Assembly: GCA_036003045.1 (NCBI GenBank)
Contig: DASYSS010000099.1
Span: 62,001-126,000 of the forward strand
Direction of reading: 5' to 3'
Source of the DNA: Gemmatimonadaceae bacterium
Lineage (GTDB): Bacteria > Gemmatimonadota > Gemmatimonadetes > Gemmatimonadales > Gemmatimonadaceae
DNA length: 64,000 nucleotides
The stretch's first letter is position 1. Every line of letters begins with the position of its first letter. Of this stretch, positions 1 to 64,000 are shown piece after piece. The position numbers and the translations under genes were made by a program. A model generated the notes under the pieces. It saw only the letters and a list, made by a program, of their open reading frames with translations. It was not told the DNA's origin and ran no database searches.

Positions 1-521
1 ACCTGCTCCAGCAGCTTGTCCTTCGGGATTTCAGACCTGTAGTAGCTCTCGAGCTGGACGAGCAGGCCGCTGTTCTTCGCTTCGGCGGTCGAGAGGAAGC
101 GCTGATATTTGTCCGCGTCGAACTTGCCCTCGGTCTGGAGCTCCGGCGCGCTCGTGATCCAGGGGGGCGGGGCGTAGCGCGCGAACTCGCGGATCTCGTC
201 GTCCGTGACGACGATGCCGCGCTTCCGGTACTGCTCGTCGAGCAGCTCTTCGGTGACCATCTGGTCGTACACGTTGTTCTCGATGCGGCGCGTGTCGTCC
301 TGAGTCAGCGACTTGCCGGCGCGACTCTGTTCGGTCTGAATCTCTTGCTGGACTCGGAGCTGAAAATCCCGATACGAGATTTCGTGGCCGTTGACCTTCG
401 CGACCGCAGTGCTCGCGGTCACAGGTGTGCGGCCCATGAGGCCAGACGTCTGGTAGAGCAGGAAGCCGCCGACGAAGACGAGGGCCACGATGACCCAGAT
501 GTACTTCGCCAGGCTTCGCAT
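1..521 (-). CDS. PpiD/SurA-type periplasmic peptidyl-prolyl isomerase, N-terminal part (cut by window edge)
   Basis: Only the first 173 or so codons are present; the gene runs off the left edge. The reverse-strand protein starts MRSLAKYIWVIVALVFVGGF, a short cytoplasmic tail followed by one membrane-spanning anchor. After it comes a segment typical of the SurA/PpiD N-terminal chaperone domain: KVNGHEISYRDFQ, then helices with ELLDEQYRKRGIVVTDDEI and a FDADKYQRFL stretch. This is the architecture of inner-membrane anchored folding factors that help outer-membrane and periplasmic proteins fold. The parvulin domain, expected further downstream, lies outside the window, so isomerase activity cannot be judged. 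The gene is divergent from the TPR gene at 731. The start ATG (complement of 519-521) is the only good one before the anchor. Family call is solid; PpiD versus another SurA_N protein is open. Confidence 0.8.
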   Translation of the reverse strand, partial: MRSLAKYIWVIVALVFVGGFLLYQTSGLMGRTPVTASTAVAKVNGHEISYRDFQLRVQQEIQTEQSRAGKSLTQDDTRRIENNVYDQMVTEELLDEQYRKRGIVVTDDEIREFARYAPPPWITSAPELQTEGKFDADKYQRFLSTAEAKNSGLLVQLESYYRSEIPKDKLLEQ

Positions 522-639
522 TTGTGTTAGCACAGAACCAACTCCCGAACGCGAAAAGGGAACGAAAACCGTTGGTGGAACGAGCCTGAGAACATACGGA
601 CCGACGCGGGCTAAAATCAAGTGAGAATGTGACTTCTGA

Positions 640-669
640 TTGACTCCCGGCGTCCGGCTTATGTATTAT
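640..669 (+). promoter_or_regulatory. Predicted sigma-70 promoter for the TPR gene
   Basis: TTGACT at 640-645, an 18-base spacer, then TATTAT at 664-669. The start site would fall near 676, leaving about 55 bases of leader before the ATG at 731. No clear Shine-Dalgarno is seen in that leader. Confidence 0.5.
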
Positions 670-730
670 GCGCTTCCAAACCTCCTCGGGCTTCGGCCCT
701 CAGCCGCGCGCGTAAAAGCGAACGCAGTCC

Positions 731-2872
731 ATGGCCAATTCAGCCCGCATCGACGAGCTCAGAAAAAAGTTCGACGAGAATCCCCGCCGGTACTTTGCGC
801 CGTTGGCCAACGAGTACCGGAAATCGGGCGATCTCCCGCAAGCGGTGTTCATTCTCGAGGAATACCTGCCTCAGCAGCCGGGGCACATCAGCGGCCACAT
901 CGTTTACGGTCAGACGTTATTTGAGCTCGGCCGCGATGAAGAGGCGAAACGGGTCTTCGAAACCGCGCTCTCCTTAGACCCCGAAAACCTCATCGCGTTG
1001 CGCCACCTCGGCCACATCTCGCGCCAAGCGGGTGACTTCGACGCGGCGCGTTCGTGGTACCAACGATTGCTCGAGGCCGATCCACGCGACGCCGAAATCG
1101 AACAGCTTCTCGGATCGCTGGACGCCGCGGCACAGGCCCAGGCCGCGGAGTTGTCGCCGCCGTCGCAGTCCGCTCCGCTTTCGCCGCCGCCCTCGGGGCC
1201 GGAGGTCGACGATTCTCCGTTGACGGTAGAGCACCTCGTTCAGCAGGACGCGCCGGGCGCGCCGCCACGGGCGGAGACCCATCCTCTCGGCCCGCCCCCG
1301 CTGCCGACGCATGGACCGGCGGAATCCGGTGCGGAGGCAGCGGCTCCGGAGCCACCGCCGCTTCCAGTAGCCGAGGCCACCTCCGCGAGCGAAGAGGCTG
1401 AAGAACATCCGGAACCTGTCGAGGTCACCGAGGAACTTCTCGATCTCGACGACTTTTCGTTCGGCTCGCTCGCTGGCGCTTCCGCGCCGCCGGCCGACGA
1501 GGCAGGGCCGTCTCCGGCGTCGACCGACCACCACGAGGAAGCCGCGGAGCCAGAGCCCGTCGCGGCGTCCGACGCCGGCTGGAGTGAACCTCGACACTCG
1601 TCGGAGCCGACGGTCGAGGCGAGCAGTGACGCAAGCGACGTCGACGACGCCTCGTCGGCGGACCAGGCGGCGGGCGGGTTCGTTCCGTTTTCCGATCTTG
1701 CGCCGCCGGTCGTCGACGCGAGCACCGCCAACGTCGACGGTTTGGAGACCTACGCGTTCGAGTCGCCCGAGGATCCGATTGCCGAGAGTGAGAACGTCGG
1801 GTCGTTCTACTTGGACTCGCCGGACTTACCCGCGGCAGAGACGGAGACCGTTCCCCACGCCGAGGGCTTCGAGAGCGCGGAGATGGAGTTCGAGTCGGAG
1901 GCGAGCGGCGCCGCCGATGGTGAAGCTCACCACGAAACGACCGAAGGCGCCGGTGGGCGCGAGTATGTCGACGCGATCGAGGCGCACGAAGACAAGGCCG
2001 CCGTCGAGGCGCATCAACCAACGCCGTTGTCATCGACGCCGGTGGGCGAGGCGCCGGCATCGCCGACACCAGTGGTGTCGGCCGAACCGATTGCCCCGCC
2101 GACTTCAGTGCATCCCACGCCGGTCGCGGCAAGCGGTATCTCGGATGCCCACGCGGAAATCGCAGCGGGCGACGCCGAGAGCGACGCCTTCGCTACCGAG
2201 ACGATGGCCAAGCTCTATCTGAGCCAGGGGCATCTCGAGTCGGCGCTCGGCATCTATCGCACGCTGTCGGCCAGACGTCCCGACGACGAATCGCTCCGTC
2301 GCCAGACCGACGAAATCGAGGAGCGCGTCCAGCGTCGGCGGCGCGAGCCGACTCCCGCAACGCCGATCGAGACCGCGCCGAAGGATTCCGCGTCGGTCGA
2401 TAACGGTCGCGACGACGACGACTTCGCGGACATGACGCCGAAGGCCGGCGTGCCGACGATCCGCGACTTCCTGCTGGGCATCATTCGCCGCACGCCGCCG
2501 GCCGTTTCTGGAAACGAGGTGAGCCCGCCGTCGCCGGCAGGTGGGACGATCGACGCGCTCTTCGACTCGGGCAGTGAGCTCGACGACGATCTCCTCGCCG
2601 CCGACACGCTCGCCCAGGCGTTCGCGCCGGAGCCCGCGCCCGAGCCGCTTCAAGGCAGGCCGGCGCGACAGGCGGCGAACGAGCTGTCACTCGATCGAGT
2701 GTTCCGCCAGCCGACTCCGGCGCACGCCGGCGAGGCCTCCGGTTTCTCGTTCGATCAGTTTTTTGCGGGAGAACGATCAGAGGAGTCGCGCGGGGAAGCT
2801 CCCGAAAGGTCTGGCGACGACGACGACATCGAGCAATTCAATGCGTGGCTCAACGGGCTGAAAAAGTCGTGA
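731..2872 (+). CDS. TPR-repeat protein with a long acidic, proline-rich middle
   Basis: The 713-residue protein has no signal peptide. Residues about 1-135 form three to four TPR-like helix pairs (NEYRKSGDLPQAVFILEEYL; GQTLFELGRDEEAKRVFETAL; GHISRQAGDFDAARSWYQRL). Residues about 140-480 are low-complexity, rich in Pro, Ala, Glu, Asp and Ser, and probably disordered. Another TPR-like pair lies near 490-530 (AKLYLSQGHLESALGIYRTL). The C-terminus has short hydrophobic-acidic patches (SFDQFFAGE; IEQFNAWLNGLKKS) that look like docking motifs. TPR proteins act as scaffolds; the partner here is unknown. The stop overlaps the GTG start of aroQ (GTGA), so the two are probably translationally coupled. 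The ATG at 731 is preferred because the TPR fold begins immediately after it. No specific function can be assigned. Confidence 0.8.
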   Translation: MANSARIDELRKKFDENPRRYFAPLANEYRKSGDLPQAVFILEEYLPQQPGHISGHIVYGQTLFELGRDEEAKRVFETALSLDPENLIALRHLGHISRQAGDFDAARSWYQRLLEADPRDAEIEQLLGSLDAAAQAQAAELSPPSQSAPLSPPPSGPEVDDSPLTVEHLVQQDAPGAPPRAETHPLGPPPLPTHGPAESGAEAAAPEPPPLPVAEATSASEEAEEHPEPVEVTEELLDLDDFSFGSLAGASAPPADEAGPSPASTDHHEEAAEPEPVAASDAGWSEPRHSSEPTVEASSDASDVDDASSADQAAGGFVPFSDLAPPVVDASTANVDGLETYAFESPEDPIAESENVGSFYLDSPDLPAAETETVPHAEGFESAEMEFESEASGAADGEAHHETTEGAGGREYVDAIEAHEDKAAVEAHQPTPLSSTPVGEAPASPTPVVSAEPIAPPTSVHPTPVAASGISDAHAEIAAGDAESDAFATETMAKLYLSQGHLESALGIYRTLSARRPDDESLRRQTDEIEERVQRRRREPTPATPIETAPKDSASVDNGRDDDDFADMTPKAGVPTIRDFLLGIIRRTPPAVSGNEVSPPSPAGGTIDALFDSGSELDDDLLAADTLAQAFAPEPAPEPLQGRPARQAANELSLDRVFRQPTPAHAGEASGFSFDQFFAGERSEESRGEAPERSGDDDDIEQFNAWLNGLKKS

Positions 2873-3309
2873 GAATCGCCGTCGTCAACGGCCCGAACCT
2901 GAATTTGCTCGGGACGCGCGAACCGGCGTTGTACGGCCACGAGACGCTCGACGACGTCGAGCGTTCTTTGCGGGCGGTAGCAAGGGAGATCGGTGTCGAG
3001 CTGCAGTTCGCTCAGCATAACGGCGAGGGAGAGCTGATCGACGCGATTCAGGCGCTGCGCGGCAGCGTCGACGGCGTCGTCATCAACGCCGGCGCGTACA
3101 CGCACTCGAGCCTGGCGATTCGCGATGCGCTGTCGGCCATCGCGGTTCCGTTCGTCGAGGTCCACGTGTCGAACGTTTACGCGCGCGAGCCCGAGCGTCA
3201 TCGCTCCATGCTCGCCGGCGCGGCCGTGGGCAGCGTCGTCGGGTTGGGCGCCTACGGCTACGAGCTCGCGCTCCGCGGACTCACGCGCAAGGTTGCCGCT
3301 CGTGTCTGA
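2869..3309 (+). CDS. aroQ: 3-dehydroquinate dehydratase, type II
   Basis: The enzyme makes 3-dehydroshikimate from 3-dehydroquinate, the third step of the shikimate pathway to aromatic amino acids. The 146-residue product has the normal length for the small dodecameric type II family. It starts VRIAVVNGPNLNLLGTREPA, carrying the NGPNLNLLG motif and the catalytic Tyr at about residue 22 (LYGHE). The later INAGAYTHSS and EVHVSNVYARE segments are the family's substrate-binding and catalytic-His motifs. The GTG start at 2869 overlaps the TPR stop by 4 bases; an ATG 24 bases upstream would add residues not found in the family. The end overlaps the next gene by 8 bases. Confidence 0.95.
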   Translation: MRIAVVNGPNLNLLGTREPALYGHETLDDVERSLRAVAREIGVELQFAQHNGEGELIDAIQALRGSVDGVVINAGAYTHSSLAIRDALSAIAVPFVEVHVSNVYAREPERHRSMLAGAAVGSVVGLGAYGYELALRGLTRKVAARV

Positions 3310-4396
3310 CCTTCGCCCCACGCGGCTTGCCGCGCTCGTCGACGCGATCACGGCGGCCCATCTGGATGGGCTGCTGATCACGAGCCTGCCGAACATCCGG
3401 TACCTCACGGGATTCTCCGGATCGAGCGCGCTGTTGTTCGTCACGCCGCGCGACACCCTGTTCGTGACCGATTTTCGCTATCAGACGCAGGTGGTCGACG
3501 AGATCGGCGACCTCGCTCGCGTCGTCATCGAGCCGCAGAGTCTCTGGTCCGGACTCTGGCAGCAGCTCGCACAACTCGGCTCCCTGGAAGTCGCGGGATT
3601 CGAGTCGACGCATCTGGTGCATCGAGATTTTCAGCGTTTGCTCGAGGACAACGGCGGCGCGCGCTGGCAATGGCGGCCGACGGTGGACATCGTCGAGACG
3701 CTGCGCGAGCGAAAGGATCCGAGCGAGCTCGCCTTGATCGAAACGGCGAACGGAATCGCGACGCGCGCGCTCGAGCGGACGTTGCCGCAGCTTCGCGCGG
3801 GCATGACGGAGCTTCAGGTCGCGGGCGTGCTCGAGAAGGCGTTGCGCGACGAGGGCAGCGAAGGTTTTCCGTTCGAGTCGATCGTTGCCTCCGGTCCGCG
3901 TTCGGCGCTGCCGCACGCGCGGTCGACGGCGCGGCATGTCGACGACGGCGACTTCCTTTTGCTCGATTTCGGCGCCGAGACCGGCGGCTATTGCTCGGAC
4001 ATCACGCGCACGTTCGTGATGGGACGAGCGGCGGCGGAGCAGCGGGAGGTTTACGAAATTGTACGCGTCGCCAACGAGAGCGCCGCGCAGGGCGTTCGGG
4101 CCGGAATGTCGGGGCGGGATGCCGATGCCATCGCGCGCGAGTACATTCAGCGGCGCGGATTTGGCGAGCTGTTCGGACACAGTCTCGGACACGGGTTGGG
4201 CCTCGAGGTGCACGAGGCGCCGCGGCTCGCGAAGACGGCAGACGGTGCGTTGGCGGAAGGCGCGGTAGTGACGATCGAGCCGGGCATCTACCGTCCGGGA
4301 TGGGGTGGAGTTCGGATCGAGGATGACGTGGTCCTGGCGGCTGGGGGGCCGCGGGTCCTCACGCGGTTCACGCACGAGCTGATCGAGCTCGGGTGA
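3302..4396 (+). CDS. Xaa-Pro aminopeptidase (M24 family)
   Basis: This is a cytoplasmic metallopeptidase predicted to release the N-terminal residue from X-Pro peptides. The 364-residue protein has the usual creatinase/prolidase N-terminal domain (about 1-125; ITSLPNIRYLTGFSGSSA) and a pita-bread catalytic domain. The five metal ligands can be seen: the two Asp in LLLDFGAETGGYCSDITRT, the His in FGHSLGHGLGLEVHE, and the Glu in VTIEPGIY and in VRIEDDVVL. The GTG start at 3302 overlaps the aroQ stop by 8 bases, and the peptidase follows aroQ in the typical aroQ-pepQ-accB order of many bacteria. The longer open frame upstream lies inside aroQ and is spurious. Whether the best substrate is a dipeptide or longer peptide is not decidable. 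Confidence 0.92.
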   Translation: MSDLRPTRLAALVDAITAAHLDGLLITSLPNIRYLTGFSGSSALLFVTPRDTLFVTDFRYQTQVVDEIGDLARVVIEPQSLWSGLWQQLAQLGSLEVAGFESTHLVHRDFQRLLEDNGGARWQWRPTVDIVETLRERKDPSELALIETANGIATRALERTLPQLRAGMTELQVAGVLEKALRDEGSEGFPFESIVASGPRSALPHARSTARHVDDGDFLLLDFGAETGGYCSDITRTFVMGRAAAEQREVYEIVRVANESAAQGVRAGMSGRDADAIAREYIQRRGFGELFGHSLGHGLGLEVHEAPRLAKTADGALAEGAVVTIEPGIYRPGWGGVRIEDDVVLAAGGPRVLTRFTHELIELG

Positions 4397-4433
4397 CTCG
4401 GACACGTCGTCCGGCGCGACACTTCAGAAGCCT

Positions 4434-4940
4434 ATGATCGACCTACGCTACGTCAAGAAACTGATCGACATCATCGATGAATCGACGGTTGATTCCATCG
4501 AGATCACGTCGGACAAGGGCTTGAAGATCCGCATTTCCAAGAGCCCGCAACAACGTGGTGCAGTGCAGGTGGCCGCGCCGATGCCGATACCTACCATGGT
4601 GCCGGCGGTTCCGATCGCAGGGCGGGCGTCACCGGCGCAGGGCGTTCCGGTCGTGGCCGAGCCGGAGATGGCCGCTGCCGAGGCGCCGAAGTCCACCGCG
4701 CTCGACGTGAAATCACCGATGGTCGGCACGTTCTACAAGTCACCTGAGCCGGGATCGAAGGCGTACGTCGCGGTCGGCGACCGCGTGAAGAAAGGGCAGA
4801 TCCTGTGCATCATCGAGGCGATGAAGATCATGAACGAGATCGAGTCGGAGTTCGCGGGCATCGTGCGCGAGATTCTGGTCGAGGATGCGCAGCCGGTCGA
4901 ATACGGCCAGGCGCTGTTTAGGATCGATCCCAATGGCTAA
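4434..4940 (+). CDS. accB: Acetyl-CoA carboxylase biotin carboxyl carrier protein
   Basis: This 168-residue protein carries the biotin that shuttles carboxyl groups between biotin carboxylase and carboxyltransferase in the first step of fatty acid synthesis. The N-terminal 35 residues are the conserved AccB helix (IDLRYVKKLIDIIDES). A Pro/Ala-rich linker spans about 45-90. The lipoyl/biotinyl domain (about 93-168) contains the EAMKIMNEIESE motif, with biotinylated Lys at residue 131. The gene is separated from accC by a pilT-like gene that starts inside its last codons (8-base overlap), an arrangement discussed among the findings. The ATG at 4434 gives the standard N-terminus. Confidence 0.97.
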   Translation: MIDLRYVKKLIDIIDESTVDSIEITSDKGLKIRISKSPQQRGAVQVAAPMPIPTMVPAVPIAGRASPAQGVPVVAEPEMAAAEAPKSTALDVKSPMVGTFYKSPEPGSKAYVAVGDRVKKGQILCIIEAMKIMNEIESEFAGIVREILVEDAQPVEYGQALFRIDPNG

Positions 4941-6126
4941 TCCGGCCCCTCCGGTCCCCGCGTCGACCCCGATGGCGCCGCCGCCGGCCGCGGGCGCGCC
5001 GTCCGGCATCAACTTCAAGTCGGTCCTTCAGGAGATGATCCGTCGCAACGGATCGGACATCCATCTGAAGGTCGGCCGGCCGCCGACGCTGCGCGTCGAC
5101 GGGGAGCTGATCGCGCTGGAGCACGCGCCGCTGCGCCCCGAGGATCTCAAGAACCTCGCCGAGCAGCTCATGACGCCGCGCCAGGTCAATCTCTTCTCGG
5201 AAGAGAAGGAGTGCGACTTCGCGATTGGCGTGCCCGGCATCGGCCGTTTCCGCGTGAACTTGTATCAGCAGCGCGGCTCGTTGTGCTTCGCGATGCGCGC
5301 CATTCCGTATCAGGCGCGCACGGTGCCCGAGCTGAATCTCCCGCCGGTGCTCGAGGAGATCGCGATGAAGCCGCGCGGTCTCGTGCTCGTGACGGGCGTG
5401 ACGGGTTCCGGAAAGTCGACGACGTTGGCGGCGATGATCCAGCACATCAACCAGAATCGCCGCGCAAACGTGATCACGATCGAGGATCCGATCGAGTTCC
5501 TGCACCGCGACTTGAACAGCCACATCAACCAGCGCGAGATCGGAACCGACACGGCGACTTTCGGCCAGGCCCTGCGCCGCGTGCTGCGCCAGGACCCCGA
5601 CGTCATCCTCATCGGCGAAATTCGAGATCTCGAAACGCTGGACACGGCACTCAAGGCGGCGGATACCGGCCACCTCGTCTTCTCGACGCTCCACACGACC
5701 GACGCGACGCAAACGATCAACCGCGTGCTGTCGTTCTATCCTCCGCACCAGCAGGCCGAAGTCCGGTTCTCGCTCGCCAGCGCGCTCGCCGCGGTCGTGT
5801 CGCAGCGACTCGTCCCGCGCGCCGACAAGGCCGGCCGAATTCCGGCGTGCGAGATCCTCATCAACACGGCCGCCGTCCGGGACAACATCCGCGACATGGA
5901 AAAGACGCTCAACATTCCGGACCTCATCAAAGAGGGCACGGTGCAATACGGCATGCAGAGCTTCGACCAGTCGCTGATGCAGCTCTACTCCAGGGGCTCC
6001 GTGTCCTACGAGAGCGCGCTGTTCTACGCGACCAGCCCGGCCGAGTTTGCCCTGCGCGTGCAAGGCGTCTCGGGCACGAGCGACACGTCGTGGACGGGGT
6101 TCGAAGGCGGCGCGAAGAAGAAGTAA
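4933..6126 (+). CDS. PilT-like type IV pilus retraction ATPase
   Basis: The 397-residue protein is a secretion-type hexameric ATPase of the PilT/PilB superfamily. After a Pro/Ala-rich N-terminal tail of about 30 residues it has the PAS-like N-terminal domain (IHLKVGRPPTLRVDGELIAL), the Walker A motif GVTGSGKSTT with Lys at about 161, an Asp box (ITIEDPIEFLH), a Walker B with the PilT-type LIGEIRDLETL, and the His box STLHTTDATQTINR. PilT drives twitching motility by pilus retraction. No other pilus gene is in the window. The gene lies between accB and accC, overlapping accB by 8 bases and ending directly before the accC ATG. An internal ATG at 4972 is an alternative start. PilT rather than PilB is favoured by length. 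Confidence 0.88.
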   Translation: MANPAPPVPASTPMAPPPAAGAPSGINFKSVLQEMIRRNGSDIHLKVGRPPTLRVDGELIALEHAPLRPEDLKNLAEQLMTPRQVNLFSEEKECDFAIGVPGIGRFRVNLYQQRGSLCFAMRAIPYQARTVPELNLPPVLEEIAMKPRGLVLVTGVTGSGKSTTLAAMIQHINQNRRANVITIEDPIEFLHRDLNSHINQREIGTDTATFGQALRRVLRQDPDVILIGEIRDLETLDTALKAADTGHLVFSTLHTTDATQTINRVLSFYPPHQQAEVRFSLASALAAVVSQRLVPRADKAGRIPACEILINTAAVRDNIRDMEKTLNIPDLIKEGTVQYGMQSFDQSLMQLYSRGSVSYESALFYATSPAEFALRVQGVSGTSDTSWTGFEGGAKKK

Positions 6127-7482
6127 ATGTTCAACAAGGTTCTCATCGCCAACCGCGGCGAGATCGCGTTGCGCGTCATCCGCGCGTGCCGCGAGCTTGG
6201 CGTGCAGACGGTGGCGGTGTACTCCGAGGCGGACCGTGAATCGCTGCACGTGCGGTTCGCCGACGACGACGTGTGCATCGGCCCGCCGCCGGCCCGTGAG
6301 TCCTACCTGAACATCCCGCGGGTGATCGCCGCCGCCGAGATCACCGGCGCCGACGCGATCCACCCGGGCTACGGATTCCTCGCCGAGAACGCGGAATTCG
6401 CCGACATCTGCGCCGCGTCGAAGATCGCGTTCATCGGTCCGACGGGCGATCAGATCCGGATAATGGGCGACAAGGCCGCCGCGCGTTCCGCGATGACCAA
6501 GGTCGGCGTGCCGATCATCCCGGGAACGCCGGGGCCCGTGGAGGATGTGGACGAGGCGCTCGAGTTCGCGCGCGGCATCGGGTTTCCCGTCATCATCAAG
6601 GCGGCGGCGGGCGGCGGCGGCAAGGGAATGCGCGTCGCGCGCCAAGCCGACGATTTCGCGCGCTCGTTCCAGTTGGCCCGATCGGAAGCGCTGTCCGCGT
6701 TCGGCAACGGTGACGTCTATGTCGAGAAATACCTCGCGCGACCGCGTCATATCGAGTTTCAGATCCTCGGCGACACCTACGGCAACGTGATCCACCTGGG
6801 TGAGCGTGATTGCTCGGTCCAGCGGCGCCATCAGAAGCTCATCGAGGAAGCGCCCAGTCCCGCGATGACTCCCAAGCTGCGCGAGGAAATGGGGCGCGCG
6901 GCCGTCGCCGGCGCGAAAGCGATCGAGTACGTCGGCGCGGGAACGATCGAGATGCTGCTCGACGAGGACGGGTCGTACTATTTCATGGAGATGAACACGC
7001 GCATCCAGGTCGAGCATCCCGTTACGGAGATGTTGACCGGGATCGATCTCGTGAAAGAACAGATCCGCGTCGGCGCAGGCGAGCGTCTCAGCGTGACCGA
7101 TCTGCCGCCCCTGCGCGGCCATGTGATCGAGGTCCGCGTGAACGCGGAAGATCCATCACGGAACTTTCAGCCGTCGCCGGGGAAGATTCTCACGTTCCAC
7201 CCGCCGGGCGGACCGGGCGTTCGTTTGGACACACACGTCTACGACGGCTACACCGTCCCGCCGTTCTATGATTCGTTGCTGGCCAAGCTCATTTGCCAAG
7301 GACGAGACCGCGCCGAGGCGATCGCGCGTATGCACGTGGCACTCGACGGGTTTATCATCGAAGGCGTGACGACGACGATTCCGTTTCTCGCCCGCGTGAT
7401 GCAAAACCCGCGGTTTGTGGCGGGCCAGGTGGACACGAAGTTCCTCGAGCGCGAGACGGACCTGTTCAAGGAGCCCGCATAG
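6127..7482 (+). CDS. accC: Biotin carboxylase subunit of acetyl-CoA carboxylase
   Basis: This ATP-grasp enzyme carboxylates the biotin on AccB using bicarbonate and ATP. Its 451 residues match the family length of about 450. It opens with [20 protein letters not shown], and shows the glycine-rich ATP-binding loop [12 protein letters not shown], the [12 protein letters not shown] motif and the catalytic [14 protein letters not shown] segment. The ATG directly follows the pilT-like stop codon TAA, and the gene ends directly before the GTG of ftsK, so all are probably on one transcript. Start and product are well supported. Confidence 0.97.
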
Positions 7483-9864
7483 GTGGGGGCGGGGGGGTCG
7501 ACCGATAGCGTGAGCAGTACGACGCTGAAGCGCGAAATCACCGGCATTGCGCTGTTGCTCCTGGCGGTCTTCCTCGCCGGCGCATTCGTCGCGCTGGCGC
7601 TGGCCGAGATGCGGATGGGCGTCAGCGTCGAAGCGAACGTCGGCCCGGTCGGCGAGTTCCTTTCCAAGCCGCTCGTCACGTTTTTCGGCTGGCCCGCCGC
7701 GATTCTGATTCCGCTGGTGCCGGCAGTGCACGCGCTGCGCCTTTTCGGTCGGCTCGAGTCGAGGACCGACCGCTCATGGATGATCTTCGTCGCGGGACTC
7801 GTCCTTCTCCTTCCGGTCGTGCTGGCGCTTTCGATCGCGTCGGTGGAAACCGGCTTCGCGAGCGCGGGAATCTGGGGAGAGGCGATCGCCGCGTGGTGGC
7901 GGAGCTGGTTCGGTGCGTTCGGCGCGTGGGTGCTCGTCGCGTTGTCCGCGTCCACCCTCACCGCCGCGACGCTGGCGTGGAATCCGATCCGCGCCCTCGT
8001 GGGGCGGCAGCCCGCGGTCGCACAGCCGGCCGAAACGAGCACCGTGCCGGAGAAGCCGCGCCGCAAGCGCGACAAGAATGCGCCCGAGCTGGGAGACGCC
8101 GACCGTGCGCTGGCCCTCGCGCCGCCGTTCGACGAGATGCCGGCAATCGACACGATGGCGCCAGTCGATGACTCGCGCCCCGACGTCGAAGACGGCGTCG
8201 TCGAGCCGAGGAAGCGAAGGAAACGAACCAAGGCCGAGGCGGCGGCCGACCACGACGCGGAAATCGCGGCGGCGATCGATGCGACCGCTCGGCCCGACCT
8301 GGGCGGCGATGAGCTGCCGACCCCGGATCTGCTCGCGCCCCCGCCGCCTCACAACGCCGAAGCAAGCGCCGAAGAGCTGAACGAGATGGGGTACAAGCTC
8401 ATGGCGGCGCTGCGCACGTTCCGCGTCGAGGGAGAGCTCGTCGGCCGCACGACGGGCCCCGTCGTCACGCAATACGAGATCGAGCCGGCACCGGGCGTGA
8501 AGGTCCGGCAGATCGCGAACCTCTCGAACGACCTCGCGCTCGCGATGCGTGCGCCGTCGATCCGGATCGTCGCGCCCATTCCAGGGCGCGGCGCGGTTGG
8601 CGTCGAGGTGCCGAATCCGACGTCGGAGATGGTATCGCTCCGCGAGCTGATCGAGGCGCGCGAGTTCGGCCCGGCGGGCGTCCGCGCAGCGCTGCCGATC
8701 GCGTTGGGGAAGGACCTCGAGGGCAAACCGGTCGTCGCCGATTTGGCGAAGATGCCCCACCTGCTCATCGCCGGCGCGACGGGTTCGGGAAAATCCGTCT
8801 GCGTGAACACGATCATCACGAGCCTCATTTATCGGCACACGCCAAAGACGCTGCGCTTCCTCATGGTCGACCCGAAGATGGTCGAGTTGTCGGTGTACAA
8901 CACGCTGCCACACCTGCGCCACAAGGTGATCACAGACAACCGGGACGCGGCGTCGGTACTCAAATGGGCGCAGCTCGAGATGCAGGAGCGCTACGAGCTG
9001 CTCGCGGCGAACGGATGCCGCAACGTGCAGGAGTTCAACAAGCGCGTGCTCGACAAAGTCGAGCTCAAGCTGGCGAAGAACGCCGAAGTGGCGTTCGAAG
9101 ATACGACCTACAAGGGAGACGTCTTGCCGTACGTCGTCGTCATCGTCGACGAGATGGCCGATCTCATGATGACGGTGCCGGGTGAAGTGGAGACGCCGAT
9201 CGCCATGCTCGCGCAGAAGGCGCGCGCGATCGGCATCCACCTCATTCTCGCGACCCAGCGCCCAAGCGTGAACGTGATCACGGGCCTCATCAAGGCGAAC
9301 TTCCCGAGCCGGATCGCATTTCGCGTTGCGTCGCAGATCGACAGCCGCACGATCATCGACGGAGCGGGGGCGGAGACGCTGCTCGGCAACGGCGACATGC
9401 TGTTCATCCCGCCGGGCAAGTCCGAGCCCGCGCGTCTCCAGGGCGCGTTCCTGTCGAGCGAAGAGACCGAACGTCTGATGAAGTGGTACCAGCAGCGCGC
9501 CGACGAGAAGCGCGCGGCCCGCGTGGCGCAGGGATTGGCGGCCTTCGACGCCGTCGAGAGCGACATCCTCAAAGAGATTCGCGACAAGGAGAAGGAGGCG
9601 CTCGACGCTGCCGGTGCGGCCGACGCCGAGGACGCCGGCGACCGGGATACGCTCTTCCGCGAGGCCGCGGAGGTCGTGGTGCAGACGCAGCAGGGCTCAA
9701 CGTCGCTGCTGCAGCGAAGGCTCAAGGTGGGCTACGGGCGGGCCGCGAGGATCATCGACCAGCTGGAGCTTGCCGGCGTGCTCGGTCCATCGGACGGGCC
9801 ACGCGGGCGCGAGGTGCTCGTCGGATTGGACGAGCTGGATCGGATCTGTGGCCCGCGCGCGTAA
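7483..9864 (+). CDS. ftsK: DNA translocase FtsK/SpoIIIE family
   Basis: FtsK pumps chromosomal DNA at the division septum and promotes dimer resolution. The protein has about four membrane segments in the first 170 residues (for example TGIALLLLAVFLAGAFVALA), a charged linker to about residue 290, and the motor domain with Walker A AGATGSGKSVC at about 430-440 and Walker B VVIVDEMADLMM. The C-terminal winged-helix gamma domain (SLLQRRLKVGYGRAARIIDQ) reads KOPS-like polar sequences in known members. At 793 residues it is a compact version without the long linker of E. coli. The GTG at 7483 abuts the accC stop; a GTG at 7510, nearer the first membrane helix, is a reasonable alternative start. 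Confidence 0.93.
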   Translation: MGAGGSTDSVSSTTLKREITGIALLLLAVFLAGAFVALALAEMRMGVSVEANVGPVGEFLSKPLVTFFGWPAAILIPLVPAVHALRLFGRLESRTDRSWMIFVAGLVLLLPVVLALSIASVETGFASAGIWGEAIAAWWRSWFGAFGAWVLVALSASTLTAATLAWNPIRALVGRQPAVAQPAETSTVPEKPRRKRDKNAPELGDADRALALAPPFDEMPAIDTMAPVDDSRPDVEDGVVEPRKRRKRTKAEAAADHDAEIAAAIDATARPDLGGDELPTPDLLAPPPPHNAEASAEELNEMGYKLMAALRTFRVEGELVGRTTGPVVTQYEIEPAPGVKVRQIANLSNDLALAMRAPSIRIVAPIPGRGAVGVEVPNPTSEMVSLRELIEAREFGPAGVRAALPIALGKDLEGKPVVADLAKMPHLLIAGATGSGKSVCVNTIITSLIYRHTPKTLRFLMVDPKMVELSVYNTLPHLRHKVITDNRDAASVLKWAQLEMQERYELLAANGCRNVQEFNKRVLDKVELKLAKNAEVAFEDTTYKGDVLPYVVVIVDEMADLMMTVPGEVETPIAMLAQKARAIGIHLILATQRPSVNVITGLIKANFPSRIAFRVASQIDSRTIIDGAGAETLLGNGDMLFIPPGKSEPARLQGAFLSSEETERLMKWYQQRADEKRAARVAQGLAAFDAVESDILKEIRDKEKEALDAAGAADAEDAGDRDTLFREAAEVVVQTQQGSTSLLQRRLKVGYGRAARIIDQLELAGVLGPSDGPRGREVLVGLDELDRICGPRA

Positions 9865-10645
9865 ATCGTTCGGCGTTTTCGTCATGCTCGCGTGCGCCGC
9901 ACATGTCGCGGCCGCGCAGAATCCGCCCGTCACGACCCCGACGCCCCCCGATACATCGCATCGCGCGATACCGCCGGTGGCGGGGGGGAAGTTCGACGCG
10001 ACAAAGCTCCAGACGAGTCAGTTCGTGTACCTCACTACGCTCGAACGCGACGCGTCGACGACGCCGTTGGGGACGCGAACGGTGACGGTGACGCCGATGG
10101 CGTACGTCGGCATCCCGACCTGGCTGCTGGTCGAGGCGCGGGCCGGCGACGGGATTCCGTCGGCGGACTCGCTCTACGCGGACATGGCGACGCTACGACC
10201 GATTCACTGGTCGGCGACGACGGGGCCCGCACACCTCGCGCTCGAGTTTCGAAGCGACAGCGCATTCGGCGGCACGAGCACGCCCGCCGGTCGCCGAACC
10301 ATGGCTCTGGCCGTGCCCCCCGGAAGCATCGTCAGCGGCGCGATGTTGGAGACGACTTTACGACTCCTGCCGCTCGCGATGGCGTGGGAGGATTCGGTGC
10401 CGGTGCTCTCGGTGGGCGTGGGCAGCAACGCGGTGCTCTCGACTCGAATCGCCGTGATCGGCGAGGATCGCGTGCGGGTTCCCGCGGGAACGTTCGACTG
10501 CTGGGTGGTGTCCGTTCACGCGGATCAAACGAAGGGTCTGTACTGGGTCACGAAGTCGGACCCGATCGTCGTGAGGAGTACGCTGGATCAGCCGATGATG
10601 GGCGGGGCACAGGTCGTCAGTGCGCTCGCGCGGATCGCGAAATAG
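9848..10645 (+). CDS. Secreted protein of unknown function, resembling the DUF3108 type
   Basis: The 265-residue product starts at a GTG that overlaps the ftsK end by 17 bases. A classical signal peptide is visible (basic VARARKSFG, hydrophobic VFVMLACAAHVAAA, likely cleavage after AAA before QNPP). The mature part is beta-rich with few charged clusters. The stretch GTFDCWVVSVHADQTKGLYW followed by a basic, valine-rich strand resembles the end of DUF3108 domains, which sit in the periplasm or on the outer membrane; this link is from memory and weak. The C-terminus lacks a lipobox or sortase signal. It follows ftsK closely but nothing points to a shared role. Confidence 0.7.
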   Translation: MARARKSFGVFVMLACAAHVAAAQNPPVTTPTPPDTSHRAIPPVAGGKFDATKLQTSQFVYLTTLERDASTTPLGTRTVTVTPMAYVGIPTWLLVEARAGDGIPSADSLYADMATLRPIHWSATTGPAHLALEFRSDSAFGGTSTPAGRRTMALAVPPGSIVSGAMLETTLRLLPLAMAWEDSVPVLSVGVGSNAVLSTRIAVIGEDRVRVPAGTFDCWVVSVHADQTKGLYWVTKSDPIVVRSTLDQPMMGGAQVVSALARIAK

Positions 10646-10706
10646 AAAGACGTCGCTCGCCATGTTTCGGTGATGGTCCGAGGCCGGCGAGCCGTAGTTT
10701 CGGCCC

Positions 10707-11081
10707 ATGTCAGCGGCCAAACAGCAATTCGGCGAGCTCGGGGAGCAGATCGCGGAGCGATGGCTCACTCGGCACGGATGGCGTGTGATGCAGCGGCGAT
10801 TTCGGAGCGGTCACCGGGACATCGATCTCGTCGTGGAGCGAGAAGGCACCGTCGCGTTCGTCGAGGTGAAGGCCCGTCGCGGCAGTGAGTTCGGCGATCC
10901 GGTCGAGGCGGTGAATTGGAGCAAGCAGCGCGAGCTGATCCGCTCCGCCTCGGTCTGGATCGACCGGCACGGCCGGCCGGACGACTCGTATCGCTTCGAT
11001 GTGGTCGGAGTTCTCGTGGAGGGCGACCGCGTTCGAGTGCGCCACGTGCCCAACGCGTTCGCGCTACGCGATTCCGCTTGA
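10707..11081 (+). CDS. YraN/UPF0102 family endonuclease-like protein
   Basis: The 124-residue protein has the restriction-endonuclease-like fold of UPF0102: [20 protein letters not shown], then [26 protein letters not shown], which contains the D...ExK nuclease triad (Asp of RDIDLV and E-V-K). Family members bind or cut DNA and are often near recombination genes; here recA follows 115 bases downstream. A TAGTTT at 10695-10700 ends six bases before the ATG, so the mRNA may be leaderless. Biochemical role remains undefined. Confidence 0.88.
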
Positions 11082-11106
11082 ATTCGGCACCCCGGTTTCG
11101 TATTTT
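11078..11106 (+). promoter_or_regulatory. Predicted recA promoter
   Basis: TTGAAT at 11078-11083, exactly 17 bases, then TATTTT at 11101-11106. The start site would be near 11113, giving an 84-base leader before the recA ATG. The -35 box overlaps the end of yraN. No palindrome matching the E. coli or Bacillus LexA box was seen around it, so DNA-damage control cannot be claimed from sequence. Confidence 0.6.
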
Positions 11107-11196
11107 CTTCGGGTATCGAGCGCCCCCTGTGTTTCCCGCTACGATTACGCTGATTGGCCCTCCCAAGAGCGGACGACTAACCGAGAGGATGAGAGC

Positions 11197-12240
11197 ATGG
11201 CTGTGTCGACCTTGCAGGACGACAAGAAGAAGGCGTTGAATCTGGCCATCGCGCAGATCGAAAAGAGCCACGGAAAGGGTTCGATCATGCGCTTGGGGGC
11301 GGACCAGAAGGTCCGGGTGGAGGCGATCTCCACGGGAGCGATCAACCTCGACGCGGCGATCGGCGTGGGCGGCATCCCGCGCGGCCGCATCACCGAGATC
11401 TACGGCCCCGAATCGAGCGGCAAGACGACGCTCTGCCTCCACGTCGTCGCCAACGCGCAGCACAACGGCGGCGTCGCGGCGTACATCGACGCCGAGCATG
11501 CGCTCGACACCGAGTACGCGCGCAAGCTGGGTGTGGACGTCGAGGCGATGCTCATCTCCCAGCCGGACACCGGCGAGCAGGCGCTCGAGATCTGCGAGAT
11601 TCTCGTGCGATCCGGCGCGGTGGACGTCGTGGTGATCGACTCGGTCGCGGCCCTCGTCCCGAAGGCCGAAATCGAAGGCGACATGGGCGACTCGCACGTC
11701 GGTCTTCAGGCCCGCCTCATGAGCCAGGCGCTGCGCAAGCTGACCGGATCGATCGCGCGCTCCAAGACGTCGGTCGTGTTCATCAACCAGCTGCGCGAAA
11801 AGATCGGCGTGATGTTTGGCAATCCTGAGACGACGACGGGCGGCAAGGCGCTCAAGTTCTACGCGTCAGTGCGGCTCGACATCCGCCGCATCGGGCCGGT
11901 CAAGGACAAGGAGGACGTCGTCGGCTCGCACGTGCGCGTGAAAGTCGTCAAGAACAAAGTCGCCGCGCCGTTCAAACAAGCCGAATTCGACATCATGTAC
12001 GCCGAAGGCATCAGCCACGCGAGCCTCGTGCTGGACATCGCGGCCGAGGCGGGGATCATCGACAAGTCGGGCGCGTGGTACGCGTACAACGGCCAAAAAA
12101 TCGGCCAGGGACGGGAGAACGCGAAGCTGTATCTTCGCGACACCCCTGCTCTGATGGCCGAGGTCGAAGAGAAGGTGAAGGCACTGCTCGGCGTCGGGCC
12201 GCGCGAGGTGATCAACGACATCGAGGTCAGCGAGGAGTAG
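11197..12240 (+). CDS. recA: Recombinase RecA
   Basis: RecA forms filaments on single-stranded DNA, catalyses strand exchange and triggers LexA cleavage. The 347-residue length is typical. The sequence shows [12 protein letters not shown], Walker [12 protein letters not shown], the [10 protein letters not shown] motif, the [13 protein letters not shown] Walker B region, and the loop-2 segment [20 protein letters not shown]. The C-terminal tail ends in acidic residues (NDIEVSEE), as in other RecA proteins. The start is the ATG with GAGAGGATGAGAGC upstream, including a purine-rich ribosome site; the longer frame from 10999 is spurious. recX follows after a structured 107-base spacer. Confidence 0.98.
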
Positions 12241-12337
12241 CCCGGCGACACGAATTGCGCCGGGGAGGCACCAGGCTTGCGACGAGGGGACCCGGACGTT
12301 CCTGTCGCAGCGAGCAGTGACTCCTCGGCGGTTTTTT
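12231..12337 (+). ncRNA. Candidate structured RNA / terminator between recA and recX
   Basis: The last 8 bases before the end of recA, CGAGGAGT (12231-12238), pair perfectly with ACTCCTCG (12320-12327). Inside this outer stem are two more hairpins: CCCGGCG (12241-12247) with CGCCGGG (12258-12264) around a 10-base loop, and TGCGAC (12278-12283) with GTCGCA (12304-12309), extended by AGG/CCT. Six T follow at 12332-12337, just ten bases before the recX ATG. The whole can fold as a three-armed RNA ending in a terminator-like tract. In E. coli a terminator between recA and recX limits recX to read-through; this could do the same. The fold was done by eye; its conservation is untested. Confidence 0.5.
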
Positions 12338-12347
12338 CATTTGCGCG

Positions 12348-12893
12348 ATGAATCCATCGAGTGACCCCGTCCAGCCGCGGGCTCCGCGCACGCACCGGCC
12401 GAGTCGCACACCTCGGTCGACGTACGATCGCGCGCTCGACATGCTCGAGTCGCGGGCCCGCAGCGTCATTGAGTTGCGACGGGCCCTGATCAAAAAGGGC
12501 GAGCCGGCCCTTGATGTCGACGCGGCCATCGAGCGGCTGCGCGCGGCGGGACTCCTCGACGACGCGAATTACGCGCGCCAGCTCGCGCGCTCGAAAGCCA
12601 TCGGAGCCGGACAGTCGCGGCGCCGCATCGCGCAGGAACTGGCGCGTCGCGGCGTCGCACGGACCGTCGGGGACGAGGCGATTGCCGCGGTTTTCGACGA
12701 GGAAGCCGTCGACGAGGATGCGAACATCGAACGCGTCGCTCGAAAGAAGATGAAGACGCTGGCGAAGCTCGACGCACAGGTTCAGCGACGGCGCCTCTAC
12801 GCGTTTCTCGCGCGGCGTGGATATGACGTCGATGCGATTGGCCAGATTGTCGGGCGACTCACGGGCGAGGCCCTCGAGGCGCGTGGCGAATAG
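12348..12893 (+). CDS. recX: Regulatory protein RecX
   Basis: RecX binds RecA and limits filament growth. The 181-residue protein is all-helical, with the repeated three-helix units of the family: ALDMLESRARSVIELRRALI, AAGLLDDANYARQLARSKAI, GQSRRRIAQELARRGVA. A Pro/Arg-rich N-terminal tail of about 25 residues precedes the core. It sits directly after recA, the usual partnership, with the ATG ten bases downstream of the T tract of the spacer structure. The C-terminus YAFLARRGYDVDAIGQIV is the normal RecX ending. Confidence 0.92.
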   Translation: MNPSSDPVQPRAPRTHRPSRTPRSTYDRALDMLESRARSVIELRRALIKKGEPALDVDAAIERLRAAGLLDDANYARQLARSKAIGAGQSRRRIAQELARRGVARTVGDEAIAAVFDEEAVDEDANIERVARKKMKTLAKLDAQVQRRRLYAFLARRGYDVDAIGQIVGRLTGEALEARGE

Positions 12894-12989
12894 CTGGCGT
12901 CGTAGGAGTGGGGGCGGCGAGCGATCACCGCGGTGGCGCCATTGTGATCTCTTTCTCTGGCACCTCGTTGTGTCTTCCCGGGGGGAGAA

Positions 12990-13523
12990 GTGAAGAATAG
13001 GAGACGCACACTTGCCGGGATTGTCGGGGTCGCGGGCGCCGCGATGGCGTCGGCCGCGCCCAACGTGCTCGCGCAGTCGTCCACGATCCCAAACGCGGCT
13101 GCCGAGCACCGGCGGACCTGGTTATCACTGTCGCTAGGTCCGGGCACGGACCACGGAGACGGGAGACTCGCCGGGATGATCGCGCTGTGGACGGCTCGAG
13201 GCCCGCTAGCATTCTCCATTCGCTCGGCCGGCGCGTCGCGATTCCTCGATCCCGGGGATGTGGGCGACATCTCGTTTCTCGTGGGCGTTCATCCCGTGCG
13301 AGAGTCCCACGCCGACGTCGTGTTGCTTGCAGGCATCGGCGACAGTTACGGCCATGACTTCGGCGGTGGGAACCTCGTTCACGAGCCCGTGATCGCGGTC
13401 AGTGCGCAAGCGAATCTCAATTACGTGCTCGTCGGGATTGGGCTCGACGGCTTCGCCGCGCTGGGATCTGGACGCAAGTACGCCGGAGCCGGATTGGCGT
13501 TCGCCGTTGGATGGTTTCAATAA
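12990..13523 (+). CDS. Secreted hypothetical protein
   Basis: The 177-residue product begins at GTG 12990, with GGGGGAG a few bases upstream. Residues 1-29 look like a signal peptide (KNRRRT basic start, IVGVAGAAMASAAPNVLAQ with cleavage likely after LAQ). The mature protein is rich in Gly, Ala and Val in alternating hydrophobic patterns (WLSLSLGPG; ISFLVGVHPV; NLNYVLVGIGLDGF) and ends in a strand with a near-terminal aromatic (AFAVGWFQ). Such endings are common in outer-membrane beta-barrels. I do not recognise a named family. It stands alone between recX and alaS. Confidence 0.7.
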   Translation: MKNRRRTLAGIVGVAGAAMASAAPNVLAQSSTIPNAAAEHRRTWLSLSLGPGTDHGDGRLAGMIALWTARGPLAFSIRSAGASRFLDPGDVGDISFLVGVHPVRESHADVVLLAGIGDSYGHDFGGGNLVHEPVIAVSAQANLNYVLVGIGLDGFAALGSGRKYAGAGLAFAVGWFQ

Positions 13524-13735
13524 CGGCGCCCTGTCGCGTCTTCGTCAGCAAGCGTCGCCGGAGGACCGTGCAACCTGCGGCCAGAGCTTCGGCCAAGGGT
13601 CTCTCGTTCACTCGGATTGGGGATCAACGAGTTCAGGGCGCCGGAAAGACGCGTCATTTCGCCGCTGGAGGCGTTTCACTTTCGTTCGGTCCGTTCCGCT
13701 AAGCGCGCGCAACTGATTTCGCCTCCCGGGCGGCC

Positions 13736-13741
13736 TATATT
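13736..13741 (+). promoter_or_regulatory. Putative -10 box of alaS (leaderless arrangement)
   Basis: TATATT at 13736-13741 ends six bases before the alaS ATG at 13748, so the start site would fall on or next to the A of the start codon. No strong -35 hexamer is seen at the right distance (CTGATT is the nearest), so the call rests on the -10 alone. The 224 bases between the preceding gene and alaS hold no other feature I can support. Confidence 0.4.
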
Positions 13742-13747
13742 CCGAGA

Positions 13748-16537
13748 ATGAAGGCCGCCGAGATTCGATCCCGTTTTCTCAAATATTTCGAGCGCAACGA
13801 TCACGCCGTGTTGCCGAGCTCGTCGCTCGTCCCTGCCGACGACCCGACGCTCCTGTTCACGAACGCCGGGATGGTGCAGTTCAAGCGCGTTTTCCTGGGA
13901 GCCGAAGCGCCGCCCAACGGACGACGTCGAGCGACGACCTCGCAGAAGTGCGTGCGCGCGGGGGGAAAGCACAACGACCTCGAACAGGTCGGACACACCG
14001 CGCGCCACAACACGTTCTTCGAGATGCTCGGCAACTTCTCGTTCGGCGACTATTTCAAGCGGGACGCGATCCGATTCGCCTGGGAGTTCGTCACGCAGGA
14101 TCTCGGACTCGACCCGAAGCTGCTGCGCGTTTCCGTGCATCATTCCGACGACGAGGCGCGCGCGCTTTGGCGTGAGATCGCCGGGCTTCCGGACTCGCGC
14201 ATCTACGGACTTGGCGACAAGGACAATTTCTGGCAGATGGCGGACACCGGTCCGTGCGGCCCGTGCTCCGAGATCTTCGTCGACATGGCGCACATCGCCA
14301 AAGATTGGCGCTTGCCCCAAGGCGCGACCGGTGAATGGACCGAGCTCGATCGCGACGAATTTTCGCTCGAGGCATTCATCGAAGGATCCGACCGCGATCG
14401 GTTCATCGAGTTCTGGAACCTCGTATTCATGCAATTCGACCGGCGGCCGGACGGCACGATGGTGCCGTTGCCGAAGCCGTCGGTCGACACGGGCGCCGGC
14501 CTCGAGCGAATCTCGGCGATCACGCAGGGCGTGACGATGATCTACCACACCGACCTCTTCGCGCCAATGCTGTCGGCCGTCGAGCAGGCGGTGGGCATTC
14601 AATACTGGGGACGCGAGAGCGACCAGTCACGAACCGGCGTCCGCGTAAGATCGGGCGGCGTCGTGCAGAACGCCGTGAGCCCCGCTTCGTTCCGCGTTCT
14701 CGCCGACCACGCGCGCGCCGTGTCGTTCCTGCTCGCCGACGGCGTATTCCCGTCGAACGAGGGACGCGGCTACGTGCTGCGCCGCATTCTGCGGCGCGCC
14801 GTGCGTCACGCATGGCTCCTCGGCCGCAAGGAGCCGACCCTCGTGCACGTCGCTCAGGCGGTGATCGATTCGATGGGCGACGCGTACCCGGAGCTTCGCC
14901 TACGATCGAAGCACATCCTCGACACCACGCGCCAGGAAGAGCAGGGCTTTCTCGCCACGATCGAGGGTGGGCTCACGCGCTTCGATCAACTCGCTCCGGT
15001 GCAATCGGTCGGTGGCGGGACCGACGTCCGAGGCACGATCAGTGGAGAGGACGCGTTCCGTCTCTACGACACGTTCGGCTTCCCGATCGACCTCACGGAG
15101 CTGATGGCGCGCGAGCGCGGCTACGTGGTGGACATCGCCGGATTCGAGGCCGCGCTCGATCAGCAGCGGCGACGTTCACAGGAAGAGAGAAAGGCAAAGC
15201 GCGTCGGCGTTGCCCTCGACGCGTTGGCGAATCTCTCCGAATTCGAGGCAGCGCCCGGGGTGGGCCCAGCGGCGACATTCGTTGGATACGACGCGATCGA
15301 AATCGAAACGCAGACGACCGCCGTTCGGCACCTCGACGGCGGACGCGTCGCCGTGTTGCTCCGCGAGTCGCCGTTCTACGCCGAGTCAGGCGGACAGATC
15401 TCCGATCAAGGTGAGATCGTCGGCGAGGGTTGGCGCGTCGACGTCGACGAAGTCCGAAAGATCGAAGGGCGTCCGGCGGCGATCGGGAGAATCACCGGCA
15501 CGTTCCACTTCGGCCGCGTCATCGCGCGCGTGCCGAGCGACCGGCGGCGCGACACGGAACGCAACCACACGGCGACGCACCTGCTCCACGCCGCGCTACG
15601 ATCCGTGCTCGGCGACGGTGTCCATCAGGCGGGCTCGCTCGTCGCGCCCGATCGGCTTCGTTTCGACTTCACGCACCACGGCCCGGTCTCGGCCGAGCGG
15701 CTCGGCGAGATCGAGAGCATCGTGAATCGGGAGATCGCGCGCAGCATTCCCGTTACCACGCGCGAGATGGCCTACGCCGACGCGCGCGCGGCGGGCGCGA
15801 TGGCCCTGTTCGGCGAGAAGTACGGCGACGTCGTGCGCGTGGTGCGAGTCGCCGACTTCTCGATGGAGCTGTGCGGCGGCACTCATGTGCGCAACACGGC
15901 CGAGATCAATCTGTTCAAGATCGTCACCGAGACCGGCGTGGCCGCCGGCGTCCGCCGCATCGAAGCGCTGACCGGGCCGGGCGCGTACCAGCTGATTCGC
16001 AGCGAGGAGCGCGCGCTCCACCGGATCGCCGAATCGCTCAAGGCGCCGGTCGACGGCGTCGAGAAGCGCGTTGCGGCGCTGTTGGACGAGCGGCGTACGC
16101 TCGAGCGTCGCCTCGAGGAGGCGATGCGCGGCGGCGGCGATCAGCTGCAGTCGCTGCTCGGCGGCGCGCAGGCGCTCGGGGGTGGGGGGGAGCACAACGG
16201 CTCGAAGTTGGTGACCGGCGTCGTTCGCGCGGGCGACGTGAAGGAGCTCCAGGCGCTCGGCGACGCGGTGCGCGAGAAGCTCGGCAGCGGTGTTGGCGTG
16301 TTGGCGGCGAGCTTCGAGGACGGAAAGAACACTTTGCTGGTCGTCGTGACGGACGACCTGCGTCAGCGCGGTCTGCGCGCCGACGCCCTGATCAAGGACA
16401 TCGCCGCCGCGGCGGGTGGCCGTGGAGGCGGAAAGCCGCACATGGCGCAGGCAGGCGTACCCGATGCCGCGCGTTTCGGCGACGCGCTCGCCCGTGCTCC
16501 CGAGCTCGTGCGCGACGCGTTGGTCGGCGCCGAGTGA
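13748..16537 (+). CDS. alaS: Alanyl-tRNA synthetase
   Basis: AlaRS charges tRNA-Ala. The 929-residue protein is slightly longer than the usual 870-890. It has the class II catalytic core from residue 1 (IRSRFLKYFERNDHAVLPSS; FTNAGMVQFK; QKCVRAGGKHNDLEQVG), the editing domain with the zinc-ligand motifs HTATHLLHAAL and CGGTHVRNTAEI, a coiled-coil around 760-800, and the C-terminal C-Ala domain with a Gly-rich GGRGGGKPHMAQAG motif. The gene has its own -10 box and overlaps the next small ORF by GTGA. Confidence 0.97.
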   Translation: MKAAEIRSRFLKYFERNDHAVLPSSSLVPADDPTLLFTNAGMVQFKRVFLGAEAPPNGRRRATTSQKCVRAGGKHNDLEQVGHTARHNTFFEMLGNFSFGDYFKRDAIRFAWEFVTQDLGLDPKLLRVSVHHSDDEARALWREIAGLPDSRIYGLGDKDNFWQMADTGPCGPCSEIFVDMAHIAKDWRLPQGATGEWTELDRDEFSLEAFIEGSDRDRFIEFWNLVFMQFDRRPDGTMVPLPKPSVDTGAGLERISAITQGVTMIYHTDLFAPMLSAVEQAVGIQYWGRESDQSRTGVRVRSGGVVQNAVSPASFRVLADHARAVSFLLADGVFPSNEGRGYVLRRILRRAVRHAWLLGRKEPTLVHVAQAVIDSMGDAYPELRLRSKHILDTTRQEEQGFLATIEGGLTRFDQLAPVQSVGGGTDVRGTISGEDAFRLYDTFGFPIDLTELMARERGYVVDIAGFEAALDQQRRRSQEERKAKRVGVALDALANLSEFEAAPGVGPAATFVGYDAIEIETQTTAVRHLDGGRVAVLLRESPFYAESGGQISDQGEIVGEGWRVDVDEVRKIEGRPAAIGRITGTFHFGRVIARVPSDRRRDTERNHTATHLLHAALRSVLGDGVHQAGSLVAPDRLRFDFTHHGPVSAERLGEIESIVNREIARSIPVTTREMAYADARAAGAMALFGEKYGDVVRVVRVADFSMELCGGTHVRNTAEINLFKIVTETGVAAGVRRIEALTGPGAYQLIRSEERALHRIAESLKAPVDGVEKRVAALLDERRTLERRLEEAMRGGGDQLQSLLGGAQALGGGGEHNGSKLVTGVVRAGDVKELQALGDAVREKLGSGVGVLAASFEDGKNTLLVVVTDDLRQRGLRADALIKDIAAAAGGRGGGKPHMAQAGVPDAARFGDALARAPELVRDALVGAE

Positions 16538-16848
16538 CGGTCGGCGACTGGCTCCGCGACAAAAACCCCGCGCCGCCGGCGCGACTCGCCGCGCGCATCG
16601 AGACAGCGCTCGGAGCACGAAGCGCCGAGCCGGCGTCGAATGCCGCCATCGTTTGTTTGGACGCGTGTGAGACTCTGCTCGCCGACGTCGCGGCGCGACC
16701 ATCACCCGGGCGCGAGTCGGCGTTGGATCTCTTGGCCGCCGACGCCTTGGCGACCTACGCCCTCGAGGCGGCGGCCGAGTCGCCGGCGGCCCTCGAGGCG
16801 CGCGCACACGAAGCGATGACACGCCTGTCCGCGATCGCCGGCGGATGA
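16534..16848 (+). CDS. Small alpha-helical hypothetical protein between alaS and the PHP phosphatase
   Basis: This 104-residue ORF starts at a GTG overlapping the alaS stop (GTGA) and ends in an ATGA overlap with the next gene, so it is very likely translated. It is Ala-rich and predicted helical throughout (RLAARIETALGARSAEP; LLAADALATYALEAAAESP; ALEARAHEAMTRLSAIAGG), with no membrane segment or signal. Two Cys are present (VCLDACETLL) but no metal motif. I do not recognise a family. The coupling on both sides suggests a conserved place in an operon, not a function. Confidence 0.65.
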   Translation: MTVGDWLRDKNPAPPARLAARIETALGARSAEPASNAAIVCLDACETLLADVAARPSPGRESALDLLAADALATYALEAAAESPAALEARAHEAMTRLSAIAGG

Positions 16849-17600
16849 TCGACATTCACACCCATCTTCTGCCGGGGGTGGATGACGGGTCGAAGTCGCT
16901 CGAGGCGTCCCTGGAAGTATTGCGTCGCTTCGCGGAGCAGGGTGTCACGACGGTCGTCTGCACGCCCCACCTCGAGGCGTCCCGCGCGCGCGAGGCGCCG
17001 CACCAACAACACGACGAGCTGTTCGCGCAGTTGGTTGCCTCGTCGACGCGTCCTCCGGAGCTCAAACGCGGTTGGGAGATCTTGCTCGACATTCCAGGCG
17101 CGGACCTGAGCGATCCTCGCTTGGGACTTGGCGGGTCGACGGCGCGTCTCGTGGAATTTGCCCGTCTGGGTCTTCCGGCCAACTCGGACAAGGATCTCTT
17201 GAGGATTCATGAAAGCGGTCTCGTACCCGTCGTCGCGCATCCGGAGCGTTATTGGGGGTGCACGCCCGCTTTGGTCTCGCGGTGGAAGGCGGCGGGCGCC
17301 GTGGTTCAGATGGACGTGACGGCGATTCTGCGACGCGGCGGTCCACACCGACTGGCGGAGGAGTTGATCACGAGCGGTTTGGTGGATCTGTTCGCGAGCG
17401 ACACGCACGTCGACCGGCGAACGTTGGCGATCGCGCGCGACTGGCTAGCCGACGTGACGACGGAGGCCAACGTTCGCCTGCTGACGTTCGAAAACGCGCG
17501 CCGGCTGTTGGCCGACGAGCCGACGATGCCCGTCTGGCCAATTCAGCTCCGGCGCGGCATGGTTCGCCGCCTCGGCGAGATGGTTTTCGGAAAATCCTGA
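16845..17600 (+). CDS. PHP-domain phosphatase of the CpsB/CapC family
   Basis: The 251-residue protein begins MIDIHTHLLPGVDDGSKS, the hallmark N-terminus of CpsB/CapC/YwqE tyrosine phosphatases. Further metal ligands are visible: VCTPHLEAS, the Glu in GWEILLD, AHPERYWG and the SDTH motif (LFASDTHVD). These manganese enzymes dephosphorylate bacterial tyrosine kinases that control capsule or exopolysaccharide export, or act on sugar phosphates. No kinase lies next to it. It overlaps the small ORF upstream by 4 bases and is followed after 33 bases by gmhA, so a surface-sugar setting is plausible. Confidence 0.85.
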   Translation: MIDIHTHLLPGVDDGSKSLEASLEVLRRFAEQGVTTVVCTPHLEASRAREAPHQQHDELFAQLVASSTRPPELKRGWEILLDIPGADLSDPRLGLGGSTARLVEFARLGLPANSDKDLLRIHESGLVPVVAHPERYWGCTPALVSRWKAAGAVVQMDVTAILRRGGPHRLAEELITSGLVDLFASDTHVDRRTLAIARDWLADVTTEANVRLLTFENARRLLADEPTMPVWPIQLRRGMVRRLGEMVFGKS

Positions 17601-17633
17601 CCGTAGTCCTCTCCAGGAGGGGAGCGACCGACC

Positions 17634-18242
17634 GTGGACACCGACGTGAGCAAGCACTTCGCCGATGGCCTGCGCGACTTGGCGGCCGTGGCGCAACGGG
17701 TAGCCGAGTCGATGGCGCCGGATCTCGAGCGCGCCCTGGCGATGGTCCGCGAGACGGTCGCCGGCGGCGGAACGCTGTTCTTTTGCGGTAACGGAGGAAG
17801 CGCGGCCGACGCGCAGCACATCGCGACGGAATACGTCGTTCGATACACGCGCAACCGCGGCGCATATCCCGCCGTCGCGTTGACGACCGACACCTCGCTG
17901 CTCACCGCGGCCGGCAACGACTTCGGCTTCGACGAGATCTTCGCGCGACAGGTGGACGCGCTCGCGAAACCGAGCGACTTGCTCGTGATCCACTCGACGA
18001 GCGGGAACTCGCCTAACGTGCTGCGCGCGGCCGAGGCGGCGCGCCGAAAACGAGTCCGCGTTCTCGCCTTCAGCGCGCGCGACGGCGGCAAGCTCCGCGG
18101 GCTCGCCGATCACTCGGTTGTCATTCCGACGCCGCGCACGGACCGCGCCCAGGAGCTTCACCTCTGCATCGAGCATTTGATCTGCGACTTCGTCGAACGG
18201 CTGATGGTCGAAGGTCAGGCGGGCGGAGGTGCAGCGCGATGA
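17634..18242 (+). CDS. gmhA: Phosphoheptose isomerase (SIS domain)
   Basis: GmhA turns sedoheptulose 7-phosphate into D-glycero-D-manno-heptose 7-phosphate, the first step to ADP-heptose for lipopolysaccharide. The 202-residue protein has the SIS fold with FFCGNGGSAADAQHIATEYV, IHSTSGNSPNVLRA, and the family C-terminus TDRAQELHLCIEHLICDFVE. A good ribosome site AGGAGGGG precedes the GTG start at 17634. The second pathway enzyme, a heptose kinase, is found at 26.9-27.9 kb. A DiaA-like SIS protein is the main alternative, but the TDRAQE motif favours GmhA. It couples to the SDR gene by ATGA. Confidence 0.85.
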   Translation: MDTDVSKHFADGLRDLAAVAQRVAESMAPDLERALAMVRETVAGGGTLFFCGNGGSAADAQHIATEYVVRYTRNRGAYPAVALTTDTSLLTAAGNDFGFDEIFARQVDALAKPSDLLVIHSTSGNSPNVLRAAEAARRKRVRVLAFSARDGGKLRGLADHSVVIPTPRTDRAQELHLCIEHLICDFVERLMVEGQAGGGAAR

Positions 18243-18997
18243 TCGGTCTCAAGGGAAAACGCGCCCTGGTGACAGGCGGATCCCGGGGGATCGGCGCCGC
18301 GACCGCTCGGCTCTTTGCGGAGAACGGCGTCCACGTCGCCATCGGCTACCGCAGCCGGCGCGCGGACGCGGAGTTGCTGGTCGCTTCGCTGAGATCCGAG
18401 TTCGGCGTCACGGCGTCCGCCCACGCGTCTGACATCTCGACGGTCGGCGGCGCGGAGGCGCTCGTGCACGGCGCCGCGGAATCGCTGGACGGACTCGATT
18501 TCTTCGTCGGCAACGCGGGAATCTGGCCCAGCACCGACGTCGCGTTTGGATCGATGACCGACGACCAGTGGCGTCGCACCATCGCCGAGAACGTCGACTC
18601 GGTGTTCTACACGACGCGGGCCGCGATCAGAGCGATGAGCGACCACGGTCGCATCGTTCTCGTATCCAGCACCGCCGGCCAACGAGGGGAAGCATTTCAT
18701 GCCGACTACGGCGCGTCCAAGGGCGCGGTGATCTCGCTCGTGAAATCACTCGCCCCCGAGCTGGCGAAGCGCGACATCACGGTGAACAGTGTCGCGCCGG
18801 GCTGGGTCGACACCGAGATGTGCGACGAGCCGTTCGCCGGCGGGGGGCGGGAACGAATCGCCGCCAGCATACCCATCGGGCGCATTGCGTCGGCGCGCGA
18901 CATCGCCGGACCGATCGTGTTTCTCTGCTCCGACTTCGCTCGGCACATCACGGGAGAAATCGTGAACGTGAACGGCGGCAGCGTTCTCTGCGGATGA
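18239..18997 (+). CDS. Short-chain dehydrogenase/reductase, FabG-like
   Basis: The 252-residue enzyme has the classical SDR pattern: TGGSRGIGAATARLFAENG for NAD(P) binding, the NAG motif (FFVGNAGIW), a catalytic Ser in LVSSTAGQRG, and the YGASK motif (Tyr and Lys). The PGWVDTEM region follows. It resembles 3-oxoacyl-ACP reductase, but SDR substrates cannot be read from sequence alone. It overlaps gmhA upstream and the asparaginase downstream by ATGA at each end, so the three are translated as a unit. Confidence 0.85.
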   Translation: MIGLKGKRALVTGGSRGIGAATARLFAENGVHVAIGYRSRRADAELLVASLRSEFGVTASAHASDISTVGGAEALVHGAAESLDGLDFFVGNAGIWPSTDVAFGSMTDDQWRRTIAENVDSVFYTTRAAIRAMSDHGRIVLVSSTAGQRGEAFHADYGASKGAVISLVKSLAPELAKRDITVNSVAPGWVDTEMCDEPFAGGGRERIAASIPIGRIASARDIAGPIVFLCSDFARHITGEIVNVNGGSVLCG

Positions 18998-19968
18998 TCG
19001 TTCTCGTTTTCACCGGTGGCACGATCTCGATGCGGCATGACCCGACGGCCGGCGGCGCGGTGCCCACGTTGAGCGGACACGAAATCGTCGCCCTGGCGCC
19101 GGGGATCGACCGGCTCGCGCCGCTCGACGTGGACGATTGGGGCGCGTTTCCGGGACCGCACATGACGCCGGATCGCATGTGGGCGTTGCGCGGGCGGATC
19201 ATCGAACACCTCGCGCGGCCCGATGTGGACGGCGTTGTCGTCACGCACGGCACTGATTCGCTCGAGGAGACCGCGTATCTCGTGGCGCGCTCGGTAAAGA
19301 GCGACAAACCGATCGTATTCACCGGCGCGATGCGCACGTCGAGCGATCTCGGATGGGACGGTCCCGGCAACCTCGGCGCCGCGATCCGCACTGCCGCGAG
19401 TGGCGAAGCGCGCGGTCAGGGCGTGTTGGTCGTGATGTCGGACCGCGTGTTCACGGCGCTCGACGTGACGAAGGCGCACACCTACATGGTCGACGCCTTC
19501 GACAGTCCGGGACTTGGCCCAGTGGCCGTGTTGGACGACGGCCAAGTCGTGTTCCGCCGATCCATCCACGCGCAGCCGCCGATTCTCAACGCGACGACGC
19601 TCGCGCAGCCGGTGGACATCGTCTACTCGTTCGCCGGCTCCGACTCACGACTGCTCGACGCTTCGCGCGAGCACGGGAAGGGGCGCGCGATCGTCGTCGC
19701 CGGGATGGGCCGGGGCAACGTCCCGGTCGCCATGCTCGACGGCATCGATCGTTGGATCGCGGAAGGAAAGCCGGTCGTGATCACGTCGCGCGTGGGACGC
19801 GGGCGAGTGGGTCACACGTACGGCTATGCCGGAGGCGGCCGCCGCCTCGCCGAACGCGGCGCGATCTTCGCGGGCTCGCGCCGTCCACAGCAAGCGCGCC
19901 TCGACGTCATGCTCGGTCTGGGCGCCGGATTGGACGTCGCCGGTCTCCGGGAGCTTTTCGAGTCGTAG
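18994..19968 (+). CDS. L-asparaginase (bacterial type I/II fold)
   Basis: The 324-residue protein hydrolyses asparagine to aspartate and ammonia. It starts MIVLVFTGGTISMRHDP, containing the first active-site Thr (TGGTI), and has the second motif VVTHGTDSLEETAYLVA with Thr and Asp of the HGTD signature. No signal peptide is seen, so it should be cytoplasmic. The ATG at 18994 overlaps the SDR stop; the longer open frame upstream lies within the SDR gene. An unrelated asparaginase is at 29.0 kb. The substrate may also be glutamine or a related amide. Confidence 0.88.
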   Translation: MIVLVFTGGTISMRHDPTAGGAVPTLSGHEIVALAPGIDRLAPLDVDDWGAFPGPHMTPDRMWALRGRIIEHLARPDVDGVVVTHGTDSLEETAYLVARSVKSDKPIVFTGAMRTSSDLGWDGPGNLGAAIRTAASGEARGQGVLVVMSDRVFTALDVTKAHTYMVDAFDSPGLGPVAVLDDGQVVFRRSIHAQPPILNATTLAQPVDIVYSFAGSDSRLLDASREHGKGRAIVVAGMGRGNVPVAMLDGIDRWIAEGKPVVITSRVGRGRVGHTYGYAGGGRRLAERGAIFAGSRRPQQARLDVMLGLGAGLDVAGLRELFES

Positions 19969-20047
19969 CTCCGTTTTGTGGTGGAGATTCGCTTGGCCGG
20001 CGGGGTCGATCCTGGTGAGTGGGCAGGGTACGCCTCGACGATTGCTG

Positions 20048-20174
20048 GCGGATTTCGAAACTGCTCGCGGATTTCGCGGATCATCAGGAATTCGCGAAAA
20101 AAACAGGCTTTTGGAACAGCAACAAAACAAAAGGGGTTCTTTTCCGCGGAGTCCGTGGTGTTTCCGCGAAATCG
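20048..20174. repeat. A+T-richer patch with short repeated CGCGGATTTCG-like units
   Basis: GCGGATTTCG occurs at 20048-20057 and 20067-20076, followed by CGCGGA, AATTCGCGAAAAAAA, CCGCGGAG and TTTCCGCGAAAT (20161-20172), the last in inverted sense. Between them lies an A-rich run (20097-20133) unlike the surrounding DNA. The whole gap 19969-20261 has no convincing gene on either strand. Similar CGCGAAAT/ATTTCGCG rows are known to me from intergenic repeat debris in other phyla, but I cannot tie this to a named element. Confidence 0.4.
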
Positions 20175-20261
20175 TTGCCGTATCAAATCGTAGATCTCAA
20201 CTGGGAGCTCGGCCCGACGCCGCGAAGTCGGAGCGCCGCCGCGTCGCTCAACCAACGGCGA

Positions 20262-20690
20262 TCAGCTGACCTCGCGCGCGAGAACGGGCTCCCAGCGGGC
20301 GAAGCAGCGCCAGTCGAATTCGTCGGCGGCGCGGAGTTGGTCCGGGAAGCCGAAGCAGTCGACCCAGCCTTCTTGCTCGGCGCGCCAACGGCAATCCCAG
20401 ATGAACTCGTAGACGTGCGTCTCGGTCGGCGTGTGGACGGTGACGACACCGACGAAGTCGGAGCAGCCGGAGCGAGCGCTAAGGGCGACGTGCTCGACGA
20501 CGAGCTGCGGCTCGGCCGCGAGGACGTGCGTGAGAAGCCGGCGAACTTTGACGCGCGGCATCGGCCGATCGAGTCGCACTCGGTCCAGCGGCGACGGGTC
20601 GTGCGTGTGCCCGTGGTAAAGGCTGCGCACCACGCGCTTGAACGGCTCGGCGGCTTGGGAACGGGCGAGGAGCTGCTCCAACTCGATCAA
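20262..20690 (-). CDS. Hypothetical protein, 142 residues, probable TTG start
   Basis: This frame is chosen over overlapping ones because its composition is protein-like: balanced hydrophobics, several Trp and aromatic clusters (YEFIWDCRWRAEQEGWVDCF; FDWRCFARWEPV), and regular strands such as VVEHVALSARSGCSDFVGVV. The start must be TTG at 20690, because an in-frame stop lies four codons upstream. There is no signal peptide or membrane helix. I do not recognise the family. It is the only minus-strand gene between 522 and 26.6 kb, diverges from the CCA-adding enzyme and lies beside the repeat patch, so it may be an acquisition. Confidence 0.6.
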   Translation of the reverse strand: MIELEQLLARSQAAEPFKRVVRSLYHGHTHDPSPLDRVRLDRPMPRVKVRRLLTHVLAAEPQLVVEHVALSARSGCSDFVGVVTVHTPTETHVYEFIWDCRWRAEQEGWVDCFGFPDQLRAADEFDWRCFARWEPVLAREVS

Positions 20691-20766
20691 GTGCGACGGT
20701 CCTCATTCGTGATTCTTCGAAACAAATATCGACCGTTTCACTTTGAAGCTGTACTGGCTGGCCACT

Positions 20767-20795
20767 TTCACGATCACGGCGAAACGGGCTATTCT
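20767..20795 (+). promoter_or_regulatory. Possible promoter of the CCA-adding enzyme gene
   Basis: TTCACG at 20767-20772, 17 bases, TATTCT at 20790-20795. The start site would be near 20802, about 25 bases before the ATG at 20827. Confidence 0.4.
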
Positions 20796-20826
20796 CCACC
20801 GCGATTTCACGCCGCGCCCCTTCTCA

Positions 20827-22137
20827 ATGACCCGCCTTCATCCACCGACGACCGTCCTCGAGATCGCCGAGCGTCTCGAGTCCGAGGGATTCGAGGCGTG
20901 GTGCGTCGGGGGCGCCATTCGCGATGCCCTCCTCGGAGAGACGCATCTCGATTGGGACTTGGCGACTTCGGCGACGCCCGACGAGGTCCGGCGCGTATTC
21001 GGCGCCCGGCGCACAATCCCGGTCGGCATCGAGTTCGGCACCGTCGGAGTGCTCGATCGCCTCGGCGCGATGCACGAGGTCACGACCTTTCGCCGCGACG
21101 TTCAGACCGATGGGCGTCATGCGGTGGTCGAATTCGGAGCGTCGCTCGACGACGATTTGGCGCGCCGAGATTTCACAATCAACGCGATTGCTTACTCGCC
21201 AAGTTCAGGCGAGCTGCGTGACCCGTTCGGCGGACGAGAAGATCTTGCCGCGAGGATCGTACGCGCCGTCGGCGATCCGGACGCCCGGATGCGCGAGGAT
21301 CGGCTGCGCGCTCTGCGGGGAATCCGTTTCGCCGCGCGATTCGGGTTCAGAATCGACGACGCCACGCGGCGGGCAATGGAGGCGAGCGCGCCATACCTCG
21401 GCCGATTGTCGCCGGAGCGGGTGAAGCAGGAGTTGGACAAGACGTTCGACCAAGTCTGTCGTCCGAGCGACGCGTTGATTGTTTGGCAAAAGACCGGGGC
21501 ATTCGCGTCGCTGATCCCCGCGCTGTCCAATCTGCCCGAGCAGGCGCTGACGGTTCCCGACTTCACGGCACGGCCGGGACTCGAGCGGCGTCCGGCGCGT
21601 CGGGCGGTTCGATACGCGGCCCTTCTCGCTCCGCTCGGAGCCGGCGCCGCCGAGTCGGTGCTCCTCGGTCTTCGGGGCTCGAAGCACGAGATCCGCGCCG
21701 TCACCGAGCTCGTCGCGGCGTGGCAAAGGAACGGGCCGTCCATGGGGGCGGCGATGTCCGCCTCCGGCACGCCGGATGACGCCAGCGTGCGCCGCTGGGT
21801 GGCGTCGATATCTCGGCTGGGGGTCGGGTCGTTCATGCGGCTCGCCGCGGCGATGTGGGCGGCGGATCTGAGTGTGAGGCGCCCGGCCCCGGCCCCGAAC
21901 GCCGTCCGACGGCTGCATCGTCGCATGTTGGGGGTGGCGTTGCACGACCCCATCGACCTGGGCGGTCTCGCCGTGGACGGCGACGACCTGCGCCGTGCCG
22001 GCATTCCGGCCGGCCCTGGGCTCGGTAAGATTCTCCAGTCCTTGCTCGCCGCGGTGATCGAGGACCCGGCGCGCAACACGCCCGACTGGTTATTGCGCGA
22101 AGCGGCGCGCCTGCACCACGACGCCACTCCCCGCTGA
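20827..22137 (+). CDS. CCA-adding tRNA nucleotidyltransferase / poly(A) polymerase family
   Basis: The 436-residue enzyme belongs to the class II nucleotidyltransferases that add CCA to tRNA 3' ends or poly(A) to RNA. Motif A is clear: CVGGAIRDALLGETHLDWDL with GG, RD and the metal-binding DWD. RRDFTINAIAY and DPFGGREDL follow, then RLRALRGIRFAARFGF. The C-terminal half is helical, as expected for neck and body domains. The ATG at 20827 places the motif at the family's usual distance from the start. CCA-adding versus polymerase activity cannot be told from the motifs. Confidence 0.9.
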   Translation: MTRLHPPTTVLEIAERLESEGFEAWCVGGAIRDALLGETHLDWDLATSATPDEVRRVFGARRTIPVGIEFGTVGVLDRLGAMHEVTTFRRDVQTDGRHAVVEFGASLDDDLARRDFTINAIAYSPSSGELRDPFGGREDLAARIVRAVGDPDARMREDRLRALRGIRFAARFGFRIDDATRRAMEASAPYLGRLSPERVKQELDKTFDQVCRPSDALIVWQKTGAFASLIPALSNLPEQALTVPDFTARPGLERRPARRAVRYAALLAPLGAGAAESVLLGLRGSKHEIRAVTELVAAWQRNGPSMGAAMSASGTPDDASVRRWVASISRLGVGSFMRLAAAMWAADLSVRRPAPAPNAVRRLHRRMLGVALHDPIDLGGLAVDGDDLRRAGIPAGPGLGKILQSLLAAVIEDPARNTPDWLLREAARLHHDATPR

Positions 22138-22152
22138 ACGGGGGGGAGCACC

Positions 22153-22680
22153 ATGTTCTTTCGCGGACGACAACCCGAGGCGTCGATCTGGCGCCGTTTT
22201 CGCGTCAGCGCGGACGGCTTCACGTTCGAGCGCGAGGGCGATCTCTACGTCGCCCGCGTGGTCGCGAATGCCGAGCGGGTGGTCGATCTGTTTTATGCGC
22301 TGAGCGAGCAGATGCCGCCGGCGGTGGACGTGGCGATCGAGGATCTGCGCAGCGGCCGCTCGTGGAAGGGAGAGGCCATCGCGCTGCCGGACGTCCGTGA
22401 CGCGATGGCGCGGCTCAAGATTCTGTTGGCGCGCTATGGGGGCGTCGAGTTCGCCGTGTACACGAGCGACGACCAGCTCACGGTGAACCCGCACCTCGAT
22501 CTGTTCATCTACGCGCGTACGGACCGCTGGCTGTATCTGCTCGAGGGAAAGGGAATCGAGGAACAGGCGCGCGTGCGGGGTAAGAGTTGGCGAGTGAATC
22601 GCCAGCATTTTCCCGCCGCGCCCGACCTCGTGAACGCCATCACAACCGCGGCGGATCGTCTCGGTTTGGCGCCGACATGA
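22153..22680 (+). CDS. Hypothetical protein, 175 residues
   Basis: A GGGGGGAG ribosome site stands five bases before the ATG. The protein is soluble and mixed alpha/beta, with no signal peptide: FRVSADGFTFEREGDLYVAR, VVDLFYALSEQMPPAVDVAI, HLDLFIYARTDRWLYLLEGK. The pattern of amphipathic strands resembles a small sensing or adaptor domain, but no family is recognised. It begins 15 bases after the CCA-adding enzyme and overlaps the ZIP transporter by ATGA, so it belongs to that transcript. Confidence 0.75.
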   Translation: MFFRGRQPEASIWRRFRVSADGFTFEREGDLYVARVVANAERVVDLFYALSEQMPPAVDVAIEDLRSGRSWKGEAIALPDVRDAMARLKILLARYGGVEFAVYTSDDQLTVNPHLDLFIYARTDRWLYLLEGKGIEEQARVRGKSWRVNRQHFPAAPDLVNAITTAADRLGLAPT

Positions 22681-23393
22681 CCCCGTCGGCTTTGGCGTAC
22701 GGCACCGCCGCCGCGTTGGCCAATGTCATGGGCGCGGCGGCGGTGGCCTCGCGCGCGTCGTGGAGCGTGCGCGCGCTCGACGCGCTCATCTCGTTCGCGG
22801 CCGGGTTTCTGATCTCGGTGTCCGTCGTCGATCTGTTCCCGGACTCGATTCGGCTCGCCGGTTCGGTAGCGCCGATGATCGTGCTGGCGTCATACCTGCT
22901 CGTCCATTTCACCCAGCACACGATCGGTCGTCACTTTCACTTCGGCGAGGAGACGCACGCGGTCTCCGAGATGGTGAGCGTGTCGGCGCTGATCGGCCTG
23001 CTGATGCATACGTTCGTAGACGGGGTCGCGGTGGCAAGCGGGCTGCACGTGAGCCAAGGCCTCGGCGCCCTCGTCTTCGTGGCGGTGTTGCTGCACAAAT
23101 TCCCCGAGGGGTTGGCCATCTCGAGCTTGTTTCTCGCCGCCGGTGCCCGGCGGCGCGCCGGGATTCTGGCGGCCGCGGCGCTGGGCCTGAGTACCATAGC
23201 GGGCGTCGTGTTGACCGATGCGTCGCCGTTTCTTCGTGCCTACGGATTGGCGATCGCCGCGGGAGTCACGCTGTACGTCGGCGCGTCGAACCTCGTTCCT
23301 GAGCTTCAGCACAGGTCGGGAGCGCGGATTCCTCTGAGCTTCGCCGCGGGATGCGGGCTGTATTTCGTCGCTCGCTCGCTGGCGTCGATCTGA
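22677..23393 (+). CDS. ZIP-family divalent metal transporter
   Basis: The 238-residue protein is almost entirely membrane-embedded, with seven to eight helices (ALISFAAGFLISVSVVDLFP; PMIVLASYLLVHFTQ; LIGLLMHTFVDGVAVASGL; VAVLLHKFPEGLAISSLFL). The metal-binding signatures of ZIP proteins, HTFVDGVAVASG in helix IV and HKFPEGLAISS in helix V, are both intact. A His-containing loop (HFTQHTIGRHFHFGEETH) precedes them. ZIPs carry zinc, iron or manganese into the cytoplasm; the metal here is not predictable. It is translationally coupled to the preceding hypothetical gene. Confidence 0.9.
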   Translation: MTPSALAYGTAAALANVMGAAAVASRASWSVRALDALISFAAGFLISVSVVDLFPDSIRLAGSVAPMIVLASYLLVHFTQHTIGRHFHFGEETHAVSEMVSVSALIGLLMHTFVDGVAVASGLHVSQGLGALVFVAVLLHKFPEGLAISSLFLAAGARRRAGILAAAALGLSTIAGVVLTDASPFLRAYGLAIAAGVTLYVGASNLVPELQHRSGARIPLSFAAGCGLYFVARSLASI

Positions 23394-23421
23394 TCACGCT
23401 GAGCGCGCGAGCGGCTTCGGT

Positions 23422-24807
23422 ATGAGCGAGCGTCGCCGTCGAGGCACGGCGGACGAGTCGGAGGTGACGTCGGGCGGAACGGGCTCGTTGTTCGAGTCGC
23501 CGTCCGGTCAGCCGCTCGCCGCGCGCATGCGTCCCCGCACGCTCGACGAAATCGTGGGACAGTCGCACCTGCTCGGACCGGGCAAGCCGCTGCGCGAAGC
23601 GATCGAGCGCGGCACGATCGGCTCCGTCGTGTTCTGGGGTCCGCCGGGATCCGGCAAGACGACGATCGCCCGCGTCATTGCGCGTTACACGGACCGCGAA
23701 TTCGTTCCGTTCTCCGCTGTGACCGAAGGTGTGCCTCGCGTCCGCGAGATCGTCGCCGAAGCGGAAGGAAGACGGCGCCTCGGGCGCGGAACCATTCTCT
23801 TTGCCGACGAGATCCATCGCTTCAACAAGGCACAACAGGATGCGTTTCTGCCGCATGTCGAGGCGGGCACGATCACGCTCATCGGCGCAACGACGGAGAA
23901 TCCGTCGTTCGAGATCATCGGCGCTTTGCTTTCGCGCGTGCGCGTGTTCGTGCTCGAGCCGCTGTCGCCGCGCGACCTCCGCGGCTTGCTCGACCGCGCG
24001 CTCTCCGACGGCGAGCGCGGACTCGGGGACCTCTCGCTCACGATGGACGACGACGCGGCGGACTTGATCGCCACCGAAGCGGACGGGGACGCTCGCCGCG
24101 CGTTGACGATTCTCCAAGCCGCGGCCGATCACGTCGGACGCAATGGACGCATCACCGTCGACGTCGCGCGGGAGGCGTTGCAACTCCGCTTCGCGCGGTA
24201 CGACAAGGGCGGCGAAGAGATGTACAACATGCTGAGCGCCTTTCACAAAAGTCTGCGGGGCAGCGACCCGCAGGGCGCTCTGTATTGGATGGGCCGCATG
24301 ATCGAAGGCGGCGGCGATCCCATGATCATGTTCCGGCGCGCGATCGCGATGGCCGCCGAAGACATCGGGCTCGCCGATCCGGAGGCGCTCAAGCTTGCCG
24401 TCGCGGCGCGTGATGCATATCACATGCTGGGGCCTCCGGAAGGCTACCTCCCGCTCGCCGAGATGATCGTGTACTTGGCGACCGCGCCGAAATCGAACCG
24501 TTCGATGTTGGCGCTCGTCGCGGCACGTGACGCGGCGCGCACGCATCCGGCTGAACCCGTACCGTTGCACATTCGCAACGCGCCCACCGGTTTGATGAAG
24601 GAACTGGGATATGGCGCGGGGTATCAATACGCGCACGACGCCCCGGAAGCCTACATTCCGCAGGAGTATCTCCCGGAGCCGCTCAAGGGCACGCGCTTCT
24701 ACGAGCCGGGTCCGTACGGGTTCGAGAAGGAGATCGCCAAACGCTTGGCGTGGTGGGAAGAAATTCGGCGGCGCAACGAGAAAGAAGAGGCGGAGGGATC
24801 GCGATGA
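23422..24807 (+). CDS. rarA: Replication-associated recombination protein RarA (MgsA)
   Basis: RarA is a clamp-loader-like AAA+ ATPase acting at stalled replication forks. The 461-residue protein has a Gly/Ser-rich N-terminal tail, then PLAARMRPRTLDEIVGQSHL, Walker A FWGPPGSGKTTIARVIA, Walker B FADEIHRFNKAQQDAFLPHV, sensor I GATTENPSFE, and the helical C-terminal tetramerisation region (MYNMLSAFHKSLRGSDPQGA; GLMKELGYGAGYQYAHD). This is the complete family layout. It is coupled by ATGA to the LEA14-like gene. Confidence 0.95.
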   Translation: MSERRRRGTADESEVTSGGTGSLFESPSGQPLAARMRPRTLDEIVGQSHLLGPGKPLREAIERGTIGSVVFWGPPGSGKTTIARVIARYTDREFVPFSAVTEGVPRVREIVAEAEGRRRLGRGTILFADEIHRFNKAQQDAFLPHVEAGTITLIGATTENPSFEIIGALLSRVRVFVLEPLSPRDLRGLLDRALSDGERGLGDLSLTMDDDAADLIATEADGDARRALTILQAAADHVGRNGRITVDVAREALQLRFARYDKGGEEMYNMLSAFHKSLRGSDPQGALYWMGRMIEGGGDPMIMFRRAIAMAAEDIGLADPEALKLAVAARDAYHMLGPPEGYLPLAEMIVYLATAPKSNRSMLALVAARDAARTHPAEPVPLHIRNAPTGLMKELGYGAGYQYAHDAPEAYIPQEYLPEPLKGTRFYEPGPYGFEKEIAKRLAWWEEIRRRNEKEEAEGSR

Positions 24808-25280
24808 AGAAGCTCGCCGTGAAAATCGTCCTGGGGCTGACGGCTGTCGTGGCCGCGTGTTCCTTCCTCGGCAAGCAGGCGTTCAAGCAGCCCGAGGTCA
24901 CGCTCCAAAAGGTGGAGCTCGTCGGCGTCGGCCTGACGGGCGGCAGCTTGAACGTCGACCTCAACGTCTACAACCCCAATCACTACCGGCTCGACGCGAC
25001 GCGCTTGACGTACGAGGTCCTCCTCAACTCGGACAGCCTGCTTCTCGCGACCGGCGCGGTCGACAACAAGTTCACGGTCGAGAGCGAAAAATCTTCCGTC
25101 GTACAGATTCCGGTCAGCTTCACCTACGCCGGAGTCGGTTCGGCGACTCGCTCGCTCCTCAACACCGGTGTGGTGACGTATCACGTTCGAGGCAACGTCA
25201 CCGTTGGAACGACCGTCGGCACGTTCAACGTGCCGTTCTCGGACACCCGTCAACTCACGACGGCAGGCGTTGCTCGCTAG
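24804..25280 (+). CDS. LEA14-like lipoprotein
   Basis: The 158-residue product starts MKKLAVKIVLGLTAVVAACS; VAAC fits a lipobox, so the mature protein is probably a lipid-anchored periplasmic protein with Cys at about residue 19. The body matches the LEA_2/WHy fold: VTLQKVELVGVGLTGGSLNV followed by LNVYNPNHYRLDATRLTYEV, where the NPN turn is typical. In bacteria these small proteins are linked to stress or membrane maintenance, without a settled function. The start overlaps rarA by 4 bases; hflX follows in the same reading frame after the stop. Confidence 0.82.
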   Translation: MKKLAVKIVLGLTAVVAACSFLGKQAFKQPEVTLQKVELVGVGLTGGSLNVDLNVYNPNHYRLDATRLTYEVLLNSDSLLLATGAVDNKFTVESEKSSVVQIPVSFTYAGVGSATRSLLNTGVVTYHVRGNVTVGTTVGTFNVPFSDTRQLTTAGVAR

Positions 25281-25358
25281 ATTGACGGCGATGCTCATGA
25301 TGGAGCTGCCCGCATAGCTCGGGCGCCAATCGTCGTCGCCCCGCCTGAAGAGCGGGCG

Positions 25359-26624
25359 TTGCTCGTGGGTGCGCCGCTCAAGCGCCCCGGAGCCCGGCGT
25401 CTAGCCGACGAGCATTTGCGTGAGCTCGCCGACCTCGCGGACACGGCGGGCGCGACCGTCGCCGGTGAAATCCTCCAACAAATCGACCGGCCGAATCCCG
25501 GTACCTACCTCGGGAGCGGCAAGATCGAAGAGCTGCGGGATCGCGTGTCGGCGACGGGCGCGACGCTCGTCATCTTCGACGACGAGCTCTCGCCAAGCCA
25601 GGGCAAGAACATCGAGGACGCGATCGGCACGCGCGTCGTGGACCGCGCCGAGCTGATTCTCGACATCTTCGCGACGCGTGCCCGGACGGCGGAAGCGAAG
25701 ATGCAGGTCGAGCTCGCCCAGCTCGAGTACATGCTGCCACGACTGACGCGGATGTGGACGCACCTCGAGAAATTTCGCGGCGGCATCGGCGTGCGAGGGC
25801 CCGGCGAAACGCAGCTGGAGACGGACCGGCGGCTCATCAGCCATCGTATCAAGGTCTTGCGCGAACGGCTGAAGGACGTGCAGCGCGGACGCGCGATTCA
25901 GCGCCAGGCGCGACGCTCGGAGTTCCGCGCGTCGCTCGTCGGCTACACGAACGCCGGAAAGTCGTCGGTGCTGCGCGCACTCTCCGGGGCGGGGGACATT
26001 CTCGTCGAGGACCGGCTCTTCGCCACGCTCGATCCGCTCACGCGGGACGTCGATCTGGGCGAGAACGCGCACGTCCTCGTCACCGACACGGTCGGGTTCA
26101 TACGAAAGCTGCCGCACCATCTCGTGGCCTCGTTTCGCGCGACGCTCGAGGAAGCGCGCGAGGCGGATCTGCTCCTCCACGTCATCGACGCCTCGTCGCC
26201 GTCGTGGCCCGAGCAGGAAGAAGTGGTGAACCAGGTCTTGTCCGAGCTCGAGGTCGCGGGCCGCGACACGCTGCTCGTCTTCAACAAAGTGGACTTGCTC
26301 GAGCACGAGGCGCTCATCGCGCTTCAGACGAGGATGCGCGACGCGGACACGCCGTCGGTCTTCGTCTCCGCGCTCGCCGAAGGCGGACTCGAACCGCTGC
26401 GGCGCGCCCTGTCTTCGATGATTCGCGCCAAGCGCCCGATGGCGACGATCTCGGTCTCGCCCGGCGACGGAAAGTTGATCGCCGAGATTCACCGGCAGGG
26501 TGAAGTTCTCGATCAGCGCATGGAAGGCGACCGCCTCGTGATCAAGGCGCGCATCGACGCCGCGCTCGCCGGACGGCTCGAGCGCGCCGGCGCTTCCGTC
26601 ACGAACGGAAAAGCCCCGCACTAG
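25359..26624 (+). CDS. hflX: GTPase HflX
   Basis: HflX is a ribosome-associated GTPase that splits ribosomes under heat stress. The 421-residue protein has the N-terminal HflX domain (VAGEILQQIDRPNPGTYLGS; FDDELSPSQGKNIEDAIGTR), the coiled GGIGVRGPGETQLETDRR signature, and the G domain: G1 GYTNAGKSSVL, G3 DTVGFIRKLPHHLVASF, G4 NKVD. The TTG at 25359 is the first usual start codon in a frame open back to 25281; GTG 25365 is an alternative. The real N-terminus may lie upstream if an AUA or AUU is used. The stop sits inside a terminator hairpin. Confidence 0.92.
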   Translation: MLVGAPLKRPGARRLADEHLRELADLADTAGATVAGEILQQIDRPNPGTYLGSGKIEELRDRVSATGATLVIFDDELSPSQGKNIEDAIGTRVVDRAELILDIFATRARTAEAKMQVELAQLEYMLPRLTRMWTHLEKFRGGIGVRGPGETQLETDRRLISHRIKVLRERLKDVQRGRAIQRQARRSEFRASLVGYTNAGKSSVLRALSGAGDILVEDRLFATLDPLTRDVDLGENAHVLVTDTVGFIRKLPHHLVASFRATLEEAREADLLLHVIDASSPSWPEQEEVVNQVLSELEVAGRDTLLVFNKVDLLEHEALIALQTRMRDADTPSVFVSALAEGGLEPLRRALSSMIRAKRPMATISVSPGDGKLIAEIHRQGEVLDQRMEGDRLVIKARIDAALAGRLERAGASVTNGKAPH

Positions 26625-26637
26625 CAAGCGCGGGGCT
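26611..26637 (-). terminator. Two-way terminator hairpin at the end of hflX
   Basis: AGCCCCGC (26612-26619) pairs with GCGGGGCT (26630-26637) around a 10-base loop that contains the hflX stop. On the minus strand the stem is followed by TTTTCCG, so it is a better terminator for the tRNA/hldE transcript coming from the right than for hflX, where only a weak GTTTCC follows. Confidence 0.6.
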
Positions 26638-26664
26638 CGTCGTTTCCGAATTTCACAATCGCAA

Positions 26665-26738
26665 TGGTCGCGCAGGGACTCGAACCCCGGACCTCCGGTA
26701 TGTGAGACCGGCGCTCTAACCAGCTGAGCTACGCGACC
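26665..26738 (-). tRNA. tRNA-Val (anticodon CAC)
   Basis: The complement folds as a 74-base cloverleaf: acceptor GGTCGCG/CGCGACC with discriminator A, D arm GCTCAGCTGGTTAGAGC, anticodon loop CTCACAT (CAC, valine), variable AGGTC and T arm GGGGTTCGAGTCCC. No CCA is encoded. It lies 42 bases downstream of the CAT tRNA on the same strand. Confidence 0.95.
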
Positions 26739-26780
26739 GACGGAGCACGAAAAGTAGACGGGCGCGCCACCCTTCGTCTA

Positions 26781-26854
26781 TGGGCCCGGCAGGGCTCGAA
26801 CCTGCGACCGTAGGATTATGAGTCCTCTGCTCTAACCAACTGAGCTACGGGCCC
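26781..26854 (-). tRNA. tRNA with anticodon CAT, probably tRNA-Ile2 (lysidine-modified)
   Basis: A 74-base cloverleaf with acceptor GGGCCCG/CGGGCCC, D arm GCTCAGTTGGTTAGAGC, anticodon loop CTCATAA and T arm CAGGTTCGAGCCCTG. A CAT anticodon means elongator Met or Ile2. The acceptor has C at positions 4 and 5 paired with G, the TilS recognition feature known from E. coli tRNA-Ile2, whereas elongator Met usually has other pairs there. It is not the initiator, as it lacks the three G-C pairs closing the anticodon stem. It ends 12 bases after hldE. Confidence 0.85.
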
Positions 26855-26866
26855 GGTACACGCTAG

Positions 26867-27880
26867 TTAGACGCTCGGTGCCAAGGGCGCAAGCACATGC
26901 GCGTCGTACGCGTCGATCACTTCTTCCGCCGAAACGGTGGCCGCGCCGAGCTTTCCAACTTCGACGCCCGCCGCATAGTTCGCGATCACCGCGGCCTCGA
27001 GCGCGCTGCCGCCGGCGCCGAGGATGAGCGCGAGATACGCCGTCACCGTGTCGCCGGCGCCGACGACGTCGTAGACCTCGCGAGCCGCGGTCGGGACGCG
27101 CTCGATGTCGCCGCCGGCCGACACGAGCGCCATGCCGTGCTCGCCGAGCGTGAGAAGGAGATGCTCCACGCCGAGACGCGCGAACGTTGCGGGGAGCGCT
27201 TCGGCGTGCTCGAGATCGACGGCGGCGCCGAGCGCGGCCTCCAGCTCGCGGCGATTCGGCTTGAAGATGGTGGCGCCGCGATAGAGGAAGAAATTGCGAT
27301 ACTTCGGATCGACGACGATCGGAATGCCGCGCCCGCGCGCCGCCTGCATCGCCGCTTCGATGACGTGCGGAACCAACACGCCTTTGTTGTAGTCCTCGAG
27401 CACGAGGGCGTGCGCATCGTCCACCGCGCGGCGCACGGCCGTGAGCAGGCGATCGACTTCCGCGCCGTTCAAGTCGCCGTCTTCCTCTTCGTCGACACGC
27501 ACGACCTGCTGCGAGCGCGCCACGATGCGCGTCTTGGTGGTCGTCGGACGGTCCACCGTCACGAGCGAACCGACGGGAGCGCCGATCGCTTCCAGCATGC
27601 CGCATAGATGGCGGCCCGCCATGTCGTCGCCGATCGCCGCGACGAGATCGCACATCGCGCCGACGGCGCGCACGTTCTGCGCGACGTTTCCGGCGCCGCC
27701 GAGCGCGTGGCGACGTTCGCGGACGCGAACCACGGGCACGGGCGCTTCGGGCGAGATACGCTCGACGTCGCCGCGCAAATAGACGTCGAGCATCGCGTCG
27801 CCGAGCACCGCGACGCGGCAGCGCGACGCACCCTCGAGGAGCTCGATCAACCGATCGCGATTCAACGGGCGGCGACTCAT
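26867..27880 (-). CDS. D-glycero-beta-D-manno-heptose 7-phosphate kinase (RfaE1/HldE N-domain type)
   Basis: The 337-residue PfkB-family kinase shows VAVLGDAMLDVYLRGDVERI, SPEAPVPVVRVRERRHALGG, AGNVAQNVRAVG, and the anion-hole motif DVVGAGDTVTAYLALIL near residue 265. These are the marks of the HldE kinase domain, which makes heptose 1,7-bisphosphate in ADP-heptose synthesis. The adenylyltransferase domain of full HldE is missing, so this is the one-domain form. gmhA, the preceding pathway step, is at 17.6 kb. The start ATG at 27880 is preceded on its strand by TACCTT six bases upstream. An apparent extension of the frame to 28885 covers the divergent transporter and is spurious. Confidence 0.88.
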   Translation of the reverse strand: MSRRPLNRDRLIELLEGASRCRVAVLGDAMLDVYLRGDVERISPEAPVPVVRVRERRHALGGAGNVAQNVRAVGAMCDLVAAIGDDMAGRHLCGMLEAIGAPVGSLVTVDRPTTTKTRIVARSQQVVRVDEEEDGDLNGAEVDRLLTAVRRAVDDAHALVLEDYNKGVLVPHVIEAAMQAARGRGIPIVVDPKYRNFFLYRGATIFKPNRRELEAALGAAVDLEHAEALPATFARLGVEHLLLTLGEHGMALVSAGGDIERVPTAAREVYDVVGAGDTVTAYLALILGAGGSALEAAVIANYAAGVEVGKLGAATVSAEEVIDAYDAHVLAPLAPSV

Positions 27881-27914
27881 GGCGAGAAGGTAATGAATGC
27901 TTCGAGGAAACGCA

Positions 27915-27943
27915 TTGACGCGCCCTGAGACGCGGTCTACACT
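27915..27943 (+). promoter_or_regulatory. Predicted promoter of the EamA transporter gene
   Basis: TTGACG at 27915-27920, exactly 17 bases, TACACT at 27938-27943. The start site is expected near 27950, about 3 bases before the ATG at 27953, giving a leaderless or nearly leaderless mRNA. Confidence 0.6.
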
Positions 27944-27952
27944 CTCGGGCGC

Positions 27953-28903
27953 ATGGCCCCACCCCCCGACTCCAACCCCGGATTGCGCGCGACGAATCCC
28001 AGCGGCGTGCCCGTCCCGCTCGTCCTGCTGCTGGCGCTCGTCGGCATTTCGTTCGCCGCGCCGCTCGTGCGTCTCTCGCACGCGCATCCGCTCACGATCG
28101 CGATCTGGAGGCTCGGATTCGCGCTCGTTTTCATTCTCGGCGCGCTCGTCGCCACGGGTACGTGGCGGCAGTTCCGGCGGCTCGATCGCGGCGGGCTTGC
28201 GCTCGCCGCCGCCGCCGGGATCATGCTGGCGTTTCACTTCTGGAGCTGGAACGCGTCGGTCGGCATGACGACGGTGGCGGCGTCGGTCGTGCTGGTCAAC
28301 GTGCAGCCGGCGTTGGTCGCGCTGCTCTCCGGCGCGGTGCTCGCCGAGCCGCCGACGAGCGGCCAGTGGGTCGGCATCGTCACGGCGATGTTCGGCGCGT
28401 TCGTCGTCGCGCTCCCCGATCTCCTGTCCACAGCCGGAGCCATGACCGGGCAAGCGCTCACCGGCGACCTGCTCGCGCTCGTCGGCGCGGCCGCCGCCGC
28501 GGGATATGTGATCGCCGGGCGCCGACTGCGCTCCGTGCTCGACATCTGGCCGTACGTGTCGATCGTGTACGGCGTGTGCTTCGTCGTGCTGCTCATCTTC
28601 GCGCGCGCCGTACACGCGCCGATCCTCGGACAGCCGCCGAGGGAGATGGGAATCTTTCTCGCGCTCGCCATCGGGCCGATGCTGTTCGGCCACACCGGAA
28701 TCAACTGGGCGCTGAAATACATGCCCGCGTACGTGGTGAATCTCACGCTGCTCGGCGAACCGGTCGGCGCGACGTTTCTCGCCGCGCTGCTGCCGGGCAT
28801 TCGCGAGATCCCGCGCGTCGCCACCGTGGTCGGCGGCCTGCTCGTGTTGGCCGGGATTCTCGTCGCCGCGCGCTCGACCCGGCAACGGCGCTTCGCCCTC
28901 TGA
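27953..28903 (+). CDS. EamA/DMT-superfamily transporter
   Basis: The 316-residue protein has ten predicted membrane helices arranged as two EamA repeats: VPLVLLLALVGISFAAPLVR, LGFALVFILGALVATG, LALAAAAGIMLAFHFWSWN in the first half, and ALVGAAAAAGYVIAGRRL, GIFLALAIGPMLFGHTGINW, VGGLLVLAGILVAARS in the second. These exporters move amino acids, metabolites or nucleotide sugars; the cargo cannot be predicted. The N-terminal 20 residues are Pro-rich and polar. It diverges from hldE and precedes the second asparaginase by about 118 bases. Confidence 0.88.
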   Translation: MAPPPDSNPGLRATNPSGVPVPLVLLLALVGISFAAPLVRLSHAHPLTIAIWRLGFALVFILGALVATGTWRQFRRLDRGGLALAAAAGIMLAFHFWSWNASVGMTTVAASVVLVNVQPALVALLSGAVLAEPPTSGQWVGIVTAMFGAFVVALPDLLSTAGAMTGQALTGDLLALVGAAAAAGYVIAGRRLRSVLDIWPYVSIVYGVCFVVLLIFARAVHAPILGQPPREMGIFLALAIGPMLFGHTGINWALKYMPAYVVNLTLLGEPVGATFLAALLPGIREIPRVATVVGGLLVLAGILVAARSTRQRRFAL

Positions 28904-29021
28904 TGTCGGCCCGCGCGCCGACGACAGACTTGCGGCGCGGCTGGTCGATTATGTTACGAGCAACGGCGGGAGGACGAGCCTCGCGTTGTAACCTCCCTCT
29001 TGCACGGTCCCGCACACGATC

Positions 29022-30011
29022 ATGAGAACACTCGAGCTGGACGTCGTCGCGACACGAGGTTCGGAGATCGAATCGCACCATTCCGTGCACGCGGCCGTGG
29101 TCATCGAGGACGATTCTCTCGCTGCCGGCGCGCGCAACACTCGGATCGTGAGCTCGTGGCGCTCGTGCGCCAAGCCATTTCAGGTCATGCCATTTCTCGA
29201 GGCGGGCGGCTTCGACGAGCTCCGCTGGGGCGACGACCAGCTGGCGCTGGCGTGCGCGTCACACGGCGGAGAGCCGGAACACGTCGCGCTCGCTCAGGCG
29301 ATGCTTGCCGACGTCGGGCTGGAAGAGGGCGACCTGGCCTGCGGGCCGCACGATCCGATCTCGCCGCGCGGGCTCAAGCTGTTGCGCGAATCGGGCGCTC
29401 GACTGTCTCGGCTGCACAACAATTGTTCGGGAAAGCACGCCGCGATGCTCGCGCGGGCCCACACCGCGGGTTGGCCGACGTACGGTTACGAGCGCCGCGA
29501 CCACCCGGTTCAACGTTGCTGCCTGCAGGCGTCGGCGAAATGGTCGGGGCTCGACGAGAACGAGATCGGCCAGGCCGTCGACGGCTGCGGCGTCGTCGCG
29601 TTCTCGCTTCCGCTCGACGGCATGGCCCGCGCGTGGTCTCGACTCGGCCGCGCGTCGCGTGACGGCAGCACGCTCGCCGGCCGCATCGTGCACGCGATGG
29701 GAACGCGGCCCTTTCTCGTCGGTGGCACGGACCGGTTCGACTCGGTGTTGATCGAGGAGACCGACGGGCGCGTCGTGGCGAAGATCGGTGCCGAAGGCGT
29801 GCACTGCGCCGCCGTGCCGGAGTTGGGCATCGGTATCGCGGTCAAGGTCGACGACGGTGCCTCGCGCGCGCAGTTTCCCGCCGTGATCCGCGTGCTTCAG
29901 CTTTTCGACGTCTTGCCCGGACAGCTTCCGCCGAGGCTGGAAGAGTTCTTCCGGCGTCCGGTGCGTAACACGCGCGGCGAAACGGTCGGCGAGATTCGGC
30001 TCGTCGCCTGA
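29022..30011 (+). CDS. L-asparaginase, Asparaginase_II (Rhizobium-type) family
   Basis: The 329-residue protein belongs to the thermolabile asparaginase family (ReAV/AnsA type), unrelated in fold to the enzyme at 18.99 kb. Family motifs are present: SSWRSCAKPFQVMPFLEAGG, ACASHGGEPEHVALA, LHNNCSGKHAAMLARAH with the Ser-Gly-Lys and Cys of the active centre, and the VDGCGVVAFSLPL segment near the zinc-binding Cys. It is cytoplasmic. No ribosome site is obvious before the ATG. The two asparaginases in one window suggest separate control of asparagine breakdown. Confidence 0.87.
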   Translation: MRTLELDVVATRGSEIESHHSVHAAVVIEDDSLAAGARNTRIVSSWRSCAKPFQVMPFLEAGGFDELRWGDDQLALACASHGGEPEHVALAQAMLADVGLEEGDLACGPHDPISPRGLKLLRESGARLSRLHNNCSGKHAAMLARAHTAGWPTYGYERRDHPVQRCCLQASAKWSGLDENEIGQAVDGCGVVAFSLPLDGMARAWSRLGRASRDGSTLAGRIVHAMGTRPFLVGGTDRFDSVLIEETDGRVVAKIGAEGVHCAAVPELGIGIAVKVDDGASRAQFPAVIRVLQLFDVLPGQLPPRLEEFFRRPVRNTRGETVGEIRLVA

Positions 30012-30052
30012 GCGCACTCGCGCGACGATTTGGTTCGCCGCGACGCCGACTG

Positions 30053-30679
30053 ATGACGCCGCCCGCCGACATCCACGACACCTTGGCGGTCCTCGACGAC
30101 GCGACCGTCGCGCTGGTCCGCCTGGCCGCGGTCGTCGCGGCGGGCGACGAGGGTTCGCTTCGCGACGAGATTTCTCGGAGCGCCGGCGCGATCCCCGACG
30201 TGTGGGTCGAGGAGTTGCTGCTTCAGACGTACCTGTTCGCCGGTTTTCCGCGCACGCTCAACGCGATGCGCGAATGGCGGCGGATTCATCCGACGATTGC
30301 GAGCGCGCCGGAGTCGCGCACGCCCACGCGCGCCGACGGAGAGGCCACCTGCGAGCGAGTCTACGGCAAGATGTACGACCGACTGCGTGAGAACATTCGA
30401 CATTTGCATCCGCTGCTCGACGACTGGATGATCTCCGAGGGATACGGCAAGGTGCTGTCGCGCGCCGGTCTGGACCTGCCGCGCCGCGAGCTCTGCATCG
30501 TGGCGGCGTGCGCGGCGACCGCGCAGGACCGTCAGCTGCACTCGCATCTACACGGCGCGCTGAACGCCGGTGCGTCCGCGGGTGCGATCGACGCCGCCGT
30601 CGATGTGCTCGGAGACGTACTCGACGCGACCCGCTTGCGCGACGTCAAACTTCTCTGGGCACGGGTGCGCGGAAAATGA
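30053..30679 (+). CDS. Carboxymuconolactone decarboxylase/AhpD-like protein
   Basis: The 208-residue helical protein resembles CMD-family proteins: WVEELLLQTYLFAGFPRTLN, LDLPRRELCIVAACAATAQD, QLHSHLHGALNAGASAGAID. The CxxC redox pair of AhpD is missing, with only ELCIVAAC in that place, so peroxidase-like thiol chemistry is unlikely and it is closer to the decarboxylase-like or structural members. It overlaps obgE by ATGA and follows the asparaginase after 41 bases. Role unknown. Confidence 0.75.
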   Translation: MTPPADIHDTLAVLDDATVALVRLAAVVAAGDEGSLRDEISRSAGAIPDVWVEELLLQTYLFAGFPRTLNAMREWRRIHPTIASAPESRTPTRADGEATCERVYGKMYDRLRENIRHLHPLLDDWMISEGYGKVLSRAGLDLPRRELCIVAACAATAQDRQLHSHLHGALNAGASAGAIDAAVDVLGDVLDATRLRDVKLLWARVRGK

Positions 30680-31704
30680 GCAACATGTTCGTGGACCGCG
30701 TCGTCGTGAACGCGAAGGCAGGAAGCGGGGGCTCGGGTATCGTCTCGTTCCGCCGCGAGAAGTTCATTCCGATGGGCGGCCCGGACGGCGGCGACGGCGG
30801 CCGCGGCGGCGACGTGATCGTCGTCGGCGACTCCAACCTCGCCACGCTGCTCGACTATACGTATCGCGATTCGTGGCAGGCCACTGCCGGTGATCACGGT
30901 TCGGGCGCCAACAAGACCGGGCGTTCGGGAGAGGACGTCATCATGCCCGTGCCCGTCGGCACGGTGATCCGCGATCTCGATACGGAGGAGCGGCTCGGTG
31001 AAGTGCTGGAGAACGGCGATCGACTGATCGTCGCGCGCGGCGGACGCGGCGGGAAGGGAAACGCCTACTTCACGAGCTCCACGCACCAGTCGCCGCGGGA
31101 ATACCAGCCGGGCGAAGACGGTGAGACGCGACGGCTCGAGTTGGAGCTCAAGCTCATCGCCGACGTGGGGCTCGTCGGCCAACCGAACGCGGGCAAGTCG
31201 ACGTTGCTCTCGGTGATTTCGGCGGCGCGTCCGAAAATCGCCGACTATCCGTTCACGACGTTGGCGCCGAACCTCGGCGTCGTGCAGCTCAGCGACGGCC
31301 GCACGTTCGTCGTCGCCGACATTCCCGGCATCATCGAAGGGGCGCACGAAGGCCGCGGACTCGGTCTTCAGTTTCTGCGGCACATAGAGCGCACGCGACT
31401 GCTGGCGTTTCTGATTCCCATCGACTCGATGGACTGGCAGGCCGAATACGACCAGCTTCGCGGCGAGATTGCCGCGTACTCGGAGGCGTTGGCCGAAAAG
31501 CCGCATTGCGTCGTGTTCACGAAGATGGATTTGCTCGGCGACGACGACGCACCGCCGATCGATGCGCCCGACGCGTTCGGCGTCTTCGCGATCAGCGCCG
31601 CGGGAAGAACGGGACTCGATTCGCTCCTCGCCGCGTGGTGGACGCGACTGCTCGAGATGAAAAAGACCGCCGCCGTTCGCCCCGACGTCATTCCACTGCC
31701 GTGA
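30676..31704 (+). CDS. obgE: GTPase ObgE/CgtA
   Basis: Obg is a conserved ribosome-assembly and stringency GTPase. The 342-residue protein has the glycine-rich Obg fold (residues about 4-160: FVDRVVVNAKAGSGGSGIVS; GGDGGRGGDVIVVGD) and the G domain with VGLVGQPNAGKSTLLSVISA, DIPGIIEGAHEGRGLG and FTKMDLL. The variable OCT domain is absent, as in many bacteria. The ATG at 30676 overlaps the preceding stop; ATG 30685 is a possible internal start. Confidence 0.95.
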   Translation: MSNMFVDRVVVNAKAGSGGSGIVSFRREKFIPMGGPDGGDGGRGGDVIVVGDSNLATLLDYTYRDSWQATAGDHGSGANKTGRSGEDVIMPVPVGTVIRDLDTEERLGEVLENGDRLIVARGGRGGKGNAYFTSSTHQSPREYQPGEDGETRRLELELKLIADVGLVGQPNAGKSTLLSVISAARPKIADYPFTTLAPNLGVVQLSDGRTFVVADIPGIIEGAHEGRGLGLQFLRHIERTRLLAFLIPIDSMDWQAEYDQLRGEIAAYSEALAEKPHCVVFTKMDLLGDDDAPPIDAPDAFGVFAISAAGRTGLDSLLAAWWTRLLEMKKTAAVRPDVIPLP

Positions 31705-31708
31705 CGCC

Positions 31709-32557
31709 GTGGCCGTCGAAAGCATCGAGCGCGGTGACGCGGCGTACCCCGTCGCCCTGAATGAGCTGGCCAATCCGCCGGCGCGACTCTGGTGGATTGG
31801 CGACCTCGGTCTCCTCGACCGGCCGCCGGTCACGATCGTCGGAACGCGGCGTGCGACGGGCTACGGCGAACGCATCACGCGCGAGCTCGCGGCGGCGCTC
31901 GTCCGCGCCGGGGCGTGCGTCGTCAGCGGCATGGCCCTCGGCATCGATGCCGCCGCGCACCGCGCGGCGCTCGAGGCCGGCGGGGCGACGATCGCCATTC
32001 TCGGCACGGGCGCCGACGTCGCGTATCCGCGAGCACATGTCCCGCTGCACCGGCAGATCATCGAGCGGGGGCTGGTCATGTCCGAGCTGCCTCCCGGTGC
32101 GCATTCGCATCAGGGATCGTTTCCGAACCGAAACCGCATCCTCGCCGCGATCTCGAAGGTGACGATCATCGTTGAAGCGCCGTTCGACAGCGGAGCGCTC
32201 ATCACCGCGAAGCACGCGCTCGAACTGGGGCGCGACGTGGCCGTCGTTCCGGGTCCGATCGACGTGCCGCAGAGCCAGGGAAGCAATCTGCTGTTTCGCG
32301 ATGGCGCGCACCCGATCGTTTCGATCGCCGATGCCTTGAGCCTCGCCGGCCTCTCGCCGCTCGCGCGTGCCGGTCCGCGGTTCGACGACGAAGTCGAAAT
32401 GCGTGTGTGGAGCGCGCTCGGCCACGGCGCCGCAAGCTTGGATGAATTGTGCGCCCGATCCGGCCTTCCGGTCGCGCAATGCCTCTCCGCCGTGACCGGA
32501 TTGGAGCTGCGCGGCGTCGTAGAATGCGCGCTGACCGGAGAGGTTCGGCGCCGCTGA
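31709..32557 (+). CDS. dprA: DNA processing protein DprA
   Basis: DprA loads RecA on incoming single-stranded DNA during natural transformation. The 282-residue protein has the Rossmann core with VTIVGTRRATGYGERITREL, VVSGMALGIDAAAHRAAL, ILGTGADVAYPRAH, PNRNRILAAIS, and PGPIDVPQSQGSNLLFRDGA, followed by a winged-helix C-terminus. The usual N-terminal SAM domain is shortened. It starts at GTG 31709, 4 bases after the obgE stop. A RecA partner is at 11.2 kb; no ComEC or ComEA genes are in view. Confidence 0.92.
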   Translation: MAVESIERGDAAYPVALNELANPPARLWWIGDLGLLDRPPVTIVGTRRATGYGERITRELAAALVRAGACVVSGMALGIDAAAHRAALEAGGATIAILGTGADVAYPRAHVPLHRQIIERGLVMSELPPGAHSHQGSFPNRNRILAAISKVTIIVEAPFDSGALITAKHALELGRDVAVVPGPIDVPQSQGSNLLFRDGAHPIVSIADALSLAGLSPLARAGPRFDDEVEMRVWSALGHGAASLDELCARSGLPVAQCLSAVTGLELRGVVECALTGEVRRR

Positions 32558-32575
32558 GAGGGACATATTTCGGGG

Positions 32576-33706
32576 GTGCTCCCTCGCCATCTGTACGTCC
32601 ACGTTCCGTTCTGCGCGCGACGCTGCGTGTACTGCGATTTCTCGATCGCGGTTCGCCGCGACGTGCCGGTGGACGACTACGTGTCGGCGGTCGCCAGGGA
32701 GTTGGAGATTCGATTCGCGGGCGCAGAGCGTTTCGGGGAGGTCTCGACGCTGTATCTCGGCGGCGGCACGCCGTCGAGGCTCGGCGGGGCGGGCGTTTCG
32801 AGATTGCTCGAGATGCTCACGAGACGAATCGAGTTCGCGCCCGATGCCGAGGTGACGCTCGAGGCGAATCCCGACGATGTCACGTCCGAGACGGCCAAAG
32901 CGTGGCGCAACGCCGGCGTCAATCGACTGTCGATCGGCGCGCAGTCGTTCGACGACGGCGTTCTGTCATGGATGCACCGCACGCATGACGCGTCACAGAT
33001 TGGTCGCGCGGTCGACGCCGCGAGGCGCGCCGGGATCGATGACGTTTCCGTCGACCTGATCTTCTCCCTGCCCGAAAAGACTCAACGCTCGTGGGCGGCC
33101 GATCTGGAGCAGGCACTCGCGCTCGAGCCGACCCACGTGTCCTTGTACGGTCTCACCATCGAGCCTCACACGCCGTTGGGGAGATGGCGTCAAAGGGGAG
33201 AGGTCGATGAATCGCCGGACGAGCGCTACGAGGCCGAGTTTCTGACGGCGCACGAGACGCTTGCCGCAGCGGGCTTCGACCACTACGAGGTCTCGAACTT
33301 CGCGCGACCTGGGCGTCGCGCGCGGCACAACTCGTCGTACTGGAAGCGAGTACCGTACACCGGCATCGGGCCCTCGTCGCACGGCTTCGACGGAACCGAA
33401 CGGCGGTGGAACGAGGCCGCCTATGCCGAATGGTGCCGTTTGCTCGCTGAAGGATCCGACCCTCTGGCCGGCCGCGAGCTTCTCACCGCGGAGGACGTGG
33501 CGGCCGAGCGAGTTTACCTGGGTCTCCGAACGATCGATGGATTGACCCTCACAACCGACGAAATCACACGCGTTTCCCCGTGGGTTGAGCACGGGTGGGC
33601 GCTGTTGCGCGATGGTGACCGCGCGGTCCTGACCCCGCAGGGGTGGCTCCGGCTGGACGCCCTCGCGGCCGACTTGACAGTCGAGCGAAGTCGTTACTAT
33701 GTTTGA
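32576..33706 (+). CDS. hemW: Radical SAM HemW (coproporphyrinogen oxidase-like)
   Basis: The 376-residue protein has the CX3CX2C radical SAM motif (CARRCVYCDF) near residue 12, the GGGTPSRLGGAG glycine motif, DLIFSLPEKTQRSW, and the HNxxYW motif (RHNSSYWKRVPYTGIG) that separates HemW from the true oxidase HemN. HemW inserts haem into respiratory enzymes. The GTG at 32576 gives the family start LPRHLYVHVPFC. The last bases overlap the alternative start of hrcA. Confidence 0.9.
   Translation: MLPRHLYVHVPFCARRCVYCDFSIAVRRDVPVDDYVSAVARELEIRFAGAERFGEVSTLYLGGGTPSRLGGAGVSRLLEMLTRRIEFAPDAEVTLEANPDDVTSETAKAWRNAGVNRLSIGAQSFDDGVLSWMHRTHDASQIGRAVDAARRAGIDDVSVDLIFSLPEKTQRSWAADLEQALALEPTHVSLYGLTIEPHTPLGRWRQRGEVDESPDERYEAEFLTAHETLAAAGFDHYEVSNFARPGRRARHNSSYWKRVPYTGIGPSSHGFDGTERRWNEAAYAEWCRLLAEGSDPLAGRELLTAEDVAAERVYLGLRTIDGLTLTTDEITRVSPWVEHGWALLRDGDRAVLTPQGWLRLDALAADLTVERSRYYV
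33674..33700 (+). promoter_or_regulatory. Predicted hrcA promoter
   Basis: A perfect TTGACA lies at 33674-33679. TACTAT (33695-33700, 15-base spacer) or CTATGT (33697-33702, 17-base spacer) can act as the -10. The transcript would begin near 33708-33710 and thus be almost leaderless for the ATG at 33711. No CIRCE inverted repeat (TTAGCACTC-N9-GAGTGCTAA) is visible here. Confidence 0.5.
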
Positions 33707-33710
33707 AGTT

Positions 33711-34760
33711 ATGGCATCAGAGCAGCTCAACAAGCGTGAGCGCCGCGTGCTCGAGGCCGTGATCCGAAGTTACGTGGAGACTGCGGAGCCGGCGGGCTCG
33801 CGGACTCTCTCCAAGCGGTTCGGTCTCGGCGTGTCCCCGGCGACGATCCGCAACACGATGAGCGACCTCGAAAACAAGGGGTTTCTCTTCCATCCGCACA
33901 CGTCGGCGGGGCGCGTTCCGACGAACAAGGCCTACCGCGCGTACGTCGATTCGCTCTTGAGCTTGCCGCCGCTCCGGGCGGTGGAAACCGAACGTCTGAT
34001 CGAAGAGATCACGGGCGCCAACGCGTCTCCGATCGAGATGGTGCTTCGACGCGCCGCGCAGACGCTCGGCGTTCTGACACAGGAATTGGGCGTCGCTCTC
34101 GGACCCCGTCTCGATCACTCCATCTTGCGTCGGCTCGAGCTGGTACGAGTGAGCAGCGAGCGAATGCTCATGGTGCTCACGCTCGACGGCGGCATGGTGC
34201 GTACGGTGTTCGTCGAGGTTCCGGTCGACATCGCCGACACAGCGCTCGGCGCCGTGACGGCGGTGCTCAATGAGCGCCTGGCCGGTCTGACACTCGGCCA
34301 GATTCGCGGATCGCTGCCGGAGCGACTGCGCGACAGCAGCTCCGATCCACGCGCCGCGGAGCTGTTGAACATCTTCGTGCAAGAAGGCGAACAGTTGTTC
34401 GAGGCGGCGATGCCGATCTCCGACGCGCAGCCCGTACTGTTCGGCTCGACGTCGTCGCTCACGGAACAGCCCGAGTTTTCGGCCGCCGATCGGCTGCGCC
34501 GTCTGCTGGAGCTGACCGAAACGCCGCACGCGCTGGGTGAGACGATGCGCAAGCGCGTGCACGCGCCTGGCATCTCGATCACGATCGGCGCGGAACACGA
34601 CGACCCGCGGCTGGAAGACTTCACCGTCGTCACGGCGGAGTATCACATCGGACCGTTGGCGGGCGTGATCGGCGTGATCGGTCCGACGCGCATGCCGTAC
34701 GACAAGGTGATCGCGCTGGTGAGCCATACGTCGCGACTGCTCAGCGACCTTCTCGAGTAA
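33711..34760 (+). CDS. hrcA: Heat-inducible transcription repressor HrcA
   Basis: HrcA normally represses groE and dnaK operons by binding CIRCE elements. The 349-residue product has the N-terminal winged helix (LNKRERRVLEAVIRSYVETA; GLGVSPATIRNTMSDLENKG; HTSAGRVPTNKAYRAYVDSL), and the family's C-terminal dimerisation and GAF-like domains with GVIGVIGPTRMPYDKVIALV. The ATG at 33711 fits the family; an earlier in-frame ATG at 33699 is inside the hemW end. dnaJ follows at once, without grpE or dnaK. No CIRCE was seen in the window, so its targets must be elsewhere. Confidence 0.93.
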   Translation: MASEQLNKRERRVLEAVIRSYVETAEPAGSRTLSKRFGLGVSPATIRNTMSDLENKGFLFHPHTSAGRVPTNKAYRAYVDSLLSLPPLRAVETERLIEEITGANASPIEMVLRRAAQTLGVLTQELGVALGPRLDHSILRRLELVRVSSERMLMVLTLDGGMVRTVFVEVPVDIADTALGAVTAVLNERLAGLTLGQIRGSLPERLRDSSSDPRAAELLNIFVQEGEQLFEAAMPISDAQPVLFGSTSSLTEQPEFSAADRLRRLLELTETPHALGETMRKRVHAPGISITIGAEHDDPRLEDFTVVTAEYHIGPLAGVIGVIGPTRMPYDKVIALVSHTSRLLSDLLE

Positions 34761-34764
34761 AACG

Positions 34765-35895
34765 ATGGCGGACTTTTACGGGGTTCTCGACGTTCCGCGC
34801 ACGGCGGCCGACGAAGAGATCAAGAAGGCATATCGCAAACTCGCGATGAAGTATCATCCAGACCGCAACAACGGCTCGAAGGACGCCGAGGAGCGGTTCA
34901 AGGAGATCACGGAAGCGTACGACGTGTTGCGCGATCCGCAGAAGCGCGCCGCGTACGACCGGTACGGCGAGGCGGGATTGCGCGGCGGCTCGGCGGGCTT
35001 CCACCACGTGGATCTCTCCGAAGCGCTCGGCATCTTCATGCGCGACTTCGGCGGACTGGGCGGGTTGGAATCGCTCTTCGGCGCGCGCGGCGGCGGTGAT
35101 CCGCGCGCGGGCGCCGACGTCAAGATCACGGTGCCGTTGACGCTCGCCGAAGTGTCCACGGGAGTCGAGAAGAAGATCCTCATTCGAACGCTCGAGCCGT
35201 GCGAGAAGTGCGCGGGATCGGGGGCCGAGCCGGGGTCGAAGGCACAGACGTGCGCGACCTGTCAGGGACAGGGAGAAGTGCGGCGCGCGCAGCGCTCCTT
35301 CTTCGGGCAGTTCGTCAGCGTCGTCACCTGTCCGACTTGTCACGGTGAAGGGAAAGTCGTGAGCTCCCCGTGCAAGGCGTGCCGGGGCGAAGGAAGGCTG
35401 CGCGGCGAGCGCGAGCTGACCGTACAGATTCCGGCGGGCGTCGCGACGGGGCAGTACATGACACTGCGCGATGCCGGCAACGCCGGCCTGCGCGGCGGCC
35501 AGCGCGGCGACGTGCACGTGCTCTTCGAGGTCGCGGACGATCCGCGCTTCGAGCGCGACGGCGAGGACCTCTACACCGAAGTGCTCGCGACCTACCCGCA
35601 GCTCGCGCTCGGCTCGCAGGTGAGCGTGCCGACCGTCTCCGGTCACACCACGCTGGACGTCCCGGCGGGAACGCAGAGCGGCCAGGTCTTTCACCTGCGC
35701 GGACGCGGACTGCCGCGCGTCAACGCCAACGGCACGGGCGATCTGCACGTGCGCGTCCAACTCTGGACGCCGGAGCGTCTCACGGAGGAAGAGCGCCAGA
35801 TCATCGCGCGGCTGAGCGAGCTGCAGCCCGGCGTGCCGGCCGACGGCCGGTCGAAGGGCTTTTGGGCGAAGATGAAAGAAGCCCTCGGTGCGTGA
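34765..35895 (+). CDS. dnaJ: Chaperone DnaJ
   Basis: DnaJ delivers substrates to DnaK and stimulates its ATPase. The 376-residue protein has the J domain (DFYGVLDVPRTAADEEIKKA, HPDRN motif), a short Gly-rich link, and the zinc domain with four CxxCxGxG-type repeats (CEKCAGSG, CATCQGQG, CPTCHGEG, CKACRGEG), then the two C-terminal beta domains. It starts 4 bases after hrcA and is overlapped by the prmA start (GTGA), forming a heat-shock unit. Confidence 0.97.
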   Translation: MADFYGVLDVPRTAADEEIKKAYRKLAMKYHPDRNNGSKDAEERFKEITEAYDVLRDPQKRAAYDRYGEAGLRGGSAGFHHVDLSEALGIFMRDFGGLGGLESLFGARGGGDPRAGADVKITVPLTLAEVSTGVEKKILIRTLEPCEKCAGSGAEPGSKAQTCATCQGQGEVRRAQRSFFGQFVSVVTCPTCHGEGKVVSSPCKACRGEGRLRGERELTVQIPAGVATGQYMTLRDAGNAGLRGGQRGDVHVLFEVADDPRFERDGEDLYTEVLATYPQLALGSQVSVPTVSGHTTLDVPAGTQSGQVFHLRGRGLPRVNANGTGDLHVRVQLWTPERLTEEERQIIARLSELQPGVPADGRSKGFWAKMKEALGA

Positions 35896-36734
35896 CGAAA
35901 GAAACGCGGGACGCCGCGTGGATCACGGTTCGGATCTCACCAGGCGCGCGACGCGACGACGTGCTCGCCGCGCTCTTCGAGGCGGGCGCGGCAGGAGTTC
36001 AGGAGTTTCCTGACGCTCTCGTAACGCACGCCCACGGGCTCGCCGACGCGAGCCGCCTCGAGCGCGCCGCGCTGGCGATCGCAAGCGACGTCGTCGTGCA
36101 GACCGAGCCGCTCGCGATCAGCGATTGGTCGGAGCGGTGGAAACATGCGCTCAGGGCGCAGCGCGTCGGCCGGCTCACGATCGCGCCGCCGTGGCTCGGC
36201 CACGGCCTCGACCCCGCGACGACCATCGTGATCGAACCTGGAATGGCATTCGGGACGGGCGACCACGCGACGACGCAATCCGTCGTTCGGCTGCTTCAGA
36301 ACGTCGCGCGCGACGGCGATCGTGTCGCCGATGTCGGCACCGGCAGCGCGGTGTTGGCGATCGCCGCCGCGAAACTCGGCGCCTCGCGTGTCGTGGCCAT
36401 CGAGCTCGACCCCGACGCAATCGAGAACGCCGAAGAAAACGTGCGCCGCAACGGCGTCGACGATCGCGTGTCCGTCGTCGAGGGAGACGCCGCCTCGCTG
36501 CTGCCGCTCGTCGCGCCCGTGCGCATCGTGACGGCGAACATCATTTCCTCGGTGCTGATCGACCTGCTGCCGACGATGAGGACCGCACTCGACGTCGACG
36601 GGTGCGCGATTCTGAGCGGAATTCTCACTTCCGAACGGGCCCTGATGCTCGATCGGCTCGCCGCGGCGGGATGGCGCATCGTGGAAGAAATCGAAGAGGG
36701 CGAGTGGTGGAGCGCGACCGTCGAGCCGCGATAG
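35892..36734 (+). CDS. prmA: Ribosomal protein L11 methyltransferase
   Basis: PrmA methylates L11 using S-adenosylmethionine. The 280-residue protein has the N-terminal substrate domain (WITVRISPGARRDDVLAALF), the linker with PPWLGHGLDPATTIVIEPGMAFGTGDHAT, motif I ADVGTGSAVLAIAAAKLG, the acidic VVAIELDPDAIENAEEN, and a NIISSVL tetrapeptide in place of the common NILA-type motif. The GTG at 35892 overlaps the dnaJ stop. dnaJ-prmA-rsmE is a common bacterial order. Confidence 0.93.
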   Translation: MTKETRDAAWITVRISPGARRDDVLAALFEAGAAGVQEFPDALVTHAHGLADASRLERAALAIASDVVVQTEPLAISDWSERWKHALRAQRVGRLTIAPPWLGHGLDPATTIVIEPGMAFGTGDHATTQSVVRLLQNVARDGDRVADVGTGSAVLAIAAAKLGASRVVAIELDPDAIENAEENVRRNGVDDRVSVVEGDAASLLPLVAPVRIVTANIISSVLIDLLPTMRTALDVDGCAILSGILTSERALMLDRLAAAGWRIVEEIEEGEWWSATVEPR

Positions 36735-37447
36735 CGACCTTCTACTGCGAAGGCCCGCTCGTCGCGGGCATTCCGGTCACGCCGAGCGATGACGTGCGCA
36801 ATCACCTGCGAGCGCGTCGGCTCGGTGACGGCGACACCGTTCAGCTCACGAATGGCGAAGGGCTACTCGGAGCGGCGACGCTCCGAGCCCGAGGCAAACG
36901 CGATCTCGAGTTGGCGGTGTCGTCAGTCAAGAACGTCGCGCGACAGCCGGCGATTCATCTGCGTGCCCCAGTCGCCGACCGCGATCGCATGCTCTGGCTC
37001 GCCGAAAAATCGACGGAGCTCGAGGTCGCGAGTTGGCAGGGCGTACGCTTCCGTCGCTCGGCAAGCGTGACTCAGCGCGGCGAAGGGACGGGGTTCTCGG
37101 CGAAACTGCGCGCGCGCATGGTATCCGCGGTCGAGCAATCGGGCGGGGCGTGGTTGCCGTCCATCCTCCCCGACGGCGATGTGGAATCGCTTACGCAGGA
37201 GCCGTCGCTTCGCGTCGTGATGGACGCGGGCGGTGACCCGCTGCTCTCGGTGATCGGGCAGAACGCAGCCGACGGCATCATCTTGTTGGTGGGACCGGAG
37301 GGCGGCATCGAAGATGAAGAGCGTACGATGCTCGAGCACGCCGGCTGGGGTCGTGCGAGTCTGGGCGCATCGACGCTTCGCTTCGAGACGGCGGCGGTGG
37401 CGGCAATCGCCGTCGCCCGCGCCGCACAATGTTCACGGGAGCGCTAG
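36707..37447 (+). CDS. rsmE: 16S rRNA m3U1498 methyltransferase RsmE
   Basis: RsmE is a SPOUT-fold methyltransferase acting on helix 44 of 16S rRNA. The 246-residue product has the PUA-like N-terminal domain (DVRNHLRARRLGDGDTVQLT) and the knotted SAM site (ILLVGPEGGIEDEERTMLEH; GRASLGASTLRFETAAVAAI). The start is uncertain: GTG 36707 or 36704, both within the last 31 bases of prmA. The gene ends directly before the hinT ATG. Confidence 0.9.
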   Translation: MERDRRAAIATFYCEGPLVAGIPVTPSDDVRNHLRARRLGDGDTVQLTNGEGLLGAATLRARGKRDLELAVSSVKNVARQPAIHLRAPVADRDRMLWLAEKSTELEVASWQGVRFRRSASVTQRGEGTGFSAKLRARMVSAVEQSGGAWLPSILPDGDVESLTQEPSLRVVMDAGGDPLLSVIGQNAADGIILLVGPEGGIEDEERTMLEHAGWGRASLGASTLRFETAAVAAIAVARAAQCSRER

Positions 37448-37789
37448 ATGGCCGACGACTGCATCTTCTGCCGCATCGTACGGCGCGAGATTCCGGCGAC
37501 GATCGTCCACGAGGACGGCCATTGCGTCGCCATTCGCGACATCAATCCCCAGGCGCCGGTGCACGTCGTGATCATCGCGCGGGATCACGTTGCGTCGCTC
37601 GACGATGCCTCGGACGCGGCGCAGCTCGGCGCGCTGTCGATCGCGGCGCGTGACATCGCGCGCAACGAAAAAATCGCCAAGTCCGGCTATCGCACCGTGG
37701 TCAACACGAATTCGGACGGCGGGCAGACGGTGTTCCATCTTCACATGCACTTGCTCGGCGGGCGCCACATGACTTGGCCGCCGGGATAG
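37448..37789 (+). CDS. HIT-family nucleoside phosphoramidase (HinT-like)
   Basis: The 113-residue protein has the HinT layout: CIFCRIVRREIPATIVHEDG at the start and the histidine triad HLHMHLLGGRHM at the end. Such enzymes cleave AMP from adenylated lysine or other amines. It begins directly after the rsmE stop and is convergent with the flavoprotein gene, with a six-base gap. Confidence 0.93.
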   Translation: MADDCIFCRIVRREIPATIVHEDGHCVAIRDINPQAPVHVVIIARDHVASLDDASDAAQLGALSIAARDIARNEKIAKSGYRTVVNTNSDGGQTVFHLHMHLLGGRHMTWPPG

Positions 37790-37795
37790 GCGAAG

Positions 37796-38995
37796 TCAGT
37801 CGAGACCGAGCACGAGTCGACGGGCTCGCTCGTCGCTTGGGCCGAAGGGGCCGAGGCCGACGGCGTCGGGAAATCCCGAGGGATCCTGCGCCCATCGAGG
37901 AAACACGCGAGCGCGCCGCGCGTCGGCCTCGGGGCCGCCGGACCAGATCAACTGGTACATCCACTGATGAATACGATGGAGCGCGCGCGAGTACTCGTCG
38001 TGGCGACGTGCATAGGCGCCGAGCGCGGCGTTCCAGTCGTCCGTCTCGCGTAGCTCCGTGGACAACGCTTCGACGTCGAGCATCGTGAGCGACAAGCCGC
38101 ACCCCCACGATGGATCGGACGCGGCGGCCGCATCGCCGATCAGCGCGACGCCGTCTCGTGCCGGCGAGTCCACCCACCGATCGGCTCCGTCGAACTCGGC
38201 GAGCGGTCCGATCGACTCGACTCCCTCGAGCCAGTCGCTCGGAATTCCGACGGCCCGGACGAGTTCGAGAAACTCGGGGACCTTGTTCTTGCCGCTCAAC
38301 CCGCGGCGGCCGCCGGCGCCCGGATAGATGAAATACGTTCTCGACTTCCTGTCGCCGAGCGGCGCCCAGAACGTCGCGATGCCGGGGCCGACGCAGAGAA
38401 AAGCCGATCGCTCGGGGACGTTGGTGCCTTGAAGGAGCGTGCCTGCCACGACTAGCAGATCGGGGTCCTGTTGCGTGTCGAAGCCGCACCACGATCGCAT
38501 CTGCGACGCCCGGCCGTCGGCGCCGACGACGATTCTGCCGGTCGCCACGTGTCGTTGCCCGTCGTGCTCGAACGTCACCGATGGCATTTTGCCGGCCCCG
38601 CGCTCCACGCCGAGAACGGTCGCGCCCCGCCTGACGTCCGCGCCCGACGCAACGGCCCGTCCGATGACGGCTTCCTGGAGCGCCGGGTGGAAGATGTTGA
38701 GCATCGAATCGCCGCCCGGCGTCGTGGAGCGCATGTCGCGGATCGGTAAGGGTTGCCCCATCGAGTACTGACACCAGTTTGGTGCGAGGTGTCCTCCCGC
38801 GGCGATGAGGTCGTCGTAGAGGCCGAGGCGCTTGGCGGCGGCGACGCCCCACGCCAGCATGTTTTCGCCGCGAACTCGATCCTTGAATCGCGTCTCTCGC
38901 TCGAGCACGAGAACCGACCGGCCGGCCCGGGCGAGTTGGTCCGCGAACGCGGATCCGCCAAAACCGCCGCCGACCACGACCGCGTCGTATGTCAT
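37796..38995 (-). CDS. FAD-dependent oxidoreductase (geranylgeranyl reductase/PHBH-like)
   Basis: The 399-residue protein has the FAD-binding N-terminus AVVVGGGFGGSAFADQLARA, the arginine-containing ERETRFKDRVRGE segment, the middle motif IVVGADGRASQMR, and the GD motif VALIGDAAAASDPSWGCGLS. This is the PHBH-type flavoprotein fold shared by geranylgeranyl reductases, halogenases and aromatic hydroxylases. The halogenase WxWxIP motif is missing. Substrate is unknown. It is on the minus strand between plus-strand units, next to tRNA-Arg. Confidence 0.85.
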   Translation of the reverse strand: MTYDAVVVGGGFGGSAFADQLARAGRSVLVLERETRFKDRVRGENMLAWGVAAAKRLGLYDDLIAAGGHLAPNWCQYSMGQPLPIRDMRSTTPGGDSMLNIFHPALQEAVIGRAVASGADVRRGATVLGVERGAGKMPSVTFEHDGQRHVATGRIVVGADGRASQMRSWCGFDTQQDPDLLVVAGTLLQGTNVPERSAFLCVGPGIATFWAPLGDRKSRTYFIYPGAGGRRGLSGKNKVPEFLELVRAVGIPSDWLEGVESIGPLAEFDGADRWVDSPARDGVALIGDAAAASDPSWGCGLSLTMLDVEALSTELRETDDWNAALGAYARRHDEYSRALHRIHQWMYQLIWSGGPEADARRARVFPRWAQDPSGFPDAVGLGPFGPSDERARRLVLGLD

Positions 38996-39141
38996 CGCTC
39001 CTCCGGGGTGGAACCGCTGACGAAGCTCAGTCGGTCAGCGACGCAAAACGTTACGACGACGCGAGAGGTTCCGGATTGGTTCGCGCGCTTCTTGCGCAGC
39101 GCCGAGACTGTTCGGAGGGGGGAGGGGGAGGGGGACCGCGA

Positions 39142-39215
39142 TGCGCCCAGAGGGACTCGAACCCCCAACCTTCTGATCCGAAGTCAGATGCTCTATCCAA
39201 TTGAGCTATGGGCGC
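39142..39215 (-). tRNA. tRNA-Arg (anticodon TCG)
   Basis: The complement folds as a 74-base cloverleaf: acceptor GCGCCCA/TGGGCGC with discriminator A, D arm GCTCAATTGGATAGAGC, anticodon stem TCTGA/TCAGA with loop CTTCGGA (TCG, arginine), and T arm GGGGGTTCGAGTCCCTC. No CCA is encoded. Confidence 0.95.
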
Positions 39216-39226
39216 AGACGTCCTGA

Positions 39227-39253
39227 ACGGAGAATTCCGCCGGAATTCTCCGT
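39227..39253. repeat. Perfect 27-base inverted repeat upstream of tRNA-Arg
   Basis: ACGGAGAATTCCG (39227-39239) and CGGAATTCTCCGT (39241-39253) are perfect reverse complements separated by one base. No T tract follows on either strand, so it is not an ordinary terminator. It lies 12 bases from the 5' end of tRNA-Arg on the minus strand and about 38 bases before the rpsU promoter on the plus strand. Confidence 0.7.
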
Positions 39254-39290
39254 CGAGGAACGATCGGTAAACTGGCGGAGCGAAGCCGAG

Positions 39291-39320
39291 TTGACAAGTC
39301 GCCGTTTCAACCCATAAGTT
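39291..39320 (+). promoter_or_regulatory. Predicted rpsU operon promoter
   Basis: A perfect TTGACA at 39291-39296, 18 bases, TAAGTT at 39315-39320. The start site is expected near 39327, leaving a 50-base leader with a small GGCG/CGCC hairpin (about 39341-39356) and then the ribosome site AGGGGGGAGAG. Confidence 0.65.
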
Positions 39321-39376
39321 TAACGGCTTGCTTCACTTATCAGGCGCTCAAACGCCGCAAAGGGGGGAGAGTCAGT

Positions 39377-39565
39377 TTGTCGGAAGTCATCATCCACGAC
39401 GATGAAAATTTCGAGCGGGCACTCAAGCGCTTCAAGAAGAAGTGCGAAAAGGCCGGCATCTTGTCGGACCTGAGGAAGCACCGCCACTACGAAAAGCCGA
39501 GCGAACGTCGGAAGCGAAAGCTCAACGCCGCGATCCGGAAGAACCGTCGCACGCGCCACGGCTAA
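39377..39565 (+). CDS. rpsU: Ribosomal protein S21
   Basis: The 62-residue basic protein matches S21: [20 protein letters not shown], then [36 protein letters not shown]21 helps mRNA base-pair with 16S rRNA during initiation. The start codon is TTG at 39377, fixed by the AGGGGGGAGAG ribosome site and by the conserved N-terminus. The yqeY gene begins directly after its stop. Confidence 0.96.
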
Positions 39566-40024
39566 ATGGGCGCGGCACTACTCGCGCGTCTGCAAGGCGA
39601 TCTGACCGCCGCCCGAAAGGCGCAGGACAAGGCGCAGGTCCTGTTGCTGGGCACCATCCTCGCCGACGCGAGGAATCGCGAGATCGAGCTCAAGCGAGAC
39701 CTCACCGACGACGACGTCGTCGATGTGGTGCGCCGAGGCGTCAAGAAGCGGCGCGAGTCGGTGGACATGTACGACAAGGGCGGGCGTACCGACTTAGCGG
39801 CGATTGAACGGGCCGAACTGGATCTGCTCGCCAAGTACCTTCCCGTGGCCGTCGACGACACGGAGATCCGCGCCGCGGTCGTCGCCGCGATCGAAGGCGG
39901 CGCGGCCAACGTCGGCGCGGTGATGGGCAAGGTGATGGGCCAGTTCAAGGGACGCGCCGAGGGCAGCGTGATCAACACCATCGTGCGCGAAGAGCTGGCG
40001 GCACGAGCGTCCCGCACGAGCTGA
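39566..40024 (+). CDS. GatB/YqeY domain protein
   Basis: The 152-residue protein matches YqeY: LLARLQGDLTAARKAQDKAQ, VVRRGVKKRRESVDMYDKGG, LLAKYLPVAVDDTEIRAAVV, and VMGKVMGQFKGRAEGSVIN. It shares the tail domain of the GatB amidotransferase subunit, which suggests tRNA binding, but its role is unproven. The rpsU-yqeY order is common in bacteria. Confidence 0.93.
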   Translation: MGAALLARLQGDLTAARKAQDKAQVLLLGTILADARNREIELKRDLTDDDVVDVVRRGVKKRRESVDMYDKGGRTDLAAIERAELDLLAKYLPVAVDDTEIRAAVVAAIEGGAANVGAVMGKVMGQFKGRAEGSVINTIVREELAARASRTS

Positions 40025-40075
40025 GGCGCAGGCCCCGCACGCTCTCGTTCGCGCGTCAGTGAGGAAGCATCTGCC

Positions 40076-42466
40076 GTGAACGCGCACGCGCTGAACATTC
40101 TCGAGCTCCCGCGCGTCCTCGACGTCGTCGCCGGTTCCGCGACGTCGGAGCTTGGCGCCGAACACGTGCGCGGGCTCACCCCGGCGGCCGACGCCGCCCA
40201 CCTCGACCGCGAACACGCGCGAGTCGCCGCGATGCGCGCCGCGGCCGGCGGCGACGACGCGTGGCGCCCGCACCCCGTTCCCGACCTCGCCACCCCGCTG
40301 AACCGGTTGCGAGTCGAAGGCGCCGCGTGGAGCGGCCCCGATCTCGTCGCGGGAGCCGTGCTCCTCCGTTCGTCGCGCTTGACACAGGCCGAGTTGCGCG
40401 ACGCGCGGCGGCCGGCCGTGGTGGGCGCAGTGCTCTCGCCCTTGCTCGACGCGCTCTTCGCGCAGCCGTCGGTCGAGGCGGCGATCGACAAGGCGCTGCA
40501 GGACGACGGCGTGGTCAAGGACGACGCGTCGCCCGCGCTCCGGCACCTCCGTCGCGAGCTGCGCGCCGCCCACGATACGCTCATTCGCATTCTCGAACGC
40601 GAGATGGAGCGTCTCGACTCGCATCATCGCGTGCCCGATGCCTCGCTGACCGTGCGCAACGGCCGCTACGTCATTCCCGTGCGGCGTGGCGGCCAAGTCG
40701 CGGCCGGCGGCATCGTCCACGATACCTCGGCCACGGGCGGCACGCTGTTCGTCGAGCCGGCGGCGGCGGTGGAGTTCGGAAACCGGATCCGCGAGTTGGA
40801 ATACGAGGAGATCGCGGAGGTCGATCGCATTCTGCTCGCCCTCACCGACACGCTGCGGCCGCACCGCGATTCAATGATCGCGGCGTTCGCCGCGTTGGTC
40901 GAGCTGGACAGCTTGTTCGCGCGGGCGCGCTTCGCGGACACCTATCAGTGCGCCCCGGCACACCTCGTCGACGCGCGAGCAGGATTCAAGATCCACGACG
41001 GGCGGCATCCGCTCCTGCTCGCGCAGGGCGTGAATGTGGTCCCGTTCGACCTGGCGATGACCGCCAACGAGCGAACGCTCCTCGTGTCGGGGCCGAACAC
41101 GGGCGGCAAGACCGTGCTGCTCAAAGCGCTCGGGCTGCTCTCGGCCCTCGCGCAGTCAGGCGTGCCGGCGCCGGTCGGCGCCGGATCCAGCATCCCGCGC
41201 TTCGACGACGTGTTCGCCGACGTAGGCGACGAGCAATCGATCGAGGCGAGTCTGTCCACGTTCAGCGCCCACGTGAAGAACCTCGGCGAGATTCTTCGCC
41301 TCGCGACCGCCCACTCGCTCGTGCTGATCGACGAGCTCGGGTCGGGCACGGACCCGACGGAGGGCGCGGCACTCGGGTGGGCGATTCTCGAGAACCTCAC
41401 GTCGCGTGGGACGCTCACGGTCGCGACGACGCATCTCGGCGCGTTGAAGGAACTGGCCGGACAGGTGGACGGAGTCGTGAACGCGTCGCTCCAATTCGAC
41501 GCGGCCGCGCTCGCGCCCACGTATCGGTTGATCAAGGGTGTGCCCGGGCGATCGTACGGCATCTCGATCGCGCGCCGATTGCTCCTCCCCGACAGCGTGG
41601 TCGAGCGCGCCGAAGAGCGTGTGCCGCAACGCGAGCGCGAGTTGGCCGCGCTGGTCGAGCAGCTCGAGCGCCGCGACGAGGAGCTCGCCGCGCGCGAACG
41701 CGAAGCCGCCGTGATCCTCGAGGACGCGCGGCAGCGAATGGCGAATCTGGGGCAACGCGAGCGGAACGTCCGCGAACGAGAGCGCGTCGCCGAACGCGAC
41801 GCGCGGCAGGACACGCGTCGGTATCTCCTGGACGCACGCGCCGAGATCGAGCGCACGATCCGCGACCTCAAAGCGCGCGCGGCCGGTGAGCTCGACGAAG
41901 CCGGGCGTGAAGCGCGCCAACGCGCCGAGCAACTCGCGGCGAAGCAAAACGTCGAGCTCGAGCGCCTCGAGCGCGAAGAGTCGAACGTCAAACGCCGGGA
42001 CACGCCGCGCGAGGTCAAGTCCGGGGCGATTGCCGCCGGCTCGCCGGTCGCCGTCGCGACGCTCGGCGGCAAGATCGGCCGCGTGATGGAGCTGCGCGAC
42101 GGCGACGCCGTGGTGGTCGTCGGCGCGCTCAAGCTGACCGTCGAGCGCTCGTCGCTCACCCCGGTCGAGGCCACCGAGTTGCACGAGGTGAGCGGCTGGA
42201 CAGGAGATCTGCCGGACGTGCACGTTCCGTCGGAGATCGACGTGCGCGGCTTGCGGCCCGACGAGGCCGAGGCGGCGGTGCTTCAAGCTCTCGACGGCGC
42301 GGTGCGGGCGGATTTGCGAATGCTCCGAATCATCCACGGGAAGGGGACCGGCGCGCTGCGCGACCGCGTGGGCGAAATGCTGCGCAAGGACACGCGCGTC
42401 CGTGAGTTTCGACTTGGCGCGTGGAACGAGGGCGGTGCCGGCGTGACCGTGGCGGAGCTGGCGTGA
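40076..42466 (+). CDS. mutS2: Endonuclease MutS2
   Basis: MutS2 restrains homologous recombination and, in Bacillus, rescues collided ribosomes. The 796-residue protein lacks the mismatch-reading domain of MutS. It has the core (YVIPVRRGGQVAAGGIVHDT), Walker A VSGPNTGGKTVLLKALGLLS, the DVGDEQSIEASLSTFSAH signature, Walker B LIDELGSGTDPTEGAA, a long Glu/Arg coiled coil at about 515-650, and a C-terminal Smr nuclease domain (EIDVRGLRPDEAEAAVLQAL; IIHGKGTGALR). The GTG start at 40076 fits the family; the end overlaps dnaG by GTGA. Confidence 0.95.
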   Translation: MNAHALNILELPRVLDVVAGSATSELGAEHVRGLTPAADAAHLDREHARVAAMRAAAGGDDAWRPHPVPDLATPLNRLRVEGAAWSGPDLVAGAVLLRSSRLTQAELRDARRPAVVGAVLSPLLDALFAQPSVEAAIDKALQDDGVVKDDASPALRHLRRELRAAHDTLIRILEREMERLDSHHRVPDASLTVRNGRYVIPVRRGGQVAAGGIVHDTSATGGTLFVEPAAAVEFGNRIRELEYEEIAEVDRILLALTDTLRPHRDSMIAAFAALVELDSLFARARFADTYQCAPAHLVDARAGFKIHDGRHPLLLAQGVNVVPFDLAMTANERTLLVSGPNTGGKTVLLKALGLLSALAQSGVPAPVGAGSSIPRFDDVFADVGDEQSIEASLSTFSAHVKNLGEILRLATAHSLVLIDELGSGTDPTEGAALGWAILENLTSRGTLTVATTHLGALKELAGQVDGVVNASLQFDAAALAPTYRLIKGVPGRSYGISIARRLLLPDSVVERAEERVPQRERELAALVEQLERRDEELAAREREAAVILEDARQRMANLGQRERNVRERERVAERDARQDTRRYLLDARAEIERTIRDLKARAAGELDEAGREARQRAEQLAAKQNVELERLEREESNVKRRDTPREVKSGAIAAGSPVAVATLGGKIGRVMELRDGDAVVVVGALKLTVERSSLTPVEATELHEVSGWTGDLPDVHVPSEIDVRGLRPDEAEAAVLQALDGAVRADLRMLRIIHGKGTGALRDRVGEMLRKDTRVREFRLGAWNEGGAGVTVAELA

Positions 42467-44277
42467 TTCCTGACGACGTCGTCGACCGCGTCCGGCAGGA
42501 AGCCGACATCGTGGCTATCGTCGGCGAGTACGTGAAGCTCAAGCGGGTGGGGAACAGCTTTCGCGGCCCGTGCCCGTTTCATCACGGCAAAGGTCCGAAC
42601 TTTTCCGTCACGTCGCGCGGCTACAACTGCTTCGTGTGCCACGAGTCCGGCGACGTCTTCACCTTCGTCGAGAAGCACCTCGGCCTGGACTTCATCGAGG
42701 CGGTGAAGTGGGTCGGCGCGAAGAGCGGCGTCGAGGTGCGCGAAGTCAGCCGCCAACGCGACGAACGCGATCCGCGCGAGCCGCTGTGGGAGGTGAACGC
42801 GAGCGCCGCGGAGTTCTTCCGGTCGCAGCTGTGGACGTCGGATCAGAGCGCGGGACGCGACTACGTGGCGTCGAGACAACTCACGCAGGACGACGCCGAC
42901 CGGTTCGGCCTCGGCCTGGCGCCACGCGACGCCGCGTCGATGCGAAAATCGCTCGCCGCGCTGGGCTTCGACGACGAGCGCCAACGGGCCGCCGGGCTGT
43001 TGCTCTCTCGCGAGGGCGAGACGGAAATGCGCCCGCGCTTCCGCGGCCGGCTCATGTTCCCGATCTACGACATCGCGGGACACGTCGCGGGGTTCGGCGG
43101 ACGAGTCCTCGACGCTCGTGAGCCGAAGTACCTGAATTCCGCGGAATCCGAGCTATTCGCCAAGCGCACGCTTCTGTACGGCCTCAACTGGGCGAAGCAG
43201 TCCATTCGAAAGGCGGACCGTCTGATCATCGTCGAGGGCTACTTCGACCTGATTCGGTTGCACCTCGCCGGTGTCCAAGAGGTCGTCGCTCCGCTGGGGA
43301 CGGCCCTCACCGAACAGCAGGCGGCGCTCATTCGGAAGTACACCAAGAACGTCTTCCTGCTGTACGACAGCGACCAAGCCGGACTCAAAGCGACGTTCCG
43401 TTCCGGCGACGAGTTGCTCCGTGCCGGCGCGACCGTCCGCGTCATCACGCTCCCCGAGGGCGACGACCCCGATTCGTTCGTCGCGAAGGCGGGCGTCGAA
43501 GGCTTCGAGCGCGCCGCGTCGGCATCGATCGATCTCTTCGACCGAAAGATTCAGCTGCTCGAGCGCGGCGCGTGGTTCGCGGATTTGCAGCGCAAGCGCC
43601 GGGCGATCGACAAGCTCTTGCCGACGATCCGCGCGACGTCCGACCAACTCTTGCGCGATCTCTATATCTCGCGCACGAGCGAGGTCGCCGGCATCTCTGT
43701 CGAAGCAGTCGCCCGCGAAGTGGACGCGGCGGCAACGCGGGGCGCCGCCGCGAAGGAACGACGGAAGGGTGATCGCGCGGACGAGCGTCAGCGCCCGCAG
43801 ACGCGCGAGATCCGCCGCGTCGCGGGCCCGCACGCGGAGCGTGAGCTGGTTCGCGTGCTTCTACATCAACGGCGCTACGTCGAAGCCGCCGCCGAACGCG
43901 TCGATCCCGACGCCTTCGCCGACCCGACCTACCGCGCCATCTTCGAGAGGCTCGCGTCACTCGACCCCGATGCGCCGATCGACGAGCTGGCCCTCGCGCT
44001 CGACGATCAGGCGATCGAGGTGATGCAGCAGCTTCTCGAGGAGAACGGTGGCTTGGATCATGCCGCGGAAACGGTCGATGCGAGCATCAACGACTTCGCC
44101 CGCCGCCGCATCGGAGCGCGGATGACGGAGATCGACCGATTCCTGCCGCTGGCGGGCGCCGACGAGAAGGACGATCTGATCCGCGAAAAGCGCCGCTTGG
44201 CGGCCGAGCTTCAGGCGTTGGGGCGGCCGCGCTGGAAATCTTTCACATCCTCGACGCCACCCGCGATACCTTCCTGA
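42463..44277 (+). CDS. dnaG: DNA primase
   Basis: DnaG makes RNA primers for replication. The 604-residue protein has the CHC2 zinc finger (CPFHHGKGPNFSV...YNCFVCHESGDV), the TOPRIM core with IIVEGYFDLIRLHLAG and LLYDSDQAGLKA, and a C-terminal DnaB-interacting helical domain (RELVRVLLHQRRYVEAAAER). GTG 42463 overlaps the mutS2 stop; the N-terminus IPDDVVDRVRQEADIVAIVG is the usual one. It lies in the rpsU operon as in other bacteria, but rpoD does not follow. Confidence 0.96.
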   Translation: MIPDDVVDRVRQEADIVAIVGEYVKLKRVGNSFRGPCPFHHGKGPNFSVTSRGYNCFVCHESGDVFTFVEKHLGLDFIEAVKWVGAKSGVEVREVSRQRDERDPREPLWEVNASAAEFFRSQLWTSDQSAGRDYVASRQLTQDDADRFGLGLAPRDAASMRKSLAALGFDDERQRAAGLLLSREGETEMRPRFRGRLMFPIYDIAGHVAGFGGRVLDAREPKYLNSAESELFAKRTLLYGLNWAKQSIRKADRLIIVEGYFDLIRLHLAGVQEVVAPLGTALTEQQAALIRKYTKNVFLLYDSDQAGLKATFRSGDELLRAGATVRVITLPEGDDPDSFVAKAGVEGFERAASASIDLFDRKIQLLERGAWFADLQRKRRAIDKLLPTIRATSDQLLRDLYISRTSEVAGISVEAVAREVDAAATRGAAAKERRKGDRADERQRPQTREIRRVAGPHAERELVRVLLHQRRYVEAAAERVDPDAFADPTYRAIFERLASLDPDAPIDELALALDDQAIEVMQQLLEENGGLDHAAETVDASINDFARRRIGARMTEIDRFLPLAGADEKDDLIREKRRLAAELQALGRPRWKSFTSSTPPAIPS

Positions 44278-44317
44278 TCCTACCTAACGACGATCTCACC
44301 GCTGGTTTGGAGGACTC

Positions 44318-45022
44318 GTGCACCCAGACGTTGGCGCACTCTTGGCCGTGCAGGACGATGACATCGCCATCCGCCGACTCGAAAACCAACTCGCCCAGTT
44401 GGGGCCGCAGCTCGAGGCGCTCGCGAAGGAGCGTGACGCGGCGCGAGCGCAGCTCGAACAGGCGACGCAGACCGCCGATGCCGAGGAACGCCGCCGGCAC
44501 GACGTCGCCGGGCGCGTGGCGCAGCACCGCGCGCTGCAAGAAAAGAATCAAGCCGCGCTCAATACGGTGACCTCGATGCGCGAGGCGACCGCCGCGACCG
44601 CGCAGCTCGAGCAGGCGAAGCGAATGATCGACGAAGACGAGCGGGAGCTGTCGGCAATCGGGCAGCGGCTCACCGCCGCGAGAAAACTGGCCGACGACCG
44701 GACACGAATCGTCGCCGATCTCGAGGCGGCTCAGGCCGAGAAACACGAGTCACTCGCCGCCGACCGCGCGGCGCTCGAGTCGCAGATCGCCGAAGCGCGA
44801 ACCGCAAGAAACACGAAGGCCGCCTCCGTGCCGCGCAGCCTGTTGTCGACCTATGACCGGATTCGTTCGAGAAAGACGGGGCCCGCGGTCTTTCCATTGC
44901 GCGGCCCGTCGTGCGCCAACTGCGACACGATGATTCCCCTGCAGCGACGCAGCTCGATGACGGGAACGGGTGCCACGGTGATCTGCGAAGGTTGTGGAGT
45001 GATGCTGTACGCGGCGGATTGA
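44318..45022 (+). CDS. C4-type zinc-ribbon coiled-coil protein
   Basis: The 234-residue protein has a long coiled coil (about 15-170: IAIRRLENQLAQLGPQLEAL; AQLEQAKRMIDEDERELSAI) followed by a zinc ribbon with two CxxC pairs (CANCDTMIP and CEGCGVMLY). This is the DUF164/CT398-like layout, whose members are linked to RNA or flagellar/type III proteins. GGAGG stands six bases before the GTG start. Role unknown; it belongs to the dnaG-recJ cluster. Confidence 0.85.
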   Translation: MHPDVGALLAVQDDDIAIRRLENQLAQLGPQLEALAKERDAARAQLEQATQTADAEERRRHDVAGRVAQHRALQEKNQAALNTVTSMREATAATAQLEQAKRMIDEDERELSAIGQRLTAARKLADDRTRIVADLEAAQAEKHESLAADRAALESQIAEARTARNTKAASVPRSLLSTYDRIRSRKTGPAVFPLRGPSCANCDTMIPLQRRSSMTGTGATVICEGCGVMLYAAD

Positions 45023-45061
45023 TGATTGTAGGAGCTGGCAGCGTCACCTAGCTTGTTTCTC

Positions 45062-46810
45062 GTGAGCGCTTCCGAAGTGTCCGAGGTCACCGCGCGTCCC
45101 CGCCTGCTCCCGCGGCCCCGCGCGCGTTGGCTGCTGCCGCAAGAGCCGGACCCGACGATCGTCGCGCAGCTCAAGGAAGAGCTGCGACTCCCGCACGCCG
45201 TCTGTCGTCTGCTCGCCATCCGCGGTTTCGGCGAGCCGGATCACGCGAAAGCCTATCTCCGTCCTCGGCTCGACCACCTGCACGAGCCGGCGCAGCTGGC
45301 CGATCTCGACAAGGCCGTCGAGCGCCTCGCGCGGGCGGTGCGCGACAACGAGACGATCTTCGTTCACGGCGACTACGACGTCGACGGCATCTGCTCGACG
45401 ACGCTCATGGTGCGCACGATCCGCTCGCTGGGCGGGACGGTCGTCCCCTTCATCCCGCGGCGGCTGACCGACGGATACGACCTTGGCGACGCGGGCGTTC
45501 GCGCCGCGGAAGCGTGTGGCGCGCGGCTCGTCCTGACCTGCGATTGCGGAACGAGCGCGCACGGCCCTATCGATCGGCTCATGTCGGCGGGAATCGACGT
45601 GATCGTCGCCGATCACCATTTGCCGAGTGGTCCGCTGCCGGCGGCCTACGCGGTGCTCAACCCGAAGCGTCCGGGGTGTCCGTCGCCCGACAAGGATCTC
45701 GCCGCGGTCGGCGTCGCGTTCAAGCTCGCGCTGGCGCTCACGCGTGCGATGAACGGCAACGTCAACTCGGTGTTCGCGATGCTGGATCTCGTCGCGCTCG
45801 CGACGATCGCCGACGTCGCGCCGCTGCGAGGCGAGAATCGGGTGCTGGTGCGGTATGGCCTGCGTTTGTTGAACGAGCCGATCCGCCCAGGGATCCGCGC
45901 GATGATTCGCGCGACCGGCTTGGAGGGGCGCGCGCTCACCGCCGGACGCGTCGGATTCATTCTCGCCCCTCGGCTCAACGCGGCCGGCCGCCTCGAGAGC
46001 GCGCTGCGCGGTGTAGAGTTGCTGCTCTCCACGAGTGACCAGGAAGCCAATCCGATCGCTCGCGAGCTCGAGGAGTTGAACGCGCGCCGCCAGGAGATCG
46101 ATCGCGCCACGCTCGAGCAGGTGCGCGAACGAGTCACCGCGCTCGACCTGGAATCGACGTACGGGATCGTGCTCGCGGAGCAGGGGTGGCATCCGGGCGT
46201 CATCGGCATCGTCGCGTCGCGGGTGGTCGAAGAATTCGGTCGGCCGACGATGCTCATCGCGCTCGAAGGCGAAACTGGAAAGGGGTCCGGCCGCTCGATC
46301 AGCGCGTTCGACTTGCACGGCGGGCTCACCGAATGCCGGGACCTGTTGCTCCGATTCGGCGGGCACCGCTCCGCCGCCGGCGTGACTGTTTCCACCGATC
46401 AGGTCGCGGCGTTCGCGGCTCGGTTCAACGACGTCGCGCGCTCGCGTCTGAGCGCGGACGACCTCGTCCCGGAGCTTCGCATCGACCTCGAGGTACCGCT
46501 CGACCAGGTGAACGACGACCTGGAATCGCTGCTCCGCCATCTCGAGCCGTGCGGCATGGGGAATCCGTCGCCGCTCCTTCTCACGCGCGGTCTGACCGTC
46601 GCCGCGCCGCCTCGGGTCGTCGGGACCGATGGCCTCAAACTCATTCTCGCCGACGGTGACCGACGGATCACGGCGCTCGGCTGGGGAATGGGTCCGCGGA
46701 TCCGCGACGTGGAAGAGGGCGCGACGATCGACGTCGCCTATCGCCTCGAACGCGACGTTTGGAATGGAGAGTCGCGGCTCCAGGCGCGTCTGGCCGACTT
46801 CCGCGCCTAG
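45062..46810 (+). CDS. recJ: Single-stranded-DNA exonuclease RecJ
   Basis: RecJ degrades 5' single-stranded ends in repair. The product (582 residues from GTG 45062) has the DHH motifs FVHGDYDVDGICSTTLMV, TCDCGTSAHGP, VIVADHHLPSGPLP and the DHHA1 part with GRSISAFDLHGGLTECRDLL and RFGGHRSAAG. The OB-fold C-terminal domain is also visible (GMGNPSPLLLTRG). A TTG at 45053 in the same frame is an alternative start; neither has a clear ribosome site. Confidence 0.94.
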   Translation: MSASEVSEVTARPRLLPRPRARWLLPQEPDPTIVAQLKEELRLPHAVCRLLAIRGFGEPDHAKAYLRPRLDHLHEPAQLADLDKAVERLARAVRDNETIFVHGDYDVDGICSTTLMVRTIRSLGGTVVPFIPRRLTDGYDLGDAGVRAAEACGARLVLTCDCGTSAHGPIDRLMSAGIDVIVADHHLPSGPLPAAYAVLNPKRPGCPSPDKDLAAVGVAFKLALALTRAMNGNVNSVFAMLDLVALATIADVAPLRGENRVLVRYGLRLLNEPIRPGIRAMIRATGLEGRALTAGRVGFILAPRLNAAGRLESALRGVELLLSTSDQEANPIARELEELNARRQEIDRATLEQVRERVTALDLESTYGIVLAEQGWHPGVIGIVASRVVEEFGRPTMLIALEGETGKGSGRSISAFDLHGGLTECRDLLLRFGGHRSAAGVTVSTDQVAAFAARFNDVARSRLSADDLVPELRIDLEVPLDQVNDDLESLLRHLEPCGMGNPSPLLLTRGLTVAAPPRVVGTDGLKLILADGDRRITALGWGMGPRIRDVEEGATIDVAYRLERDVWNGESRLQARLADFRA

Positions 46811-46819
46811 AGCACCCGC

Positions 46820-47341
46820 GTGCGGATCGTCGCCGGCCGCTGGCGCGGGCGAAGAATCGACGCACCAAAGGACGCCCGCGTCCGGCCGACCGGCGACCGC
46901 GTTCGTGAAGCGTGGATGAGCATCGTTAGCCCATGGCTGCCGGACGCCCGCGTCCTCGATCTCTTCGCCGGCTCCGGCGCGCTCGGCTTGGAGGCACTGT
47001 CGCGCGGCGCCACGGTGGTGGATTTGGTCGAGATCGCGCCTGAGAGCATCTCGACGATTCGCGCCAACGCCGACCGGCTCGGGGCCGGTGCCGCCGCGAT
47101 TGTTCATCGCGCCGACGCGCTTCGATTCGTCGCCAAGCTTTCGGCGGGCGATTACGACGTCGCGTTCGCCGACCCGCCCTACGATCTCGCGCTCGCCACT
47201 CGTGTCGCCGAGCGCTGGCTCGATACCCCGTTTGCGTCGATCCTCGGCGTGGAGCACCGGACGGGGGAGGCGCTGCCCGGCGAGCCGGACGTTCGCCGGT
47301 ACGGCAGCACGAGCATCAGCTTTTACGGGTTGAAGAGCTGA
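46820..47341 (+). CDS. rsmD: 16S rRNA m2G966 methyltransferase RsmD
   Basis: The 173-residue enzyme methylates G966 of 16S rRNA. Markers are the N-terminal RIVAGRWRGRRIDAPKDARV, RPTGDRVREAWMSIV, motif I VLDLFAGSGALGLEALSRGA, and the catalytic DPPY motif (VAFADPPYDLAL). The GTG start at 46820 gives the conserved MRIVAG opening. It begins nine bases after recJ and is followed by coaD, the classical rsmD-coaD pair. Confidence 0.94.
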   Translation: MRIVAGRWRGRRIDAPKDARVRPTGDRVREAWMSIVSPWLPDARVLDLFAGSGALGLEALSRGATVVDLVEIAPESISTIRANADRLGAGAAAIVHRADALRFVAKLSAGDYDVAFADPPYDLALATRVAERWLDTPFASILGVEHRTGEALPGEPDVRRYGSTSISFYGLKS

Positions 47342-47347
47342 CCAGCA

Positions 47348-47376
47348 TTGGGGGGGCGCCCCGGTCGGACTATAAT
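47348..47376 (+). promoter_or_regulatory. Predicted coaD promoter with consensus -10
   Basis: TTGGGG at 47348-47353, exactly 17 bases, and a perfect TATAAT at 47371-47376. The start site falls at about 47383, four bases or so before the ATG at 47387, so the mRNA should be nearly leaderless. Confidence 0.6.
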
Positions 47377-47386
47377 TCTCCGCGCT

Positions 47387-47869
47387 ATGCGAACGGCTCT
47401 TTACGCAGGCAGCTTCGACCCGATCACCCGCGGCCATGAAGATCTCATGCTGCGGAGTCTTGCATACGTCGATCGGCTCGTCGTCGCCGTCGCGACGAAC
47501 TCGTCGAAACACCCGGTGTTTACGGTGCAGGAGCGGGTCGACCTGATCCGCGAGACCGTATCGAACGAGCCCCGGATAACCGTCAAGAGCTTCGACGGCC
47601 TTCTCGTCGAGTTCGCCGCGCAGGAAGGAGCGCAGCTGCTCATCCGTGGCCTTCGCGCCGTGAGCGACTTCGAGTACGAGTATCAGATGGCACTCATGAA
47701 CCGCCACCTGTCGCCAAAGCTGGAGACCGTGTTCATGGTGCCGTCGCTCGACACCACGTACATCAGCGCGAGTCTCGTCCGCGAGATCGCGCGATACGGC
47801 GGCGACGTCTCGAGCCTCGTGCATCCGGCCGTCGCGGCCGCGCTCAAGAAGCGCCTCTCGTCGAAATGA
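47387..47869 (+). CDS. coaD: Phosphopantetheine adenylyltransferase
   Basis: CoaD carries out the fourth step of coenzyme A synthesis. The 160-residue protein has the nucleotidyltransferase motif TALYAGSFDPITRGHEDLML (HxGH-like) and the second motif DTTYISASLVREIARYGGDV in the place of ISSTxVR. Length is exactly typical. ATG 47387 is used; an ATG-type start further upstream would lie in front of the -10 box. The last bases overlap the pta start. Confidence 0.96.
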   Translation: MRTALYAGSFDPITRGHEDLMLRSLAYVDRLVVAVATNSSKHPVFTVQERVDLIRETVSNEPRITVKSFDGLLVEFAAQEGAQLLIRGLRAVSDFEYEYQMALMNRHLSPKLETVFMVPSLDTTYISASLVREIARYGGDVSSLVHPAVAAALKKRLSSK

Positions 47870-48891
47870 GCTTTCTCGCGGAGCTACACGCCCGCGCGGC
47901 CGCGGCTGCGCGGCGAATCGTCTTTCCCGAATCAGCCGACGAACGCACGCGCACTGCCGTTTCGGAATTGGCGCGGCGAAGAATCGTGCGTCCGATTCTC
48001 CTGCTCGACCCGGCGGCGCCAGAAACGCACGACGCGGTTCGGGCGCTCGGCGTGGACGTGATCGATCCGGTGCGGCAACCACTGTCGGAGAGCGCCCTCA
48101 CCGAATTTCTGAGCCGTCACGCCGCGCGCGGCCTCACAAAAGAGGAGGGAAGAGCCATTCTCCACACTTCCCTCCACTACGCCGATGCGATGGTGGCGCT
48201 GGATCAAGCCGACGGGTGCGTTGCCGGGGCGGTTCACACCAGCGGCGACGTGCTCCGTGCGTCGCTCTGGCTCGTCGGACCGGACGCCGGGGTGCGAACC
48301 GTCTCCAGCGCGTTCTACATGGTGGTGGACTCGTTCCGCGGCTCGGCTGAAGAGGTTCTGACGTTCACCGACTGCGCAGTCGTTCGGTATCCGACCGCGA
48401 CGCAACTCGCGGACATCGCCATCGCGGCCGCGGTGGATCGCCGTCGCATCGTCGGCGACGAGCCGACCGTCGCATTTCTTTCCTTCAGCACGCGCGGCAG
48501 CGCGACGGGGGCGTCGGTCGACTTGGTCCGCGCGGCGGTGGACGAGGTCAGGGCGAGAATGCCTGGGCTCGCGGTGGACGGAGAATTGCAAGGAGACGCA
48601 GCGCTCGCTTCGGCGGTGGCCGAACGGAAGGCTCCGGACAGCGCCGTTGCGGGACGCGCTAACGTACTTGTGTTTCCGTCGCTCGATGCCGGCAACATCG
48701 CGTACAAGTTGGTGCAGCGGTTGGCCCACGCGAGCGCGATCGGGCCGATCGTGCAGGGATTGCGTCGCCCGTGCAGCGATCTTTCGCGCGGCGCGGTGGT
48801 GGATGACATATTCAACGTGGCCGCTGTGACGGCGCTCCAATCGGTGAGCGCGACGGCGGTGAACGAGGCCCGCCAGGAGAGTACGAAATGA
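47866..48891 (+). CDS. Phosphate acetyl/butyryl transferase
   Basis: The 341-residue enzyme interconverts acyl-CoA and acyl phosphate. It shows RRIVFPESADERTRTAVSEL at the start, ADGCVAGAVHTSGDVLRASL, LTFTDCAVVRYPTATQLADI, FLSFSTRGSATGASVDLVRA and VFPSLDAGNIAYKLVQRLA, all of the Pta catalytic domain. Acetyl-CoA is the likely substrate but butyryl-CoA is possible. It is coupled by ATGA to coaD before it and to the STAS gene after it, an unusual link between acetyl phosphate metabolism and a sigma-control module. Confidence 0.9.
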   Translation: MSFLAELHARAAAAARRIVFPESADERTRTAVSELARRRIVRPILLLDPAAPETHDAVRALGVDVIDPVRQPLSESALTEFLSRHAARGLTKEEGRAILHTSLHYADAMVALDQADGCVAGAVHTSGDVLRASLWLVGPDAGVRTVSSAFYMVVDSFRGSAEEVLTFTDCAVVRYPTATQLADIAIAAAVDRRRIVGDEPTVAFLSFSTRGSATGASVDLVRAAVDEVRARMPGLAVDGELQGDAALASAVAERKAPDSAVAGRANVLVFPSLDAGNIAYKLVQRLAHASAIGPIVQGLRRPCSDLSRGAVVDDIFNVAAVTALQSVSATAVNEARQESTK

Positions 48892-49220
48892 GCTTCTCGA
48901 TCAAGAAGGACGGGCAGGTCGTGGTCGTCGACGTCGAAGGGCAACTCATCGTGGGAAATCGTCAGGAGTTGAAGCAGAAGGTTCTCGACGAGCTCGAGCG
49001 TGGCGAGCGAAGATTCTTGATCGATTTCGCGCAGACGGGTTACATCGACAGCTCGGGATTGGGTGTGCTCGTGTCGCTGTCGAAAAAGATTCGTGAACAG
49101 GGCGGAGAGCTCCGCCTCGCGAATCTGAATGACGATCTCAAGACGCTGTTCGAACTGACGAAGCTGGACACGTTGTTCCAGATCGCCGACACCCGCGACC
49201 GAGCGTTGAAGAGCTTCTGA
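48888..49220 (+). CDS. STAS-domain anti-sigma factor antagonist (RsbV/SpoIIAA-like)
   Basis: The 110-residue protein is a single STAS domain: VVVVDVEGQLIVGNRQELKQ, FLIDFAQTGYIDSSGLGVLV, LRLANLNDDLKTLFELTKLD. Ser55/Ser56 in DSSGLG are at the position phosphorylated in RsbV and SpoIIAA. When dephosphorylated such proteins capture the anti-sigma kinase. The kinase and a PP2C phosphatase follow at once, completing the partner-switching set. No sigma factor gene lies in the window. Confidence 0.93.
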   Translation: MSFSIKKDGQVVVVDVEGQLIVGNRQELKQKVLDELERGERRFLIDFAQTGYIDSSGLGVLVSLSKKIREQGGELRLANLNDDLKTLFELTKLDTLFQIADTRDRALKSF

Positions 49221-49696
49221 CACACCCGGACGGTCGTCCCGTCGAGCCTTCCCGCGGCTCTTCCGACCATGGCGGCGACCCCACGCGGGTCGTCGAACTC
49301 GACATCCCCAACGACGTTCGATACATCGAGAACGTCGTGGAGCTCGTGCGCCGTGAGTGCATCGAGCTCGCGTACGGTCAGCGCCAATTGATGCTCAACG
49401 TGCCGGTCGCGCTGACCGAGGCGTTGTCGAACGCGATCCTCCGCGGCAACGGCGACGATCCGGCCAAGCATGTCCACGTGCGCGCCGAAGTCGATTCCGA
49501 GCGGCTCGTGGTCGAAGTCGCCGACGAGGGTGAGGGGTTCGACCTCGACGCCTCCATGGTCGACCCGACGACGCCGGGCAACATCGATCGTGAGGACGGA
49601 CGCGGACTCTTCCTCATGCGGAAGCTGATGGACCGCGTCGAGATGATCGACGCGCCGCATGGCAGCGTCGTACGCATGACGCTGCACCGCGAATGA
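49217..49696 (+). CDS. Anti-sigma factor serine kinase (RsbW/SpoIIAB-like), start uncertain
   Basis: The conserved HATPase domain begins at about 49295 with ELDIPNDVRYIENVVELVRR, includes the N box EALSNAILRGN and the G1 box VADEGEGFD, and ends with GLFLMRKLMDRVEM. The first ATG, GTG or TTG in this frame is GTG 49337, which would cut off the first strand and helix of the domain. The frame is open upstream, and CTG 49217 overlaps the STAS stop as CTGA, mimicking the ATGA/GTGA couplings of this genome. A CTG start (159 residues) is therefore proposed; the start is inference, the domain is clear. Confidence 0.85.
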   Translation: MTHPDGRPVEPSRGSSDHGGDPTRVVELDIPNDVRYIENVVELVRRECIELAYGQRQLMLNVPVALTEALSNAILRGNGDDPAKHVHVRAEVDSERLVVEVADEGEGFDLDASMVDPTTPGNIDREDGRGLFLMRKLMDRVEMIDAPHGSVVRMTLHRE

Positions 49697-51303
49697 CGGA
49701 GCTCGCGCAGGTCCTCGCCGCGTTCGAGACGGCGACGCAATGCGAGGCGGCCGTCTGGATGGGGGGGTCGGCAGACCCGAAGGCGATCGTTCGCGTCGCG
49801 TCGACCCGTGCCTCTCCCGAAGTCGACCAGTTTCCGTCGCCGGGCGAAGAGCAACGCGTGATCCCACTGATGGACGGCGACGCGGGCGGCGAGGCGGTGA
49901 TCTCCCTCGTACCAGGACCGCGGCGCGCCTGGCTCGTCGTTGGTCCCACCCGCGCCAGGTCGAACGATCCTCGCGCCCTCACCCGCTTCCTCCTTCCCGT
50001 CGTCGCTCAATACCTCCAATCCGCGCTCGAAGTCGAGCACGCGGCGAACGAGCTCGCCGAGCGCTACGAGGAGATCAACCTCCTCTACACGATCAGCGAG
50101 ATCCTCGGACGAACCGTGTCGCTCGAGGAGGCGACGAAGACGATCCTCTCCGAGGTGTCGGAGACGGTGGGCGCACGCCGCGCCAGCGTCCTCGTGGCCG
50201 ATCGCGGCACCAACATGCTACGCGCCGTCGCCGCCCTCGGCGTCGATCCGGCGGAGGTTCCGGCGATCTCGGTGGACGACGCGTGCAGCGTCAGCGCGCG
50301 CGTCTTCCGGTCGCGCCACCCCGCCTTGATCGAGGGCGACGACTCGCTCTGCCCAGAGGAAGCGAGCTATCGGCGCGGCGCGATGCTCTCGGTTCCGATC
50401 ATGTGGACTGCGCCGGTGCCGCGCGAGCCGGAGACGCTCGGCGTCGTGAATCTCTCCGATCGCCGTTCCGGACAGCCGTTCACGGCCGGCGACCTGAAGC
50501 TCATCGCCGCGATCGCGACGCAGATCGGTACGGCCATTCAGAACGCGCGGTTGGTGCGCGCCTCGATCGAGCAGCAGCGGCTGGCGCACGAGATGCAGCT
50601 CGCGCACGACCTGCAGATGAAGCTTCTGCCCGACAACCGGATCGTCGCGCCGGACGCCAACGTCGCGGCGCGTGTCATCCCCGCCGAGAGCGTGGGCGGA
50701 GACTTTTACAACCTGTTCCACCTCGGAAATTCGCGCACCGGCGTAATGATCGGCGACGTGTCGGGGCATGGTTATCAGGCCGCGCTGATCATGGCGCTCA
50801 CGATGAGCGCGTCGGCGATCCACTCGCAAGCGACGACCGATCCGGGCACGATGCTCCAGGCTCTCGCGGGAACGCTGCGCGAAGAGCTCACGATGACCGA
50901 GATGTTCATTTCGGCCTTCTACGCCGTCATCGATCCGATCGCCGGCCAGCTGCATTACGCGAACACGGGGCATCCGCACGCGTTCCTCTGTTCACCCGGC
51001 AAGGGCATCGAGCGCCTTCCGGCAAACGATCCTCCGCTCGGCATGGACGAGCGCGCACCGGCGACGGCGAGCAGGCCGTGGAACCCCGACAAGGATCTCC
51101 TCGTGTTGTTCACCGACGGCGTGAGCGACGCGCGCAACCGGGCCGGTGAGCGGCTCGGCGAGAATCGCGTGCTCGAGGTCGTGCGGTCGTTCGCGGGAGC
51201 CGAGCCGTCGACGATCCTCGACCGAATCATCGAGTCGCTGCACGAACACCGCGACGGAGCCGCGCTTCGGGACGATCTCACGATCGTATTGGTTCGGAGC
51301 TGA
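49693..51303 (+). CDS. GAF-PP2C serine phosphatase (RsbU/SpoIIE-like)
   Basis: The 536-residue protein has a variable N-terminal part, a GAF sensor domain (about 125-300: SLEEATKTILSEVSETVGAR; GVVNLSDRRSGQPFTAGDLK), a short coiled-coil (RLAHEMQLAHDLQMKLLPDN), and the SpoIIE phosphatase core with VGGDFYNLFHLGNSRTGVMI, GDVSGHGYQAALIMA, ANTGHPHAFLCS and FTDGVSDARN, where the metal-binding Asp are visible. It should dephosphorylate the STAS protein. It overlaps the kinase by ATGA. The GAF ligand is unknown. Confidence 0.92.
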   Translation: MTELAQVLAAFETATQCEAAVWMGGSADPKAIVRVASTRASPEVDQFPSPGEEQRVIPLMDGDAGGEAVISLVPGPRRAWLVVGPTRARSNDPRALTRFLLPVVAQYLQSALEVEHAANELAERYEEINLLYTISEILGRTVSLEEATKTILSEVSETVGARRASVLVADRGTNMLRAVAALGVDPAEVPAISVDDACSVSARVFRSRHPALIEGDDSLCPEEASYRRGAMLSVPIMWTAPVPREPETLGVVNLSDRRSGQPFTAGDLKLIAAIATQIGTAIQNARLVRASIEQQRLAHEMQLAHDLQMKLLPDNRIVAPDANVAARVIPAESVGGDFYNLFHLGNSRTGVMIGDVSGHGYQAALIMALTMSASAIHSQATTDPGTMLQALAGTLREELTMTEMFISAFYAVIDPIAGQLHYANTGHPHAFLCSPGKGIERLPANDPPLGMDERAPATASRPWNPDKDLLVLFTDGVSDARNRAGERLGENRVLEVVRSFAGAEPSTILDRIIESLHEHRDGAALRDDLTIVLVRS

Positions 51304-51314
51304 CCGCCTCGCAC

Positions 51315-52139
51315 ATGCCGCGCGAATCTCGCTCGGCGCGCGGACTGCCGCCGGTACGAAAGAGCCTCGGCCAGCATTTTCTCGAAGACCGCCGCATTCT
51401 GGAGCGGATCGTCGATGCGCTCGATCCGAAGCCGGGCGACACGGTCATCGAGATCGGTTCGGGGCGGGGAAGTCTCTCGGACATTCTCGCACCGCGCGTG
51501 GGCCGGCTGGTTCTCATCGAGTACGACCGCGCGCTCGCCGCTCGGTTGCGCGAGAGGTACGCGGGAACGCCGTCGGTCTCCGTCGTCGAAGCGGACGTGC
51601 TCGAGGTGTCGCTCGCCCGGTTGGTTGACGGGCCGTTCAAGCTGATCGGCAACGTCCCTTATTACATCACGACGCCGATCCTCTTTCACGCGCTCCAGGC
51701 GCCTCGCGCCGCGCGCACGGTGCTCCTCGTGCAGCGCGAAGTCGCGGACCGGATCGCCGCGGAGCCGGGGTCCAAGACCTACGGCGCGCTGTCGGTGAAC
51801 GTGCAAGCGGTGGCGACGGCGAAGGTGGCCTTCCGCGTCGCGCCGGGCTCGTTCAATCCGCCGCCGAAGGTGGAGAGCGCGGTTGTGGTCATTGAACCAC
51901 GGACAGACCCGGTGGTGACGTCAAGCGAAGAAGATTCGTTCCGCCGCTTCGTGCAGGACGCGTTCAGCATGCGTCGCAAGCAGATGCGCCGTGTCGTCCG
52001 CGCGATCGCTTCGCTCGACGCCGAAAAGGCGGACGAGTCGCTCGCGCGCGCGTCCATCGATCCGACCGCTCGCCCGGAAACGCTGTCGCCTGCGGACTTC
52101 GCGCGGCTTCGCCGGGAGCTTTTTAGTCGCGATTCGTGA
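51315..52139 (+). CDS. rsmA: 16S rRNA dimethyladenosine transferase (KsgA)
   Basis: RsmA dimethylates A1518 and A1519 of 16S rRNA. The 274-residue protein has PVRKSLGQHFLEDRRILERI, motif I VIEIGSGRGSLSDILAPR, and the NVPYYITTPILF catalytic motif. C-terminal helices complete the fold. The end overlaps the convergent rex gene by 17 bases. It follows the PP2C gene after 11 bases but is functionally unrelated. Confidence 0.95.
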   Translation: MPRESRSARGLPPVRKSLGQHFLEDRRILERIVDALDPKPGDTVIEIGSGRGSLSDILAPRVGRLVLIEYDRALAARLRERYAGTPSVSVVEADVLEVSLARLVDGPFKLIGNVPYYITTPILFHALQAPRAARTVLLVQREVADRIAAEPGSKTYGALSVNVQAVATAKVAFRVAPGSFNPPPKVESAVVVIEPRTDPVVTSSEEDSFRRFVQDAFSMRRKQMRRVVRAIASLDAEKADESLARASIDPTARPETLSPADFARLRRELFSRDS

Positions 52140-52773
52140 GCGCGAAGCTCAACCCTTCGAGCTCCATCGCCATGTTCACGGTCTTGATTGCCACGTCGGC
52201 GGGCGCGTGCAATTGAGTCGGCGCGAAATTGAGGATCGCTTTGACGCCGGCGCGCACGACGCGGTCGACGACGCGCTGTGCCTCCTCTCCGGGGACCGTG
52301 ACGACGACGATGTCGGGGTGCTCGCGCACGGCGTCGCGCTCGAGCTGCTCGATGTCGCGAATCGAGATCCCGTCGAGCGTCCGGCCGATCTTGTCCGGAT
52401 TGTTGTCGTACGCGGCGAGAATCGTGAACCCGCGCTGCCGGAATCCTCGATACTGGGCGAGTGCGGCGCCTATCTTACCCGCGCCCACGATGACGACGCG
52501 CCATTCGCGTCCGAGGCCAAGGATCTCGCGCAATCTGCCCGCGAGCTCCGGCACCGAGTAGCCGAGTCCGCGCTTGCCGAAGGACCCGAAAAACGAAAGG
52601 TCCTTCCGCACCTGCGCCGACGTCGTCCCACCGCGTTTGGCGAGCTCTTCGCTCGATATGGTCGTCAGTCCGCGCTGCTCGAAGTCCTCGAGAAAACGGA
52701 GGTACGCCGAGAGTCGCCGGACCGTAGAGTCAGCAATACGTTTCACAGAAATCGGGCGTGCTTGTGAATTCAT
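52123..52773 (-). CDS. rex: Redox-sensing transcriptional repressor Rex
   Basis: Rex senses the NADH/NAD+ ratio and represses fermentation and anaerobic genes when NADH is low. The 216-residue protein has the winged helix (RIADSTVRRLSAYLRFLEDF; AKRGGTTSAQVRKDLSFFGS) and the Rossmann domain with VVIVGAGKIGAALAQYRGFR, followed by YDNNPDKIG. Two starts are possible: ATG 52773, which lies inside the operator, or GTG 52746, which gives the shorter common N-terminus. A perfect Rex operator at 52762-52779 indicates autoregulation. Confidence 0.95.
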   Translation of the reverse strand: MNSQARPISVKRIADSTVRRLSAYLRFLEDFEQRGLTTISSEELAKRGGTTSAQVRKDLSFFGSFGKRGLGYSVPELAGRLREILGLGREWRVVIVGAGKIGAALAQYRGFRQRGFTILAAYDNNPDKIGRTLDGISIRDIEQLERDAVREHPDIVVVTVPGEEAQRVVDRVVRAGVKAILNFAPTQLHAPADVAIKTVNMAMELEGLSFALTNRD

Positions 52774-52779
52774 TCACAA
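52762..52779. promoter_or_regulatory. Rex operator (ROP) between rex and the arginine deiminase gene
   Basis: TTGTGAATTCATTCACAA matches the Rex consensus TTGTGAA-N4-TTCACAA with no mismatch; flanking C and G extend the palindrome to 20 bases. It covers the possible ATG start of rex and lies 51 bases before the divergent ATG at 52830. In a leaderless layout, TAACTT on the minus strand (52778-52783) would be the rex -10, overlapped by the operator. Confidence 0.88.
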
Positions 52780-52816
52780 GTTAAATGAAGGCGTAGGACC
52801 ACACCAGCGGCCCGGC

Positions 52817-52822
52817 TAGGTT
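52817..52822 (+). promoter_or_regulatory. Putative -10 box of the arginine deiminase gene
   Basis: TAGGTT ends seven bases before the ATG at 52830, the same hexamer as the infC -10 and the same close spacing as in other leaderless candidates here. No strong -35 is visible. Confidence 0.35.
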
Positions 52823-52829
52823 TGGTCGC

Positions 52830-54068
52830 ATGCCGCCGGTCCACGTGTCGTCGGAAATCGGACAGCTGCGCTCCGTCCTCGTGCATTCCCCCGGACCCGA
52901 GTTGCTTGCCGTAACTCCAAGCAATCGGGCCGATTATCTCTACGACGACATCATCGAGGCCGAGGCCGCCCAGCGAGAACATCGCCGATTCATCTCGGTC
53001 GTCGAGCGGTTCGCGACGGTCTACGAGGTTCGCTCGCTGCTGGCCGAAACGCTGGGCACCCCACAGTCGCGCGAGCTGCTGATCCGCGAGACGATGGACA
53101 TCGTCCCGTCGGAGCCGCTCGCCCGCGACATCGGCGAGCTCGACGCCGCGGCGCTCGTGAGGATGCTCATCGAGGGACGCGACGAGCCTCCCGGCCCGAT
53201 CGCCAAAGCCCTGAACGAACCGGGGCACGTGCTGCCGCCGCTGCCCAACCTGTTCTTTACCCGAGACAGCTGCGTCGTGGTCGGCGGCCACGTGCTGATC
53301 GGGTCGATGCGCTACGCGATCCGCTGGACCGAAGCGATCATCATGAAGGCGCTGTTCATGCATCACCCCGAGCTGCGCAACTCCGGCATCTTGTACGACG
53401 GCTCGGCCGAACGTCGCGTGAACTACACGATCGAAGGCGGCGACATTCATCCGCTGCGTCGCGATCTCGTCGTCATCGGGTTCAGCGAGCGGTCGAGCCC
53501 CGCGGCGATCGACCAGCTGGCCACGACGCTGTTCGACGAGACCGAAGTGCGGGACATCGTGGTCGTCGTGATGCCGAAGGAGCACACGGCGATCCACCTC
53601 GACATGATCTTCACGCAGATCGATCGCGAGCTCTGCGCGGTGTTCCCGCCGCATTTCGTCGGTCCCGAGCGGCTGCCGGTGCTGCACTGGCGAAGGGGCG
53701 AAAAGACGATTCACGAACAGCCGAACATCTTCACCGCGCTGTCGGAGTGCGACATGCCGCTCGAACCCGTGTTCTGCGGCGGAGATCGGCGAACGGTTCA
53801 AGAGCGCGAACAGTGGGCGTCCGGATGTAACTTCATCGCCATGCGCCCAGGGCTCATTTTGTCGTACCAGCGCAACGAGGCGACGCTCCACGAATTGCGA
53901 CGCATGGGCTTCCGCATCCTGTCGGCGACTGCGCTTCTCTCCGGCAGTGAACGCGTCGCCGAAGGCGAGCGCGCCGTAATCACGTTCGAAGGGAACGAGC
54001 TGGTTCGCGGCGGCGGCGGTCCGCGCTGCATGACATGCCCCGTGTTGCGCGACGACCCCTGGAACTGA
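52830..54068 (+). CDS. Arginine deiminase
   Basis: The 412-residue guanidino-group enzyme cleaves arginine to citrulline and ammonia. It has the family features: IGQLRSVLVHSPGPELLAV at the start, NLFFTRDSCVVVGGHVLIG, IEGGDIHPLRRDLVVIGFSE, the catalytic His in PKEHTAIHLDMIF, and the nucleophilic Cys in RGGGGPRCMTCPVLRDD. No arcB or arcC is nearby, so it may not be part of a full ATP-yielding deiminase pathway. Its promoter lies next to a Rex operator, hinting at redox control. It ends in a one-base overlap with the exonuclease gene. Confidence 0.9.
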   Translation: MPPVHVSSEIGQLRSVLVHSPGPELLAVTPSNRADYLYDDIIEAEAAQREHRRFISVVERFATVYEVRSLLAETLGTPQSRELLIRETMDIVPSEPLARDIGELDAAALVRMLIEGRDEPPGPIAKALNEPGHVLPPLPNLFFTRDSCVVVGGHVLIGSMRYAIRWTEAIIMKALFMHHPELRNSGILYDGSAERRVNYTIEGGDIHPLRRDLVVIGFSERSSPAAIDQLATTLFDETEVRDIVVVVMPKEHTAIHLDMIFTQIDRELCAVFPPHFVGPERLPVLHWRRGEKTIHEQPNIFTALSECDMPLEPVFCGGDRRTVQEREQWASGCNFIAMRPGLILSYQRNEATLHELRRMGFRILSATALLSGSERVAEGERAVITFEGNELVRGGGGPRCMTCPVLRDDPWN

Positions 54069-54982
54069 TGACGACGCTCGGCACGGCGGACACCGTCCTC
54101 ACCGAGAGAGCGGCGACTTATCTGGCCGCCGGGCCAGCCGACTCGCAGACACTCATCTCGCACGTCTGTCAGCTGCCCGGCGCGCCGCCGATGATCGCCG
54201 AGCACATGGCGGCGGCGCTGTTCGCCGGCCATCAGCGCTTTCGGCGCACGTCGGATGGGCGGTGGGCGCTGCGCGACCTTCCAGTCGAGGCGGCGACGTG
54301 GCCCTCGTCCCCGAAGCGACGCGGCGCGCGCGTCACGGCTCGCGGATCGCAGCTCGACGAAACGTCATTCGTCGTCGTCGACGTCGAGGCGACCGGTTCG
54401 CGTGCCTACCACGGCGATCGCATCACCGAGATCGCCGTCGTGCACGTGCAGCGCGGAGTCGCCACGCCGGTCTTCGAGACGCTCGTGAATCCGGAACGTC
54501 CGATTCCGCCGGCGGTCATGGCGCTCACGAACATCACGGCGGAGATGGTCCGCAGCGCGCCACGATTCGCCGAGGTCTGCGATCAGCTGTTGGGAACGCT
54601 CGAAGGACACGTATTCGTCGCGCACAACGCGAACTTCGATTGGCGATTCCTGTCCGCCGAAGTGGAGCGGGCGACCGCGCGGCCGCTGATCGGACGGCGT
54701 CTCTGCACCGTGCGCCTGGCGCGGCGCCTCGTGCCGCAGCTGCAGCGCCGAAACCTCGACGCCGTCGCGCACTTTTACGGGATCGTGAATCATGCGCGCC
54801 ACCGCGCCGGCGGCGATGCGCTGGCGACGGCGCGCGCCTTCACGCGTTTGCTCGACGCGGCGCGCGATCGTGGCATCGACACGATCGACGAGCTCGATCG
54901 CCTCTCGCGCACGCCGTCGGGCCGGCGCCGCCGCAAACGATCGGCCATGCCTCACCCGGTTTTCAAAGACACCACCGCATGA
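54068..54982 (+). CDS. DnaQ-like 3'-5' exonuclease (PolC/epsilon type)
   Basis: The 304-residue protein has an N-terminal helical part of about 95 residues and a DEDDh exonuclease domain: FVVVDVEATGSRAYHGDRIT (Exo I), VFVAHNANFDWRFLSAEVER (Exo II), and HRAGGDALATARAFTRLLDA with the catalytic His and Asp (Exo III). Proteins with this layout resemble the nuclease domain used with UvrC-like or PolC proteins. It probably trims or proofreads DNA or RNA. The start ATG 54068 is embedded in TGATG of the deiminase stop. Confidence 0.88.
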   Translation: MTTLGTADTVLTERAATYLAAGPADSQTLISHVCQLPGAPPMIAEHMAAALFAGHQRFRRTSDGRWALRDLPVEAATWPSSPKRRGARVTARGSQLDETSFVVVDVEATGSRAYHGDRITEIAVVHVQRGVATPVFETLVNPERPIPPAVMALTNITAEMVRSAPRFAEVCDQLLGTLEGHVFVAHNANFDWRFLSAEVERATARPLIGRRLCTVRLARRLVPQLQRRNLDAVAHFYGIVNHARHRAGGDALATARAFTRLLDAARDRGIDTIDELDRLSRTPSGRRRRKRSAMPHPVFKDTTA

Positions 54983-55908
54983 CGACCGAAGCGAATCCGG
55001 TTTTTGTTCGCGGCGACAGACCCGGCGGGCCGCTCGATCATCTCGTAGGCTCGGTTCAGACACGACAGATCGGATCGCTTCGTGTCCACGCGATTCAGGC
55101 CGGCGGACAAAGGCTCGACGGCGGTGCGATGTTCGGCGTCGTTCCGAAGCCGCTCTGGGAGCGGAGAATCCCCGCCGACGACCGCAATCGCATCCAGCTC
55201 GGCATGCGCTGCCTGTTGATCGAGCATGCGATCGGTCTCGTGCTGATCGACACGGGCGTCGGCAACAAGGAGAACGAGAAGTTCTGCGACATCTACGGGA
55301 TCGAGAACACGGGCCACCAAGGCCCGACGTGGCTCGAGGACGGTTTGGCCTCGCTCGGCAAGCGCCCCGAAGACATCGCGATGGTGATCGACAGCCATTT
55401 GCACTTCGACCACGCGGGCGGCAACACGACGCGCGGCGCGGACGGCGTGATTCGCCCGACCTTTCCCAACGCGCGCTACATCATGCAGCGTCGCGAGCAC
55501 GAATGGGCGACGCACACGAACGAGCGAACGGCGGCGAGCTATTTCCCGCACAACTGGGAGCCGGTCGCGGCAAGCGGACAGATGGAGCTCATCGACGGCG
55601 ATCGAGAGATCATCGCCGGGATTCATTCTGTCCTCACGCCGGGCCATACGCCGGGCCACCAGGGTCTGCTCATCGAGTCCGACGGCGAGCGCGCGTTTTA
55701 TCTGGCCGACCTGGCGCCGACGACCGCGCATCTCCCGCTGCCGTGGATCATGGGCTACGACGTCGAGCCGATGGTAACGCTCGAGACCAAGCGCCGGATC
55801 CTGACGCGCGCGGTGGACGAGCAGTGGCTGCTCGTGTTCGAACACGATGCGAAGACGCCGTGGAGTCCGATCATCCTGGACGGGAAGGGATTCGGACTGC
55901 CGAAGTGA
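54979..55908 (+). CDS. MBL-fold metallohydrolase
   Basis: The 309-residue protein has the zinc-binding motif DSHLHFDHAGGN, with GVVPKPLWERRIPADDRNRI upstream, the third His in TPGHTPGHQG, the Asp of YLADLAPT and the late His in FEHDAKTPW. This layout occurs in lactonases and other hydrolases; homoserine lactone cleavage is a possibility but not shown. The ATG at 54979 overlaps the exonuclease stop, and the end overlaps the methyltransferase start (GTGA). Confidence 0.87.
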   Translation: MTTEANPVFVRGDRPGGPLDHLVGSVQTRQIGSLRVHAIQAGGQRLDGGAMFGVVPKPLWERRIPADDRNRIQLGMRCLLIEHAIGLVLIDTGVGNKENEKFCDIYGIENTGHQGPTWLEDGLASLGKRPEDIAMVIDSHLHFDHAGGNTTRGADGVIRPTFPNARYIMQRREHEWATHTNERTAASYFPHNWEPVAASGQMELIDGDREIIAGIHSVLTPGHTPGHQGLLIESDGERAFYLADLAPTTAHLPLPWIMGYDVEPMVTLETKRRILTRAVDEQWLLVFEHDAKTPWSPIILDGKGFGLPK

Positions 55909-57092
55909 GCGGCCCGATCGACGGGCAAGCGCTCGACGCGCTGCTGTCGCCCGAAGGTCAGACCTTGCTCTCGGAGTTGGCCGTCGAGGCGCCGTCGAAG
56001 AGCGGCGGAATCGCGCTGATCACGCGGCTTCGAAAGCGATATTCAGCGACACTGGTCGCGGCGGCGATCGAAACCGCGGAGTTGCGGCGGCGGGCGCAAT
56101 CCAAGTTCACGAATGCCGCTCGGATGTATTTCACGCGTGCGGGGCTCGAGCAGGCGTCGTCGGAGCGCATGGCTCGGCACCATGCCTCGCGATACCAGCC
56201 CTTCGAACGAATCGCGGATCTCTGCTGCGGCATCGGCGGCGACCTCATTGGGCTGGCCGAGCATCGCCACGTGCGCGCGGTGGACATCGATCCCGTTCAC
56301 TTGCGGATGGCTCGGTTGAACGCCGAGGCGAACGGCGTCGCGCAGTCGTTGGAAACTCTGCTCGGTGATGTTCGTGAGGTGGCTCTCGGCGACGCGGGCG
56401 CCGTGTTCATCGACCCGGCGCGGCGTTCGGCGGACAAGCGATTTTCGACCGGAGACAGCGAGCCGTCGCTCGCATGGTGCTTCGGCGTGGCGGAGCGGGG
56501 AACTCCTGTCGGCGTGAAAGCCGCGCCCGGCCTCCGCTCGGCGGTGGTTCCCACCGGATGGGAAATGGAGTTCGTGTCGGAACGCCGAGAGCTCAAGGAG
56601 TGCGTTCTCTGGTCGCCGAGCTTGGCGACATCCGCACGCCGCGCGACGATTCTGCCTGAGTGTCACGCATTGACGGAGCGAGCCGATGCCCATCTCGAGA
56701 TCCGCGACCCCGGCCGATTCCTGATCGATCCCGATGGCGCCGTCACGCGCGCCGGTCTGGTGAAGGAGCTCGGTATGATGCTCGGCGACTGTTGGCAGAT
56801 CGACGATCAGGTCGCGTTTTTGAGCTCGGAGCGAGCGGTCGAGACGCCATTCGGGCGGACGCTCGAGATCGCGGCGTCGGAGCCGTGGGCGTTGAGCCGG
56901 CTCAAGGAGGCCCTTCGCGGCCTAAATGTTGGCACCGTCGACATTCGAAAGCGGGGATCGGCCGTGGACGTCGAGGATTTGCAGCGACGACTCAAGCTGT
57001 CTGGCTCCCGCGCGGCGACGGTCGTGCTCACTCGGGTCCGTGACAAGCCGTGGATGTTCGTGTGCTTTCCCGCGGAACCCAGCGAGGGTTGA
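55905..57092 (+). CDS. Class I SAM-dependent methyltransferase with THUMP-like C-terminal domain
   Basis: The 395-residue protein starts at a GTG overlapping the metallohydrolase stop. After a helical segment with RLRKRYSATLVAAAIETAEL it has motif I IADLCCGIGGDLIGLAEHRH, the acidic VRAVDIDPVHLRMARLNAEA, and a VFIDPARRS motif in the position of NPPY-type catalytic loops. The C-terminal region (LGMMLGDCWQIDDQVAFLSS; LKEALRGLNVGTVDIRKRG) resembles the THUMP-like domain of predicted RNA methyltransferases. Substrate unknown, RNA likely. Confidence 0.82.
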   Translation: MSGPIDGQALDALLSPEGQTLLSELAVEAPSKSGGIALITRLRKRYSATLVAAAIETAELRRRAQSKFTNAARMYFTRAGLEQASSERMARHHASRYQPFERIADLCCGIGGDLIGLAEHRHVRAVDIDPVHLRMARLNAEANGVAQSLETLLGDVREVALGDAGAVFIDPARRSADKRFSTGDSEPSLAWCFGVAERGTPVGVKAAPGLRSAVVPTGWEMEFVSERRELKECVLWSPSLATSARRATILPECHALTERADAHLEIRDPGRFLIDPDGAVTRAGLVKELGMMLGDCWQIDDQVAFLSSERAVETPFGRTLEIAASEPWALSRLKEALRGLNVGTVDIRKRGSAVDVEDLQRRLKLSGSRAATVVLTRVRDKPWMFVCFPAEPSEG

Positions 57093-57117
57093 CGTAAACG
57101 ACGAGTCGGTCTAGGTT
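57089..57117 (+). promoter_or_regulatory. Predicted promoter of the infC operon
   Basis: TTGACG at 57089-57094, exactly 17 bases, TAGGTT at 57112-57117. The -35 box overlaps the methyltransferase stop codon. A start near 57124 would leave a leader of about 178 bases before the infC start. Confidence 0.6.
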
Positions 57118-57123
57118 TAGGCC

Positions 57124-57280
57124 GACAACTCGGAAAGTGGGCCAGTGTCGGCCCCACCCTTTGGCCCTCGCAGCAGTCGGCGAGGCGTGCTACTGGAGTC
57201 CATGACGAAGCCGTTCATCCGCTCGAGGCGGAAGAACGGCCATGTGCGCGGACTCTCACAAGGGGCCGCGTTTTTGTTTT
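57124..57280 (+). promoter_or_regulatory. Structured infC leader with terminator/attenuator
   Basis: GTGGGCC (57137-57143) can pair with GGCCCCAC further on. Near the 3' end CGCGG (57247-57251) pairs with CCGCG (57266-57270), continued by CTCT/AGGG after one mismatch around a 4-base loop, and is followed by TTTTTGTTTT (57271-57280). This is a good intrinsic terminator placed 22 bases before the infC start codon. Attenuation controlled by L20 or IF3 is known for this operon in other bacteria; that role here is inference. Confidence 0.6.
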
Positions 57281-57301
57281 CTCTCTCTGGGGGCTTTCGG
57301 T

Positions 57302-57817
57302 ATTCAGGACACTACAAAGCGCGTGCGGGTCAACCGCCAGATTCGCATCAGTCCAGTCCGCGTCATAGGCGCCGACGGATCGCAGCTCGGCATTCTCGAA
57401 GTGGATGTCGCGCTGCGAATGGCGGATGAGCTAGGGTTGGATCTGGTCGAAGTTGCGGCGACTGCCCGCCCTCCCGTCGTTCGGATCATGGACTACGGGA
57501 AGTACAAGTTCGAGATGGCGAAGCAGGCGAGGCAGGCGAAGAAGAAGCAGCACGTCATCGAGCTCAAGGAAGTGAAGTACCGCCCTGGGATCGATGACCA
57601 CGACTTCGACACCAAGACGCGGCACGCGCGCCGGTTCCTGGAAGAGAAGAACAAAGTGAAAGTCACGATGATGTTTCGCGGCCGACAGGTGGCCCATCCC
57701 GAGCTCGGGCAAGCCGTGCTCGAGCGGGTCGCCACGGCCCTCACGGATGTCGGAAAAATCGAGAGCTCGGGAAGATTGGAAGGCAAGTCCATCACCATGA
57801 TTCTCGCGCCGAAATGA
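57302..57817 (+). CDS. infC: Translation initiation factor IF-3, probable ATT start
   Basis: IF-3 prevents subunit joining and rejects poor start codons. The frame reads IQDTTKRVRVNRQIRISPVR from ATT 57302, then RMADELGLDLVEVAATARPP, KVKVTMMFRGRQVAHPELG. From this ATT the protein is 171 residues, the normal IF-3 length; the only earlier usual start, ATG 57242, lies upstream of the terminator tract and would add an unlikely Cys/Phe-rich extension. AUU is the classical self-limiting infC start in E. coli. GTG 57322 would remove conserved residues. The rpmI and rplT genes follow as usual. Confidence 0.95.
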   Translation: MQDTTKRVRVNRQIRISPVRVIGADGSQLGILEVDVALRMADELGLDLVEVAATARPPVVRIMDYGKYKFEMAKQARQAKKKQHVIELKEVKYRPGIDDHDFDTKTRHARRFLEEKNKVKVTMMFRGRQVAHPELGQAVLERVATALTDVGKIESSGRLEGKSITMILAPK

Positions 57818-57872
57818 CGCGCCTACGTCGTCCTGAGCGAAAGCGACGGATCCGCTTTGAGGAAATGCTAAA

Positions 57873-58070
57873 ATGCCGAAAATGAAGACCCACAAGGGCG
57901 CGAAGAAGCGCTTCAAGGTGACGGGCACGGGTAAGGTCCGCCGCTACAAAGCCTTCAAGAGCCATATCCTGACCAAGAAGACGGCCAAGCGGAAGCGCCG
58001 CCTGCGTCAGGCCGGCCTGGTGTCCACGAACGGTGAAGTGAAGCACGTGAAGCGCCTGCTGCAGGCGTAA
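57873..58070 (+). CDS. rpmI: Ribosomal protein L35
   Basis: The 65-residue basic protein starts [20 protein letters not shown] and matches L35 in full: [30 protein letters not shown]. It sits between infC and rplT, in the universal infC-rpmI-rplT order. AGGAAAT is six bases before the ATG. Confidence 0.98.
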
Positions 58071-58088
58071 GGACCTGGAGACACTCCG

Positions 58089-58451
58089 ATGCCTCGTGCC
58101 GTATCCAAAGTTCCGCGCCTGAAGCGGAAAAAGCAGATCATGAAGGCCGCGCGCGGCGCCTTTGGCGCGCGCAGCAAGCTGTGGGGCCCCGCCAAGGACA
58201 ACGTCGAGCGCGGCTGGAAATACGCCTACCGCGACCGCAAGAACAAGAAACGCGATTTCCGTCGGCTCTGGATCACGCGCATCAATGCCGCGGCGCACCA
58301 GCACGACATGAATTACAACACGCTCATGAATGGCCTCAAGCAGGCGGGCATCGAAGTGAACCGGAAGATCCTCGCCGATCTCGCCGTCCACGATCCCGCG
58401 GCGTTTACCTCGCTCGCCGACAAGGCGCGCTCCGCGTTGAACGCAGCGTAG
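58089..58451 (+). CDS. rplT: Ribosomal protein L20
   Basis: The 120-residue protein is L20: PRAVSKVPRLKRKKQIMKAA, ARGAFGARSKLWGPAKDNVE, AYRDRKNKKRDFRRLWITRI, NYNTLMNGLKQAGIEVNRKI. L20 is an early 50S assembly protein and in known cases represses its own operon by binding the leader RNA. GGAG lies ten bases before the ATG. A terminator hairpin follows the stop. Confidence 0.98.
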   Translation: MPRAVSKVPRLKRKKQIMKAARGAFGARSKLWGPAKDNVERGWKYAYRDRKNKKRDFRRLWITRINAAAHQHDMNYNTLMNGLKQAGIEVNRKILADLAVHDPAAFTSLADKARSALNAA

Positions 58452-58469
58452 ATTCCTCGCTCTTCACTC

Positions 58470-58519
58470 AACGGCGGCAGCGCGACCTCGGTCGTCCTGC
58501 CGCCGTTGTTTGCTTTCCC
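58470..58519 (+). terminator. Intrinsic terminator after rplT
   Basis: AACGGCGGCAG (58470-58480) and CTGCCGCCGTT (58497-58507) form a perfect 11-base-pair stem with a 16-base loop, followed by GTTTGCTTTCC. The T tract is imperfect but the stem is strong. Confidence 0.75.
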
Positions 58520-58551
58520 GGTGGACCGGTGGACCGGTCGACCGGCCCACC
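58520..58551 (+). repeat. Four tandem 8-base units GGTGGACC-like upstream of pheS
   Basis: The units are GGTGGACC, GGTGGACC, GGTCGACC and GGCCCACC. The last is nearly the reverse complement of the first, so the block can also fold back. It lies between the rplT terminator and the pheS ATG (58570), where a promoter or leader is expected. Confidence 0.6.
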
Positions 58552-58569
58552 GCCAAGCACCAATCGCCG

Positions 58570-59598
58570 ATGGACCTCCAGCAGTATCTCGCCGACGCCG
58601 AGCGCGTCGAGCACGAAGGAACCGCCGCCCTCTCCGCGGCCGCGAATGCCGACGATCTCGAGTCGGCGCGCATCGCCGTGCTCGGCGACCGCCACGGCCG
58701 CGTCAAAGCGCTGCAGGAGGCCCTCAAGGGCATCGAAAAGGCCGACAAGCCGGCCGCCGGCAAACGCTTCAACGAGGTCCGCACGCGTCTCGAGGCGCTG
58801 CACACCGAGCGCAAGTCGTCGCTCGACCGCGCGCGCGACGGCGCGCGCCCCGACGATCTCACGCTGCCCGCGCGACGCCAGTGGCGGGGGGCCAAGCATC
58901 CGGTCACGCTCGTTTACGAGGAAATCGAGTCGATCTTCCGCGAGCTCGGATTCACGGTGGCCGCCGGCCCCGAGGCCGAGACGGAATGGTACAACTTCGG
59001 GGCGCTCAACTTCCCGGAGAACCATCCGGCGCTCGACGCGCACGACACGCTGTATCTCGAGGGCGGCGGGCTGCTGCGCACGCACACGTCACCGGTGCAG
59101 ATCCGAACGCTCCAGTCGTATCCGCCGCCGATCCGCGTGATCATTCCCGGCACGGTCTATCGCCGCGACTTCTTTGACGCGTCCCACGCACCGGCGTTCC
59201 CGCAGCTCGAGGGACTGTGCGTCGACGAGGGGATAACCTTCGTGGACCTCAAATCGACGCTCAATCGGTTCGCCGAGCGCCTCTTCGGCGCGTCGCGCAC
59301 TCGCTTTCGTCCGTCGTACTTCCCGTTCACCGAGCCGTCCGCCGAAATGGACGTGCAGTGCGGCGTCTGCGGCGGCGTGGGTTGTCCGGTGTGCAAGGGC
59401 ACCGGCTGGATCGAGATCCTCGGTTCCGGGATGGTGCATCCCGCTGTGCTCGAGGCGTCGGGCGTGGATAGCGAGCGCTACACCGGATGGGCGTTCGGCA
59501 TGGGTCCGGCCCGCATCGCCATCAGCCGCCTCGCGATTCCCGACATCAGACTTCTCTACGATTCCGACGTGCGCTTCCTGGAGCAGATCGCCGAATGA
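58570..59598 (+). CDS. pheS: Phenylalanyl-tRNA synthetase alpha subunit
   Basis: The 342-residue subunit holds the catalytic class II core of PheRS. The N-terminal coiled coil (about 1-95) binds tRNA; the core shows RRQWRGAKHPVTLVYEEIES, ETEWYNFGALNFPENHPAL, RTHTSPVQIRTLQ, the motif 2 region TVYRRDFFDASHAPAFPQLE and the C-terminal GWAFGMGPARIAISRLAIPD. A Cys cluster (CGVCGGVGCPVCKGTGWIEI) typical of many bacterial PheS is present. The ATG at 58570 lies after the terminator and repeat block. It is coupled to pheT by ATGA. Confidence 0.97.
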   Translation: MDLQQYLADAERVEHEGTAALSAAANADDLESARIAVLGDRHGRVKALQEALKGIEKADKPAAGKRFNEVRTRLEALHTERKSSLDRARDGARPDDLTLPARRQWRGAKHPVTLVYEEIESIFRELGFTVAAGPEAETEWYNFGALNFPENHPALDAHDTLYLEGGGLLRTHTSPVQIRTLQSYPPPIRVIIPGTVYRRDFFDASHAPAFPQLEGLCVDEGITFVDLKSTLNRFAERLFGASRTRFRPSYFPFTEPSAEMDVQCGVCGGVGCPVCKGTGWIEILGSGMVHPAVLEASGVDSERYTGWAFGMGPARIAISRLAIPDIRLLYDSDVRFLEQIAE

Positions 59599-62087
59599 AC
59601 GTCTCGTACGAATGGCTCAAGGCGTTCGTTCCCTTCGAACAGTCGCCGGTCGAGCTGCGCGAGCTGATCACGGCGCACGTGTCGACGGTGGACGAGCTCG
59701 TCCCGCTCCGTCAGGACCTCGCGGCGTTCGTCGTCGCTCGCGTCGTCGAGGAAGCGCCGCACCCGGACTCGGATCACCTGCACGTGACGCGCGTCGACAT
59801 GGGCACCGGCACGCTGCTCGACGTCGTATGCGGTGCGCCGAACGTGCGCGCCGGAAAGCTCTATCCCTTCGCGCCGACCGGTACGGTGATGCCGAGCGGG
59901 TTCACGATCCAAAAACGAAAGATTCGCGGCGCGATCTCCGACGGCATGCTCTGCTCGGCGCGCGAGCTCGGGCTGGGTGAGGAACAGGACGGGATTCTCG
60001 AGCTGGACATCGACGTCGCCCCCGGCACGCCGCTGCTGCGCGCGCTTCCGCTGGGCGATACGCAGATCGTGGTCGACGTCGGCGCGAACCGGCCGGACCT
60101 GCTGTCGCACCTCGGAATCGCCCGTGAGATCGCCGCGCTGACGCGTCAACCGCTCGCTCTTCCCGTGATCGAGAACGCCGGCGGCTCCGTTCCGGATCCC
60201 GTCAAGGCGCAGGATTCGGCCAACGCCGACTCGCTGCGCGTCCGTGTGGCCGAAGCGGGTCTCGTGCGGCGGTTCATGGGCGTGGTGATCCGCGGCGTGA
60301 CGATTGGGCCGAGCCCGGCCTGGCTGGTGAAGCGCCTCGAGTCCATCGGCGCACGGTCGATCAACAACGTCGTCGACGCAAGCAATTATGTGTTGCACGA
60401 GCTCGGCCAGCCGACGCACGCGTTCGATCTGTCGAAGCTCGGCGGAAGTTCGCTGATCGTTCGGCGGGCCAAAGCCGGCGAGCGAATCACGACGCTCGAC
60501 GGAACCGACCGCGCGCTTCGCGAAGAGATGATCGTCATCGCCGACGCCGAGCGTCCGCAGGCGGTCGCCGGGGTGATGGGCGGCCGCGAGAGCGAGGTCA
60601 CCGACGCGACGACGGACATCTTTCTCGAAGTCGCGAACTTCGACCCTCGGCGCGTCCGCACCGCGCGCCGCGCGCTCGGCCTCTCGACCGACGCGAGCTA
60701 CCGCTTCGAGCGCGGCGTGGACGTCGAGATCGCGCCCAAGGCTCTAGAGCGCGTCGCCCAGATCATCATGCTGCTCGCCGGAGGAAGCGTCGCGGGCGCG
60801 CCGGTGGATCTCACGGGGCCCTCGTCGAAGCCAACACGACGCGAACGCATCGTCGTTCGCCCAATGCGAGTCTCGGCGCTCCTGGGAACTCCCATCGCCG
60901 CTGGTGAAATCGAGCTGCTCGTTCGAAGCGTCGGGTTCGACGTGGAGCTTGCGGACGACCATTTGCGCGTGGCGGCGCCTTCGTGGCGTCAGGACGTGTC
61001 GCTCGAGGTGGATCTCATCGAGGAAGTCGCGCGGCTCCGCGGATACGACAGCTTCCCGCTGGAGATGCGCCCGTTCCGGCCGGGGATCGTGCCGGACGAT
61101 CCGACGTGGCTCACCTCGAAACGCGTCCGCGAAACACTCGTCGGGGCGGGGATGCTCGAGCTTCGACCGATGCCTTTCGTCGCGGGCGGATCGGACTTCG
61201 CGCGCGTCATGAATCCGCTCGCCGAAAACGAGGCCTACCTCCGGCGGGACATCCTCGACACGCTGTCTCGGCGCGCCGAGTACAATCTCGCGCGCATGCA
61301 GGGGAACCTTCGCCTATTCGAGATCGGATCGGCCTTCGATCCGAGCGGCGCGCGCCTGCCTGTCGAAGACCTCCGCGTCGGCGCGTTGGTCATGGGGCGC
61401 CGCGAGCCGCCGCATTTCACCGACCCAAAGTCTCCGGAGTTCTCGGCGTGGGCAGTCTACGACGCCTGGGACGTGAAAGCTTTGGCCGTCACGGTCGCCC
61501 GATCGGCATATCCCGGAGCGGAAGTCGAGGTGGTCGCCAGAGACGAGAAGGATCTTTGGGCGAGTGTCACCGCGGCCAGACCCGTTCACGATGACGCGCT
61601 CTGGCTCGTGATGGTGAACGGTCTCCCCGTCGGCCAAGTGCGACGTCTGATGCTCGACGCGCCCGTGTGGGCGTCGCCCGCGTTCGGCGTCGAGTTGTCG
61701 CTCGGGGTCATGTCGTCGGACGACGTCGCGCCCGCCGGAAAGTCCGCATATCGCATCGCCGAGCGTGCTCCCGAGACCCCGCGTCGCTTCATCCCGCTGC
61801 CGTCGACGCCGGCTTCCGAGTTCGACCTCGCGCTCTCGGTGCCCGACGGTGTCCGCGCGGCCGAGGTGGAAGCGGTCATGCGGCGCGTGTCCGGCAAACT
61901 CCTCGAAAGCGTGGAATTATTCGACCGCTATGTTGGCGCTGGCGTTGAACCTGGGTATCGAAGCCTCGCGTGGAGGTTGACGTTCCGCCATTCGGAGCGC
62001 ACTCTACGTGATCGCGAGTTGGAAGCACGACGCACGGACATCCTTCGCGCACTGGCCGAGCTCAATGTCAGACAACGAGCGACCTGA
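59595..62087 (+). CDS. pheT: Phenylalanyl-tRNA synthetase beta subunit
   Basis: The 830-residue protein has the usual domains: N-terminal and tRNA-binding EMAP fold (LHVTRVDMGTGTLLDVVCGA), B3/B4 editing domains (VVDASNYVLHELGQPTHAFD), B5 (VRPMRVSALLGTPIAAGEIE), the catalytic-like core, and the ferredoxin-like anticodon-binding domain at the end (SLAWRLTFRHSERTLRDREL). Length is typical. The end overlaps the coiled-coil gene by 23 bases. Confidence 0.97.
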   Translation: MNVSYEWLKAFVPFEQSPVELRELITAHVSTVDELVPLRQDLAAFVVARVVEEAPHPDSDHLHVTRVDMGTGTLLDVVCGAPNVRAGKLYPFAPTGTVMPSGFTIQKRKIRGAISDGMLCSARELGLGEEQDGILELDIDVAPGTPLLRALPLGDTQIVVDVGANRPDLLSHLGIAREIAALTRQPLALPVIENAGGSVPDPVKAQDSANADSLRVRVAEAGLVRRFMGVVIRGVTIGPSPAWLVKRLESIGARSINNVVDASNYVLHELGQPTHAFDLSKLGGSSLIVRRAKAGERITTLDGTDRALREEMIVIADAERPQAVAGVMGGRESEVTDATTDIFLEVANFDPRRVRTARRALGLSTDASYRFERGVDVEIAPKALERVAQIIMLLAGGSVAGAPVDLTGPSSKPTRRERIVVRPMRVSALLGTPIAAGEIELLVRSVGFDVELADDHLRVAAPSWRQDVSLEVDLIEEVARLRGYDSFPLEMRPFRPGIVPDDPTWLTSKRVRETLVGAGMLELRPMPFVAGGSDFARVMNPLAENEAYLRRDILDTLSRRAEYNLARMQGNLRLFEIGSAFDPSGARLPVEDLRVGALVMGRREPPHFTDPKSPEFSAWAVYDAWDVKALAVTVARSAYPGAEVEVVARDEKDLWASVTAARPVHDDALWLVMVNGLPVGQVRRLMLDAPVWASPAFGVELSLGVMSSDDVAPAGKSAYRIAERAPETPRRFIPLPSTPASEFDLALSVPDGVRAAEVEAVMRRVSGKLLESVELFDRYVGAGVEPGYRSLAWRLTFRHSERTLRDRELEARRTDILRALAELNVRQRAT

Positions 62088-62364
62088 GTCGCACGCAGTC
62101 GCTGAACTGGATTTGCTGGTCCGCCATCTGGCGGACGAGCTGGCGGCGTTTCGCCGTCGCGCCCTGACGGCGGAGTCGAAGCTCAAGGAAGTCGAGGGCC
62201 AGGAAGGAGGCGCCGTCGCCCTCGACTTGTCGAGCCGGGTGACGACGTTGGAACGGGAGAACGAGCGCCTGCAGAACCGGCTTGATGAGGCCACTGCCCG
62301 CGCCAAGCAGATGCTCGAGCGGGTTCGGTTTCTTCGCCAGCAGGCGCGCGGAGGTGAACGGTGA
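62065..62364 (+). CDS. Small coiled-coil protein before zapA
   Basis: The 99-residue protein is strongly helical and rich in Leu, Glu and Arg (LVRHLADELAAFRRRALTAE; VTTLERENERLQNRLDEATA; KQMLERVRFLRQQ), with heptad spacing in the second half. Length and composition resemble ZapB-like cell-division coiled coils, and the next gene is zapA with a GTGA overlap. That resemblance is not proof of homology. The ATG 62065 is chosen because the frame upstream lies inside pheT. Confidence 0.7.
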   Translation: MSDNERPESHAVAELDLLVRHLADELAAFRRRALTAESKLKEVEGQEGGAVALDLSSRVTTLERENERLQNRLDEATARAKQMLERVRFLRQQARGGER

Positions 62365-62657
62365 GCAGCAAGAAGACCACGACCCGGGTCACGATCCTCA
62401 ACGATGAGTACACGATCCGGACGGACACTTCGCCGGAGCACGCGCACGAGGTCGCGAACTACCTCGACGCTTTGATTCGCAAGGTCCTCGCGAGCGGCGC
62501 TGTGGTCGAATCGAGCCGAGCCGTGGTGTTGGCGGCCCTTCAGGTCACCGGCGAATTGTTTGATGCTCGTGCGTCACTCGACGAGACGAATGCTTCGATC
62601 GCCGACTTGAGCGATTTCGTACGACCGCTTCTGCCCCCCTCGAAGCGGGCGGGCTAG
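62361..62657 (+). CDS. zapA: Cell division protein ZapA
   Basis: ZapA bundles FtsZ filaments at the division site. The 98-residue protein has TTRVTILNDEYTIRTDTSPE, the ZapA globular start, and a long helix (HAHEVANYLDALIRKVLASG; VVLAALQVTGELFDARASLD). Start GTG 62361 overlaps the coiled-coil stop. A probable 6S RNA and rny follow, an arrangement seen in several bacterial phyla. Confidence 0.92.
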   Translation: MSSKKTTTRVTILNDEYTIRTDTSPEHAHEVANYLDALIRKVLASGAVVESSRAVVLAALQVTGELFDARASLDETNASIADLSDFVRPLLPPSKRAG

Positions 62658-62684
62658 CCGCGACGTTGTGACGTCGGACACGGC

Positions 62685-62714
62685 TTCATTGCGCTTTAGG
62701 TAATCTGCTAATAG
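62685..62714 (+). promoter_or_regulatory. Possible promoter of the 6S RNA candidate
   Basis: TTCATT (62685-62690), 18 bases, TAATAG (62709-62714). The start would be near 62721, matching the proposed 5' end of the RNA. Confidence 0.35.
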
Positions 62715-62720
62715 CTTAGC

Positions 62721-62890
62721 GCGCATAGCCGAGCTGGCCCGTAGGTGCAAGCGCGCCCGGTATTTAGCGAGACCCATGTGATGCCCTTCGCCGGCGTCGT
62801 GTCGGATTCGCTGTAGGTTACCGAGTGTGCGCCGGCGGGACAGCCGTGGTTCTCCTGGGTCCGCGGCCCACCCCGCGGTGGAGCATAGAT
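62721..62890 (+). ncRNA. ssrS: Probable 6S RNA
   Basis: 6S RNA imitates an open promoter and binds RNA polymerase holoenzyme. The gap between zapA and rny has no ORF but carries paired segments: GACCCA (62771-62776) with TGGGTC (62856-62861), and GCCGGCG with CGCCGGC nested inside, giving the long interrupted rod expected of 6S. Two local motifs recall E. coli ssrS: TGCAAGCGCGCCC (E. coli CGCAAGCGGGCC) and CCGGTATTT (E. coli CCGATATTT). Its place after zapA is the classical ssrS position. Ends are approximate; the match was made by eye. Confidence 0.55.
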
Positions 62891-62895
62891 TCCAT

Positions 62896-64000
62896 ATGAA
62901 CGAGTACGCGATCTTTGCCGCGCTTGGCACCCTTATAGTTGCCGGGCCGGCATCTTTCATTTTAGGAAGGTCGAGAGGGCGAGCCGCCGAGCGGCAGCGA
63001 CAGGCCGACGCGAAAGCGACCGCGGAGGACACCGCGAAGCGGATCGTCGGCGATGCCGAGCGAGACGCGGACAACCTCCGCAAAACGGCCGTCGTTTCCG
63101 GCAAAGAAGACGTGATTCGCCTCCGCGAAAACTTCGAGTTGGAGGTCCGCGGCCGTCGCGAGGAAGTCGAGCGCGAAGAGCGCCGCGTCTCGGAGCGCGA
63201 CACCGTGCTCGACCGGAAGTTCGAGGTCCTCGAGCAGCGTGACAAAGAGCTAGGCAAACGCGCCAGCGACTTCGGGCGGCGTGAAAAGGCCGTTGGCGAG
63301 CGCGAGCAGGAACTCGACAAGCTCGTGAGCGAGGAACGACGACGCCTCGAGCAGATGGCCGGCATGTCCGCCCAGGACGCCAAGAACGAGCTTCTTCGCC
63401 GGATGGAGGAGGAGGCTCAGGCCGACGCCGCCAACCGGATCCGCGAGATCCGGGAAAGCGCCAAGCGAAACGCCGAGCGTGAGGCGAAAAAGATCGTCGC
63501 GCTCGCGATCCAACGGATCGCCGCCGACCACACGGCCGAGACGACCGTATCGGCCGTGTCGCTGCCCAACGACGAGATGAAGGGTCGCATCATCGGACGC
63601 GAGGGGAGAAACATCCGGGCGTTCGAGCTGGCCACGGGTGTCGACGTCATCATCGACGACACCCCCGATACAGTCGTCGTCTCGTGCTTCGACCCGATCC
63701 GCCGCGAGATAGCGAGGCTCGCGCTCGAGAAGCTCGTTTCCGACGGCCGTATCCACCCAGGCCGTATCGAAGAGGTCGTCAACAAATCGCGGAAGGAAGT
63801 CGATACGCAAATCACCGAGACGGGCGAGCAGGCGGCGTACGACGCCGGCGTGCACGGACTACATCCCGAGTTGGTCAAGCTGGTCGGACGTATGCGCTGG
63901 CGAACGAGTTACGGCCAGAACATCCTGCAACACTCGAAGGAAGTCGCCTGGCTCGCCAGCATCATGGCGACGGAGCTCGGGCTCGACGTGAACATGGCCA
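62896..64000 (+). CDS. rny: Ribonuclease Y, partial (runs off the right edge)
   Basis: RNase Y is a membrane-anchored endoribonuclease that starts mRNA decay. About 368 codons are present. The protein begins NEYAIFAALGTLIVAGPASF, a membrane anchor, followed by a long charged coiled coil (about 30-215), the KH domain (MKGRIIGREGRNIRAFELAT) and the beginning of the HD domain (HPELVKLVGRMRWRTSYGQN; LQHSKEVAWLASIMATELGL). The catalytic His-Asp pair should follow beyond the window. The ATG at 62896 gives the typical anchor start. Confidence 0.95.
   Translation, partial: MNEYAIFAALGTLIVAGPASFILGRSRGRAAERQRQADAKATAEDTAKRIVGDAERDADNLRKTAVVSGKEDVIRLRENFELEVRGRREEVEREERRVSERDTVLDRKFEVLEQRDKELGKRASDFGRREKAVGEREQELDKLVSEERRRLEQMAGMSAQDAKNELLRRMEEEAQADAANRIREIRESAKRNAEREAKKIVALAIQRIAADHTAETTVSAVSLPNDEMKGRIIGREGRNIRAFELATGVDVIIDDTPDTVVVSCFDPIRREIARLALEKLVSDGRIHPGRIEEVVNKSRKEVDTQITETGEQAAYDAGVHGLHPELVKLVGRMRWRTSYGQNILQHSKEVAWLASIMATELGLDVNMA

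Follow-up and report, generated by a model that had tools for sequence, protein, structure and literature searches.

A TAnntT hexamer locked to start codons points to a minority class of leaderless-type genes in a Gemmatimonadaceae genome

Our analysis of a draft genome of the Gemmatimonadota shows a -10-like hexamer locked at a short distance from start codons, conserved at that place among orthologues and moving together with the start codon, and accompanied by a lack of Shine-Dalgarno (SD) sites and a preference for AUG. These features point to sigma70-type promoters with a start point on or near the A of the AUG, which would probably give rise to leaderless mRNAs. The original prediction, that this organism commonly uses leaderless translation, holds inasmuch as leaderless-type starts recur, but they form a minority, about one in eight of the genes with an upstream region of their own and roughly half as many as the SD-type starts.

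Promoter-like sites in the window

The window, the whole 64,000-nucleotide stretch analysed, has a GC content of 66.6% and lies in a draft genome of 5.37 Mb in 106 contigs; the best nine AlaS matches are Gemmatimonadota MAGs (72-51% identity). The genes and sites considered here are listed below, with posteriors taken from the mixture model described further on.

10695..10700, + strand: yraN -10 TAGTTT, 6 nt before ATG 10707; model posterior 0.98
10707..11081, + strand: yraN (NF009154)
13736..13741, + strand: alaS -10 TATATT, 6 nt before ATG 13748; model posterior 0.99
13748..16537, + strand: alaS (TIGR00344)
26867..27880, - strand: hldE first domain only, heptose-7-phosphate kinase-type PfkB gene (TIGR02198, PF00294)
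27887..27892, - strand: hldE -10 TACCTT, 6 nt before ATG 27880; model posterior 0.92
27915..27920, + strand: eamA -35 TTGACG, read from the sequence
27938..27943, + strand: eamA -10 TACACT, N17 from the -35, 9 nt before ATG 27953; posterior 0.63
27953..28903, + strand: EamA-family transporter gene (Pfam PF00892)
33674..33679, + strand: hrcA -35 TTGACA, inside the hemW coding sequence
33698..33703, + strand: hrcA -10 TATGTT, N18 from the -35, 7 nt before the ATG; posterior 0.97
33711..34760, + strand: hrcA (TIGR00331)
47348..47353, + strand: coaD putative -35 TTGGGG, read from the sequence, N17 to TATAAT
47371..47376, + strand: coaD -10 TATAAT, 10 nt before ATG 47387; posterior 0.57
47387..47869, + strand: coaD (TIGR01510)
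52817..52822, + strand: ADI -10 TAGGTT, 7 nt before ATG 52830; model posterior 0.97
52830..54068, + strand: arginine deiminase-family gene, ADI (PF02274)

The gene names given earlier all hold, two of them in a narrower sense. The products of alaS, coaD, hrcA and yraN score above the NCBIfam cut-offs, and those of eamA and ADI above the Pfam cut-offs, the latter by a wide margin, but ADI stays below the NCBIfam arginine-deiminase cut-offs. The hldE gene matches PF00294 and reaches 338.9 bits with TIGR02198 (cut-off 345); its product corresponds to the PfkB-family heptose-7-phosphate kinase-type domain alone, without the adenylyltransferase half of the bifunctional HldE.

A check of the sequence found all seven -10-like hexamers proposed by the original prediction in their places before an ATG. 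At hrcA the promoter-like hexamer is present, but the proposed TACTAT overlaps a better-placed TATGTT, 7 nt before ATG 33711, so that the promoter is better read as TTGACA-N18-TATGTT-N7-ATG; TATGTT is preferred because two same-genus orthologues show TAGCTT at exactly that place. The statement that these genes lack a clear SD site is borne out, since the model posterior for SD is <=0.01 for all seven. Five of the sites have spacers of 6-8 nt, while eamA (9) and coaD (10) are borderline. Overall, alaS, ADI, hldE and yraN are the strong examples, and eamA and coaD the weakest of the seven.

Two of these promoter regions show particular arrangements. The hldE and eamA genes diverge across 72 bp (27881-27952), each with its -10 box pointing outwards; hldE in the window does not have the TTGACC -35 element present in many of its orthologues, and the opposite-strand TTGACG serves eamA. 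The hrcA promoter (33674-33713) lies within the end of the hemW coding sequence, with its -10 box in the last hemW codons, and in several relatives the hrcA -10 box opens with the TAG that is also the hemW stop codon. A conserved block at this place, GAAGTCGTTACTAG...ACTTATG, was considered as an hrcA operator and rejected, as the genome has a single copy of it, which codes for the conserved C-terminus of HemW (..LTxxRSRY*).

Spacing of the hexamer across the genome

Genes were called over 1.24 Mb sampled in stretches (23% of the genome) with a purpose-written program that relied on codon statistics and start-codon type and never used upstream sequence. Among the 554 genes whose upstream space measured at least 40 nt or whose neighbour was divergent, TANNNT was found 4, 23, 13, 8, 5 and 2 times at spacers of 5, 6, 7, 8, 9 and 10 nt, respectively, where dinucleotide shuffles gave an expectation of 2.27 per spacer position. 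Pooled over spacers 6-8, 44 occurrences stand against 6.8 expected (Poisson p about 2e-21). The original prediction had let its case depend on an enrichment of -10 hexamers over shuffled controls, and across this 23% of the genome the enrichment proved strong and specific for both position and motif. The spacer range of 6-10 that it had given stands for 6-8, but 9 and 10, the spacers of eamA and coaD, fall outside the peak (5 and 2 occurrences versus 2.3 expected each).

The peak nearly disappeared in operon-internal genes (n=298), in which only 5 TANNNT occurred at spacers 5-8 with 2.2 expected; it was not seen at internal in-frame ATGs and was absent in every GC band of control loci from other phyla, mostly Proteobacteria. 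Since the seven sites had been selected by eye, and those of eamA and coaD taken alone are not significant by position, AT-containing hexamers arising by chance in a sequence of 66% GC could have been invoked. For the class as a whole chance is refuted, with a negligible probability left to it, given that neither the shuffles nor the operon-internal, internal-ATG and other-phylum controls produced a comparable peak and that orthologues preserve the footprints described below; the single site of coaD or eamA may still be due to chance.

The excess of TANNNT also followed the start codon: when candidate starts were analysed it amounted to about 47 at ATG, 6 at GTG and none at TTG. SD-like sites occurred in 2 of the 36 genes having TANNNT at spacers 6/7, a scarcity that is partly geometric because the SD and -10 positions overlap. 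Upstream of the hexamer, TTG was present at 16-19 bp in 10 of 44 cases compared with 4 of 67 antisense controls (p 0.011). This -35 signal is weak overall; clear cases are eamA, hrcA and many hldE orthologues, the last two with TTGAC at promoter spacing.

These data also bear on the idea that TANNNT is an AU-rich, unstructured ribosome-binding element of the S1 type on leadered mRNAs, with the promoter further upstream, as has been proposed for Bacteroidetes. Upstream AT-rich biases have been credited to S1 binding (PMC5397173), and the FCB group uses non-canonical AT-rich ribosome sites (PMC9581028). However, the signal found here consists of a defined hexamer, TAnntT, at a fixed spacer of 6-8 rather than a broad A/U richness, it comes with TTG enriched upstream at promoter spacing, including the TTGAC of hrcA and many hldE orthologues, and it is largely missing at operon-internal genes, though those too need a ribosome site. 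We therefore regard an S1-type element as very improbable, and promoters as the far better explanation of the hexamer.

Size of the leaderless-type class

A three-class mixture model fitted freely to the 554 genes recovered TAnntT as its first class, with spacer weights of 0.40 at 6, 0.29 at 7, 0.11 at 8 and 0.06 at 9, and separated from it a second class, aGGAG at spacers 4-7, comprising 24% of the genes. The TAnntT class accounted for 11.6% of the 554 genes (bootstrap interval 8-14% for the fixed model and 10-18% with refitting), likely a lower bound because miscalled starts, that of coaD itself among them, hide true cases. Shuffled sequence gave 0% for this class, operon-internal genes gave 2.2%, and high-GC control loci, which came mostly from Proteobacteria, gave 2.5% (0-4.9%); over all called genes its share was roughly 7%. 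Start codons differed between classes: the -10 class contained 53 ATG, 6 GTG and 0 TTG (n=59), and the unassigned class 229 ATG, 120 GTG and 26 TTG (n=375), so that ATG made up 53/59 versus 229/375 (p 6e-6).

The spacer distribution is relevant to a further alternative, in which the promoters are real but transcription starts a few bases upstream and most of these mRNAs carry leaders of 2-5 nt. The spacers of eamA (9) and coaD (10), together with some alaS and hldE orthologues at 8-9, would agree with such short leaders, whereas the genome-wide mode of 6-7 puts the usual start on the A of the AUG. As a description of most members of the class, short leaders appear unlikely, although for eamA and coaD leaders of 2-4 nt may fit spacers 9-10 equally well.

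Conservation among relatives

The peak was also present in sampled stretches of a genome of the same family, which contained 8 TANNNT at spacers 6/7 with 1.5 expected, and in those of a genome from another family in the class, with 6 versus 0.9 expected; in a genome of a second family in the order an excess was not clear (3 versus 1.1). With the model fixed, the TAnntT class amounted to 4.6%, 9.2% and 6.6% in the relatives, with wide intervals.

Footprints are also seen at single genes. For alaS, 32 of 36 genomes show a TATATT-like hexamer with a spacer of 6-9 nt to the start codon, within the 5-9 nt range counted for TANNNT, and the remaining upstream sequence has diverged among the orthologues. 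Control windows at other distances gave 0; shuffling gave an expectation of 10.9, a figure inflated by reuse of the AT bases of the hexamer itself. Likewise, TANNNT is found 5-9 nt before an in-frame start in 23 of 25 ADI orthologues and in 22 of 29 of hldE, 14 of those 22 also having TTG at -35 spacing. Conservation at hrcA (22/29 with TANNNT 5-9 nt before the start) is partly protein-coding, because the promoter sits within the conserved 3' end of hemW. Two relatives have TAGTCT-6-ATG and TATCGT-6-GTG at yraN.

The start codon itself is displaced in several orthologues. In three alaS orthologues with an N-terminal extension the start codon lies further upstream and the -10 box is displaced along with it, and in three hldE orthologues and one of ADI the start has likewise shifted upstream together with the -10, as would be expected if the -10 box and the AUG work as one unit.

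The weakest sites of the window behaved differently. TANNNT at spacer 5-9 was present in just 1 of 29 coaD orthologues, so this site is not conserved; one same-genus genome has TATAGT-7-ATG. Most eamA orthologues have their start elsewhere; TANNNT precedes a start by 5-7 nt in 7 of 22 where 2.6 were expected, and in most of these the start lies 13-20 codons further in than in the window. This pattern suggests that leaderless-type promoters may have been gained repeatedly in this gene, and the eamA site of the window gains no orthologue support from it because most of the matches are at starts further in.

Discussion

RNA polymerase usually starts transcription 6-8 bp downstream of the -10 element. 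A TAnntT box located 6-8 bp before the start codon would place the 5' end of the transcript on the A of the AUG or no more than about 3 nt away, and PMC3160421 argues likewise that a -10 so placed puts the transcription start at the start codon. A transcript beginning at the AUG would therefore have no room for an SD site, and the ribosome would initiate on the 5'-terminal AUG, the mode known from leaderless mRNAs of Actinobacteria and Deinococcus-Thermus. We infer the start point from the geometry of the -10 element, and the mode of initiation likewise. The genome would mix both modes: a minority of the promoter-proximal genes would have leaderless-type starts, and a larger class, operon-internal genes included, SD starts. 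A search for the 16S tail, from which the anti-SD sequence would be read, found none in the assembly.

A tentative idea, which we consider somewhat less probable than its opposite, is that leaderless initiation in Gemmatimonadota is ancient and tied to particular genes. On this view alaS, ADI and hldE would have stayed leaderless while the family diverged deeply, alaS probably beyond the family as well, and promoter and start codon would have shifted as a unit. Selection might then act on the leaderless state as such, for instance through co-regulation under conditions that favour leaderless translation. The conserved alaS, hldE and ADI genes lend themselves to comparative work on whether being leaderless is under selection.

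The leaderless-type start is a known kind of gene start, here in a phylum for which no report of it was found: our literature search retrieved no paper reporting leaderless starts in Gemmatimonadota, although the GeneMarkS-2 survey may include members, and no transcription start-site study of the phylum. If confirmed, the Gemmatimonadota, abundant in soil and poorly cultured, would be added to the phyla in which leaderless genes are a sizeable class. Some of their start codons will be wrongly placed by gene finders that look for SD sites, a problem for which the -10 box offers a sequence-only fix; in Deinococcus-Thermus, too, a -10 adjoining an in-frame start serves to correct the annotated start (PMC12340547).

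TANNNT beside start codons marks leaderless genes in Actinobacteria, Deinococcus-Thermus and other groups (PMC3160421; PMC12340547). Zheng et al. 2011 described the same kind of signal for Actinobacteria, Acidobacteria and delta-Proteobacteria: its TANNNT core precedes the start by about 12 bp, only TAnnnT is retained where GC is high, and leaderless averages were 13-19% (PMC3160421). Gemmatimonadetes do not figure in the main text or table of that study, whose 'Other Bacteria' row (average 7.8%) could hide a member (PMC3160421). The resemblance extends to Deinococcus-Thermus, in which TANNNT mostly precedes the ORF by 6-7 bp and GGAG forms a class of its own (PMC12340547). The two cases differ in phylum, in the extent of the class (nearly one third of genes in D. 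radiodurans versus about 12% of promoter-proximal genes here) and in the kind of evidence, which includes expression tests in Deinococcus-Thermus and comes from sequence here (PMC12340547). The AT-rich non-canonical ribosome-binding sites that PMC9581028 reports for the FCB group differ from the pattern found here. According to the part of the GeneMarkS-2 survey quoted in PMC9581028, leaderless transcription occurs in 21.6% of bacterial species, and its leaderless class, as presented there, shares with our genome the mixture of leaderless and SD starts within a single genome.
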